Shown: positions 1-37,998 of the stretch, in pieces | How the letters are laid out: every line of letters begins with the position of its first letter | Position numbering within the stretch: the first letter of the stretch is position 1 | Virus record (IMG/VR): IMGVR_UViG_3300046722_000274 | Coordinates: 1-37,998 of that record | Length of the DNA: 37,998 nucleotides | From: a virus | Strand: one strand, 5' to 3' | Notes under the pieces: generated by a model | Told to the model about the DNA's origin: nothing | Databases searched by the model: none | What the model saw: only the letters and a program-made list of their open reading frames with translations | Translations under genes and position numbers: made by a program

Positions 1-31
1 GTGGGCGCGGGCCCACCTCCCTACCCACAGA
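1..31. repeat. Near-identical window terminus (left copy)
   Basis: The first 31 bases match the last 31 bases (37968-37998) at 29 of 31 positions; the differences are at bases 12 and 16. The left copy can also fold as a small hairpin (GTGGGC, loop GCGG, GCCCAC, bases 1-16). It probably marks the closure point of a circular or circularly permuted assembly, because the genes on either side (major tail protein and tail chaperone) are normally adjacent. Confidence 0.6.
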
Positions 32-44
32 GGGAGCCACCACC

Positions 45-410
45 ATGGCCGCCACCAACAAGGCAACGCTCCGCAAGGCAGCCGAGTCGCCCGACCTCAC
101 CGGCGTGCTGGACCTGGACGCCAAGGGGCGGCCGTCGCTGGACGACGACCGTGAGCCCCTGTTCAAGCTCGGCGGCGTGATCTACACCGTGCCGAAGCGG
201 GTTACCCCCGGCGTGAGCCTGGAGTACCTGCGGCTGGCGGGCATCGCCGGGGAGCAGACAGCGGTGATCTGGGCCATGCAGCGGCTGATCAGCGCTGGCG
301 GCTACCAGGCGCTGGTGGCCGATTCGACTTTGGAACCGGCCGAGCTGGGCCAGCTCACCGCCGTGCTCATTGCCAAGGTGGTCGAAGGGTTCGCGCTCCC
401 AAAAGCCTGA
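45..410 (+). CDS. Tail assembly chaperone, short (unshifted) product
   Basis: This 121-residue protein is the short member of the tail assembly chaperone pair, equivalent by position to lambda gpG. It would bind the tape measure protein and recruit major tail protein during tail assembly. The call rests on its position directly before the tape measure gene, its size, and a clear -1 slippery site close to its stop codon. The ATG is preceded by AGGGAG at 31-36 with 8-base spacing. It has little sequence signature of its own, and the family is highly divergent. Confidence 0.88.
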   Translation: MAATNKATLRKAAESPDLTGVLDLDAKGRPSLDDDREPLFKLGGVIYTVPKRVTPGVSLEYLRLAGIAGEQTAVIWAMQRLISAGGYQALVADSTLEPAELGQLTAVLIAKVVEGFALPKA

Positions 411-712
411 CGGACACCACGTCCGAGCTCCAGTTCATCCTGCGGTACAGGGACGACGTCATGTCGGACCTGTCCGTGTTCCACCGGATCGACGACCCGT
501 CCACGCTCCCCTCGGAAAGGCTGCTCATGCTGGTCCGCAGGCTCGGCTTCTACGGCGGCGCGGTCACCACGCTGCTGCGGGCCACCGCGCCAGCCCCTGA
601 GCCGCCCGCAGACTACCCGGAACGCGAGTTCGAGCCCGATCGGTCGCCGCCGCTCAACGCCGCGTCCATGGCCGCCATGGGCGGCACTTACGGGGAGGTG
701 GCCGGTGGCTGA
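45..712 (+). CDS. Tail assembly chaperone, -1 frameshift fusion product
   Basis: A -1 slip at 398-404 joins codons 45-404 to the frame 404-712 and gives a product of about 222 residues (join 45..404, 404..712). The downstream frame is open from the slip to the stop at 710-712, has no convincing start or ribosome site of its own, and ends overlapping the tape measure GTG. This matches the G/GT arrangement of lambda and most siphoviruses, where the longer form bridges tape measure and tail tube. The downstream part encodes an acidic/proline-rich C-terminus. The frameshift is inferred from sequence, not measured. Confidence 0.85.
398..425 (+). other. Programmed -1 ribosomal frameshift signal
   Basis: The heptamer CCCAAAA (398-404) fits X XXY YYZ exactly in the reading frame (C CCA AAA). 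After a 6-base spacer comes a small perfect hairpin, CGGAC (411-415), loop 416-420, GTCCG (421-425). The zero-frame stop TGA is at 408-410. Slippery heptamer, spacer and stem together form a standard -1 frameshift element. Confidence 0.88.
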
Positions 713-3700
713 CGAAGACGGCTTCAGGGCGGGCAAGGCGTATCTGGACCTGGACGTGCGGGACCAGACGCCCGAGGGGCTGCGCCGGATCAAGGAACGG
801 GTTGAGCGCGGGGACCACATCTCGGTGCCCGTCAAGCTGGCAGACGTCGACAACCAGGCCAGCTTCGAGACCCGGTTGCTCGAAGCCGTCAAGTCGATCA
901 AGCCGCAGGTCACGGTCACGCTCGGCGACCCCGTCACGCCTGAGTGGAAGCGCAAGACCAAGGACGAGACCGAGAAGCAGCCGCCACTCAAGGTGCCGGT
1001 CACCGCGGTCAACCCGATCGATGCCGCTTGGCGCGCCAAGGTCAATGCGGCGATCAAGACGATCGCCTCGGACACGCTCCAGATCCCCGTGACGCCGGAC
1101 ACCGCCGAGCTGCGCGCCAGCACGCAGGCGGCTGTTGCCGAGCTGTCCAAGACGCTCAAGACCGAGATCCCCGCCGAGTTGGCCGATGCCGACAAGTTCA
1201 AGGCGGAAGCCGAGCTGCTGGCCAAGACGATCAGCGAGACCGTCAAGGCCAAGATCCCAGCGGAGATCGATCCGGACAAGGGCAAGAAGGAAGCCGAGCA
1301 GGCCGGGTCCGACATCGCCAAGTCGTTCACCGGCACGTTCGGCAACGGCATCGCGCCGATGCCCGCGTTGATCGGCGCGGCGATCCTGGCCGGAGCTCCG
1401 CTGATCGGTGGGGCCGTGCTCGGCATCGCAGGCGCGGGCATGGCCGGCGCCGCGGTCGCCATCGCCGCGGGCAGCCCCGACGTGATGTCCCGGTGGCAGG
1501 CGCTCGGCGACCAGATGTCCCGGTTCACCGAGGAACTGCGCCCACGGCTGACCGCGCCGATCGTCGACGCGCTGGACACCGTACGGGACCGCTTCAGCGT
1601 GCTATCGCCGCAGATCGGCAATGACCTGATCAGCGCCGAGGGGGCGATCAAGCCGCTGACCGATGGCGTGCTCGGGCTGGCGCAGAACGCCATGCCCGGG
1701 TTGTCGCTCGCGGTCGCTCGGCAGGGTCCGGTCATGGACGGTTTCAAGACCCTGCTGGAGCAGGCCGGCACGGCCGTCAGCGACACGTTTGAGAGCCTGA
1801 GCCTGCACAGCCAGGCATTCGGCACCGACACCGCCAGCCTCGGCGCGATCGTCCGATCGGCCATGTCCCTGATCACGCAGGTGGTCAACACCGCGGGCGA
1901 AGCGTGGGCTCGGAACTCGGGCCAGATCACCGGCGCGATCGGCCAGCTGATGTCCGGGCTCGGCGCGCTGGCCGGCAGCGCCATTCCCGCGCTGACCAGC
2001 GAACTGGCCAACGTGCTCTCGGTGTTGGGGTTCATGGCCAGCGTGGCTGGCGACGTCAGCCACGCGCTCGGCCCGCTGTCGGGCGACATCATGGCCGTGG
2101 CCATCTCCGCCAAGCTGCTCGGCGTCAACCTGACCAGCATCCCCAAGCAGCTCGGTGAGCTGCCCGGCAAACTCGCTGATGTGGCTGAGGGGGGTGGGAA
2201 GTTCGCCGGCGTGGCTGGTCTGCTCGGCGATGCGCTGCCCGTGGTGGGCGCCGGCCTTGGCGTGGTGGCCGCCGGCCTTGGCGCAGTGGCGATCGGCGCG
2301 AGCATGGCCGCCCAGCATGAGCAGGACCTGATCGACACCGGCACCAAGCTTGGACAGTCCATCGTGTCCGGCGGCACCGCGGCCAGCGACGCCGCCAAGA
2401 AACTGAACGACATGGAAGACAACGCCAATAAGCTGAAGGTGCAGATCCAGCAGCTCTCAACGCAGCAGGACACAGCCGCGCGTTCTGCATACACGATGAA
2501 CGGCGGATTCTCGGCGTCAGCCGCCCAGTCACAGCAATATCAGAGCCAGTTGCAAGATCTGAACCTACAGTTGAAGACGGCCACCGATGCCGAGAACAGC
2601 TACAAGGAACAGCTCGGCCCACTCGGCGTGGCGCAGGCACGGGCTGCTCAAGCGCAGAAAGACTATAACGACGCCATCAGCAAGTACGGCGCTGGATCAT
2701 CGGAAGCCGAGGCGGCGTCCCGAAAGCTGGCGTCAGCCAACGCCGAGGTGACCAGCCAGCAGCAGAACCTGAACAACGCCATGAGTCTCACCAAGGCGGC
2801 CATGGGCACGTTCGAGAAGCCGGCCATTCAGCTTCAGGCTGACTTGGCTAAGATCGGAGACGCCGCGTCTTCCGACAGCGATAAGATCAACGCGATGAAA
2901 GACGCGTTGATCAGGCTGTCCGGTGGCGCGATCCCCGTGGGCGACGCTATGGAAGCGATCGACAAGGCCATGGCCGGAATCAGCACACAAATGGCCCAAG
3001 GAATCAACCACGCGGACGGCTACGGAAAGGCGCTCCTCAACGCGGACGGCTCGGTGCGCACCGTGACCAAGAACGGCCAGAGCCTGCGTGACGTCATGAC
3101 TGACCTGCGCGGCAAGTTCGTTGACGCCGCCGCGGCTATCGTGGCCGAGGATGAGGCGCAGGGTAAGAGCGCCGACCAGGCCAAGGCGCACGCGCAGGCC
3201 GTGTTGCAGCAGCAGATTCCCGCTGTCGAAAAGCTCGGCGAGACGATGGGGCTGACCAAGGACCAGGTGGACGCGGCGTTGAAGTCCATGGGCGCGTGGC
3301 CCGCTGACCTGGTCACCGTGGTGGCCACGCCCGGCGCCGTTCAGGCCCAGCAGGCCATGGACATCCTGAAGGGCAAGGTGCTGGACGTTCCTAACGATCA
3401 CACCGTGCACACACAAGCGCTGACCGACGCCGCTATCCAACAGCTGCGTGACCTCGGACTGGTTGTCACCACGCTGCCGAACGGAACCGTGACGATCACC
3501 GGCAACACCGACTTGGCGCTGGCCGCGGCCAACAGCCTGATCCGGACGATCAACGGGATGCGCGCGGTGATCACCGTGGACGCGAAGGGCAACACCAGCT
3601 CGGTGCATGTGGTGGACTCCCGGTCGACGGCCAACGCCACGGGCAATCTGTACGTGCCGATGGCGGACGGCGGGTTCGCGGGGCCGCCGCTCACGCCGAT

Positions 3701-3971
3701 GTCGAACCAGGCGGCCACCGTGGTCGCCCCCAACACCTGGCGTATCTCCGGTGACCGCAAGGACGTGCCCGAGTTGTTCGCCCCTCTGGACGGCAGCGCC
3801 CGCTCGAAGTCGCTGATCTCGCAGGCCGCCGCGCACGAGGGGATCAGCGCCGCTGTGCCGGCGCAACGCTCGGTGACCATCAACCAGACTGTGATCACGT
3901 CCGACCCCCAACAAGCCGCCGACCGGGCGGCCGGCGCGGTGGCGTGGGCCATGAGCTCGGCGAGAGGGTGA
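705..3971 (+). CDS. Tail tape measure protein
   Basis: This 1088-residue protein is the largest of the tail module and sits directly after the chaperones, as expected for the tape measure that sets tail length and is ejected on infection. By the usual rule of about 0.15 nm per residue the tail would be about 160 nm. The N-terminal third is Lys/Glu/Ala-rich and helical; hydrophobic Gly/Ala segments lie near residues 220-260 and 500-540; coiled-coil-like stretches follow at about 560-700. The C-terminus has the NTWRISGDRKDVPELFAPL-type segment common in actinophage tape measures. GTG start, preceded by GGGGAGG and overlapping the chaperone stop. Confidence 0.93.
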   Translation: MADEDGFRAGKAYLDLDVRDQTPEGLRRIKERVERGDHISVPVKLADVDNQASFETRLLEAVKSIKPQVTVTLGDPVTPEWKRKTKDETEKQPPLKVPVTAVNPIDAAWRAKVNAAIKTIASDTLQIPVTPDTAELRASTQAAVAELSKTLKTEIPAELADADKFKAEAELLAKTISETVKAKIPAEIDPDKGKKEAEQAGSDIAKSFTGTFGNGIAPMPALIGAAILAGAPLIGGAVLGIAGAGMAGAAVAIAAGSPDVMSRWQALGDQMSRFTEELRPRLTAPIVDALDTVRDRFSVLSPQIGNDLISAEGAIKPLTDGVLGLAQNAMPGLSLAVARQGPVMDGFKTLLEQAGTAVSDTFESLSLHSQAFGTDTASLGAIVRSAMSLITQVVNTAGEAWARNSGQITGAIGQLMSGLGALAGSAIPALTSELANVLSVLGFMASVAGDVSHALGPLSGDIMAVAISAKLLGVNLTSIPKQLGELPGKLADVAEGGGKFAGVAGLLGDALPVVGAGLGVVAAGLGAVAIGASMAAQHEQDLIDTGTKLGQSIVSGGTAASDAAKKLNDMEDNANKLKVQIQQLSTQQDTAARSAYTMNGGFSASAAQSQQYQSQLQDLNLQLKTATDAENSYKEQLGPLGVAQARAAQAQKDYNDAISKYGAGSSEAEAASRKLASANAEVTSQQQNLNNAMSLTKAAMGTFEKPAIQLQADLAKIGDAASSDSDKINAMKDALIRLSGGAIPVGDAMEAIDKAMAGISTQMAQGINHADGYGKALLNADGSVRTVTKNGQSLRDVMTDLRGKFVDAAAAIVAEDEAQGKSADQAKAHAQAVLQQQIPAVEKLGETMGLTKDQVDAALKSMGAWPADLVTVVATPGAVQAQQAMDILKGKVLDVPNDHTVHTQALTDAAIQQLRDLGLVVTTLPNGTVTITGNTDLALAAANSLIRTINGMRAVITVDAKGNTSSVHVVDSRSTANATGNLYVPMADGGFAGPPLTPMSNQAATVVAPNTWRISGDRKDVPELFAPLDGSARSKSLISQAAAHEGISAAVPAQRSVTINQTVITSDPQQAADRAAGAVAWAMSSARG

Positions 3972-3978
3972 GGCGCAC

Positions 3979-4887
3979 ATGGTGACCGTGCTCGCGACGC
4001 CGACGTGGCAGTTGAACACGCAACAGTTCAACGTGCTGGATAACAATGGGGTCACGTGGGGTATCTCGTCCACCACAGGCTGGTACGACGGTGCGCCGGT
4101 GCGCACCCGCACCACGCCGCGCAGCCAGGCGGACGGCGACTATCGCTCGCGCTCCCGGTTCGGTGGCCGGACGCTTCAGCTCAACGGGTGGGCCAAGGCG
4201 CCCAACGGCGCGCTGGCCGAGGCGGCACGATGGGCCCTGCTCGCCCTTCTCGGCAACGATCAGGTGCCGCTGATCTGGATCAGCGACTACACCGCCCGCT
4301 ACGCGTTGGTGGAAGTGTCTGATTCCTCGCGCATCCCGCCGGCGGCCAACGGCGCCGAGTTCGACTTCCAGCTGGTGCTGTTCCAAAACGACCCGCGACG
4401 GTTCTGGTATGTGGCTGGCAGCGGCCTGGACACCCGCTCATTCGGCCCGGTGGCCGCGCCTGGCGTGTCTGGTGGCCTGGACTGGTCGACTGGCGGCGGC
4501 TTGGACTGGAGCACCGGCGGCGGCCTGAACTGGGGCACCACGGCGTCCACGGGCCAGGTGGCCATCACCAACCCCGGCACCGCGCTGGCGTGGCCCACAC
4601 TCACGCTCAACGCCGCCGGTGGCACGCTGACGAACCCCACCATCACCGACACGGTGACGGGCTACCGCCTCGGCTACACCGGCGCGACGATGTCCGGCAC
4701 CGATCAACTGATCCTGAACAGCCTGAACAAGACGGTCCTGCGCAACGGCGGCGACCGCAGCCGCGAGCTCACCATCCGGCAATGGGAGGCCATCGCGCCC
4801 GGCGCCACCGTCACCTACGCCCTGACCACCACAAACCCTTCGGACACGGGAACCCTGACCGTGTCGCTGACCCCTTCGGATCGGTGA
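3979..4887 (+). CDS. Distal tail (Dit-like) protein
   Basis: A 302-residue structural protein directly after the tape measure, the usual place of the siphovirus distal tail protein that forms the hub joining tail tube and tip. The N-terminal 130 residues (tail-protein fold with SRFGGRTLQLNGW-type strands) fit the Dit/SPP1 gp19.1 family; the C-terminal half (from about residue 185) resembles a beta-sandwich extension. Between them, residues 165-188 hold three tandem octapeptides, two GGLDWSTG and one GGLNWGTT. The ATG lies 7 bases after the tape measure stop, with a GAGGGTGAGG ribosome site. Confidence 0.82.
   Translation: MVTVLATPTWQLNTQQFNVLDNNGVTWGISSTTGWYDGAPVRTRTTPRSQADGDYRSRSRFGGRTLQLNGWAKAPNGALAEAARWALLALLGNDQVPLIWISDYTARYALVEVSDSSRIPPAANGAEFDFQLVLFQNDPRRFWYVAGSGLDTRSFGPVAAPGVSGGLDWSTGGGLDWSTGGGLNWGTTASTGQVAITNPGTALAWPTLTLNAAGGTLTNPTITDTVTGYRLGYTGATMSGTDQLILNSLNKTVLRNGGDRSRELTIRQWEAIAPGATVTYALTTTNPSDTGTLTVSLTPSDR
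4471..4542 (+). repeat. Three in-frame 24-bp repeats in the distal tail gene
   Basis: Units at 4471-4494, 4495-4518 and 4519-4542 encode GGLDWSTG, GGLDWSTG and GGLNWGTT. The copies differ mainly at wobble positions, so the peptide is conserved more than the DNA. They form a Gly/Trp linker between the two halves of the protein. Confidence 0.85.
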
Positions 4888-4890
4888 ACC

Positions 4891-5973
4891 ATGGCCACTC
4901 CCGTCACTGTCACAGCCACCGTGGGCGGCGCCTGGTCGCTCCAGTCCACCAACTCGGCGTTGCATGGCCGCCTGCACGACGGCGCGACCCTCATTCAGAC
5001 CGCGTCCATGTCGACGTGGCGCGATGGCGTGTTCGCCGCGATCGGCACCGAGTTTCAGCTCTCCGCGCTCGGCTCCCCCAATCAGACCGTGAACGTGGCC
5101 GCCGGCGGCGGGCTGGTCACCCGCACCGGCCAGGGCCCCTATGAGCTGTACTGCACGGCCACGCAGAACGTGCCGTTGGACGCCGCCCACGCCACCCTCG
5201 CCCGCATCGACGTGGTGTACGCCCGGGCCGTTGACACGGTGTTCGCCGAGGGGGCGACCACGCTCCAGTTCGGCATCGTCACGGGCACGCCATCCGGCAG
5301 CCCCGTGGTGCCGGCGCTGCCCGCGGGCGCGTATCTGAAGCTCGGTGAGATCGCCGTGCCGAGCCTGGCCACCCGGCCGTCCAACCAGGTGCAGGCCGGC
5401 GACATCACCGACCGGCGCCGCGCCGCTGGGCATTTCGACGGCATTCGGTCACTGCTGGCCGGCGACGCCGCCGCCGACGCGGGTCTTCGTGTCGGCGAAC
5501 TGCGAGACTCCACGCTGATCACCGGCGGCACTGGAATCGAGCGTTGGGACGGTTCCGGTTGGGCGCCGCTGGCGTCCACCGCTCCGTGGATCTCCTACAC
5601 CCCCACCATGTCCGGGCTGCTCAATAACGCCGGCACGTTCACAGCCCGGTACCGGCGGATGGGCAAGTCAGTGTGGCTCAACGTCAAGTTCGTGCCAGCC
5701 GCCACCGCCAACCTGGGCACGGGCGTGCCCTTGGTCGCTCTGCCCATCCAGGCCAGCGGGTCAGCCGCCGGCCTGGTGTCCGGAACCGGCCGCATCCTGG
5801 ACGGCTCGGGCAACAATCGCCCCGTGTGGGTGATCGTCAACCCGAGCGACACGGGGATGCAGGTCTTCGGTCTGAACAGCTCGCTGGTGTGGGTCAGCCC
5901 CGGCAACGCCGGTTACACGTGGAGCAACAGCTCCGAACTGGAGATCACCTTCGGCCCGTACGAGTGTGTCTGA
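4891..5973 (+). CDS. Minor tail protein, putative tail-tip/receptor-binding component
   Basis: A 360-residue Gly/Ala/Thr-rich protein made mostly of predicted beta strands. The N-terminal part (about 1-170) resembles actinophage minor tail proteins; a short linker (about 185-225) precedes a C-terminal domain (about 230-360) starting ISYTPTMSGLLNNAGTFTARY, a type often found as an exchangeable tip domain. Its place between Dit and a tail hub-like gene supports a tail-tip role. The start is 3 bases after the preceding stop. Receptor binding is inferred from position and composition only. Confidence 0.72.
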   Translation: MATPVTVTATVGGAWSLQSTNSALHGRLHDGATLIQTASMSTWRDGVFAAIGTEFQLSALGSPNQTVNVAAGGGLVTRTGQGPYELYCTATQNVPLDAAHATLARIDVVYARAVDTVFAEGATTLQFGIVTGTPSGSPVVPALPAGAYLKLGEIAVPSLATRPSNQVQAGDITDRRRAAGHFDGIRSLLAGDAAADAGLRVGELRDSTLITGGTGIERWDGSGWAPLASTAPWISYTPTMSGLLNNAGTFTARYRRMGKSVWLNVKFVPAATANLGTGVPLVALPIQASGSAAGLVSGTGRILDGSGNNRPVWVIVNPSDTGMQVFGLNSSLVWVSPGNAGYTWSNSSELEITFGPYECV

Positions 5974-7199
5974 TGACCACGGGCGCTGTTCGCTCGCTAG
6001 ACGTGCTGCCGCTGACGCCGAATCCGGCGGATGACAACAGCTGGTACAGCCTGGTCTACGAGAACAAGACCGGAGCTGTGGTGGACGAGTTGCCGCTGAT
6101 CGGCGTGCCGCAGTGGCAGAACCTGGTGAACACGCCGAACTGCTCAGGCAGCGTCGTCACGCCGGTGGGCGACGGCGTCACCGCACTGCCCGAGCAGTAC
6201 AAGGACGCCCTCTCGGCGGACAAGCTGCGCACGTACTTCGAAGTCGGCGCGGGCCGGTTCGGCGTGGCCGTCTGCTACGGCACCCGGCTGCCCTCCGACT
6301 GGATTGGGCAGGCAGGCCCGGCGTGGGTGTGCACGCCGAGCGACGACACCGCCACCAGCGGCGTGCCGAGCGTCGTCATCGGCTTCTCAGGGTTCTGGTC
6401 GCTGCTCATGGCCCGGCTGATGGCCCCGGCCAGCTGGACCAACGCCTCAGGGATCAGCGCGGTCGCCGCGTACGGGCCGCTGACCCTGCGAGACATCGCC
6501 CGGTCGATGCTGACCGACGCGCTCACCCGCGGGACGCTGCCGCTGGACGTGCCGGCCGCCGCGGGGGACTCGGGAACCAACGTCCGCAACTACCCCGTGT
6601 CGGATCTCGCCTATCTCGGCCAGCGGCTTCAAGAGCTGACCCAGGTGCAGAACGGCCCGGACATCTGCTTCCAGCCCTACTTCAGCGCGCCGGGCGTGAT
6701 CCGTCATCAGGCCCTGATCGGCAACCCGTACCTGACGAACGCCTCGCAGCCGGTGGTGTTCGACTACGGGACCAATCTGATCTCGGTCATCCCGCCGGCC
6801 AGCGCGTCCGGCATGGCCACGCGCACCTACGCCAAGGGCTCTGGCACCGACGCGGGGTCCCTGGTGTGGGGATACAGCGCGGACGCCACGTTGGAGAACA
6901 ACGGCTGGCCGGTGCTGGAAGGCGTGGACAGCGGCCACACCACCGTGACCACGCAGACCGAGATCAACGGATGGGCCAACGCCGACCAGGCGCAGAACGG
7001 CCGAGTGGTCAAGGCCTGGTCGGCTCGCGTCCGGCTAGACGGCGCGGCCCCGGCTGGCGGCTACGCTCCAGGACAGGCCGTGGCCTATAACATGCAGGGG
7101 CACTTCTGGATCCCCGATGGGCTGTACACCCAGCGCCTGCTCGGCATCGCCAACGGCCCAGACGACAGCAGCTTGGCCCACATCCTTGACGCGTCGTGA
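5973..7199 (+). CDS. Minor tail protein (Gp37-like tail hub candidate)
   Basis: A 408-residue protein that resembles the tail proteins of actinophages related to Rhodococcus phage ReqiPepy6 Gp37, probably a tail-base or hub protein. Features include an N-terminal VLPLTPNPADDNSWYSLVYE segment and a C-terminal segment ending DSSLAHILDAS. The ATG at 5973 overlaps the previous stop by one base (TGATG). The frame is open 300 bases further upstream, but that part lies inside the preceding gene, so translational coupling at 5973 is preferred. Confidence 0.75.
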   Translation: MTTGAVRSLDVLPLTPNPADDNSWYSLVYENKTGAVVDELPLIGVPQWQNLVNTPNCSGSVVTPVGDGVTALPEQYKDALSADKLRTYFEVGAGRFGVAVCYGTRLPSDWIGQAGPAWVCTPSDDTATSGVPSVVIGFSGFWSLLMARLMAPASWTNASGISAVAAYGPLTLRDIARSMLTDALTRGTLPLDVPAAAGDSGTNVRNYPVSDLAYLGQRLQELTQVQNGPDICFQPYFSAPGVIRHQALIGNPYLTNASQPVVFDYGTNLISVIPPASASGMATRTYAKGSGTDAGSLVWGYSADATLENNGWPVLEGVDSGHTTVTTQTEINGWANADQAQNGRVVKAWSARVRLDGAAPAGGYAPGQAVAYNMQGHFWIPDGLYTQRLLGIANGPDDSSLAHILDAS

Positions 7200-7208
7200 G
7201 GCGGACAG

Positions 7209-8003
7209 ATGGTAGCGAACCGTGCCACATCGGTAGCCCAAGGGGCGGGCGGCCAAGACCCGGTCACGTGGATGGCCGCCGAGCTGGCCGATGTCAAACG
7301 GCAGCTGGCCGAGCTGCGCCGACTGACTCCCACCTCGCTGTCCGTCACCGCGCCCGGTTCGGTGACCGCTGATGTCGCCTCCTACGCGGATGCGGTGCTG
7401 AAGTGGCCGAACGGCGCGCCGTTCGTCTGGTACGTGATCAACCAGAACGGCAACCGGATCTTCCAGACCTTCCCCGTCACCTACGCGGACGCGCCCACAA
7501 ACCACGTGGTGGCCACCGCGGCTTGGGGGCTGTACAACGCCACCGACAACGCGAACAACGAAGTCAGCCCGGACGCGCTGGCGGGCTGGGGTCTGGCCAA
7601 GCCGTATCTGGCGCTGCCGATGTATCCCCAGTTCGTTCCGGTAGTCCCGGGCACCGCGAGCAACGGCGCGTATCTCGGCTACTACTCGATCAACACGGCG
7701 GCTAGCGGCATGGCGCAGGGCAACGTGCTATGGCACGGGCGCATCGCGATGGTCACCCACCCGAAGCTCTACCTGAACTTCCTCGGCGGCGCCGCGTCCG
7801 GTGCGGTGGTGCCCACCTACACGCTGTGGGTCAACCTGGTCCAGGTGGACAGCTGGACGCCGAGCTTCGGCACCAGCACCAGGATTGTGGACCTGACCGC
7901 GGTCAAGCACTTCACGGATGTGCCGGTGGACATCAAGGTGAACTGGACGAACACCGGCCAGATCGCGGCGCAGGTCGACAACTGCTACCTGCGGCAGTCC
8001 TGA
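7209..8003 (+). CDS. Minor tail protein, last gene of the tail operon
   Basis: A 264-residue protein with a short N-terminal helix (about residues 15-40, AAELADVKRQLAELRRL) followed by a beta-rich domain with many aromatic residues. An N-terminal trimerisation helix before a beta-rich head is common in small tail fibre or tip proteins. It is the last gene before a strong terminator, so it closes the tail module. No enzymatic motif is visible. A tail-tip or receptor-binding role is inferred from position. Confidence 0.65.
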   Translation: MVANRATSVAQGAGGQDPVTWMAAELADVKRQLAELRRLTPTSLSVTAPGSVTADVASYADAVLKWPNGAPFVWYVINQNGNRIFQTFPVTYADAPTNHVVATAAWGLYNATDNANNEVSPDALAGWGLAKPYLALPMYPQFVPVVPGTASNGAYLGYYSINTAASGMAQGNVLWHGRIAMVTHPKLYLNFLGGAASGAVVPTYTLWVNLVQVDSWTPSFGTSTRIVDLTAVKHFTDVPVDIKVNWTNTGQIAAQVDNCYLRQS

Positions 8004-8008
8004 CACAG

Positions 8009-8043
8009 CGAACAGCCCCCGGCCACGGACCGGGGGCTGTTCG
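8009..8043. terminator. Bidirectional intrinsic-type hairpin between convergent operons
   Basis: A perfect 14-bp stem (8009-8022 with 8030-8043) and 7-base loop lie between the + strand tail operon stop (8003) and the - strand gene ending at 8055. There is no long T tract, which is usual for terminators in GC-rich actinobacteria. It would stop transcription from both sides. Confidence 0.88.
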
Positions 8044-8054
8044 GTGATCGGGCG

Positions 8055-8471
8055 TCAGTTGCCGGGGTCCGGCGTGACCGGCCCCACCTGGCTGCCGTCG
8101 TTGTAATCCACGCCCGGTTCAGCCGGCGCGCCAGCGCTCGGTGGCGGGGGCAGCCGGCGGCCGGTGTCATCGACAGTGGGACCAGCGGGCGGGTTCGTCA
8201 CGGTCGTCTCCTCAGTGGCGGTCGGCTCGGCGACCACCGCACGCGGCGCGGCGACCGGGGCTGTGGTGGTCGCTGCCGGCGTCGTGGTGATGGCCGGCGT
8301 GGTGGTCGGGGCCAGCGTCTGCACGACGGCCACGGGTGCGGTGGCCGGCTGCGCGGGGTCGTTCTGCGTGGCGATGGCGTGGCCGATCGCGAGTCCGCTT
8401 GCGGTCAGCACGCCGGCCACGGCCAGCAGGGCCAGCGCGCAACTGCGGCCGGCGGGGTGGCGCTCGATCAT
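8055..8471 (-). CDS. Single-pass membrane protein with Thr/Pro/Ala-rich exterior
   Basis: A 138-residue protein with a basic N-terminus, a hydrophobic segment at about residues 12-34 (signal anchor or uncleaved signal) and a long, low-complexity Ala/Thr/Pro-rich tail likely to be disordered outside the membrane. It is the last of four overlapping - strand genes: its ATG overlaps the preceding stop by 4 bases (ATGA). No family was recognised. Possible roles include superinfection exclusion or modification of the host surface, but nothing in the sequence proves either. Confidence 0.75.
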   Translation of the reverse strand: MIERHPAGRSCALALLAVAGVLTASGLAIGHAIATQNDPAQPATAPVAVVQTLAPTTTPAITTTPAATTTAPVAAPRAVVAEPTATEETTVTNPPAGPTVDDTGRRLPPPPSAGAPAEPGVDYNDGSQVGPVTPDPGN

Positions 8472-8623
8472 TTCGTCTCTCCAGACGGGGGACAGGTGTA
8501 CTCGGCGGTGGACCAGCAGCGGTTCACCGGGGCCGGCGCGACAGCGGCGCCCACCACGGCGGCGCTGCCGAGCAGCAGAACGGCCAGCGCGGTGGCGACC
8601 ACCGCGAAACGCTTCTCGGTCAC
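8468..8623 (-). CDS. Small membrane or secreted protein, 51 residues
   Basis: The GTG at 8623 overlaps the upstream stop by 4 bases (GTGA) and gives VTEKRF followed by a hydrophobic segment at about residues 7-29, then a short tail with two cysteines (NRCWSTAEYTC). The frame is open further upstream, but that part lies inside the upstream gene and reads as a shadow. The two cysteines after the hydrophobic segment could form a disulfide if exported. Function unknown; it is coupled to two other small membrane proteins. Confidence 0.68.
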   Translation of the reverse strand: MTEKRFAVVATALAVLLLGSAAVVGAAVAPAPVNRCWSTAEYTCPPSGETK

Positions 8624-8817
8624 GGGGTCGCTCCGATCGTGTGGCTGTAGGACGTCGACGGTAGCGGTTCGGTTGCCGGCGCGTGGTAGCGGAAGATGCC
8701 GATCACAACGCCGACCAGCATCGACATCACGATCAGGGTGAAGACGACGAACGAGAACCACGGGTGCGGGGCGGTCCGCCACGGGACCGCCCGGTACACC
8801 CTGCGGGAACTGGTCAT
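8620..8817 (-). CDS. Small single-pass membrane protein, 65 residues
   Basis: A basic N-terminus (MTSSRRVYRAVPWR) is followed by one clear transmembrane segment (about residues 21-43) and a short polar tail. Start and stop overlap the neighbouring genes by 4 bases each, so it is translated as part of the 8990-8055 operon. No family recognised. Confidence 0.7.
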   Translation of the reverse strand: MTSSRRVYRAVPWRTAPHPWFSFVVFTLIVMSMLVGVVIGIFRYHAPATEPLPSTSYSHTIGATP

Positions 8818-8990
8818 CGACCGTTCTTCTCGGCTACGAAGTCGCGCACCGCTTCCCTGCGGCTGAAGTACGGGGTGCCCTTGGCCAGTTGGGCGCGCAC
8901 ACCCTGGGGCAGCAGAACCGTTCGGCCGGTGTGGGTGTTCATGACGTGCAGGCCGTCTTCGCTGACCGCGTACCGCTTCGTCTTCGCCAT
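8814..8990 (-). CDS. Conserved-looking small protein of unknown function, 58 residues
   Basis: First gene of the 8990-8055 operon. The ATG at 8990 has a good ribosome site (GGAGAG about 8 bases upstream); an open extension upstream runs into the operator palindrome and is not favoured. The protein (MAKTKRYAVSEDGLHVMN...) is basic with an N-terminal beta-hairpin-like part and a C-terminal helix. The operator at 9049-9066 lies about 60 bases upstream, so it probably controls this operon. Confidence 0.68.
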   Translation of the reverse strand: MAKTKRYAVSEDGLHVMNTHTGRTVLLPQGVRAQLAKGTPYFSRREAVRDFVAEKNGR

Positions 8991-8997
8991 CTCGTGC

Positions 8998-9006
8998 TCT
9001 CCAGGT
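8998..9006 (-). promoter_or_regulatory. Ribosome binding site that fixes the 8990 start
   Basis: The - strand reads CCTGGAGAG just before the ATG at 8990. The same box precedes the starts at 10342, 14458 and 17705, and CCTGGAGA precedes 27881, so it is a stereotyped ribosome site in this genome. Confidence 0.6.
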
Positions 9007-9040
9007 GCTCGATCCGGTTGCTGTTGTGGGACCAGCGTAT

Positions 9041-9074
9041 GCCCGGAAGTTGCAAAACGTCGCAACTTCCGGGC
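9041..9074. promoter_or_regulatory. Operator embedded in a 13-bp perfect inverted repeat
   Basis: GCCCGGAAGTTGC (9041-9053) and its exact complement (9062-9074) flank the 8-base spacer AAAACGTC. The core 9049-9066 reads GTTGC-AAAACGTC-GCAAC, identical in 18 of 18 positions (opposite orientation) to the site at 22740-22757. It lies 17 bases after the stop of the 29-residue zinc-ribbon gene and upstream of the 8990 operon, so it may act as both operator and hairpin terminator. A weak -10-like TACGCT follows on the - strand. Confidence 0.7.
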
Positions 9075-9090
9075 CATCGTTACCGAGCTG

Positions 9091-9180
9091 TTACCCGTTG
9101 CCGGTTCCGTTGCACGTCGAACAGATCCGGCCGTTGACGATGCCGACGCCGTGACACTTCGGGCACTCTCCGTTAGCCAC
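9091..9180 (-). CDS. 29-residue DnaJ-type zinc ribbon protein
   Basis: The GTG at 9180, preceded by a strong GAGGAGAGA ribosome site, opens a 29-residue protein ending in TAA at 9091. It contains two CxxCxGxG motifs, CPKCHGVG and CSTCNGTG, exactly the pattern of the DnaJ cysteine-rich zinc region, and almost nothing else. Such isolated zinc knuckles may bind protein or nucleic acid. It lies 12 bases after the glycosyltransferase stop (9192) and is probably co-transcribed. The motif regularity and ribosome site make it likely to be real despite its size. Confidence 0.7.
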   Translation of the reverse strand: MANGECPKCHGVGIVNGRICSTCNGTGNG

Positions 9181-9191
9181 GATTCTCTCCT

Positions 9192-9806
9192 CTACCAGCG
9201 GTCCGGCTGACCGGACGTGTTGCCTGAGACGCCGGGGGCCCCGACGCCGTGGTGGTTCCAAACGAACGTCTGATCGTGCACGTGATGGAAGCGGGCGCCG
9301 GCGTTCAGCAGCTTCAGGAAGAAACCGTGATCGTCGTTCACCGCGCCGGTCTCGTCCTTGACGAATTCGAATCCTCGGACGAAATCAGCCCACTCGGTTT
9401 TCACCAGACACGTGGTCTGAATGTAGGCCTTGCGGCGCAGCAGTTCGGGGTCGAACACCGCGCCTCCGCCCCAATCGGGCTGACGCGGAATCTCGTCGCC
9501 GTACACATTCAGCACCCGAGGCAGTGAATAGACGACATCCGCGTTGGTGACGATAGCCGCTTCGCGCAACCGCTCCAGGTGGTTCGCCAGAAACTGGTCG
9601 TCGTCGTCTAGCACGGCGATCCACTCAGTTCTGGCCTTAGCCATAGCTCGGTTTTTGGTGGCCGCTGAACCGGTCCGCTCGTGATCCATCTCCACGACGA
9701 CGGCTGCCGGCGGGAGCGTCTGCCTGAGCACGCTGTTCAGCGCTCGGCGCAGCATGTCCGTACGCGTCGGGATGCTGGAGATGCACACCGTGATGTCGTT
9801 CGTCAC
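9192..9806 (-). CDS. Family 2 (GT-A fold) glycosyltransferase
   Basis: A 204-residue protein with the GT2 pattern: an N-terminal strand and loop CISSIPTRTDMLRRALNSVL, then ATKNRAMAKARTEWIAVLDDDD with the acidic DDDD (about residues 67-70) that binds metal and sugar nucleotide, and a downstream NDDHGF (acidic, probable base region). GTG at 9806 overlaps the methyltransferase stop by 4 bases (GTGA); another GTG lies 9 bases upstream. It is short for the family, so it probably holds only the catalytic domain. With the second glycosyltransferase and the methyltransferase it probably modifies a virion or host glycan. Confidence 0.85.
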   Translation of the reverse strand: MTNDITVCISSIPTRTDMLRRALNSVLRQTLPPAAVVVEMDHERTGSAATKNRAMAKARTEWIAVLDDDDQFLANHLERLREAAIVTNADVVYSLPRVLNVYGDEIPRQPDWGGGAVFDPELLRRKAYIQTTCLVKTEWADFVRGFEFVKDETGAVNDDHGFFLKLLNAGARFHHVHDQTFVWNHHGVGAPGVSGNTSGQPDRW

Positions 9807-10342
9807 TTCAGCCACAGATACGCCCCGATCGTGTAGTCGGCGTCCTTGCGAACTACCGACTTGTCGTGTCGGATCTTCATAGCGTTGTGCGCGAACCGGG
9901 GGAACCCGTAGATATCCCATTCGCTGATGTGCGCCTCGTGCTCGTTGCCCTCGCTCGGACCCTGCGGGCAGTGGCCGAGCGGCACTGAGACGATGACGCC
10001 CTTGGTGGCCCAGATCCACGCCCGGCGCAGCGCCGACGCGGCGTCGTTCTCGGTCATGTGCTCCAACACGTCACCGAGGATCACGACGTCGAAAGCGTCC
10101 GGTCCGATGTTGGCGTGCAGGACGTTCTCCACCATGACCTGCTCGTAGTGCAACTTCAGGTCGAACTGAGCCACGTACGGCTGGTGGATCTCAATCGCCA
10201 CCCACGTGGACCACGGCAGGATCGGCCGGAACAGCCGGCTGTAAACGCCGCTGCCCGCGCCGATGTCCAGGATCGTGGCCGGGCGCAATTCACGCAGCCA
10301 GTCCCTGATTTCAGCTTTGCAGAGGTTACTTGAGAATGGCAT
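9803..10342 (-). CDS. SAM-dependent class I methyltransferase
   Basis: A 179-residue protein with motif I ILDIGAGSGVYSR (residues 24-36), an acidic residue at the end of strand 2 (VAIEI) and motif II/III-like DVVILGDVLEHM (about 85-96). The pattern suits the small-molecule or sugar methyltransferases of class I rather than DNA methyltransferases, since no DPPY/NPPY motif is present. The ATG is preceded by CTGGAGAG. Lying between two glycosyltransferases, it probably methylates a sugar or a glycosylated product. The substrate is unknown. Confidence 0.83.
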   Translation of the reverse strand: MPFSSNLCKAEIRDWLRELRPATILDIGAGSGVYSRLFRPILPWSTWVAIEIHQPYVAQFDLKLHYEQVMVENVLHANIGPDAFDVVILGDVLEHMTENDAASALRRAWIWATKGVIVSVPLGHCPQGPSEGNEHEAHISEWDIYGFPRFAHNAMKIRHDKSVVRKDADYTIGAYLWLK

Positions 10343-10357
10343 CAGCTCTCCAGGGGG

Positions 10358-10477
10358 TTAAGAGCACGGGCAGAGAACCCAGCAGCCGCCGCACTTCTCG
10401 CACCGGTGGCTGTCGAGTGACTCTCCGCACTTCTTACAGGTCGGCGGTTCGGGCTTTGACGGCGCTTCCTTGGCCAC
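10358..10477 (-). CDS. 39-residue cysteine-rich zinc ribbon protein
   Basis: GTG at 10477, preceded by AAGGAG with 9-base spacing, opens a 39-residue frame ending in TAA at 10358. After a Lys/Pro/Glu-rich start it has CKKCGES, CEKCGGC and a CPC end, seven cysteines in 25 residues, typical of a double zinc ribbon. It overlaps the end of the glycosyltransferase gene by 44 bases and precedes the methyltransferase gene. The density and spacing of cysteines argue against chance. Function unknown, possibly a nucleic-acid or protein-binding knuckle. Confidence 0.7.
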   Translation of the reverse strand: MAKEAPSKPEPPTCKKCGESLDSHRCEKCGGCWVLCPCS

Positions 10478-11489
10478 TGCTCAACGCTCCTTCGTAGATG
10501 TCGTGCCAACGGTGAACGTTGGTCTCGATCGTTCGGGCCTTGGCCCATTCCTTCCACACACCGCGTTCGTCGTGAAGCTGCTGGGGGCTCGACACCAGAT
10601 CGGCGATGTGTTGCCGCCAGTTATCGCGTTCTCTCACTGGTGTTCCCGAACTGTATACGTGACGACCGGACACCTTCGCATACGGTCCCCAATTCGACAT
10701 CACGGGCACCGAGCCGATGGCCGCCGACTCCAGGATTCGGATGTCCGACTTGGACAGATTGAACTCAGTGCGAGCCAACGGAGCCAACGCCACGTGGAAG
10801 TCCAACGCGTCATAGTAATCGGTGATGCCCTGCTGAAACGGGGTGTGCCGAATAGCGCGCAGCGTGTTAGCCACCTCGGCGCTGTAGTCCGCGCCGATCA
10901 TGTGAAAGTCGATCTTGTTCGAGTAGTCCAGCGCTCGGCAGATGCCGGCGGCGTTGGCTTGCCAGTCGCCGAGGTGCGTTGGCGACCCCGCCCACCCCAC
11001 GGTGATCTTGTGTCCACGCCGGGCCCTGCGCGGCCGGTCGACCAGCGCTGCCGGCACGTAGTTGCCGACTACCCGGATCGGCGTTGTGGTGCGCTTGCTG
11101 ACCACCTCGGCCAGGTACGTGGTCGACACGGTCACCAGATCCGCATAGCCGAGGCAGGCGTCAAGCCTGCCCAGCAGCTCGGGCGCGGCCAGTCGGTGCG
11201 CGGGGTTGTCCGGCGGAATTGACCACATGTCGTCATCCAACTCGGCGACGACCATGGTCAGCGACTTCCGCGACCAGTGCCGCATGGTGCGCTGCGCCAC
11301 CTCGGTCATGGGCCGTTGCACCACCACGATGTCGGCCGGGGAGTTCACCCGGTTCTCGGGATAGCCGGTGCTCACCTCGACTTCCCACCCGTACAGGGAC
11401 TTCAGCGCCGCGAGCGGCAGCGCCAGGCGGTACCACTGGCTGCCGCCCGGGCCCGCCGACCAGCCGAAGATCGACCGTTTGCAACTCAT
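10434..11489 (-). CDS. Glycosyltransferase, GT-B type (GT4-like)
   Basis: A 351-residue protein with the two-domain layout of GT4-like enzymes: an N-terminal Rossmann domain (about 1-165, with DIVVVQRP and LTMVVAELDDD) and a C-terminal domain starting KITVGWAGSPTH and including IRILESAAIGSVPVMSNWGPY, the E-containing nucleotide-sugar-binding segment. The ATG at 11489 is preferred over a GTG 18 bases upstream because a -10 box (TACGAT, - strand) lies 6 bases before it and no ribosome site is present, which suggests a leaderless mRNA. It opens the - strand glycan-modification group. Confidence 0.85.
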   Translation of the reverse strand: MSCKRSIFGWSAGPGGSQWYRLALPLAALKSLYGWEVEVSTGYPENRVNSPADIVVVQRPMTEVAQRTMRHWSRKSLTMVVAELDDDMWSIPPDNPAHRLAAPELLGRLDACLGYADLVTVSTTYLAEVVSKRTTTPIRVVGNYVPAALVDRPRRARRGHKITVGWAGSPTHLGDWQANAAGICRALDYSNKIDFHMIGADYSAEVANTLRAIRHTPFQQGITDYYDALDFHVALAPLARTEFNLSKSDIRILESAAIGSVPVMSNWGPYAKVSGRHVYSSGTPVRERDNWRQHIADLVSSPQQLHDERGVWKEWAKARTIETNVHRWHDIYEGALSSGQGSAVKARTADL

Positions 11490-11495
11490 TGCAAC
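11478..11495. promoter_or_regulatory. Operator-like site over the glycosyltransferase start codon
   Basis: TTTGC-AACTCATT-GCAAC has both half-sites with the 8-base spacer of the phage operator family, although the spacer sequence differs. It covers the predicted transcription start and the ATG at 11489, so a bound protein would block initiation. Confidence 0.5.
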
Positions 11496-11501
11496 ATCGT
11501 A
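11496..11501 (-). promoter_or_regulatory. -10 box of a leaderless promoter for the glycosyltransferase gene
   Basis: On the - strand TACGAT is followed by 6 bases and then ATG (11489). The same geometry occurs at 22720, 27666, 28136 and 28469. No good -35 box is visible. Confidence 0.55.
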
Positions 11502-11505
11502 GCGC

Positions 11506-11523
11506 ACCGCAAAACGTCGCAGG
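11506..11523. promoter_or_regulatory. Degenerate operator-like site between divergent operons
   Basis: The 13-base core GCAAAACGTCGCA matches the strong operator exactly, but the outer bases differ (13 of 18 overall). It sits upstream of the -10 for the - strand glycosyltransferase and in the intergenic region before the + strand lysis cassette, so it could regulate either. Confidence 0.45.
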
Positions 11524-11597
11524 GCAAGTTACGCTCAGTGCACGACGCAACCTGGGCTCCGCTCGCGCGTCACGTTCCTACGTGAGGAGTACGTCCG

Positions 11598-11930
11598 ATG
11601 CCGGAAGGGTTCGACCCCACCGCCTGGTCAGGCGTGCTCGGCGTGACGGGCGGCTACTTCCTGTGCGTCTTGCTCGGCGTCTACGTGGTCCGCAAGTTCA
11701 CCACCGGCAAGTGGGTGACCCTCACCCAGCTGGAACGCGAGATCACGCAGGCCAGACTGGACGCCGAGACGTGGAAGACGATCGCGCGCGAGGCAGACGA
11801 CCGGGCCGACACCGACCGGGAGACCACGCGCGCGCTGCTCGCGGCGGCCAATGTGTCCGTACGCTCTGTCCAGCTGCTGAGCCAGCAACTCCCCGAGCAG
11901 CTCCCACAAGCAGCAGGTGAGGGAACATGA
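11598..11930 (+). CDS. Membrane-anchored coiled-coil protein of the lysis cassette
   Basis: A 110-residue protein with one transmembrane segment (about residues 14-31, VTGGYFLCVLLGVYVV) followed by a charged helical tail (about 40-100, LTQLEREITQARLDAETW...) likely to form a coiled coil. GAGGAG lies upstream of the ATG. This type is common at the start of actinophage lysis cassettes; it may act with the holin or as a spanin-like factor, but no lipoprotein signal is visible. Function is inferred from context. Confidence 0.7.
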   Translation: MPEGFDPTAWSGVLGVTGGYFLCVLLGVYVVRKFTTGKWVTLTQLEREITQARLDAETWKTIAREADDRADTDRETTRALLAAANVSVRSVQLLSQQLPEQLPQAAGEGT

Positions 11931-12154
11931 CCGGTTTTCGCTTCTGGCGGCACGAGCAGACCGAATCGTCCACGCCGACGCCTGACCCTGAGGCGCTGGA
12001 AGCGCTGCGTGTGCAGCGGGTGAAGCGCGAAGGCGCGGACGCCCGGCGCCGGCAGGCCGAGCCGATCGTGGACGCAGGCAGGCAGATCTGGGAGCGCAAC
12101 CACCTGGTTGAGTCCTTGGTGGCCGCCGCGCACCGCATCGCGGAGGGATCATGA
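11927..12154 (+). CDS. Small charged helical protein of the lysis cassette
   Basis: A 75-residue protein starting MTGFRFWRHEQTE, then almost entirely Arg/Glu/Ala-rich helix with an RNHLVESLVAAAHRI end. It overlaps the preceding stop by 4 bases (ATGA). From memory it resembles the short proteins annotated as DUF7620 in actinophage lysis regions (unchecked). No membrane segment is visible. Its coupling on both sides to membrane proteins suggests a role in lysis or at the membrane. Confidence 0.65.
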   Translation: MTGFRFWRHEQTESSTPTPDPEALEALRVQRVKREGADARRRQAEPIVDAGRQIWERNHLVESLVAAAHRIAEGS

Positions 12155-12456
12155 TCATCGCTGCGTGGGCGCTACAGCTGCTCGGCATCGGGCTGTCGGC
12201 GGCGTTCCTGGCCACCTACACCGTGACCGCGTGGAAGCCGTGGCTGCGGCGCAAGCAGACATCCGCGCAGCGGGCGGCCCGCCAACTCCTGTTGTCGCTG
12301 CCGGTGATGCTGCTGTCGCTGCTCACCCCCGGCGCGATCAACGCCGCACTCGGTCACACGGCGGTGTTCTCGTCGCCCAGCTCGGTAGCCGGCAAGGCCA
12401 TCGCGGTGGCGCTCCTGTGGTTCCCCTGGCGGCTCTGGTGGAAGGCGCGGCCATGA
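12151..12456 (+). CDS. Holin-like small membrane protein
   Basis: A 101-residue protein with three hydrophobic segments (about 4-24, 46-64 and 80-97) separated by basic loops (KPWLRRKQ) and a basic C-terminus (RLWWKARP). The layout fits a class I-like holin or another phage membrane protein. It overlaps its neighbours by ATGA on both sides and lies directly before the lysin gene. Another holin candidate follows the lysin, so which one triggers lysis cannot be decided. Confidence 0.65.
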   Translation: MIIAAWALQLLGIGLSAAFLATYTVTAWKPWLRRKQTSAQRAARQLLLSLPVMLLSLLTPGAINAALGHTAVFSSPSSVAGKAIAVALLWFPWRLWWKARP

Positions 12457-13424
12457 CGCTGCTCATCGCGGACACCAGCGGGTACCAGCCAAACTTCGAC
12501 TACGCCGGCAGCGGCCTGGACGGATTCGCGATCAAGGCGACCGAGGGGAGCACGTACCGGAACCCCACCTTCGCCGCGCAGCTCGCGCGGGCGCAGGTAA
12601 CCGGCAAGCCGACCATCGCCTACCACTACGTGCACGCCGGCGACGTGACCGGGCAGCTGGCCAACATCCGCGGCTACGTGCCCCGCTCGGTGCCGGTCAT
12701 GCTGGACCTGGAAGCGGGCGGCGACGTGGCCACCGCGCGAGCCCTGAGCGCGTCCCTGCGAGGCGCGGGCTACGTGGTGCCGCTGCTCTACTGCCCGGCG
12801 TGGTGGCTGTCGGCCAACGGCGGTCTGAACACCGACACCAGGGACATCGGCGCTCTGTGGTCCAGTCAGTACCCGGTCAGCGGCGCCGGCGCGTCCGCGG
12901 TCTACGCGGCGGCCGGCGGCGACGGCGGCGCGGGCTGGTCGGCCTACGGCGGCCAAGTGCCGGCGCTGTGGCAGTTCAGCAGCTCGATCAGCGTCGGCGG
13001 CTACTCGGCCATCGACGTCTCGGCGTTCCGGGGTTCCCGGGCGCAACTGGCCGCGCTGTTCGGCGGCACCCCACCCGGAAGGCCGGAAGCCATGGAATTC
13101 CTGATCGACCTGACCACCAGAGCAGCGGACGGCTCCTACCCCGATTGCGCCCGTGTGCAGGGCACGACGCTGATCGGCCATCCGAGCGCCGAGGCGTTCG
13201 CGCTCCAGGCGGCCAGCACGCCCGGCGCGGTCATCATCTACGGGATGGACCACCAGCGGTACGTGGACTCGGTGGCCGCGTCCGACGCCGTCAAGAAGCT
13301 GCCGGCGCAGCTGGCCGCGCAGTCCACGGCCCTGCTGGCCGCGGTGGCCGCCATCCCCGGCAACACCAGCGCCGCCAAGGTGCTGACCGTCAACCTGACC
13401 GGCACCGCCGGCCCGGCCAGCTGA
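12453..13424 (+). CDS. Endolysin, GH25 muramidase
   Basis: A 323-residue lysin. The N-terminal domain (about 1-205) fits GH25 lysozymes that cut the MurNAc-GlcNAc bond: LIADTSGYQ (D7), VMLDLEAGG (D85 and E87, the DxE catalytic pair), LWQFSS and IDVSAF near the domain end. The C-terminal 115 residues are of unknown type, with a helical segment AAQSTALLAAVAAIPGNTS, and may bind the wall or promote oligomerisation. The ATG at 12453 overlaps the membrane protein stop (ATGA); the open frame upstream is a shadow. Confidence 0.92.
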   Translation: MTLLIADTSGYQPNFDYAGSGLDGFAIKATEGSTYRNPTFAAQLARAQVTGKPTIAYHYVHAGDVTGQLANIRGYVPRSVPVMLDLEAGGDVATARALSASLRGAGYVVPLLYCPAWWLSANGGLNTDTRDIGALWSSQYPVSGAGASAVYAAAGGDGGAGWSAYGGQVPALWQFSSSISVGGYSAIDVSAFRGSRAQLAALFGGTPPGRPEAMEFLIDLTTRAADGSYPDCARVQGTTLIGHPSAEAFALQAASTPGAVIIYGMDHQRYVDSVAASDAVKKLPAQLAAQSTALLAAVAAIPGNTSAAKVLTVNLTGTAGPAS

Positions 13425-13435
13425 AAGGTTCGATC

Positions 13436-13810
13436 ATGAATGGAAAGGACACTGCCGAGCGCGCCGTCGCGACGGCGGTCCAGGCTCTGCTCGCCATCGG
13501 CACCGCTGGAGCAGCGCCGCTCGTTCTCCCTGGGCTGCCGGCGTGGGTCGGCATCCTGGCCGGCGTCGTGTTGGCCGTGGCTGCCGCTGTCGCCAAGTCC
13601 CTGGGAGTTTCAGCGCAGACCGCTGCTGCCCTTGCTACGGCGCGCCAGACCGTGGACACGGTGGCCGACCAGGTGACCCCGGCGTTCGCCAACACCAACA
13701 TCGACCTGAGCGCGCCCGGCCACGCCGCGGCGCAGGCCGCCGCGCCAGCCCGAACTGCGGCGCCGGTCATCACCACCCAGGCACCGCAGTTCGACCAGCC
13801 GACTGCCTGA
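13436..13810 (+). CDS. Holin candidate with two transmembrane segments
   Basis: A 124-residue protein with a short charged N-terminus (MNGKDTAERAVATA), two hydrophobic segments (about 13-32 and 36-54, the second WVGILAGVVLAVAAAVA), then an Ala/Thr/Pro-rich soluble tail. A hairpin of two membrane segments right after the lysin gene is typical of actinophage holins. AAAGG lies about 8 bases before the ATG. It ends the + strand lysis operon before a terminator. Confidence 0.72.
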   Translation: MNGKDTAERAVATAVQALLAIGTAGAAPLVLPGLPAWVGILAGVVLAVAAAVAKSLGVSAQTAAALATARQTVDTVADQVTPAFANTNIDLSAPGHAAAQAAAPARTAAPVITTQAPQFDQPTA

Positions 13811-13817
13811 ACCCGAT

Positions 13818-13852
13818 AGGGCCCCTGCTCGGTAGCAGCGAGTAGGGGCCCT
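13818..13852. terminator. Bidirectional hairpin after the lysis cassette
   Basis: AGGGCCCCT (13818-13826) pairs with 13844-13852; after a G/T mismatch CTCG (13828-13831) pairs with CGAG (13839-13842) around a 7-base loop. It lies between the holin stop (13810) and the end of the convergent - strand gene at 13854. Confidence 0.87.
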
Positions 13853-13853
13853 G

Positions 13854-14048
13854 TCACACCACGGGCATCGGCGCGTGCTTGATCTCATGGAAGCCGCCGG
13901 CTGCGCACAGGTCCCGGACGCAGAACGGTGACGCGAAGTTGGCAGACAGCCACGTCGACGGCAGCGGCTTTCCTTCCGTCAGATCGGTGGCTGCGTACTC
14001 GGTGAGCCGAGCCTCGCGGATGTCCGCGTAGCAGTGTTGGCACCTCAT
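13854..14048 (-). CDS. Small cysteine-containing protein after WhiB
   Basis: A 64-residue protein beginning MRCQHCYADIREARLTEY and ending with FCVRDLCAAGGFHEIKH: a CxxC pair near the start and another Cys pair with a nearby His in the second half, suggestive of zinc binding. The ATG at 14048 overlaps the WhiB stop by 4 bases. Last gene of the long - strand operon. No family recognised. Confidence 0.68.
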   Translation of the reverse strand: MRCQHCYADIREARLTEYAATDLTEGKPLPSTWLSANFASPFCVRDLCAAGGFHEIKHAPMPVV

Positions 14049-14458
14049 GCCGTCGTTCGCTTCCGGGGCGTCACGGTACCCACGTCGTATCCGCGGGCAG
14101 TGGCCCGGACCTTGACCCCTTCGGCCTTGGCCAGGATGTCCTTGGCCCGCTGGATGCTGCGCAACTCCTTTTCGGACAGCCCGCCCCACGTGCCATCCGT
14201 GATCTTGTGCGTGAACGCGTACTCACGGCACAGCGCCAGCACGGGGCACAGCGTGCACAGCCGCTTGGCCTTGTGGGTGTCTGGCGAGTTGCTGGGCTGG
14301 AACCACCACTCGGGATCGTAGGCCAGCTCCAGGCACTCGCCGTCATTCGTCCAGTCCGGCGGCTGCCAGCTGGTCTCGATCGCCGGGGACTGCTCGGGCC
14401 GATCCATCAGCCGCGCCGTTCTGCGGCTGCGCTGGATGTCGCTGGTATGCATTCTCAT
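14045..14458 (-). CDS. whiB: WhiB-family Fe-S transcriptional regulator
   Basis: A 137-residue protein with the four WhiB cysteines at C42, C68, C71 and C77 (C-x25-C-x2-C-x5-C), which bind a 4Fe-4S cluster, then GTWGG (residues 89-93), the turn that contacts the host primary sigma factor, and a basic C-terminus (TPRKRTTA) for DNA contact. WhiB proteins are found in Actinobacteria and their phages; TM4 phage WhiB is known to down-regulate host whiB2 and affect superinfection. Here a role in switching host transcription is inferred. A GGAGAG ribosome site precedes the ATG. Confidence 0.93.
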   Translation of the reverse strand: MRMHTSDIQRSRRTARLMDRPEQSPAIETSWQPPDWTNDGECLELAYDPEWWFQPSNSPDTHKAKRLCTLCPVLALCREYAFTHKITDGTWGGLSEKELRSIQRAKDILAKAEGVKVRATARGYDVGTVTPRKRTTA

Positions 14459-14479
14459 GGTCCACTCTCCAGGTGGTTG

Positions 14480-14974
14480 TCAGGCACTGACGATCTTGTC
14501 CTTGGGGTAGGTCACCGACAGCGGATCCGGCCACTGTAGGTCCATCCGAGCGGCGAACAGCGCGTGACGCTGCGCGTCGCGGGCATGGCCCATTCCCTTG
14601 GTCTGCTCCAGAATGCCAGCCGCGGCCAGCCGCCGATCGGTGGCCCATTTCTTGACCTGCGACGCCGAGCGCACCGACAGCTGGTGTGGGGGCAGGGAGG
14701 CGTGCAGCCAGCCGTTGACGCGCCGGGCGTGTTCTCCGCCCTTGGGCGTCCGGCTGCGCGTCGCTCGGCCGCGCACCACGAACGCCTCGGTGGCTACGTG
14801 GAACTCGTTCGGCAACGTGCCGCGGGCGCGCATCTCGGTCACCACGGCGTCGAACCGGTCCGGGAAGTCGCCGGCGGGGATCTGCTCCACGTGCAGGCAC
14901 TGGTACCGGCCGTCGACCAGTTCCAGCACAGCCAGCCCGGTGGTGCTGCCAGGGTCCACTCCGATGATGATCAC
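14480..14974 (-). CDS. RuvC-like Holliday junction resolvase
   Basis: A 164-residue protein with an RNase H-like fold: GVDPGSTTGLAVLEL at the N-terminus (catalytic D7), ATEAFVV (E63) and ARDAQRHALFAA (D133, H137), the acidic set of RuvC/YqgF-type nucleases that cut branched DNA. GTG at 14974 overlaps the HNH stop (GTGA) and is chosen; GTG at 14983, with AGGGAGGG upstream, is a good alternative. Probable role: resolving replication or recombination intermediates before packaging. It sits between HNH and WhiB genes in one operon. Confidence 0.85.
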   Translation of the reverse strand: MIIIGVDPGSTTGLAVLELVDGRYQCLHVEQIPAGDFPDRFDAVVTEMRARGTLPNEFHVATEAFVVRGRATRSRTPKGGEHARRVNGWLHASLPPHQLSVRSASQVKKWATDRRLAAAGILEQTKGMGHARDAQRHALFAARMDLQWPDPLSVTYPKDKIVSA

Positions 14975-15234
14975 GTCGCCCACCTCAGTTTCCCTCCCTG
15001 GTGGTCGTTGCACGGCCGGCAGGCAGGTTGGATGTTGCCCCGGACGTAGCGACCGCCGAGGCGGCCGGGGATGATCCGGTCGACGGTCAGGGTGTCGATC
15101 GTCAGATCCATCTCGCAGTGGTCGGACAGCTCCAGGAAGCACATGACCGTGACGCCGTCGCCGAAGGTGTCCAGCAGCCACTGACGCCGCGCTCGGCGCT
15201 CGGCGGCGCTTCCGCGCTGGTTGCCGTTGGGCAT
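14971..15234 (-). CDS. HNH endonuclease, 87 residues
   Basis: A small HNH protein: CFLELSDHC, then TLTVDRIIPGRLGGRYVRGN and IQPACRPCNDHQGG. The central Asn (GN) and the CxxCN end are present; the first His position reads Asp-Arg (VDRIIPG), a variant I recall in other actinobacterial HNH proteins, so activity is uncertain. The N-terminus is basic (AAERRARRQW). It lies between the SNF2 helicase and the resolvase and is more likely a repair or packaging-linked nuclease than a homing enzyme, as it does not interrupt a gene. Confidence 0.8.
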   Translation of the reverse strand: MPNGNQRGSAAERRARRQWLLDTFGDGVTVMCFLELSDHCEMDLTIDTLTVDRIIPGRLGGRYVRGNIQPACRPCNDHQGGKLRWAT

Positions 15235-17046
15235 CTACTTCGCACCTCCCAAAACCTCGGCCATGATCCGCGGGTCTTCCAGAAGCTCGGCCAGCGCGCC
15301 CGCTTTCTCGCGCAGCACCGCGCGCACGCGGCTGTCCACGGTGTCCTTGGCCACGATGTCGATGATCTCGATCGACTCGTGGATCTCGGAACCGATGCGG
15401 TGGCAGCGATCCTCGGCCTGGCTTGCCTCCACATAGGACCATGGCCGCTGAAGGAACACCACCGTCGACGCCGCGGTCAGCGTCAGGCCGACACCGCCAG
15501 CCTGCGTGGTCAGCAGCACCACGTCACGCTCACAGGCCTGGAAGGCGTCCACTTCGGCAGTGCGCTCGGCCGCCGACTGCCCGCCGACCACCGTGGCGCA
15601 GCGGTAGCCCGCCTTGACCACCAGCTCATGGGCCACGTCAATCAGCTGGCGGCTCGGCGCGAACACCGCCACCTGCTGCCCGGGCCGCTCATCCAGCAGC
15701 TCGATCAGCGCGTCGGCCTTCCAGCTCGGCGCGCGCAACTTCACCTTGACCACGGCCACCTCGACCGGCAGCCCGGTCTCCTTGTCCTCCTGGATCTCGA
15801 TCTCGGTCCAGGTGTCGGCCGCCGACCCGGCCAGCTGGCACAGCCGAGTCAACTGGGCCAGCGCGCCCATGACCGAGAGCTCTTCGCCGCTGTCCGGCAG
15901 CTGCGCGAGCATGTCGCGTTCCATCTCGTCATAGGCTTTCCGCCACTCGGTCGGCAACTCGACCTCGCGCACCGAGTACACCTTGGGCGGCAGCTGCGAG
16001 AGCACGTCGGCCTTGGCCAGCCGGCGATACTGCCCGGCCAGCACCTGACGAAACTCGGGCTCGCGGAACTCGTTCAGCCCGAGAACGGTGTCCTCGTAGT
16101 CGCCGCGGGCGGTGGCCACGTAGCGCTCGGTGTAGCGCTCCCCGCTCGGGAACGCCGCCGGCTCCACGGTGGCCAGTGCCGGCCAGAGGTCCCGCACGGT
16201 GTGGGTGATGGGCGTGCCCGAGAGCAGGAACGTCGCCGGGGCGTGCGCGCCGAGGCGGCGGACCGCCAGGCTCTGCGCGGTGTCCTTGTTCTTGATCGCG
16301 TGGCACTCGTCCACGATCACGCAGGCCGGTTGCATGTTCCACAGCGCGCCGCCGGGGGTCGACATGCCGTTGTTGTAGCGGTGCGGGGCGGCTGCGTCGC
16401 GGTAGGTCAGGCTGTACGCGGTCACGTAGACGTCGGCGGTGCCGACCAGGCGGGCTCGCTGCTTCGGCGACCCGCGGTAGGCCACCGCACGCAGGTTCGT
16501 CCAGGTGTGCACCGCGCGCACCCATGAGTCCTGCACCGTGTTGGGGGCCACGATCAGGATCGGCCCGGCGATCGGCAGCGCGCCGAGCGCGCGCATCCAC
16601 AGCACCGCGAGCAGCGCGGTCAGCGTTTTGCCCGTGCCCGGGTCGTCGAACAGGAAGCCCCGTCCGGCGCCGGCCAGCTTCCACGCACCTTCCCACTGGT
16701 AGGCGTAGGGCTCGGGCGCGTCGAGCGGCATGTGGACCCGAACCGCCTCGATCTCGTGATCGGTCCACGGCGCCCGGAACCGAGCCTGAACCTGCGTCAG
16801 CAGCCACGCCTGGAGTCTCGGCCCCGGTCGCCACACGTTCGGGTACTGCGTGGCCAGCTGGACGCACAGCGCCCAGGACAGAGGCACCTTCAGCGCGCCG
16901 AGCGGGTTGACACCCGACTTGCCCGCCGAGGAGAGCGTGGGGGTCAGCAGCGCCAGGCCAGCGGCGATTTGCTCGACCTGCGGTCCGACCGCGAACAGGA
17001 TGACGGTGCGCCCATCGGCGGCCAACTCGCCGTGAAGGGCGTTCAT
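15235..17046 (-). CDS. SNF2-family DNA helicase/translocase
   Basis: A 603-residue SF2 ATPase of the SNF2/Rad54 group. Motifs in order: Walker A DPGTGKT (135-141), motif Ia IVAPNTV, motif II VDECH (245-249), motif III SGTPI, and in the second RecA domain QAGGVGLTLT and QAEDRCHRIG (motifs V-VI). The first ~115 residues are family-specific. No nuclease domain is fused, but HNH and RuvC-like genes follow directly. It may remodel or restart stalled forks. The ATG at 17046 has GGAGGA close upstream and overlaps the preceding stop (ATGA); a longer open frame is not favoured. Confidence 0.92.
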   Translation of the reverse strand: MNALHGELAADGRTVILFAVGPQVEQIAAGLALLTPTLSSAGKSGVNPLGALKVPLSWALCVQLATQYPNVWRPGPRLQAWLLTQVQARFRAPWTDHEIEAVRVHMPLDAPEPYAYQWEGAWKLAGAGRGFLFDDPGTGKTLTALLAVLWMRALGALPIAGPILIVAPNTVQDSWVRAVHTWTNLRAVAYRGSPKQRARLVGTADVYVTAYSLTYRDAAAPHRYNNGMSTPGGALWNMQPACVIVDECHAIKNKDTAQSLAVRRLGAHAPATFLLSGTPITHTVRDLWPALATVEPAAFPSGERYTERYVATARGDYEDTVLGLNEFREPEFRQVLAGQYRRLAKADVLSQLPPKVYSVREVELPTEWRKAYDEMERDMLAQLPDSGEELSVMGALAQLTRLCQLAGSAADTWTEIEIQEDKETGLPVEVAVVKVKLRAPSWKADALIELLDERPGQQVAVFAPSRQLIDVAHELVVKAGYRCATVVGGQSAAERTAEVDAFQACERDVVLLTTQAGGVGLTLTAASTVVFLQRPWSYVEASQAEDRCHRIGSEIHESIEIIDIVAKDTVDSRVRAVLREKAGALAELLEDPRIMAEVLGGAK

Positions 17047-17177
17047 CGCTTCCTCCGCCACGCGACAACGAACGGCCCAAGATCCAGTAGTTCCGTCCAC
17101 ACAGTTCGGCGGCGGCCCCAGGCCCATGGCCCGGACGCGCGCCACACGCGGTCTCGCCCCTTCCAGCGCAGCTTCAC
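17043..17177 (-). CDS. Trp/Arg-rich microprotein, second of a tandem pair
   Basis: A 44-residue protein from GTG at 17177 (GTGA overlap with its neighbour) with GPWAWGRRRTVWTELLDLGPF and a WRRK end. It is similar to the preceding 41-residue protein (GPWPCVWRKRFGV...DLGPI...WRRK), so the two appear to be a tandem duplication. Very basic and aromatic; no membrane segment. Function unknown. The open frame upstream of 17177 lies inside the paralogue. Confidence 0.6.
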   Translation of the reverse strand: MKLRWKGRDRVWRASGPWAWGRRRTVWTELLDLGPFVVAWRRKR

Positions 17178-17299
17178 TTGCGCCGCCAGCTGACCGAGAT
17201 CGGGCCGAGGTCGACGCCGAATCGCTTGCGCCACACGCAGGGCCACGGGCCCCAACAGCCCCGGCCCCATGAGCGGATGCCGTGCCAGTGCAGTCTCAT
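17174..17299 (-). CDS. Trp/Arg-rich microprotein, first of a tandem pair
   Basis: A 41-residue protein (MRLHWHGIRSWGRG...) with six tryptophans and a basic WRRK C-terminus, paralogous to the next gene. The ATG at 17299 overlaps the preceding stop by 4 bases (ATGA), and the stop overlaps the next GTG. The order and overlaps show a tightly coupled operon. No known family. Confidence 0.6.
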   Translation of the reverse strand: MRLHWHGIRSWGRGCWGPWPCVWRKRFGVDLGPISVSWRRK

Positions 17300-17535
17300 C
17301 GACTCGCCCCTCCCGGGTGGAACACGTAGGTGATCACGCCCATGATCAGCGAGCCGAACACGGCGAACAGGAACACGAACAGCAACGCCCACGCCAGCGC
17401 GCGAAACGGACTGCCCTTGCTGCCCCGGCCGCCGAGCAGGAAACCGACCACGGCCAGCACCGCCACCGCGGCGACGGGCAGCCCGGCCAGCAGGCCGATC
17501 AGCGCCGAGCCGAGTTGGTCCGTGTTGGGATTCAC
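17296..17535 (-). CDS. Two-pass membrane protein, 79 residues
   Basis: GTG at 17535 (GTGA overlap) opens a protein with two hydrophobic segments (about 10-36, LIGLLAGLPVAAVAVLAVVGFLL, and 47-70) joined by a short basic loop (GGRGSKG). Its own upstream sequence GGGAGGA sits close to the start. No family recognised; it lies among replication genes, so it might anchor replication at the membrane, but this is a guess. Confidence 0.62.
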   Translation of the reverse strand: MNPNTDQLGSALIGLLAGLPVAAVAVLAVVGFLLGGRGSKGSPFRALAWALLFVFLFAVFGSLIMGVITYVFHPGGASR

Positions 17536-17705
17536 ACTTCCTCCCACGTGCCGCGCTGAACCACGCGAGCCGCAAGGTGCGTCGTGTTCCGGTACGCCTG
17601 CGCCACCCGCTCGGCGCGGTCGGCGTCGCCCAGTTCGATGGGCAACACGGTGCTGGCACGGTTCTCCGGGCTGAAGATCTCCACTGAATACACAAACCTA
17701 CGCAT
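17532..17705 (-). CDS. Small protein of unknown function, 57 residues
   Basis: MRRFVYSVEIFSPENRASTV... is a short alpha/beta-like protein with no cysteines or membrane segment. The ATG at 17705 has CTGGAGAGG upstream. It starts the run of overlapping genes 17705-15235. Function unknown. Confidence 0.65.
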   Translation of the reverse strand: MRRFVYSVEIFSPENRASTVLPIELGDADRAERVAQAYRNTTHLAARVVQRGTWEEV

Positions 17706-17735
17706 TGGTCTACACCTCTCCAGGGTGAGAAACGA

Positions 17736-17768
17736 CCCGCTGTCCGGCACTACGTGGCGAACAGCGGG
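17736..17768 (-). terminator. Hairpin between the SSB-like gene and the next operon
   Basis: CCCGCTGT (17736-17743) pairs with ACAGCGGG (17761-17768) around a 17-base loop. On the - strand it follows the SSB-like stop (17784) by about 15 bases and is followed by TCGTTTCTC, a weak T-rich stretch, so it may partly terminate. Confidence 0.45.
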
Positions 17769-17783
17769 CCGCTGGTCTGACGG

Positions 17784-18710
17784 TCAGCCCTGCGGCTGCT
17801 GGCCGGTCTGCGCCAGGATCGTGGCGTAGGCGGCCTGCTGCTCGGGCGTCAGCCCCGCCGGCGGGGCGGGCAGCCCGTTCGCCTGCTGGACCACGGGCTG
17901 CTGCGGCGCGGGCTGTGGATCGGTGGGCATCGTCATCTGCGGGGGCGTCCACGGCGGAGTGGTGACCTGCGGCCCGTACTGCATCTGCGGCAGCGGCTGC
18001 TGAACCGGGGGAGCCTGCGGGACCTGCATCTGCGGTAGCGGAGCAGCGGCCTGCTGCTCAGCGTGGACCTCGGGCGGGAGCTGCGACTCGCCCGAGTTGG
18101 CCGCGGCCGGCCGTTCGTACACGATGTCGATGTCCTTGCGCGGGTTGAACCCCGCGCCGGTCGGCACGTCCGCGGCGTACCGCAGCCGCATCCGGCAACC
18201 GGCCTCGGGCGGCCCCGCCGGCGCGCCAGCGTGCGCCATAGCGGCGGCCAGCTTCTCGCGGGTGGCGCCCTTCAGGTAGAACACCGAGGTGGTGCCGATG
18301 GCGTCCGGCACGTTGCTGTTGAGCACGTGCACCGGCACCAACATCTGAAACTTGGGCCGGCCGTCCTTGAAGTACTGGGGGATGTTGCGGGTGTCAGTCT
18401 GCTGCTGCACGTCGGCCTTGGTGATCGGCCGGGTGACCTCCACGTAGTACTCGGTGCCGAGCTGCGCGAACTTCAGCGCCTGCCCGCCGCCCACGGTGGG
18501 CTGGTCGAAGAAGTCGTCCAGGGTGCCCTGCGCGAGCGGGGCCTGCGGCTGTGCCGGCGGGGGGATCTGGCCGTACTGCTGCGGGGGGTAGCCGGGCTGC
18601 ACGGGCAGCGGCTGCATGAGCTGCTGCGGAGCGCCGAACTGCGGGTTGATCGGGTAGCCCTGCTGCGGCTGCACAGGAGCCCCGAACTGGGGGTTGTACG
18701 GCTGAGTCAT
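17784..18710 (-). CDS. ssDNA-binding-like phage protein with Pro/Gln-rich flanks
   Basis: A 308-residue protein. Both ends are low-complexity Pro/Gln-rich (about 1-58 and 220-308); the core (about 60-215) begins GTLDDFFDQPTVGGGQALKF and includes DGRPKFQMLVPV and YLKGATREKLAAAMAHAG. I recall this core in many actinophages, sometimes annotated as a single-stranded DNA-binding protein; here that is memory plus context (helicase, exonuclease and resolvase neighbours). The ATG at 18710 lacks a strong ribosome site; an upstream open frame is unlikely. Disordered tails could recruit partners, as the tip of SSB does. Confidence 0.7.
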   Translation of the reverse strand: MTQPYNPQFGAPVQPQQGYPINPQFGAPQQLMQPLPVQPGYPPQQYGQIPPPAQPQAPLAQGTLDDFFDQPTVGGGQALKFAQLGTEYYVEVTRPITKADVQQQTDTRNIPQYFKDGRPKFQMLVPVHVLNSNVPDAIGTTSVFYLKGATREKLAAAMAHAGAPAGPPEAGCRMRLRYAADVPTGAGFNPRKDIDIVYERPAAANSGESQLPPEVHAEQQAAAPLPQMQVPQAPPVQQPLPQMQYGPQVTTPPWTPPQMTMPTDPQPAPQQPVVQQANGLPAPPAGLTPEQQAAYATILAQTGQQPQG

Positions 18711-18743
18711 GATCGCGATTCTCGATTCTGCTGGTGAGTTGGT

Positions 18744-18780
18744 GCCCGCCCCTGCGACATGCACTTGAAGAGGGGCGGGC
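18744..18780 (-). promoter_or_regulatory. Hairpin in the 5' leader of the SSB-like gene
   Basis: GCCCGCCCCT (18744-18753) pairs perfectly over 10 bp with 18771-18780 around a 17-base loop. It lies within a leader of about 200 bases between the predicted promoter (-10 at 18923-18928) and the ATG at 18710, with no gene in it. It could be an attenuator, a processing site or a protein-binding element; no T tract follows. Confidence 0.45.
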
Positions 18781-18922
18781 AGAAGGCAGCCAGCCCGGCC
18801 AGACTGTAGGGCCCGGGTCGAGACTCGCACTCGCATCGGTCGCCTCGTGCGCCGGGGCTGTCGCCCTGCTCGGCTGGCTTCTCTGCGGGTGGTCCTGCCG
18901 GTCAGACCGGCTGCCACTGCTC

Positions 18923-18951
18923 AATCTACACGCTTTGCGACGTATTGCAAC
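18923..18951 (-). promoter_or_regulatory. Promoter with overlapping operator before the SSB-like gene
   Basis: On the - strand TTGCAA, 16 bases, TAGATT (TAGATT at 18928-18923) forms a plausible -35/-10 pair. The -35 box lies inside an operator copy at 18934-18951 (TTTGC-GACGTATT-GCAAC, 16 of 18 matches to the strong site), so binding there would block RNA polymerase. Confidence 0.6.
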
Positions 18952-18953
18952 TA

Positions 18954-19124
18954 CTACTTCCGGCGCCCCGGTCGGCGCACGCCCTGCGGGCCCATGTTGA
19001 TGCCGTCCTTCTTGCGAGTGGTCTTGGTGACGATCGGGTCGCAGTAGGCACACCCCGTGTGCAAGCACCGGCCCACGTCGTCGGACGGGTGGCCGTTGGG
19101 GCAGAACCTGACTTCGTGGGACAT
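18954..19124 (-). CDS. Small zinc-binding-type protein, 56 residues
   Basis: MSHEVRFCPNGHPSDDVGRC... has four cysteines and two histidines in its first 30 residues (CPNGH, CLHTGCAYC), then a basic tail (TRKKDGINMGPQGVRRPGRRK), consistent with a small zinc-binding nucleic-acid protein. Its ATG overlaps the homing endonuclease stop by one base (TGATG). Before the endonuclease arrived, this junction would have followed the exonuclease directly. Confidence 0.68.
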   Translation of the reverse strand: MSHEVRFCPNGHPSDDVGRCLHTGCAYCDPIVTKTTRKKDGINMGPQGVRRPGRRK

Positions 19125-19651
19125 CACATCACCGTTCCCGGGCAGCCGCTGCCGCCGTCCTTGGCGCTCTGCGGCTCGTTCAGCACCGCGTGCTCTCCCC
19201 ACGCTTCGGTAGCGGCGGCGTTGTACGCCTGCGCAGCATCCCACGCGGTACTGAACGAGCCAAGATGACGCTTCCGGTATCTGACTTTGATCTCCGCCAC
19301 ATACCGGCCGTCTTTGGCGCGCAGATGCACGCCCCGATAACCTGTCTTGGTCTGCTTGAGCACACGTTTGTTTCCGATGTTCGTCGACTGGTCGGTGAGA
19401 ACCAGGTTCGATCGGCAATTGTTCAAGCCGTTGCGGTCTCGGTGGTGCACCACTTGTCCAGCCCCTGCGCCCATCAGCCACCGATGCAGGTACAGGTTCT
19501 GCGTGCCGACGCGCGCCGCCACATACGTCGTATGCATTCGTGGCAACGCACGGAATCGATATTTTGTCAATAGAACAGCATCGGCGGCGTCCACTGTGGT
19601 GATTTGGCCACTCGGCAATCGATGCTCAATCACGCCACCGTACCCGGGCAT
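19124..19651 (-). CDS. HNH-AP2 homing endonuclease fused to a vestigial exonuclease tail
   Basis: A 175-residue protein: HNH domain at about 55-90 (HRWLMGAG, VVHHRDRNGLNNCRSNL), an AP2/ERF-type DNA-binding domain at about 103-158 (TGYRGVHLRAKDGRYVAE...), and a last stretch QSAKDGGSGCPGTVM (161-175) that belongs to neither. That stretch matches the C-terminus of the exonuclease encoded just upstream (QSAKDGGTGCPGTVA). The ATG at 19651 lies within the exonuclease gene's 3' end, overlapping it by 22 bases. HNH-AP2 proteins are free-standing homing endonucleases; here the gene sits in the 3' end of a conserved gene, as expected. Confidence 0.9.
   Translation of the reverse strand: MPGYGGVIEHRLPSGQITTVDAADAVLLTKYRFRALPRMHTTYVAARVGTQNLYLHRWLMGAGAGQVVHHRDRNGLNNCRSNLVLTDQSTNIGNKRVLKQTKTGYRGVHLRAKDGRYVAEIKVRYRKRHLGSFSTAWDAAQAYNAAATEAWGEHAVLNEPQSAKDGGSGCPGTVM
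19130..19174. repeat. 45-bp direct repeat, copy 1 (end of the homing endonuclease gene)
   Basis: Matches 19636-19680 at 39 of 45 positions with no gap. It encodes the vestigial tail of the homing endonuclease and probably is the ancestral 3' end of the exonuclease gene. Confidence 0.9.
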
Positions 19652-19680
19652 CCAGTCCCCCCGTCCTTGGCGCTCTGCGG
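19175..19680 (-). mobile_element. Inferred homing insertion (about 506 bp)
   Basis: The 506-bp period between the two 45-bp repeats contains the endonuclease gene plus a replacement copy of the exonuclease 3' end. Removing it would rejoin the exonuclease frame in phase to the old tail and restore its stop overlapping the next gene (TGATG at 19126-19122). The exact borders are inferred from the repeats. Confidence 0.75.
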
Positions 19681-20439
19681 CCGGTAGAAGGGACAATGAT
19701 AGCACTCGTCCGAGCTCGGCGACCGCGGCACGTCGTCGATGTGCAGGCCGCCGGCCCGCACCGCGGCGGCGTAGCCCTTGCGCCGGTCGGTCTCAGCGAA
19801 GGTGTCGGCCAGTTCCACATAGGCATCACCGTCGAACGGCATCTCCCACACGTACAGGCCGTCCAGCGAGCTGCCGGTGCGCGGGTAGGCGATGATCCCC
19901 ACCCGCTCCACCGGCAGGCCCAGCCGGATGAAACCGAGGCCATAGAGCAGCAGCTGCCGCCGGTACTTGCGCGGCGGGCGACCGGACCTCACCTTGTTCA
20001 GGCTCGACTCGCCGAGGCACTTGTGGTCCAGCACGGCGCGCTCGTGCGCGTCGTACAGGTCGCCGGTGCCGCCGTGCTCCGGATGCGGGACCACGTGGCG
20101 CTCGGCGAACCACCGCTGCTGGTCAGTGAGCTGGTTGTCCGCCTCGAACGCGTCGGCCAGCCACGCGTGCACGGCGGTGCCGACCACCGAGGGCCACGGG
20201 TCGGACACGTGGTTGGTGCGCGCCTCGGCCAGCAGCTTCCCGACCACCTGGCGGTCGCACTCCACACCGAGCTCGCTTGGGCCGAGATGGACCTGTAGCG
20301 AGCGCGGCGCCCGATTGGACGCCCGGATGACCACGTCCTTGACGGTGCGCGCCATCCGGGTAGCCCACTCGGTGTTGCCGCTGACCGCGGCCATGGGCGC
20401 GCTGCCCATAAAGTCGGCGGGGCTCGGGGCCGCGGTCAC
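19630..20439 (-). CDS. Cas4/RecB-like exonuclease with 4Fe-4S cluster ligands
   Basis: A 269-residue PD-(D/E)XK nuclease. Visible: C61 (ELGVECDRQ), G87-x3-H91, GGTGDLYD (D127/D130), AVLDHK (D138, K140), QLLLYG (Q162, Y166), then C246, C249 and C264 (CYHCP...GCPG). One N-terminal and three C-terminal cysteines are the Cas4/AddB-type iron-sulfur set. Probable role: DNA end resection for recombination. The gene's last 15 codons, including C264, lie in the duplicated segment next to the homing endonuclease. GTG start overlaps the upstream stop (GTGA). Confidence 0.9.
   Translation of the reverse strand: MTAAPSPADFMGSAPMAAVSGNTEWATRMARTVKDVVIRASNRAPRSLQVHLGPSELGVECDRQVVGKLLAEARTNHVSDPWPSVVGTAVHAWLADAFEADNQLTDQQRWFAERHVVPHPEHGGTGDLYDAHERAVLDHKCLGESSLNKVRSGRPPRKYRRQLLLYGLGFIRLGLPVERVGIIAYPRTGSSLDGLYVWEMPFDGDAYVELADTFAETDRRKGYAAAVRAGGLHIDDVPRSPSSDECYHCPFYRPQSAKDGGTGCPGTVA
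19636..19680. repeat. 45-bp direct repeat, copy 2 (end of the exonuclease gene)
   Basis: The copy now used by the exonuclease; it encodes QSAKDGGTGCPGTV including Fe-S ligand C264. Mismatches to copy 1 are concentrated in six positions. Confidence 0.9.
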
Positions 20440-20663
20440 CAGCGACGCTCATTCGCGTCCATGTGCCGGCACCCGTGCTCAGCGGTCAGCAGGCAGGGCC
20501 ACGGCGCCGTGGGGTGCACCGCGCCACACGCTCGCCGGTACATCGGCGAGACGGTATCCGTCGCCGTAGTGGTGACCGGTTGGGCTGAATCAGCGATCCG
20601 CTCCAGGGCAACCGCGATCCGGTCCAGCCGCTCGAACAGCCCGAAAATATCATCGCCGGTCAC
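20436..20663 (-). CDS. Small CCHH-module protein, 75 residues
   Basis: GTG at 20663 (GTGA overlap) gives a helical N-terminus (LFERLDRIAVALERIADSA) and one C-terminal CCHH module: C46, C57, H63, H67, then W75 (C-x10-C-x5-H-x3-H-x7-W). The same module recurs in the three genes upstream. The upstream open frame lies inside the next gene. Probable zinc-binding protein, function unknown. Confidence 0.7.
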   Translation of the reverse strand: MTGDDIFGLFERLDRIAVALERIADSAQPVTTTATDTVSPMYRRACGAVHPTAPWPCLLTAEHGCRHMDANERRW

Positions 20664-20872
20664 CAGGACCCTCCCTCTGCGTCCATATGCGTACCGCGAT
20701 GCCCCTTGACTCGAATACACGGCAAAGAGTCCGTGTCGTCGTTGACGCCCGTTCCGCATTCCATCTGAACCAGCGCCAGCTCGGCCGCTTCAGCGCGATC
20801 TCGCCACGCATCCACAGCGTCCGCGATTCGCTGAATAGCGTCGCCGACCTCGAAAACGTTATCGCTGGTCAC
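20660..20872 (-). CDS. Small CCHH-module protein, 70 residues
   Basis: A helical N-terminus (VFEVGDAIQRIADAVDAWRDRA...) and one CCHH module: C39, C52, H58, H62, then W70 (C-x12-C-x5-H-x3-H-x7-W). It is a paralogue of the next gene; both share the helix-plus-module layout. GTG start and stop both overlap neighbours by 4 bases. Confidence 0.7.
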   Translation of the reverse strand: MTSDNVFEVGDAIQRIADAVDAWRDRAEAAELALVQMECGTGVNDDTDSLPCIRVKGHRGTHMDAEGGSW

Positions 20873-22119
20873 CAGGATGCCCCTGTTCTATCCACGTGGC
20901 TGCCCGCGTGCCCCGCCTGGAGCGCGCACACGAGGTTGCGCCCGGGACCCGTCGCAGAGTAGCGGTTGAGGCAATTCTGCCCGGGACTTTCTAGCGCGTC
21001 GACACGCTTGGTCAGTTCGTCAACGCGTGAGGCCAGCGGCGTGGTTGCCGTGTACGGCAGGCTGAACGTGACGCCCTGTTCTCCCAATCGCCCGGACGGC
21101 TGCCCCATGCTCCACACTGAACCGGCAGACTTTTTCAGCTCGGCCACCCGCTGGATCAGGTTGTCCCACGTCTGGCCACTGATGTCGACACCGAGAGCGG
21201 CACCGAGCTTACGTAACCGGTCGGACGATTTCACATTCACCATGTTGAGCCGCTCGCACGTGTCGTCCAGCTCCCGCTGCGCCCTGATCCGGAACTGGCG
21301 TTCCCGATCGGTCAGCCGACCCACCTGCGCGCGCAGGTCCGCCCACGTGGCCGAGCCGGCGACAGGTGGCTCTCCGAAGTGGTGTCGGATGTCATTCACC
21401 AGGTTGGTGATCAGCTCGGCGCGGCGTTCTCGATCACTGTCGCGTTTTTGCTCCGCCCTGACTCGGAACTGGTGTTCCCGCTCAGTCAGCGACGCCTGCG
21501 CGTTGACGATGCGCACTTCTGCTTCCAGTCGCCCTACCAGTTCTTGATACTCGGGCTGATTGGTGGCGGCGGCCTTGCGCAGTTCCTCTAGCTTGTTGAT
21601 CTGGTTGGCTTGCGCCTTCACCTTGCGCTGAAGCCCGGTCAGCTGTTTTGCCACCGACTCCTCGGTCACGTCGGACCACACCACCTTCATGCCGGCGCGC
21701 GGGTGCTCGTGTATGCCGCTGTGGCCCACGGTCCGGGCACACGTCATGCCGTCGAACGGGCCGACGTTGCCGCACGGCCGCATGCCGGGGCCGCCGGTCT
21801 GCGGCGTGTGTTCGGCAGACGGCACCGCTGCCATGGCCGTCGAGTACGACCGACCGGTGCTGTTCTTGTGCTCCCCGTCGTGCCCGTCCGCCAGATGGTA
21901 CTTACCCGAATCAGAGGACTCAAGCAGGTACGGCACGCCGCACAGCTTCTCGGACGGCCACAGGATCGGGCCCTTGCCGAGCCAGTGAGAGCCGTCGCGA
22001 TCCTTGTGCTCCCCGTCGTGGCGAACGGCACGAGCGCAGGTGTGCGCAACCGTGCCGTTCGTCTCTTCCACGATTCGAATCACGCCGCACTTCTCTTCGC
22101 CGCTCACGTAGTCGGCCAT
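20869..22119 (-). CDS. Multi-module CCHH protein with central coiled coil, 416 residues
   Basis: Three N-terminal and one C-terminal copies of the module: (1) C11, C28, H34, H38; (2) C60, H80, H84, second Cys missing; (3) C116, C127, H133, H137; (4) C383, C398, H404, H408, W416. Between them (about 155-375) is a long Arg/Glu/Gln-rich helix with repeated LTEREHQFRVRAEQKRD-like segments, probably a coiled coil. A scaffold or nucleic-acid-binding role is conceivable; no catalytic motif is visible. ATG at 22119 lies 1 base after the upstream stop. Confidence 0.78.
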   Translation of the reverse strand: MADYVSGEEKCGVIRIVEETNGTVAHTCARAVRHDGEHKDRDGSHWLGKGPILWPSEKLCGVPYLLESSDSGKYHLADGHDGEHKNSTGRSYSTAMAAVPSAEHTPQTGGPGMRPCGNVGPFDGMTCARTVGHSGIHEHPRAGMKVVWSDVTEESVAKQLTGLQRKVKAQANQINKLEELRKAAATNQPEYQELVGRLEAEVRIVNAQASLTEREHQFRVRAEQKRDSDRERRAELITNLVNDIRHHFGEPPVAGSATWADLRAQVGRLTDRERQFRIRAQRELDDTCERLNMVNVKSSDRLRKLGAALGVDISGQTWDNLIQRVAELKKSAGSVWSMGQPSGRLGEQGVTFSLPYTATTPLASRVDELTKRVDALESPGQNCLNRYSATGPGRNLVCALQAGHAGSHVDRTGASW

Positions 22120-22120
22120 G

Positions 22121-22720
22121 TCACTTCTTCCGCTTCAGGGTCCACGACCCGCTCGGCTTGGTCAGGCTGGCGTACTGCTCGGCGGTCAGCATCGCGCGCA
22201 GAGCCTTGGTGTCCACCCGGTTGCTGACCACGTACTGGAGCGTGAGCGGGTGGGACAGAGTGCCGCTGACGATCGTGAAGTCGGTCCCTCCGGGCACCGC
22301 GGCCGAGGTCTCCGCCTTGATCCCGTCCGTGATCGTCTTCAGTGCCTCGGCCGCGGCGTCGGCCGCCGACTTGGCGGCGTCGTACATCGCCACCAGCGCG
22401 GCCAGTCGGGGCAACTTCTCGACGTCGCCGTTGTCCAGGCGGATGACGGCGTGCGGCGGGGTCGTCCCCTCGGTCACTGGCCATTCCGCGCTGCGATTGG
22501 CGTGCTCGTGCTGCGCCCAGATCAGCGGCGGGGCAGTCGTGCGCTCTGCCGCGTGGTTTCCGGTGTGCCCATCGGCCTGCTGGCACCTGCGTTCCGACTG
22601 CGTGATCGTGGCCAGTTCGGGTGTGTTGATGGCCGGGTACAGGCTGTGGCACCGTGCCGGGCCGGTGTTCCAGTTCGGGTCGTCCGGCTTACTGAAATCA
22701 GGTCTCCAGGCTTGGGTCAT
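22121..22720 (-). CDS. First gene of the early - strand operon, CCHH module plus helical domain
   Basis: A 199-residue protein. The N-terminal part has one CCHH module (C24, C46, H52, H56). The C-terminal part (about 112-199) has a helix (AAKSAADAAAEALKTITDGIKAE) and a beta-rich end (SGSWTLKRKK) that resembles, from memory, proteins found near Cas4-like exonucleases in actinophages. A -10 box TAGGGT lies 6 bases before the ATG, so the mRNA seems leaderless. Confidence 0.72.
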   Translation of the reverse strand: MTQAWRPDFSKPDDPNWNTGPARCHSLYPAINTPELATITQSERRCQQADGHTGNHAAERTTAPPLIWAQHEHANRSAEWPVTEGTTPPHAVIRLDNGDVEKLPRLAALVAMYDAAKSAADAAAEALKTITDGIKAETSAAVPGGTDFTIVSGTLSHPLTLQYVVSNRVDTKALRAMLTAEQYASLTKPSGSWTLKRKK

Positions 22721-22726
22721 GGGGCC

Positions 22727-22771
22727 ACCCTACGCGCCCGTTGCGACGTTTTGCAACTGGGGTGTTAGGCT
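22727..22771. promoter_or_regulatory. Divergent promoters sharing one perfect operator
   Basis: The operator GTTGCGACGTTTTGCAAC is at 22740-22757. On the - strand TTGCAA (22756-22751), 18 bases, TAGGGT (22732-22727) drives the gene at 22720. On the + strand TTGCGA (22741-22746), 19 bases, TAGGCT (22766-22771) could drive the replisome gene. Both -35 boxes lie inside the operator, so one bound protein would silence both early operons. Confidence 0.68.
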
Positions 22772-22823
22772 CGGTCCCGACCCCGTTCACGCGGTGTAGT
22801 GTCCGAAGCCCCACAACAAAAGA

Positions 22824-22849
22824 CCCCGCCGAACCGAAGTTCGACGGGG
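22824..22849. promoter_or_regulatory. Hairpin in the leader of the replisome gene
   Basis: CCCCG (22824-22828) pairs with 22845-22849, and CGAAC (22830-22834) with GTTCG (22839-22843), closing a CGAA loop. On the - strand the stem is followed by TCTTTTGTTG, the layout of a terminator against leftward transcription. On the + strand it lies in the 5' leader about 85 bases before the ATG. The rest of 22773-22935 shows no gene. Confidence 0.5.
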
Positions 22850-22935
22850 CCCTGATCGCCTGGAGAGCGACGTCCCACCGCGCCATCGCGCCGCGCACAC
22901 AACGCGTGGAACAGAGAGAACGTGGAGAACATAGC

Positions 22936-25900
22936 ATGACCTCACAGCCTGAGCAGGATGTCCGCCAGGCCCTTGACATCGCCCGCCAGTTGGCGGCGAT
23001 GGGCGTGCCGATCTTCGCCGCGCCGCCAGACCCCTCCCGCCCGATCGGCTTCTCTCTCCCCCGCGGCTGGCAGTACGTGGTGGCCGAAGCGGCGGAGAAG
23101 CACATCGCCGAGTGGCGGCCCGGGTGGGCGCTGTGCGCCGTCATGGGCCACGGCCTGGACCTGGTCGACGTCGACACCCGGTCCGGCGGCAGCTGGCCCG
23201 AGTTCGTGCCCGTCACGGCGGCGCTCGGCATCGCGGCCACGCCGTCCGGCGGCCTGCACGGGTTCGTGCCGAGCCTGGGCCTGCGCTCGCGGGACGCCAT
23301 CCTGCCCGGCGTCGACTACAAGGGCGGCACGGGCGGGGACGGCCACGGCTTCGCGTTCATCGCGCCCACGGTGAAACCGAGCAAGGTGACCGGTCAGCCA
23401 GCGTCGTATGTGTGGATCACGCCGCCGCTCGGCGAAACCGGCGATCGTCGTGAGTTTGATGCCTTGCGGCCGCTCGCGGCCCACATCGAACTGCTCCAGG
23501 CGTCTAGCCCCGCGGCCAAGCAGGCAGCGCCTGGCGACGTGTTCGCCGAGTTCTACGGCCAACAGGAAGCGCAGTCCCGCCAGACCGCGGCGCGCGCCTG
23601 CGCCAAGGCCGTGGCCGACGCGTCCGAGCCCGCGGCGCCGGGACAGGGCTACCGGCTGCGCCTGATGAAAGCGGCCATGATCCTGGGCGGCTACGTGGGC
23701 GCCGGCGCGCTCTCGCCCGAGGTGGCCGAGCGGGAGCTGTACGGCGCCGTGGCCCGAGCCTGGAGCGCCGATCCGGACGCCGATGACCTGCTCTGGGTTC
23801 GGCAGGGGTTGGCCGACGGCGCGCAACGCCCGTTCCACGTATACGACGAACGCGCCGCCGATCCGCTGACCGGCCTGCCGCCGGCCGCGGCGGCGTCGCT
23901 GGAGCACGTCCGCCGGCACGGCGCGTTGCCCGAGATGTTCGACCCGTCCGACGCCGGCAGCAACGAGCAGCAGCTTGCGGAACGGGTGCTCGGCTTCCTG
24001 CACCCCAACCTGCGCATGGACAGCGAGTCCGGCGCGTGGCTGGTGCGCGGCTCGGACCGCTGGCACGTGATCAGCCGGGACGCCGCCACGTGGGCGATCG
24101 CCGAGGTGGCGCCGAGGATGCCCGTAGGCCTGCGGCCGGTGCCCAAGGACCCCAGCGAGCGGGAGCCCGAGCACTGGCAGGCGCACCGGCACGCTGTGTT
24201 CCACTCGGCCCGCGGGTCAAGCGGCATCGCCAACAAGATCCGCGCCGTGCTGGCCACGCAGGGGCACGCCAGCCACGTGCGGCTGTCCGAGCTGGACGCG
24301 CAGCCCGAGATTCTGTGGGCCGCCGGGCAGGCGTGGGACCTGCGCACCGGCCAGCTGGCCGACATCGACCCGCTCACGCCGCACACCCACGCCGCCCGGG
24401 TGGCGCCGGTGGAGGGGCCGACGCCGCTGTGGGACGCGTTCACCGAGGCGGTGTGGCCGGACGCCGAGATCAGGGAGTGGGCGCTGACCGTGCTGTCGGT
24501 GGGCCTGACCGGGCACAGCTCGCGCGTCATGCCCGTGCTGTACGGGGAGACCGGCCGCGGCAAGTCGCAGGTGGTGATGCTGATCTCCGACCTACTCGGC
24601 ACCTACGGCGGGCCGGCGGACCAGAAGCTGATCATCGCGCCCGAGGCGCACGGTTCGGTGGTCTACAGCCTGAAGGGCCTGCGGCTGGCGTTCATCGACG
24701 AACCGGCGCCCACCCACCGGGACAAGGTGGAGCGGGTCAAGCTGCTCACCGGCGGCGGCACGCTGACCGGGAACATGATGCGCAAGGACCCGGTCACCTG
24801 GCAGCCGACGCACACCCTGGTGCTGATGCAGAACGACGCGCCTGAGCTGATCGATGACGCCTTGCGCGATCGGGCCCGGGTGGTGCTGTGCGACGGCGAC
24901 CCCGATCGGGTGTCCCGCACGCGGGCGGCAATCGGCGGCGTCGACGGGCCGGCGTGGGCGCAGGAAGCGCCCGGGGTCATGGCGGCCATGGTGGCGCGGG
25001 CCGGGCGCGTGCTCGGCAACCCCGGCGTGCTGGCCCACTCGGCGACACCGGCCAGCATCGGCGAGGCGGTTGACGCCATGGTCCGGGAGCAGGATCCGAT
25101 CCGACAGTGGATGGAAGCGCGCACCTCCCCGGCGAACCCGGGCACCAAGGCGCGCGAGCTGCACGACGACTTCGCGCAGTGGTTCAAGATCAGTCCGGTG
25201 TTCGGCCGGCGGGGCGTTCCGTCCATGATCGAGTTCGGCCGGCGGCTGACCAAGATCGGCGTGGGGACTACGGAGCGTAGGGACGGGAAGTACCGGCACC
25301 TTCAGCTGAACGGGCCGGCCAATGGTTGGGTCATCCCACCTATGCCGGCGTCATCGGCTGGTTTTGAGCCACCGGTGGCGGATGTTACGGATGACGTGGC
25401 GGATGCCGAGAGGGGATCCGCCACGTCAAAGTCCCAGGTCGACCCATATGTTGATCATGATGTTACGGATGTTACGGATAGTCCCCAGTTCCTCTCTCAA
25501 CATCACAACTATATCGATACAGTAAACAATAGCGGTTATAAGGAGCAGGCCCCTCTATCCGTAACATCCGCCACCGATGTGGCCTTGACCTCGGTAAATG
25601 AGGGTGGCGGATCCGTAACACCCCCTGGGACGGCGCTGGCCGTGCCCGAACCGAGTGAGGTAGCCCCCAAGCGGTCACGCTCGGCTACCTCGGCCGCGGT
25701 GGCGAAGCGTGAGGCCAAGGCGCTGGCCAAGCAGCAGTTGATCATCGAGCTGGCCGGGCCGATCGTGGAGCTGCCGGCGCTGGTGCAGCGGACCGCTCCG
25801 ACGCCCCGGCACGTCGGCCACGTGCACGTCGGCCCGAGGCTGGACGACCTGGTGGCCAAGGCGCGCGGCTGCCTGACCGTGGACGTGGAGAACTCGGGCT

Positions 25901-27615
25901 TCCCGATCGGGCATCCCGACCACGCGCTGTGCACCGTGCAGCTCGGCACCCCCGTGGCCGCCTTCGACCTGGACGCGAGCTGTGGGGAGTGCCGGAAGAT
26001 CGTGCGCCGGCAGGTGGCCAAGGCCCCGACCCTGCACGCGCACAACGCCGCGGCCGACCTGTCCGAGCTGGCCCACGCGGGGCTCGGCGACCTGGCTGAG
26101 ATGTGGTCCCGGATGGACGACACCGTGATCCGGGCCAAGCTGGCGGACCCGACGTCCACCGGCGGCGCCCCGGGCCTCAAGGACGCCGCGGCCGCGGTGC
26201 TCGGCGACCAGGCTATGAGTCCCGCGGCCGATGACGCGCGTGAGGCGCTGTTCAAGGCGGCCGGCTGGCTGACCAACGTGGACCCGACCGACCCGGCCGA
26301 GAAGTCGGGGTGGCTACAGGTGAACCCGCGCTGTTCCACGATGATCAGCTACGCCTGCGCCGACGTGCTGGACGGCGCGCTGCTGGCGCTGGACCTTCCC
26401 GAGCCTGAGCCCGAGGTGCACGCCCGGGAGCGCGCCGTCCAGACGATCGTGTCCCGACCGGCAGCGCTCGGCTTCCCGCTTGACCGTGCTGCGGTGCTGG
26501 AGCAGAACGAGTTGCACGAGAACGCCGTGGACACGCTGCTGCGCCGGGTGCGGGCCGAGCTCGGCATCGACAACCCGGGCAGCCCCAAGCAGGTGTCCAC
26601 CAAGCTGCTGGCTTTGGGCGCTCAGTTGGGCCAGACGAAGACGAGAGGGGTGTCCGCGGCCAAGGACGTGCTTCAGGCCATTGCGGGTGCGTGGGAGCTG
26701 CCTGACGGCTCGGAAGACGTCACCGCGCTGGAGCCGCACAACCTCGCGCAGCACGCGGCGCGGATGATCCTGGACTGGCGCAAGCACGACACCGTGCTGA
26801 AGCTGATATTGCGACCGTGGAAGATCGCCACCACCCACGGCGATGGCCGGATCCGGCCCACGGTCTACACGCTGGGCGCCGACACCGGCCGCATGAGCTG
26901 CGTCCGGCCCAACATGCAGCAGGTCAGCAAGAAAGGCGGCGTCCGGGAGTGCATCGCCGCGGACGACGGCATGTCGATCGTCTCGGCCGACTTCGCCGGG
27001 GTGGAACTGCGGGTGGCCGCGGCGCTGTCCGGTGACCGGATGCTGCGCCACGCCATCGACAACGGCCTGGACATCCACCGCATGATCGCCGCGCAGGTGT
27101 TCGGGGAGGACTACGCCGACGCCAACCGCACCCTGGCCAAGCGCATCGTGTTCGGCCGGATCTATGGCGGAGGCATCCCCACCCTGGCCAAGCAGGCCGG
27201 CGTCAGCCAGGCCATCGCCGCCGCGGCCGTGGAAGTCATGGACTCGATCACGCCGGACCTGGCGATCTGGTCCGAGCAGATTCGCTCGGGCATCCGCGCC
27301 GGTCATCGGCAGTTCCGCACCTACTCCGGGCGCGTCATCCACCTGGACCCGAAGTTGCCGCACAAGGGCCCGAACTACCTGATCCAGGGCAGCGCTCGCG
27401 AGCTGTTGGTGGACGCGCTGCTGCGCTGGGAACGCGGGCCGTGGGGCGGCGGACTGGTGATGCCGGTGCACGACGAAGTGGTGGCCATGGTGCCCGAGCA
27501 GCAGGCTGATGACGCGCTGGCCCACCTGCTGGAGTGCATGACGTTGGAGCTCAACAGCATCCCCATCGCCGCCGAGGCGGGAGGCCCGCCGGCACGCACC
27601 TGGCACAGCGGCTGA
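22936..27615 (+). CDS. Fused PrimPol primase - helicase - family A DNA polymerase
   Basis: A 1559-residue single-chain replisome. (1) AEP/PrimPol domain, about 1-200: VDVD (D78, D80), SGGLH (H108), VDYKGG (D127). (2) D5_N-like region and P4/D5 SF3-type helicase, about 340-780: Walker A GETGRGKS (537-544), Walker B FIDEP (586-590). (3) Low-complexity linker, about 810-920. (4) Degenerate DEDD exonuclease-like region, about 960-1090: VDVEN (D983, E985), HNAAADL (D1041), MDDT. (5) Pol A: motif A SADFAGVELR (D1352), motif B from R1398 with K1402, F1406 and YG at 1410-1411, motif C VHDE (1511-1514). ATG at 22936 has GGAG upstream; the open frame before it contains the promoter. No other polymerase is present. 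Confidence 0.92.
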   Translation: MTSQPEQDVRQALDIARQLAAMGVPIFAAPPDPSRPIGFSLPRGWQYVVAEAAEKHIAEWRPGWALCAVMGHGLDLVDVDTRSGGSWPEFVPVTAALGIAATPSGGLHGFVPSLGLRSRDAILPGVDYKGGTGGDGHGFAFIAPTVKPSKVTGQPASYVWITPPLGETGDRREFDALRPLAAHIELLQASSPAAKQAAPGDVFAEFYGQQEAQSRQTAARACAKAVADASEPAAPGQGYRLRLMKAAMILGGYVGAGALSPEVAERELYGAVARAWSADPDADDLLWVRQGLADGAQRPFHVYDERAADPLTGLPPAAAASLEHVRRHGALPEMFDPSDAGSNEQQLAERVLGFLHPNLRMDSESGAWLVRGSDRWHVISRDAATWAIAEVAPRMPVGLRPVPKDPSEREPEHWQAHRHAVFHSARGSSGIANKIRAVLATQGHASHVRLSELDAQPEILWAAGQAWDLRTGQLADIDPLTPHTHAARVAPVEGPTPLWDAFTEAVWPDAEIREWALTVLSVGLTGHSSRVMPVLYGETGRGKSQVVMLISDLLGTYGGPADQKLIIAPEAHGSVVYSLKGLRLAFIDEPAPTHRDKVERVKLLTGGGTLTGNMMRKDPVTWQPTHTLVLMQNDAPELIDDALRDRARVVLCDGDPDRVSRTRAAIGGVDGPAWAQEAPGVMAAMVARAGRVLGNPGVLAHSATPASIGEAVDAMVREQDPIRQWMEARTSPANPGTKARELHDDFAQWFKISPVFGRRGVPSMIEFGRRLTKIGVGTTERRDGKYRHLQLNGPANGWVIPPMPASSAGFEPPVADVTDDVADAERGSATSKSQVDPYVDHDVTDVTDSPQFLSQHHNYIDTVNNSGYKEQAPLSVTSATDVALTSVNEGGGSVTPPGTALAVPEPSEVAPKRSRSATSAAVAKREAKALAKQQLIIELAGPIVELPALVQRTAPTPRHVGHVHVGPRLDDLVAKARGCLTVDVENSGFPIGHPDHALCTVQLGTPVAAFDLDASCGECRKIVRRQVAKAPTLHAHNAAADLSELAHAGLGDLAEMWSRMDDTVIRAKLADPTSTGGAPGLKDAAAAVLGDQAMSPAADDAREALFKAAGWLTNVDPTDPAEKSGWLQVNPRCSTMISYACADVLDGALLALDLPEPEPEVHARERAVQTIVSRPAALGFPLDRAAVLEQNELHENAVDTLLRRVRAELGIDNPGSPKQVSTKLLALGAQLGQTKTRGVSAAKDVLQAIAGAWELPDGSEDVTALEPHNLAQHAARMILDWRKHDTVLKLILRPWKIATTHGDGRIRPTVYTLGADTGRMSCVRPNMQQVSKKGGVRECIAADDGMSIVSADFAGVELRVAAALSGDRMLRHAIDNGLDIHRMIAAQVFGEDYADANRTLAKRIVFGRIYGGGIPTLAKQAGVSQAIAAAAVEVMDSITPDLAIWSEQIRSGIRAGHRQFRTYSGRVIHLDPKLPHKGPNYLIQGSARELLVDALLRWERGPWGGGLVMPVHDEVVAMVPEQQADDALAHLLECMTLELNSIPIAAEAGGPPARTWHSG
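25373..25619. repeat. AT-rich iteron-like repeat cluster inside the replisome gene; origin candidate
   Basis: GTTACGGAT occurs at 25384-25392, 25462-25470 and 25471-25479, and inverted (ATCCGTAAC) at 25557-25565 and 25611-25619. Two 20-bp arms, 25373-25392 and 25557-25576, are perfect inverted copies about 164 bases apart. GACGTGGCGGAT (25393-25404) and its complement (25416-25427) form a local hairpin. Between the arms lies an unusually AT-rich stretch (about 25500-25550). It encodes only the flexible linker between helicase and polymerase. Confidence 0.7.
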
Positions 27616-27637
27616 TTCGAGGCAGGTCCGGCGTAAC

Positions 27638-27658
27638 GTTGCGACGTTTTGCTACGAT
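27638..27658 (+). promoter_or_regulatory. Operator and leaderless promoter of the small regulator gene
   Basis: Operator 27638-27655 (GTTGC-GACGTTTT-GCTAC, 17 of 18 matches) overlaps the -10 box TACGAT (27653-27658). Seven bases later is the ATG at 27666. Binding would directly block this promoter, so the downstream gene may regulate itself. Confidence 0.65.
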
Positions 27659-27665
27659 ATGCGGC

Positions 27666-27875
27666 ATGGACACACCGGATCTGCTCACCCGCCTTGAGGC
27701 GGCGGCGCATCTCGGCATCGCGCCTCGGACGCTGGACTACTGGCGCACCGCGGGCAAGCTGCCCGAGGGCACCGAGGTCCGGCATGGCACGACCAGCAAG
27801 TCGGTTCGCTTCCGGATCGACCTGCTGGACGTGCTGAAGTCCACCTGGATCACCGTCAACCGACCTGGAGAATGA
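27666..27875 (+). CDS. Small MerR/excisionase-type helix-turn-helix protein
   Basis: A 69-residue protein: LLTRLEAAAHLGIAPRTLDYWRTAGKLP is the first part of a winged helix-turn-helix as in MerR and excisionase-like proteins, followed by KSVRFRIDLLDVLKS, the wing and final helix. It has no effector domain. An operator lies over its own promoter, and no integrase is present, so it is a candidate for the protein that binds the dispersed operator rather than an excisionase. The ATG lies 7 bases after a -10 box with no ribosome site. Confidence 0.8.
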   Translation: MDTPDLLTRLEAAAHLGIAPRTLDYWRTAGKLPEGTEVRHGTTSKSVRFRIDLLDVLKSTWITVNRPGE

Positions 27876-27880
27876 CGATC

Positions 27881-28057
27881 ATGGGCAAGGACAGGGGCAC
27901 TAACGCCAGCGGTGGCGGAGGGTCCAACAAGGACCGTCCGGCCAGTCAGCAGCGTGGGCAGGCCACCGGGAAGCACATCAAAGGCGACGCCGCCAAGGGC
28001 AAGGACAAGCTGGACGAGATCATCGACGAGTGGATTGATGACATCCAGAGTGACTGA
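27881..28057 (+). CDS. Small disordered protein with acidic C-terminal helix, 58 residues
   Basis: MGKDRGTNASGGGGSNKD... has a Gly/Ser/Lys-rich, probably disordered first half and a helix-prone acidic end (KLDEIIDEWIDDIQSD). The ATG at 27881 has CCTGGAGA about 8 bases upstream; an ATG at 27872 overlaps the preceding stop. The shape recalls the actinobacterial modifier Pup, but the terminal Gly-Gly-Gln/Glu is missing. Function unknown. Confidence 0.65.
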   Translation: MGKDRGTNASGGGGSNKDRPASQQRGQATGKHIKGDAAKGKDKLDEIIDEWIDDIQSD

Positions 28058-28121
28058 GCACGATCTGGACAGTTGCGGCCGGTGCCCGATCTGCTGGCTG
28101 GTCAAGAAGCTCACCAAGTGA
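28050..28121 (+). CDS. Possible 23-residue CxxC microprotein
   Basis: GTG at 28050 overlaps the preceding gene's end and gives VTEHDLDSCGRCPICWLVKK..., with three cysteines (C-x2-C-x2-C) and a basic end. It fills the space before the next gene. An in-frame ATG at 28038 would add four residues. The only support is the motif and position. Confidence 0.42.
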   Translation: MTEHDLDSCGRCPICWLVKKLTK

Positions 28122-28123
28122 GG

Positions 28124-28129
28124 TAGCCT
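28124..28129 (+). promoter_or_regulatory. -10 box of a leaderless promoter
   Basis: TAGCCT is followed by 6 bases and GTG (28136). The geometry is the same as at the other leaderless starts. No strong -35 is visible. Confidence 0.45.
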
Positions 28130-28135
28130 GCCGCT

Positions 28136-28414
28136 GTGGCCGCAGGCGCGCACGACCGTTCGCCGCTCGGACCCGGGGACCTGTTCAGGACCCCGGGTCT
28201 TCGGCTGCCCGGCTACATTCGCGAGATCGCTCACGCGCTGATCCGGAGTGGCCACAGCAAGAGCAACGCCATTCAGCTGGCGATCGGCACCGCGCAGCGC
28301 TGGGCCCGGGGTGAGGGCAAGGTCAGCGCTGCGACTCGCGCCAAGGCGGCTGCCGCGCTGGCCGAGTGGGAAGCTGCCAAGGCGGCGGCACGGGCGACGC
28401 CCAACAAAAAGTAG
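28136..28414 (+). CDS. Conserved-type actinophage protein of unknown function, 92 residues
   Basis: After a Gly/Pro-rich start it has a helical domain (LPGYIREIAHALIRSGHSKS, then AIQLAIGTAQRWARGEGKVS) and an Ala/Lys-rich helix. I recall very similar proteins next to terminase genes in other actinophages, but no function is known to me. GTG start without ribosome site, 6 bases after a -10 box. Confidence 0.7.
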   Translation: MAAGAHDRSPLGPGDLFRTPGLRLPGYIREIAHALIRSGHSKSNAIQLAIGTAQRWARGEGKVSAATRAKAAAALAEWEAAKAAARATPNKK

Positions 28415-28450
28415 GGCAGGCTCGCCTAACCACGCGTATGCCGATGTTCA

Positions 28451-28468
28451 ATTGCTATGGTTTGCAAC
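28451..28468. promoter_or_regulatory. Operator-like site and -10 box before the small terminase
   Basis: ATTGC-TATGGTTT-GCAAC has both half-sites and the 8-base spacing of the operator family. The -10 box TATGGT (28456-28461) lies in the spacer, and ATG (28469) follows 7 bases after it, giving another leaderless start under operator control. Confidence 0.55.
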
Positions 28469-28960
28469 ATGGCCCAGAAACGCGGACGCAAGGTGACACC
28501 GGAGAGCGCGGCCAAGCGCGCCCGCGCCGCCGCTCTGCGAGCCGAGGGCATGTCCTGGTCGGACACCATGCTCGGCGCTGGCTACGCGAGCATGGGGGCC
28601 GCGCGCGCCGCCGTCCAGCGGTACTGGATGGACAACCCTGAGCAGTCGCCGCAGGAACTGCGCAAGGTCATGCTCGGTGAGCTGGACAGCATGGAATCTG
28701 TGCTGGACCGGCTGGAGAACAACGAGTACGTCAAGGTAACGCCGGCTGGTCAGGTCGCTGTCGACCCTCGGACGGGCGCGCCGCTGACCGACCCCGGCCC
28801 GGCGTTCGAGGCCATCAGGCTGCGGCTGGCCGTCCAGAAGCGTCGATCGGACTTGGTCGGCGCGGACGCGCCCAAGCGCACCGCGGCCGACGTCCAGATC
28901 ACGGCGCCCGATCTGCCCAAGCACCTGCTCGGCCTGGTGGACCCTGATGCGGGCGGATGA
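28469..28960 (+). CDS. Terminase small subunit
   Basis: A 163-residue protein with a basic helix-turn-helix-like N-terminal half (TPESAAKRARAAALRAEGMS, then WSDTMLGAGYASMGAARAAVQRYW) and a charged C-terminal half, as expected for the DNA-recognition subunit that starts packaging. It precedes the large terminase and overlaps it by 14 bases. ATG at 28469 is preferred to ATG at 28457 because of the -10 geometry. Confidence 0.78.
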   Translation: MAQKRGRKVTPESAAKRARAAALRAEGMSWSDTMLGAGYASMGAARAAVQRYWMDNPEQSPQELRKVMLGELDSMESVLDRLENNEYVKVTPAGQVAVDPRTGAPLTDPGPAFEAIRLRLAVQKRRSDLVGADAPKRTAADVQITAPDLPKHLLGLVDPDAGG

Positions 28961-30539
28961 GTTCGACTGGCAGGCCTACGTGCGACAGCGCTACCCCCTA
29001 GATGCGCTGTCGCACTCGGCTGCTCGGGTCCGTCAGACGCGGCGTGATCCGCTGCTGTTCGGCTTGACCTACTTCGGCCATCACCTGGAGTCCGAAGAGA
29101 CCGGCCACGTGATCAGCTTCAGTGACTTCCACCTGGACCTGTGCACTTACGCGTCCACGTGGATGATCAAGAGCCCTGAGCCGATGGCCAACCGGCATGG
29201 CTGGATCGCGCCTCGCGGCTCGGGCAAGTCGTCTTGGCTGTTCCTGATCCTGCCCGCGTGGGCGCTGGCGCACGGCCACCGGCGCTACGTGGCCGCGTTC
29301 GCCGACACGGCGACGCAGGCCGAGACGCACCTGAAGTCTCTGAAGATCGAACTCGACACGAACCCGCTGCTCCGGTACGACTTCTCCGATTTCTGCAAAC
29401 CGGGCCTGCGGCCGGACGGTCGGACCGTGGCCGATGACGAGTCGCTCACCGTGCGCGGCAACGGCGCGGTGTTCATGGCCAAGGGCATCGACTCGTCCGC
29501 GCTCGGCGCCAAGCTCGGCAACCAGCGGCCGGACTGCCTGCTGTTCGACGACATCGAACCGGATGAGGCCAACTACTCGGTGGCACAGAAGGAGAAGCGA
29601 CTCAAGACCATCGTGCAAGCCGTGTTCCCGATGAACACCTCGGCCGTGGTCACCTTCGCCGGCACAGTCACCATGCCCGGGTCCGTGATCCATGACCTGG
29701 TGCGCTCGGTCACCGAAGCAGGGCCGCCCGAGCCGTGGGTGACCGACGAGAAGATCCAGGTGCACCACTACCCGGCGCTGGCCACCGACGCCGACACCGG
29801 TCAGCAGCGCAGCACGTGGCCGGCGCGCTGGTCGCTTGAGCACCTGCTGTCGATCCAGCACACGCGGTCGTTCGCCATGAACTTCCAGAACGAGCCGATC
29901 AATCCGGACGGCCTGTACTGGACCGTCGACGACATCCGGTACTGGGACGAGACCGGCGAGAGCGCCGATTACCTGACGTGGACCCGCAAGGCCATGGTGA
30001 TCGACCCCGCGGTCAGCGACGGCAAGGCGTCGGACTGGTCGGCGCTCGCGGTCGGGTGGCTGCGGCCAGCCGGCGTCAGCGAGAACGGCGCCGGCCACCC
30101 GCTCGTGCTGGTCAAGGACATCCGCCAGGTCAAGGCCACCGGCCGTCAGCTTCGGGACTACGCCCTGCGGCTGGCCGAGCAGCTCGGCGTCCAGCGGGTG
30201 TTCATCGAATGCAACCAGGGCCACTCGCTGTGGCTGGACACCTTCGCGGACTTCCCGATCCGTGTGGATCTCATGCACGCGTCCGAGCCAAAGCCCGTGC
30301 GCGCCGGCATGGCGCTCAACCACTACCAGGCCACGCCGACGCGCGTGATCCATGAGCGCAAGTTCGCCAGCGCCGAGACGCAGATGCTCGGCTTCCCCAA
30401 GACCGTCAACGACGACCAGGTCGACGCGGTCAGCCACCTGACCCGCGTGCTACTGGAGCCAGACACCGTCACCATCGTGGCGACGGTGCAAGCTCGGCCC
30501 CGCCGGCCCGTGGTGGCCAGCGTCACCCCCTACGCGTGA
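28947..30539 (+). CDS. terL: Terminase large subunit
   Basis: A 530-residue packaging motor. ATPase domain: Walker A APRGSGKS (about residues 88-95) and Walker B CLLFDDIEPDE (about 191-201). RNase H-like nuclease domain: VIDPAVSDGKASDWSA (first Asp), FIECNQG (Glu) and NDDQVDAVSHL (last acidic pair). It translocates DNA into the capsid through the portal and cuts it. The ATG overlaps the small subunit gene by 14 bases. The portal gene follows directly. Confidence 0.94.
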   Translation: MRADEFDWQAYVRQRYPLDALSHSAARVRQTRRDPLLFGLTYFGHHLESEETGHVISFSDFHLDLCTYASTWMIKSPEPMANRHGWIAPRGSGKSSWLFLILPAWALAHGHRRYVAAFADTATQAETHLKSLKIELDTNPLLRYDFSDFCKPGLRPDGRTVADDESLTVRGNGAVFMAKGIDSSALGAKLGNQRPDCLLFDDIEPDEANYSVAQKEKRLKTIVQAVFPMNTSAVVTFAGTVTMPGSVIHDLVRSVTEAGPPEPWVTDEKIQVHHYPALATDADTGQQRSTWPARWSLEHLLSIQHTRSFAMNFQNEPINPDGLYWTVDDIRYWDETGESADYLTWTRKAMVIDPAVSDGKASDWSALAVGWLRPAGVSENGAGHPLVLVKDIRQVKATGRQLRDYALRLAEQLGVQRVFIECNQGHSLWLDTFADFPIRVDLMHASEPKPVRAGMALNHYQATPTRVIHERKFASAETQMLGFPKTVNDDQVDAVSHLTRVLLEPDTVTIVATVQARPRRPVVASVTPYA

Positions 30540-30550
30540 GAGGCAGCCCG

Positions 30551-32164
30551 ATGACTGCACCCGTGGTCGCCACCTACGTGGACGAGTCGAGCCCGGCCAC
30601 CGGCTCGGCCGCCGACTTGGAACAGGCCTTGCGCGAGATCACCCGGAACGCGCCCGGCTACAAGAAGGCGTACCAGTACTGGCGCGGCAACTTCGCTGAG
30701 GTGCACGCGTCGCCGAACCTCAAGCGCATTCTCGCGCAGGCCGGATCGTCCGAGTACAACGTCAGCATCGGCAAGCGCGTGGTGGCCGCGGTCACCGACC
30801 GCTTGGAGATCACGTCTATCGACGTCGACGACTCGGCCACCGAGGCGCTGGAAGCGCTGTCCAAGGCCAACCAGCTGGACATCAAGCTGCCTCAACTGTT
30901 TCAGAAGACGATCATGTACGGGGACATGTACGTCACCGTCTGGCCCGAGCCTGACGAAGACGGCGTGGAGATGGTGCTGCGCAGCCCAGAGACCATGCGC
31001 GCGTTCTACGATCCTGAGAACGAAGACAAGCTGCTGTTCATGGCGCTGACCTGGTGTCAGCCGGACAAGCGCCGCCGGGTGACCCTGTTCTACGCCGACC
31101 GGATCGAGCGCTACATCAGTCGCAAGACCGAGCAGGGCGTCACGTCGCTGGATGCCAAGGACTACCAGCCGTGGACGAGCGCCGACGATCCGGACGCCTG
31201 GTTCGAGACGCACGAATACGGCCAGATTCCCGCGTTCCACTTCCGCACCGACACCCCGTACGGAATCAGCGAGCTGGAAGACGTCTACGGCGCGCAGAAC
31301 CTGCTCACCAAGCAGGTGGCGACGCTGGCCGCCGCCACCGAGGGCTACGGCTACCCGCTGCGGGCGGCACTGTCCAAGGCCGGCACGCTCGGCGACCGGT
31401 CCGCGGCCACCGGGTGGGACGACCAGCGCAACGTGCCCGCCGGCAGCCAGCTCAACTCGCGTCAGGTCGGCCCGGCGATCAAGAGCAACCCTGGCGACCT
31501 GATCAAACTCACCGACACCGATAGCCTAGTCAGTCTGCCGCCGGCCGACGTGAACAACTTCGTCCAGCCGATCGAGCTGGCGCTGACCCTGGTCAACACC
31601 GTGTCCGGCAAGAACGTCTACAGCCACAACGCTTCCCGGGCCGACGCGTCCGGCATCGCGCAGCAGGAACGTGACCGGCCACTGGTCAAGATCGTTGAGG
31701 CTTATCAGCGGCTGCTCGGCGCCACGCTCACCGATGCGCTGGAGTTCGCGCTCATGATCATGGGCGCTGTCGACGTCGACGTCACGATCGAGTGGTCCGA
31801 GGCGCAACTGACGGATGACATCGCCAGCGCTCAGACCGCCATTGCCAAGCAGTCGGCGGGCGTGCCGCAGGACGAGACCCTGGTTGAGATGGGCTACCTC
31901 ACCAAGCAGGTACAGGAGTGGAGCAAGGGCACCGAGCTGACCAACCTGGAGACTCGCGTAGACCTGGTCAACAAGATCGGGACGGCGCTCCAGGGGCTCG
32001 GCGCGGCGCAGCAGCTCGGTGTTGTCGACCCAGCCATGATCAACACCGTGCTCCAGTTCGTGCTCCAGGGCATCATCAGCCCAGACGACGACGAAGACGA
32101 CAAGCCGATCGTGGACCCGAACGCGCTGCCGACGCCGCCTAAGCCCGCGCCGGTGGCGTCGTGA
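30551..32164 (+). CDS. Portal protein (SPP1 gp6-like family)
   Basis: A 537-residue protein after the large terminase. It fits the SPP1-type portal family by size and layout: an N-terminal helical part with YKKAYQYWRGNFAEV, a central alpha/beta wing (MYGDMYVTVWPEPDEDGVEMV), and a C-terminal helical crown ending in an acidic/Pro-rich tail (PDDDEDDKPIVDP). The ring of portal subunits is the DNA entry and exit channel. The ATG at 30551 has GAGAGG upstream; an upstream in-frame start is less likely. Confidence 0.92.
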   Translation: MTAPVVATYVDESSPATGSAADLEQALREITRNAPGYKKAYQYWRGNFAEVHASPNLKRILAQAGSSEYNVSIGKRVVAAVTDRLEITSIDVDDSATEALEALSKANQLDIKLPQLFQKTIMYGDMYVTVWPEPDEDGVEMVLRSPETMRAFYDPENEDKLLFMALTWCQPDKRRRVTLFYADRIERYISRKTEQGVTSLDAKDYQPWTSADDPDAWFETHEYGQIPAFHFRTDTPYGISELEDVYGAQNLLTKQVATLAAATEGYGYPLRAALSKAGTLGDRSAATGWDDQRNVPAGSQLNSRQVGPAIKSNPGDLIKLTDTDSLVSLPPADVNNFVQPIELALTLVNTVSGKNVYSHNASRADASGIAQQERDRPLVKIVEAYQRLLGATLTDALEFALMIMGAVDVDVTIEWSEAQLTDDIASAQTAIAKQSAGVPQDETLVEMGYLTKQVQEWSKGTELTNLETRVDLVNKIGTALQGLGAAQQLGVVDPAMINTVLQFVLQGIISPDDDEDDKPIVDPNALPTPPKPAPVAS

Positions 32165-33264
32165 CCACGTCACAGCCAGGCCAGCCGCTTCCCCAGCAGC
32201 AACAGAGCTGGGCGCATGACGCCGCGCTGCTCGCGATCGAGACGGCCGTCACGGGCATGATCACGGGTCGGCTGCTCGGCCGACTGCGTGAGCTGCTGGG
32301 TAGCTCCACCCGGGCGTGGGTGACGCTGTTCGGCACTGTGGCTGCCAAGCCGACATCGATCGACCAGGCGCGGCCCGTGGTGGAGCTGGTGCACGCCGTG
32401 CTGGACCAGGTGGCTGACGAAGTGCCCGAGGCGGTGCGCTCGATCGGCGACGGCGTCCGGGCGGCGTACGTGCTCGGGCTCAAGCAGGCCGGCGCGCGGA
32501 AGGTCACCGATCTGTGGTCGGTCGCTCCGTTCGATCTGCCTGCCGTGGTGCATCGTCAGATCAAGGACACGTTGGCGTTTGACGTGGTAGTGCCCACGGC
32601 CGAGCAGCTGATCCGCAAGCGCGAGCGGGAACGCATCGTGGCCGCCGTGCGCGCCGAACTGGACCAGGCCAAGCAGCTACTCGACGCTGAGCAGCTCACG
32701 GCCAAGGGCTTCACGCGGGTGCAGGTGGCCATCGCGCGGGCCGAGAAGATCGAACAGCGTGTTCAGGACGCGGTGGCGTGGCATCTGCTCAACGCCAACC
32801 AGCAGGCCGTCAGCGACACGGCTGAGCGCCGGGGCCTGGAGCTGATTTGGATCAGCGAGCGGGACGCCTGCGTGGTGTGTCTGGCACTGAACGGCGACGT
32901 GGTGGAACCGGGCGACACGTTCGACGTGACGGCCACCTACGGCGACGTGGACAAGGCACCGGTTGTGTGGCCGGACGCCGAGACGCTGCTGCACCCGCCG
33001 AGGCACAACCGCTGCCGCTGCCGCTGCGAGGCGCACGACGCTGAGCGTGACCACGCGTTCGCCGCGGCGCTGAAGCGCGAGTCGGACCGCGCTATCGCTT
33101 ATGGCTGGCGCACCGACAGCGAGTCTGGAGAGGTGCGCCGCCGGGCGGCGTCCGAGCTGCTGGCCAAGGGCGTGAACCTCCCGGCCAGCGTCAAGAAGCG
33201 GGCGGCCAAGGCGGTCAAGGAACCGAACACGTTCGGCGGACCGGTCCCGGACGTGGCCCGGTGA
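32161..33264 (+). CDS. MuF-like capsid maturation protein
   Basis: A 367-residue minor head protein. The helical N-terminal part (about 1-215) is followed by the MuF core: RDACVVCLALNGDVVEPG (C237, C240) and PPRHNRCRCRC (H282, C285, C287), a probable zinc site of the SPP1 gp7/Mu F family. The C-terminal tail is basic. It probably binds portal and incoming DNA. GTG start overlaps the portal stop (GTGA). Confidence 0.9.
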   Translation: MTTSQPGQPLPQQQQSWAHDAALLAIETAVTGMITGRLLGRLRELLGSSTRAWVTLFGTVAAKPTSIDQARPVVELVHAVLDQVADEVPEAVRSIGDGVRAAYVLGLKQAGARKVTDLWSVAPFDLPAVVHRQIKDTLAFDVVVPTAEQLIRKRERERIVAAVRAELDQAKQLLDAEQLTAKGFTRVQVAIARAEKIEQRVQDAVAWHLLNANQQAVSDTAERRGLELIWISERDACVVCLALNGDVVEPGDTFDVTATYGDVDKAPVVWPDAETLLHPPRHNRCRCRCEAHDAERDHAFAAALKRESDRAIAYGWRTDSESGEVRRRAASELLAKGVNLPASVKKRAAKAVKEPNTFGGPVPDVAR

Positions 33265-33307
33265 CCTACAGTGAGATGGTTCGGCCCACACCGAAGGGAA
33301 CACAACC

Positions 33308-34003
33308 ATGGCAGACGACGTGACTCCGCAGTTGGACGACGCTGCGATTGAGGCACTGCTCGGCGACGTCGACGCGATCGACAAGGACACCGACCAGCCA
33401 CCCGCCGACTGGAAACCGCCCACGTGGGCCGAGCACAGGGCGATGGAAGAGAAGCTGCGCAAGGCCAACAGCGGCGCGAAGAACGTGCGCCTGAAGCTGG
33501 CCAGTCTCCAGGGCAAGCCGGGCACGCCGGCCGCAATCCCGCCTAAGCCGGGCACGCCGGCCGCTGCCGCCGGCGACGCCAAGACCGAGGCGCAGATTCG
33601 CGCCGAGATCGAGGCTGAGTACAAGGCCAAGCAGGACACCGCGGCCACGCAGTCGGCCGCGGTCACCGCGTTGGTGGCCGCCGGCCTGAAGCTGCCCGCC
33701 GAGAAGCGCACCGCGGCGGCCAAGCGAGCGCTCGGTCTGCTGGACCTGTCCACCGTCACCGGCGCCGACGACACCGCCGGTATCGAGGCGGCCGTGGATG
33801 ACGCGCGCAGCAACTTCCCTGGGTTGTTCGACGACGCTGGTGACGATGGCAACGGCAATGGCCGCAAGGTGCCCGTGAAGAGCCATCAGCGCCGTCTCGG
33901 CGGCCCCGGCGCGGCGTCGACGGGCAAGAACGACGCCGGCAACGCGGTGCCCGCTGTGGAGCAGCTGGCGGCCAAGATCTTCGGCACTGTCGGCAAGGGC
34001 TGA
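33308..34003 (+). CDS. Scaffolding protein
   Basis: A 231-residue, Ala/Lys/Asp/Glu-rich, mostly helical protein between the MuF and capsid genes, the standard scaffold position. It has an acidic N-terminus, a Pro/Gly spacer with two PGTPAA segments (about 76-92), a coiled-coil-like centre (KTEAQIRAEIEAEYKAKQ) and a basic C-terminal part (KVPVKSHQRRLGG) that may bind capsid protein. GAAGGG precedes the ATG. Confidence 0.85.
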   Translation: MADDVTPQLDDAAIEALLGDVDAIDKDTDQPPADWKPPTWAEHRAMEEKLRKANSGAKNVRLKLASLQGKPGTPAAIPPKPGTPAAAAGDAKTEAQIRAEIEAEYKAKQDTAATQSAAVTALVAAGLKLPAEKRTAAAKRALGLLDLSTVTGADDTAGIEAAVDDARSNFPGLFDDAGDDGNGNGRKVPVKSHQRRLGGPGAASTGKNDAGNAVPAVEQLAAKIFGTVGKG

Positions 34004-34033
34004 TTGCATCACGTCGCAGTGGGCGCTTACTCT
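34003..34033 (+). promoter_or_regulatory. Capsid promoter with operator-like site
   Basis: TTGCAT (34004-34009), 18 bases, TACTCT (34028-34033) forms a good promoter about 108 bases before the capsid ATG. An operator-like site lies at 34003-34020 (ATTGC-ATCACGTC-GCAGT, 13 of 18 matches). Further on, GTGACG (34101-34106) and CGTCAC (34119-34124) form a short inverted repeat; nothing else was seen in this 137-base gap. Confidence 0.5.
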
Positions 34034-34140
34034 GTGCACAGGGCACGCGCCCGCTGCCGTGAGGCAACCAGGATGACCGGCCACGCCGGGACACCGCGAG
34101 GTGACGCCGAGTTGTATACGTCACACGAAAGGTGCCCGCG

Positions 34141-35082
34141 ATGGCAGCCGTCGATGTGGGCGAGTGGATCCCCGAAGACTGGTCCGCGAGCCCCCTGGTT
34201 GAGCTCTACAAGAACAAGTCCGCCGCGATCCAGATTGCGACGTCGGACGGTGGCCGCTTCGAGACGATGACCACGCGTCTCAAGCACGTGCCCAAGGACA
34301 GCGACTTCGACGTGCAGTTCACCGCGAAGGGCGCTACCTACGGCCTGGACGCCGAACCGGGCGACCAGATTCTGCTGGAAGCCAAGAAGATCACCGGCGC
34401 GGCCCAGTTCGACGACGAAGACATCCAGGACGCGGCGAACTTCGTCAACGTCTTCAGCACCAAGCAGCGTTCCGGTGTCGCCGCGCTTGCTCGGCTGCTG
34501 GACAACTCCGTGTTCGGCGTCACCGGCGCCGAGACTGCCGAGCCGACCATGACCCGGCCGTACGAGTCGCTGCCGCAGGCGATCCTGACCAGCAACCTCA
34601 CCGGTCAGGTCAGCGTGTTCAGCCAGGCCGCCACCCTGGACGTGCAGCGCAACGCGATCAACGGCGCGCTGGCGTACTCCGAGCAGAGCAAGTGGAGCTC
34701 GGACGACATCGTCTGCGTGGCCAGCCCCGCGTTCAAGCAGTACTTCCGCAACGCCCCGATGAACGGCTTCGTCGGTGTGCCGATGTGGGACGAGACCGCC
34801 GGCACCGTGTTCAACCGGCCCGTGTACTGGACGCGGTCCGCGGTGTCGACCACCACGGCCACCGCTGCGCTGGCCACGCTCGGCGCGGCCAAGCCGCTGC
34901 TGTTCTTCGTCCCGCGGGCGATGCTCGTGTTCGGCCGCCGGCTGGACCTGGAGTGGATGTACACCGATCCCCGCATCGGCATCGGCGCCCTGTCCGACAC
35001 CGCGTACCTCAAGGTCCGCCAGCGCACCGCGTACAAGACCGGTGACGGCGCGGCCGGGGCCATGGTGCGGATGGAAGCCTGA
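34141..35082 (+). CDS. Major capsid protein (HK97 fold)
   Basis: A 313-residue protein between the scaffold and connector genes, with the compact HK97-type pattern of actinophage capsids: an N-arm, a helical spine (IQDAANFVNVFSTKQRSGVAAL), and the strand ALAYSEQSKWSSDDIVCVASPAF of the P/A domains. It ends YLKVRQRTAYKTGDGAAGAMVRMEA. ATG at 34141 with GAAAGGTG upstream; an ATG 9 bases earlier is less well placed. A terminator follows, which suggests separate high expression. Confidence 0.93.
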   Translation: MAAVDVGEWIPEDWSASPLVELYKNKSAAIQIATSDGGRFETMTTRLKHVPKDSDFDVQFTAKGATYGLDAEPGDQILLEAKKITGAAQFDDEDIQDAANFVNVFSTKQRSGVAALARLLDNSVFGVTGAETAEPTMTRPYESLPQAILTSNLTGQVSVFSQAATLDVQRNAINGALAYSEQSKWSSDDIVCVASPAFKQYFRNAPMNGFVGVPMWDETAGTVFNRPVYWTRSAVSTTTATAALATLGAAKPLLFFVPRAMLVFGRRLDLEWMYTDPRIGIGALSDTAYLKVRQRTAYKTGDGAAGAMVRMEA

Positions 35083-35095
35083 TCCGTCATGCTCG

Positions 35096-35130
35096 CGGTG
35101 CCGGTCCTAATCCCCTCGGGACCGGCACCG
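35096..35130 (+). terminator. Hairpin after the major capsid gene
   Basis: A perfect 12-bp stem (35096-35107 with 35119-35130) around an 11-base loop, followed by TTCCC, lies 13 bases after the capsid stop. A partial terminator here would make the capsid mRNA more abundant than the downstream genes. Confidence 0.85.
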
Positions 35131-35151
35131 TTCCCACAGAGAGGCACGATC

Positions 35152-35592
35152 ATGACGGACCCGACTGAGACCCCGATCGGCGACCAGGTGGCCGCCGAGA
35201 CGAGCGACCAGCCTGCCACCGAGCAGCCCGATATCGCCCCCGGCAACGCCGAGGTGGACGTGGAGCAGCCCGTCACCGAGGGCACGTTCAACGCTGTCGA
35301 CGGCAGCGAGCGGCCGAAGTACGGCTACCACGACGGCCGCTTCTACGCCACCTTCACGGTGAAGGCCGAGGGCGGCCCGCTGTCCGGAGAGCAGCTCGCG
35401 CAGTGCGCTGGTGAGGTGCGTCTGCACGCGGTCAACAACGGCTACCGCGCCGTCGACAACAGCCACGACGTGGTCACGCAGACCAGCGAAGACGGCAGCG
35501 TGGCGCAGGTGATCGTGTCGGTGCCGGCGGAGACCAACACCGTCCGCACCGCGGCCGAGGTGCCCGAGCAGACCGAGACTCCGGAGAGCTGA
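35152..35592 (+). CDS. Head-associated protein, putative decoration or accessory factor
   Basis: A 146-residue acidic protein (Glu/Asp/Thr/Pro-rich first 45 residues, then a short domain ERPKYGYHDGRFYATFTVKAE) directly after the capsid gene. The position suits a head decoration or small accessory protein, but no family is recognised. GAGAGG precedes the ATG. Confidence 0.65.
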   Translation: MTDPTETPIGDQVAAETSDQPATEQPDIAPGNAEVDVEQPVTEGTFNAVDGSERPKYGYHDGRFYATFTVKAEGGPLSGEQLAQCAGEVRLHAVNNGYRAVDNSHDVVTQTSEDGSVAQVIVSVPAETNTVRTAAEVPEQTETPES

Positions 35593-35595
35593 CCC

Positions 35596-36105
35596 ATGAC
35601 CCGCGCGATCACCACCTACACCGTGGCCGGCACGCCGGTCCCGTGTTGGTGCGACATCGCGCAGGTCAGCCTCATGACTGGTAAGACGCCGACCCAAGAG
35701 GTCATGGTCCAGGCTCAGATGGTGATCGAGAGCTACACCGAGTGCTTTGCCGACGCGCAGCCCCCGACCATGTGGCCGCGGGACCTGCGGTGGCTTCAGG
35801 ACGCGCTGGCCTATCAGGCGGCGTGGATGACGGGCCGGCTGGACAACTTCGACAACGTGGACGTGGTCTCGGTCAGTCAGGACGGGCAGTCGGCGACCAT
35901 GGCGCACGGGCAGGCCAACAAGCTGGCCCCGTTTGCCTGGACCTCGATCCTGAAGCTGTCCTGGATGCGGACCGGCAAGATCCGTATGCAGCCGGATCGC
36001 ACCGCCCGGTACGCGAACTGGCAGCAGATCCAGGACGCGTTCCTGCGGGATGAGGCGCCCGGTGACGCGCCGTGGCAGACAGCCGGGCCCGGGGGGCTCG
36101 CATGA
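35596..36105 (+). CDS. Head-tail connector (adaptor) protein
   Basis: A 169-residue protein in the standard place of the head-tail adaptor, which binds the portal ring. It is helical with many aromatics (TMWPRDLRWLQDALAYQAAWM) and a conserved-looking IRMQPDRTARYANWQQIQDAF. Starts 3 bases after the previous stop; the next gene overlaps its stop (ATGA). Confidence 0.78.
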   Translation: MTRAITTYTVAGTPVPCWCDIAQVSLMTGKTPTQEVMVQAQMVIESYTECFADAQPPTMWPRDLRWLQDALAYQAAWMTGRLDNFDNVDVVSVSQDGQSATMAHGQANKLAPFAWTSILKLSWMRTGKIRMQPDRTARYANWQQIQDAFLRDEAPGDAPWQTAGPGGLA

Positions 36106-36458
36106 GCCTCTCGGTGTTCCTGCCCAACGCCAGCGTCACCGTGTTGCGGACGCCGTTCAGCACACAGGACGCGGACGGTTACGGCGCGCCTGTTGACGAT
36201 GAGACCGCGGTGCCCGGCATGGCGGACGTGCCGGTGTCGCTGCGGTCGAAGCAGACCCGGGCGTGGGACCCAGAGCAGCAGCGTTACCTGAGTGTGACGA
36301 CGTACGTGGTCCGGTTCCGTCCGGGCTCCGACGTCAGGCAGTACGACCGGATCAAGGACGCGGCCGGCGGCTACTACGCCGTGGCCAACGTGACCTCGAA
36401 CCGGTCCGCGATCGGCGGGGCCACCGACGTGGTGGCCACGGCGACCGCGGTGCAGTAA
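36102..36458 (+). CDS. Head closure (stopper) protein
   Basis: A 118-residue beta-rich protein (VTVLRTPFSTQDADGYGAPV ... DRIKDAAGGYYAVANV) fitting the size and place of the SPP1 gp16/HK97 stopper family that seals the portal after packaging. The ATG overlaps the adaptor stop (ATGA). Confidence 0.75.
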   Translation: MSLSVFLPNASVTVLRTPFSTQDADGYGAPVDDETAVPGMADVPVSLRSKQTRAWDPEQQRYLSVTTYVVRFRPGSDVRQYDRIKDAAGGYYAVANVTSNRSAIGGATDVVATATAVQ

Positions 36459-36510
36459 CCCGACCGCGAAGGCTCGGGCACGCAGGGCGACCCTCGGGAA
36501 GGGGGCCACG

Positions 36511-36816
36511 GTGAATCTTGTCGAATGGGAACCGGATCTTTCGGACCACGTCGGCATGATCCGCGCGAAGCTGCTGAAGCGTTTCGGCGACGCCGTGGCC
36601 AAGGACGCGCAGCGCATCGCGCCGGTGGACACCGGCCTGCTGAAGTCCGAGATCAGCGCCAACGACACCGGCAGCCGGGTCATCGCCGACACCGACTACG
36701 CCGCGCCAGTCGAGTTCGGCCATCGTGTGGTGGTGAACGGTGAGGACACCGGCAAGTTCGTGCCGGCACAGCCGTACCTGCGGCCGGCGGCGTATCGCAC
36801 TCGGGATTCGCTGTGA
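36511..36816 (+). CDS. HK97 gp10-like tail/neck protein
   Basis: A 101-residue protein with AQRIAPVDTGLLKSEI and YAAPVEFGH, the hallmark APVDTGxLRxS...YAxxVEFG pattern of the HK97 gp10-like neck/tail completion family. GTG start with GAAGGGGG upstream. It overlaps the next gene by 4 bases (GTGA). Confidence 0.87.
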   Translation: MNLVEWEPDLSDHVGMIRAKLLKRFGDAVAKDAQRIAPVDTGLLKSEISANDTGSRVIADTDYAAPVEFGHRVVVNGEDTGKFVPAQPYLRPAAYRTRDSL

Positions 36817-37316
36817 CTGGCGCCAAGCTCCCGGATAGCTACCTGGTCATGGCCGGGTGGCTTCAGGCGCAGCTCGGCCTGGACGGCACCCGCGTGGGCC
36901 AGATTCTGCCGCCACGCACCGTGCCCGATCCCTCGGACCCGTCCGGTCAGGCGACGCTGCCCGCACCATGGATCACCGGTGGGGGCTTCTTGATGCTCAC
37001 GTCGGTGTCGGCGCTGGCGCACCCCGATGAACTGGAGCTCTTCCAGGACGTGTTTCAGGTGGACGCCTACGCCGCGGTGGCGGGCTCGGTGAAACCGCCC
37101 TACGGGCTCGCGTCCGAACTCGCCCAGCGCGGTTACGCGGCCACCAAGCAGCGTTCCGGCTGCGGCGTCTTCCCCCCGCTCCCGACGGCCTATCAGCGCG
37201 CTCAGGTGCGCACGGTCAACGGGGTCACTCGGCCGCGTCGGTTTCCCGACGCCGACGCGACCGGGCTTGCTCGATTCCAGTTCGAACTAATGATCAACTG
37301 GACGCTGTTCCCGTAG
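36813..37316 (+). CDS. Tail terminator protein
   Basis: A 167-residue alpha/beta protein between the neck gene and the major tail gene, the usual place of the tail terminator that ends tube growth. It ends RFQFELMINWTLFP, like other actinophage proteins at this locus. GTG start, GTGA overlap. Confidence 0.78.
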   Translation: MTGAKLPDSYLVMAGWLQAQLGLDGTRVGQILPPRTVPDPSDPSGQATLPAPWITGGGFLMLTSVSALAHPDELELFQDVFQVDAYAAVAGSVKPPYGLASELAQRGYAATKQRSGCGVFPPLPTAYQRAQVRTVNGVTRPRRFPDADATGLARFQFELMINWTLFP

Positions 37317-37347
37317 CCGGCCCGCCGGCCCAACGAAAGGAAGCACC

Positions 37348-37944
37348 ATGGCAGTCGGCAATGTGGGCAACGCGCTCATGGGCCCGGCAGACGTCTACGT
37401 CGGCGCCCAGAACATCGTCACCGCGGCGCCCACGGACGCGCTGATCAACGCGGCCCCGGCCGCATCGGCCTGGACGGACCTCGGCGGCACCAACGGCGGC
37501 GCGGACTTCCAGCACAACCCCAAGTTCACCGAACTGATGTTCGACCAGGTGGTTGACATCGTCGAAGAGCGGTTGACCTCCCGGGTCATCCAGGTGGTGG
37601 TGGCGCTGGCCGAGAACACCCTGATTAACCTGGCCACCTCGCTCAACTGCACCCTGGAGACCGCGGGCAGCAACTCGCTCTCGTTCCACCCGGTGTACGA
37701 CAAGACGGCCACGCAGACCCCGAAGGTCTCGCTGCTGTTGGATGGCTTCGCGCCGCCGGTCACCACGCCGGTGGCCATCGCCAGCCCGCGGCGCCGGATC
37801 TACCTTCCGCGGACCCAGCAGGTCGGCAACATCAGCATGGTGTACGCCAAGGACAAGCAGCAGCTCTTCAACTGCACGTTCAAGGCGTACTACGTGTCCG
37901 GCACGGTGCCCCCGTTCCGGGTGACCGACCAGACGGGCGTCTGA
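37348..37944 (+). CDS. Major tail (tube) protein
   Basis: A 198-residue beta-rich protein (GPADVYVGAQNIVTA, WTDLGGTNGGADFQHNPKF, ENTLINLATSL) with the typical actinophage tail tube pattern, including the early LGGTNGG-type strand. A GAAAGGAAG ribosome site precedes the ATG. It is the last complete gene; joining the ends puts the tail chaperone next. Confidence 0.9.
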   Translation: MAVGNVGNALMGPADVYVGAQNIVTAAPTDALINAAPAASAWTDLGGTNGGADFQHNPKFTELMFDQVVDIVEERLTSRVIQVVVALAENTLINLATSLNCTLETAGSNSLSFHPVYDKTATQTPKVSLLLDGFAPPVTTPVAIASPRRRIYLPRTQQVGNISMVYAKDKQQLFNCTFKAYYVSGTVPPFRVTDQTGV

Positions 37945-37956
37945 CCCACCAGCTGG

Positions 37957-37982
37957 TGGCCCCGCGTGTGGGCGCGGGGCCA
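37957..37982 (+). terminator. Hairpin after the major tail gene
   Basis: A 10-bp stem (TGGCCCCGCG, 37957-37966, with 37973-37982) and a 6-base loop follow the major tail stop by 12 bases. It would reduce transcription into the tail chaperones and tape measure, as in other siphoviruses. Confidence 0.82.
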
Positions 37983-37998
37983 ACTCCCTACCCACAGA
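37968..37998. repeat. Near-identical window terminus (right copy)
   Basis: Matches bases 1-31 at 29 of 31 positions. It overlaps the right arm of the terminator after the major tail gene. Confidence 0.6.

Follow-up and report, generated by a model that had tools for sequence, protein, structure and literature searches.

Introduction

Selfish DNA that enters a coding sequence normally needs an intron or an intein to stay harmless, and in phages a third solution may be to replace the piece that was broken. Mobile ORFs with C-terminal duplications are known from fungal mitochondria, namely in atp6 of Allomyces macrogynus and in atp6, atp9, cox2 and nad3 of Glomus (PMC3630166). In these genes the endonuclease lies between two versions of the target 3' end, of which the inserted one is used and the native one is left downstream, and in Glomus atp6 the reading frames run through (PMC3630166). 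Mitochondrial introns of Tremella fuciformis carry N-terminal duplications of host genes; here, too, a mobile element swaps part of a host gene for a foreign copy that it carries (PMC7315562). The Seg and Mob endonucleases of phage T4 are free-standing homing genes beside conserved phage genes, yet they stand between genes or split a gene in two, and the word stem "duplicat" is absent from the review that describes them (PMC2988022). In the actinophage ShiLan, a non-spliced HNH insertion lies out of frame in a methylase gene, with its start in another frame, and the first 11 in-frame residues of the insertion resemble those that follow the insertion site (PMC11855218). Replacement of a gene end in a phage was not found in the literature searched, which had subscription papers and preprints outside its scope.

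Here we analyze a window of 37,998 nucleotides, the whole of the virus record IMGVR_UViG_3300046722_000274 (68% GC), in which an HNH-AP2 element has in all likelihood invaded the 3' end of an exonuclease gene and carried a replacement for that end. This element works like a fungal mitochondrial mobile ORF but is not a member of that group: the fungal ORFs encode LAGLIDADG or GIY-YIG enzymes in mitochondria, whereas the enzyme here is of the HNH-AP2 type in a phage, with a start codon inside the replacement tail and a stop codon taken from the native one. The Tremella elements are predicted introns with a partial host-gene copy, whereas the phage elements found at gene heads (L081, L110, L274 and L279) appear to have no need of splicing, the gene restarting from its own start codon. 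The ShiLan element is a near-precedent; it differs in that its insertion is wholly read through in the methylase and the native C-terminus is kept: no gene end is replaced, and the endonuclease carries no displaced end.

The target exonuclease

The gene at positions 20439-19630 on the minus strand starts with GTG and encodes a 269-aa protein matching phrog_1674 (exonuclease, E=4e-55), with relatives at 49-84% identity. Foldseek searches with its AlphaFold model (pLDDT 88) returned LHK-Exo and lambda exonuclease, with weaker resemblance to AdnAB, Cas4 and Exo5. The protein has a PD-(D/E)XK fold and four conserved cysteines, one N-terminal and three C-terminal; in an alignment of 35 relatives, C61, C249 and C264 never vary and C246 is retained in 32. 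We take this cysteine pattern to be that of Cas4/AdnB-type Fe-S nucleases, so the tail is very probably needed for function, with C264 (codon at 19650-19648) probably the fourth cysteine of a putative Fe-S site.

In other members of this exonuclease family, inteins with a LAGLIDADG domain interrupt the protein at its third cysteine, C249 (L042, 1995-3746; L048, 3001-4809; L082, 3001-4662), and in L042, L048/L049 and L082 this cysteine serves as the +1 residue. Since head- and tail-replacing endonucleases occur in the same family, the exonuclease gene is a shared hot spot that all three kinds of element exploit, two of them within a few codons. Among the family members found in bacterial genomes, none had an endonuclease at the tail.

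Two tails and a nested endonuclease gene

The first-pass annotation had reported a 45-bp direct repeat (39/45) at the ends of the exonuclease gene and of the gene following it. The repeat was confirmed, although it is longer than reported: 53 bp with 45/53 identical positions, located on the minus strand at 19629-19681 (copy 1) and 19123-19175 (copy 2), 506 bp from start to start. This is far above chance; when 18954-20439 was shuffled 200 times, no 53-mer self-match exceeded 33/53. Copy 1 encodes the end of the exonuclease, QSAKDGGTGCPGTVA, and copy 2 the C-terminus of the second protein, QSAKDGGSGCPGTVM, each followed by a stop codon, and the two are identical across their first 21 bp. It is copy 1, which includes the C264 codon, that leaves the exonuclease intact.

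The second gene (19651-19124, minus strand, 175 aa) overlaps the first and encodes an HNH-AP2 protein. It matches phrog_99 (HNH endonuclease) with E=2e-28 and the Pfam families AP2 (E=2e-4) and HNH_3 (E=0.0045), the last two below the Pfam curated cut-offs, and its catalytic-type residues H56, H70, N78 and N82 are conserved. The best reading of this gene is a free-standing HNH-AP2 homing endonuclease, which would cleave and home. A single-sequence query with the HNH protein gave no match in viral contigs, so alignments were used for the HNH scans. The protein's own body extends to about LNE, and the last 16 codons are the orphaned tail of copy 2, fused in frame. Residues 161-175, which belong to this tail, are predicted to be disordered (pLDDT below 50), as expected for baggage. 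A 19/20 inverted repeat is also present within the endonuclease gene (19173-19192 and 19242-19261), one arm of which ends at the junction with copy 2; it was reached by 6 of 400 codon shuffles and was dropped as evidence.

Both proteins have their own start and stop codons. The endonuclease ATG (19651-19649) is nested in the exonuclease tail, as the first-pass annotation had stated; it lies in another frame and has two bases in common with the C264 codon. The endonuclease stop (19126-19124) overlaps the ATG of a 56-aa gene at 19124-18954 in the sequence TGATG. Copy 1 differs from copy 2 in having GGG GGG for GGC GGC and GGA for GGC; these changes leave the exonuclease residues as they are and yield a Shine-Dalgarno-like GGGGGG run (19657-19662) together with the endonuclease ATG. 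Copy 1 is predicted to pair with the 16S 3' end at -11.7 kcal/mol and copy 2 at -8.0, and the strongest value among 70 distinct tails of relatives is -11.5. The start codon by itself is not special, since a GGA-TGC that yields ATG occurs in 18 of these 70 tails.

The empty site in related phages

A relative without the endonuclease was expected to have an exonuclease running directly into the 18954-19124 gene, and such an arrangement was found in a sister phage, L015. Over the 20 kb that were compared, the L015 record is colinear with the window and 71-86% identical to it in DNA. The L015 exonuclease, 84% identical to that of the window, has a single tail, QSGHDGGPGCPGTVA, and passes through TGATG into MADLSQCPNGHASMGDGQC..., a homologue of the 56-aa protein (53% identity over 38 aa). 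The scan for this small gene found no relative other than the one beside the L015 empty site. A second phage (L002), with an exonuclease 78% identical, likewise has a single tail and the TGATG junction, and neither the L015 nor the L002 record contains an HNH-AP2 gene. No DNA relative of the window locus was found among 50,697 phage records, a 20-mer common to both tails had no match in viral contigs, and a second phage with exactly this insertion was not found.

Which of the two tails is foreign

Only 1 of the 16 codons in copy 2 ends in A or T, which resembles the exonuclease gene body (17/246). Codons 247-269 of the exonuclease hold 6 such codons in 23, that is, 6 of the 23 in the whole gene (hypergeometric p=0.008), and codons 247 to the stop are nearer to the value of the endonuclease (49/159). 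This signal is modest, with p=0.11 over the 16-codon repeat alone. Because copy 2 is body-like and codons 247 to the stop are endonuclease-like, the tail in use is probably the foreign one, with the modest strength that composition allows at this locus. The probable foreign tract would cover codons 247-269 and the stop codon (19701-19630, from TAT CAT TGT at codons 247-249 to GCG; the left boundary is approximate). The interruption of the native gene then probably fell around codons 247-254, after the third ligand and before the fourth. The earlier proposal that the element landed in the codons for C264 holds for the new start codon, which does lie there, but not for the cut in the native gene, which was probably upstream.

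Proposed mechanism

We propose that a free-standing HNH-AP2 homing gene entered the 3' end of the phage exonuclease gene as a unit made of a replacement tail and the endonuclease. Read in the exonuclease frame, the first part of this unit would complete the exonuclease, including its fourth Fe-S cysteine and stop codon, and the same bases in another frame would provide the ribosome-binding run and ATG of the endonuclease. The displaced native tail would form the end of the endonuclease, which would thereby gain a stop codon and take over the former TGATG junction with the next gene. From this arrangement we infer that the empty site is cleaved, that the element spreads by break repair and that the rebuilt exonuclease functions: the endonuclease would cut a conserved stretch of the endonuclease-free gene, repair of the break would copy in the element with the adjoining gene end, and the gene would work on with its imported end. 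Since copy 1 completes the exonuclease and the native tail supplies the stop codon and TGATG, the element should be nearly neutral without splicing.

The view of the first-pass annotation that a replacement tail keeps the exonuclease whole, with the old tail remaining fused to the endonuclease, is supported by the two tails, the empty site of the sister phage and the split in composition between old and new ends, all of which can be read from the DNA itself, as can the mirror-image and independent cases. In those cases the displaced end would have become the start of the endonuclease (fused head cases) or a stump (L110 and L142), where in the window it became the stop.

Probable end replacement in other phages

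A search for similar endonucleases at other exonuclease loci, suggested in the earlier analysis, was productive: L053 has a related gene directly after the exonuclease stop, and L081 has one within the 5' end of this exonuclease gene. The L081 enzyme is 46% identical to that of the window in the alignment. In L081 the endonuclease is preceded, in frame, by the former exonuclease head, MTAMIDPAAFMAAAPAPLNGSSPWAS, to which it is fused, and a second head, VTVSPADFMASAPAPLNGNSPWSS, opens the exonuclease anew; as judged from sequence, this is the mirror image of the window case. Identity of the two L081 heads to outside relatives did not separate native from new.

Three further viral scans together with the earlier loci gave 162 distinct HNH-AP2 genes, among which six clear end-duplication cases and one probable case were found, or about 4%, a rough share given that the survey queries included some of the cases. 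On their own, bare DNA scores for flanking repeats carry little weight (a score of 17 is reached by 9 of 1042 control placements, some of them collagen-like repeats), so cases were accepted only if the repeat was the end of a gene. Tail cases are the window and L142, an unassigned gene with a match of 33/36 nt that occurs nowhere else in the locus. Head cases are L081; L110 (2740-3530), in which the interruption of an unassigned gene lies immediately ahead of GANCGPCA, a motif reminiscent of a cysteine-peptidase active site; L274, whose gene is exonuclease VIII-like (phrog_412, E=1e-78); L279, a SNF2-type helicase at the same locus as L073; and, probably, L141 (phrog_503). Other candidates were rejected: L166 is probably due to chance, several high protein scores were GC-rich low-complexity artefacts, and L272 (about 1805-2560) is actually two tandem HNH-AP2 genes. 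The N-termini of these tandem genes are nearly identical.

The new head of L110 is strongly AT-rich at third positions (16/22) in a GC-rich gene. New heads differ in composition from the gene body in L110 (p=2e-6), L274 (p=6e-10) and L081 (p=4e-4), and not significantly in L279 and L141. When the window and five head cases were pooled (L141 included, L142 left out), third-position AT amounted to 49/136 (36%) in the ends that serve intact genes and 306/1002 (31%) in the endonucleases, and to 11/123 (9%) in the orphan ends and 130/1521 (9%) in the gene bodies, with p=1.2e-7 for new versus old ends. This split in the pooled cases indicates that replacement ends, as a class, travel with the endonuclease.

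We consider it likely that phages harbour a recurrent class of end-replacing homing genes that has so far gone undescribed. Its members would be HNH-AP2 genes carrying an extra head or tail for the conserved gene that they cut, and would thereby avoid splicing, borrow start or stop signals of the host gene and swap ends of phage enzymes between lineages.

Origin of the element

A replacement end is one outcome and not a rule for this endonuclease family, since insertion beside the gene without duplication is seen both in L053 and in Gordonia phage Faith5x5 (L323), where an HNH endonuclease follows an exonuclease by ATGA (gp45-gp46); we read this exonuclease as YqaJ-like and different from that of the window. 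Such plain downstream arrangements fit a one-sided repair accident, a serious though somewhat doubtful alternative in which the donor endonuclease stood after the exonuclease stop, as in L053, homology on the left lay in the donor tail and the right join was illegitimate, so that the tail of the donor was brought in and that of the recipient remained. This would yield the same final anatomy, and the apparent foreign tract at codons 247-269 extends to the left of the repeat, as in co-conversion. By itself, however, such an accident leaves the endonuclease start inside the tail unexplained, nor does it account for the recurrence of duplicated ends at both gene termini. It is a rival on the origin and not on what is there, and elements of this kind may well arise in such a way.

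An unlikely origin is local duplication, in which the exonuclease tail was first doubled in this phage and the endonuclease was inserted between the copies later. Besides being identical over the first 21 bp, the copies are nearer to each other (45/53) than either is to the L015 tail (41/53 each), as a local duplication would have it. This closeness is also compatible with a carried replacement tail, which would then have come from a near relative or have been homogenised later over its first 21 bp. None of about 90 exonuclease loci had a duplicated tail without an endonuclease, and the clear difference in composition between the two ends of the head cases L110 and L274 argues that these are not local copies.

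A metagenome assembly artefact that fused two strains is very improbable: the window is a virus record with no isolate known to us, but 8 of 53 positions differ between the copies, each copy is in frame, the neighbours are intact and unrelated contigs share the same architecture. Least credible is a mobile intron or intein, for although inteins occur at the same motif in other family members (L042, L048, L082), a cmscan of 18700-20600 gave no Rfam match at E up to 1 and hence no group I/II ribozyme core, a stop codon closes the exonuclease before the body of the insert, P0002 has no intein match, the insert is fully taken up by tail and endonuclease with a start and stop for each protein, and copy 1 completes the exonuclease so that splicing is not needed.

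Implications and further observations

Replacement of the broken piece would explain how free-standing homing genes can target conserved catalytic codons, and it offers a concrete route by which phage enzymes could gain foreign N- or C-termini. It also calls for caution in annotation, as a "fusion" end on a phage endonuclease can be a piece orphaned from a neighbouring gene. The idea is open to direct testing, since both empty and filled alleles occur among sister phages. At the Faith5x5 site, no endonuclease is listed in more than 20 records of related Gordonia phages with exonucleases 82-85% identical, and Faith5x5 and its relatives could provide a laboratory system for empty and filled alleles.

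Two further features were noted elsewhere in the window. At 20436-22119 on the minus strand, three adjacent genes have a similar terminal motif (C...GH.G.H.D..G..W), which is apparently repeated within a 416-aa gene that has no Pfam match. On the plus strand, a single ORF of 1624 aa (22741-27615) combines a helicase region of the D5 type with a DNA polymerase of family A (Pfam D5_N, DUF5906 and DNA_pol_A) and could be a replication fusion protein.

Follow-up and report, generated by a model that had tools for sequence, protein, structure and literature searches.

A repeated Cys/His module, predicted to bind zinc, in four genes beside a phage exonuclease

Four consecutive genes of the virus record IMGVR_UViG_3300046722_000274 encode proteins with a repeated arrangement of cysteines and histidines. 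This raises the question of what the module is, where else it is found, and what it does beside an exonuclease gene. The window, meaning the whole stretch of DNA that was analysed, comprises 37,998 bases (positions 1 to 37,998 of the record). An earlier note had counted seven copies of C-x(10-21)-C-x5-H-x3-H in these genes (20436-22720). Translation of the four proteins confirmed the seven copies and all of the ligand residues quoted for them, and added the strand, which the note had not given and which is minus for all four genes. Six copies are intact and one is degenerate, and the Cys-x5-His and His-x3-His spacings are constant across all intact copies, as had been claimed. The Trp described as often following 8 residues past the last His is at exactly this distance in four copies and at +11 and +12 in two others; Tyr takes its position in the degenerate copy. 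C-x5-H-x3-H was observed 6 times in the four proteins, compared to a mean of 0.017 and a maximum of 2 in 20,000 shufflings, and chance is therefore excluded for the repeated motif. Elsewhere in the six-frame translation of the window, it occurred only twice, antisense to the 416-aa gene and at 13907.

The first gene of the block in transcription order (22121-22720) encodes a 199-aa protein with module A (C24, C46, H52, H56, W68; 22517..22651) at its N-terminus, seen in the sequence and matched by the module profile with 18.6 bits. The second gene (20869-22119) encodes a 416-aa protein with four modules. B1 (C11, C28, H34, H38, W46; 21982..22089) and B3 (C116, C127, H133, H137, W148; 21676..21774) were found both in the sequence and with the profile. 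B2 (21844..21942), read from the sequence, is the degenerate copy, with C60, Tyr74 at the second Cys, H80, H84, and Tyr92 at the Trp. B4 (C383, C398, H404, H408, W416; 20872..20973) ends the protein and matched the profile with 30.8 bits. The middle of this protein (21250..21657) is a predicted coiled coil, based on reading of the sequence and on weak Pfam matches, which were only to coiled-coil models. A match of the coiled coil to a head-tail connector family (phrog_23445, E 0.0047) was dismissed as coiled-coil noise. The third gene (20660-20872) encodes a 70-aa protein that begins with an amphipathic helix (residues 3-36; 20765..20866), modeled by AF2 with a pLDDT of 85-97 over residues 1-30, and ends with module C (C39, C52, H58, H62, W70; 20663..20758), which is supported by a profile match of 28.6 bits and by the AF2 model. 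The fourth gene (20436-20663) encodes a 75-aa protein that ends with module D (C46, C57, H63, H67, W75; 20439..20528), identified in the sequence.

Tandem duplication had been proposed as the way in which the module spread. DNA comparison bore this out for two pairs of copies. B1 and B2 have 18 identical bases in common, and the alignment of the first 70 bases of the 70-aa and 75-aa genes scores 47, compared to a maximum of 39 in 300 shuffles. B1/B2 and the starts of the 70-aa and 75-aa genes are thus duplicates. For the remaining copies the proposal could not be carried through, since all other module pairs showed DNA similarity only at the shuffle level; they are too diverged for an old duplication to be distinguished from import. 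As a whole, the module is not a local expansion but a widespread family.

All four genes are read toward a Cas4-like/PD-(D/E)XK exonuclease gene (19630..20439, minus strand; phrog_1674, E 3.9e-55), which directly follows the 75-aa gene. The same sequence, TGGTGACC, forms all three junctions from the 416-aa gene onward (416-aa to 70-aa, 70-aa to 75-aa, and 75-aa to exonuclease). At each of them, a GTG start overlaps both the last Trp codon and the TGA stop into which that codon runs. Because stop and start overlap in this manner, translation is probably coupled from the 416-aa gene through the exonuclease. The neighborhood of the block has two other features. The HNH/AP2 endonuclease gene (19124-19705, minus strand) ends in a 53-base copy, 85% identical, of the 3' end of the exonuclease gene (19123-19175 compared to 19629-19681, both in minus-strand genes), as if a homing endonuclease had inserted and duplicated its target end. 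On the plus strand, one open frame of 1624 aa (22741-27615) combines a family A DNA polymerase domain (PF00476, E 7e-45) with primase-helicase domains (D5_N/DUF5906), and is predicted from these matches to be a replication helicase-polymerase fusion.

Relatives of the exonuclease were examined for modules in their upstream genes. In L002, two modules lie in genes directly upstream of the exonuclease. In L003, eight modules are spread over four genes directly upstream, and in one of the encoded proteins a coiled coil has modules at each end. L011 and L014 have single copies no farther than about 2 kb upstream. No module was found directly upstream of the exonuclease in L004, L005, L010, L012, and L013, among others, so the module is dispensable for the exonuclease. 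The 199-aa protein resembles RecE-like exonucleases (phrog_434, E 0.002) in its C-terminal half (22127..22429), which is like their C-terminal region, but it lacks the nuclease domain and has gained the N-terminal module. The phrog_434-like domain bears the module in the window and L002, and, read by eye, the same domain stands without it upstream of the exonuclease in L005, L008, L010, L012, L013, and L014. The module was therefore probably added to a pre-existing partner of the exonuclease. In annotated phages, module genes are found in early regions, not always near recombination genes.

The earlier note had mentioned loose GHxGxH motifs in actinophages. This was confirmed and could be extended with a DNA pattern for viral contigs, C-x4-G-H-x-G-x-H-x7-W, in which the first Cys was left unspecified. 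At least 100 distinct viral cores were recovered. Some pattern matches arise by chance or lie in antisense or non-coding frames (L017, L028, and L064, for example), and these counts are of distinct cores and not of proven genes. Since the pattern itself partly imposes the invariant Gly, second His, and Trp, independent evidence comes only from the first Cys and the unspecified positions. Among the matches listed, a Cys lies 9-23 residues upstream in 88 of 100 distinct cores, compared to 25 and 16 of the same cores at control distances upstream and downstream. Free positions also show preferences, for Leu at Cys2+2, Pro at +3, Gly after the first Cys, and Gly five residues past the last His. 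The upstream Cys and these preferences mark the module as a folded domain in which the metal site has four ligands and the first loop is not fixed in length. CCHC versions are also present in phage contigs, and the family consensus is C-(G)-x(8-22)-C-x-(L)-(P)-x-G-H-x-G-x-[H/C]-x4-(G)-x2-W.

The first loop varies from 8 to 20 residues among the sampled modules and has near-maximal entropy. One possible explanation is that the module is a zinc-pinned scaffold whose hypervariable loop binds or inhibits varied host proteins, in host takeover or counter-defence. The genes are small, present in multiple copies, and quickly gained and lost, and the 416-aa protein had no relatives in the viral contigs or phage records searched, as might be expected of such proteins. 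However, this scaffold has no known host target, and fusions of the module to RecT, HNH, exonuclease, and MazG-like domains point to work in cis with phage enzymes. We consider a host-directed role unlikely.

Searches with the module profile had been suggested as a check on whether a known family would be found. None was found in Pfam or NCBIfam: neither database placed a family on the four window proteins, and Pfam placed none on 87 modules. PHROGs did respond, with weak to strong matches between module-bearing proteins and six families of unknown function (phrog_8333, 13875, 20343, 21374, 25654, and 33110), which are small, split, and without an annotated common motif or function. Parts of the module family are thus in PHROGs already, unnamed. 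No description of the module was found in the literature searched, where the only match to Cx5Hx3H was a polyomavirus paper. The module is a real and widespread feature of phages, very likely a zinc finger, that is new to the family databases and literature searched. Bacterial copies are mostly in Streptomyces; of 101 genomes taken from the family of one Streptomyces genome, at least 17 have the module. One Streptomyces genome has six chromosomal copies (L149, L173, L178, L182-L185), which are paralogues of a small module protein and have a common sequence like RASLFYGAPILSE-GACVLP-GHDGDH. Actinophages have a great many small genes of no known function, and a putative zinc module that can be recognised in many of them is a handle for annotation.

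Some modules stand alone or in tandem; others cap coiled coils or share a single frame with other domains. Matches above the Pfam cut-off place it in one open frame with RecT (L061, E 8.7e-22), with an HNH nuclease (L060), and with DUF3310 in Streptomyces phage Dagobah (E 8e-6). Matches just below the cut-off place it with a MazG-like domain (L089, E 0.0007) and a helix-turn-helix (HTH_17; L158, E 2e-5), and one below it with a DnaQ/RNase T-like exonuclease (L162, E 0.001 to 0.003). Models of DUF5131, DUF7391, DUF6907, and methyltransferases were matched by further frames, in which the module has the CCHC or L-P form. A 359-aa viral protein (L079, 3865-4941) consists of roughly eight consecutive finger-like units, of which seven have C-x5-H-x3-H and the last is of the CCHC form. 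The arrangement of modules around a coiled coil, noted previously in the one window protein, recurs in other phages: modules flank or head coiled coils in the window, L003, L045, L081, Gordonia phage Sixama gp186, and Streptomyces phage OnionKnight gp53. Fusions to enzymes of known function help to annotate the small actinophage genes.

Since the partners are mostly nucleic-acid enzymes (RecT, HNH, exonuclease, and HTH), direct binding of DNA or RNA by the fingers is conceivable; copies arranged in tandem or joined through a coiled coil would then act as a multivalent nucleic-acid clamp beside the exonuclease. The C-x5-[C/H]-x3-H spacing, as in CCCH RNA-binding fingers, is consistent with this explanation. 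However, the mean net charge over the 87 modules was -0.7, the window copies range from -2 to +2, and a basic position is never invariant. A near-neutral charge without an invariant basic residue weakens a generic nucleic-acid-binding reading, and we regard it as improbable, though it and the host-directed role are the main alternatives to an adaptor.

The adaptor is favored because of the fusions to recombination and other nucleic-acid enzymes, the position of modules at coiled-coil ends, and the coupled block with the exonuclease. The repeat unit would be a structural zinc finger of 30-45 residues, in which CCHH or CCHC ligands coordinate a single zinc ion, the small core consists of the G-H-x-G turn and terminal Trp, and the first loop is free to vary. 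Phages would append this finger as an exchangeable adaptor to DNA-recombination and other early proteins, or carry it on oligomerising coiled coils. In the window, the predicted fingers would be carried by the RecE-C-terminal-like protein, at either end of the coiled-coil protein, and by two small proteins made of a helix and a finger, and their most likely job would be to hold together or position the components of phage exonuclease/annealing recombination. Partners of the DUF5131 and methyltransferase types are not obviously recombination proteins and speak against this role, as do the module genes of annotated phages that lie away from recombination genes; we give the role slightly less than an even chance. 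For the whole explanation, that of a DraIII-like structural zinc finger used by phages as an adaptor to position recombination components, the chances appear evenly balanced. A more speculative proposal, which we put forward with considerable doubt, is that this undescribed CCH[H/C] finger with a hypervariable first loop may be a general plug-in interaction module of actinophage early proteins; tandem and coiled-coil copies would form multivalent hubs around recombination enzymes, and the same finger would have been recruited by restriction enzymes such as DraIII.

Known zinc fingers were compared with the module. The classical C2H2 finger (TFIIIA-type; C-x(2-4)-C-x12-H-x(3-5)-H, beta-beta-alpha) was ruled out by its spacing; it also had no Pfam match among the 87 modules, and the model of the module has no helix. 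In the AF2 model of the 70-aa protein, the helix of residues 3-36 is followed by a module almost without regular secondary structure, with a pLDDT of 59-88 by block and 82-88 in the second half. A model of the module only had lower confidence (72.6). Foldseek and VIA-align searches with the 70-aa and module-only models gave no meaningful fold match. CCCH fingers (C3H1, tristetraprolin-type) have the same C-x5-[ ]-x3-H spacing as the module and little regular secondary structure. The CCCH finger, C-x(7-15)-C-x5-C-x3-H, was nevertheless ruled out, since every one of the six intact copies has His as its third ligand. CCCH fingers also lack the G-H-x-G turn and Trp of the module, and zf-CCCH had no Pfam match among the 87 modules.

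The closest comparison is with the restriction enzyme DraIII. In a search of solved structures, it was one of two weak matches to the module profile (E 1.8), and with a core profile that included CCHC versions it was the top match, also weak (4L0K, E 0.13). Its N-terminal zinc is tetrahedrally coordinated by C4, C22, H28, and C32 (PDB 4L0K; PMC3996161), and substitution of Ala at any of the enzyme's eight zinc ligands abolished activity (PMC3996161). The DraIII site, C-x17-C-x5-H-x3-C, has the spacing of the window copies, C-x10 to x21-C-x5-H-x3-H. Its ligands are in register with those of the module, and CCHC versions exist in phage contigs; for these reasons the window copies are very likely to bind zinc. 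The zinc-binding module predicted in the earlier note is supported in the same way, its four positions being conserved across unrelated proteins with the spacing of the crystallographic DraIII site. The requirement for all zinc ligands in DraIII could also mean that the module merely stabilises the fold of the attached protein, as the DraIII N-terminal site may, and has no interaction role. The conserved non-ligand positions (Gly, Leu, Pro, and Trp) are core-like, which fits such a stabiliser, but many module proteins, such as those of 70 and 75 aa, have little beyond a helix and the module, leaving nothing else to stabilise, and we judge this explanation very unlikely. Returning to the adaptor finger, DraIII differs from the window copies in its fourth ligand, which is Cys in DraIII, His in the window, and Cys in CCHC members elsewhere in the family. 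It also has one copy, with Trp at +8 not demonstrated, whereas the window has seven copies, four with Trp at +8. Its order of zinc site and then HNH is matched by L049, where a module is followed by an HNH-like domain read by eye and without confirmation from Pfam; none of the four window proteins matched HNH. Since the scores are weak (E 0.13 and 1.8), common descent is not proven, and the resemblance could be due to convergence. Even so, DraIII and the module are alike in the signature C-x-L-P-x-G-H-x-G-x and in being one small site on a DNA enzyme, and on this sequence comparison we lean toward kinship of the two. With the solved zinc site of DraIII as a reference, what had been a guess at a metal site becomes a structural claim that can be tested.
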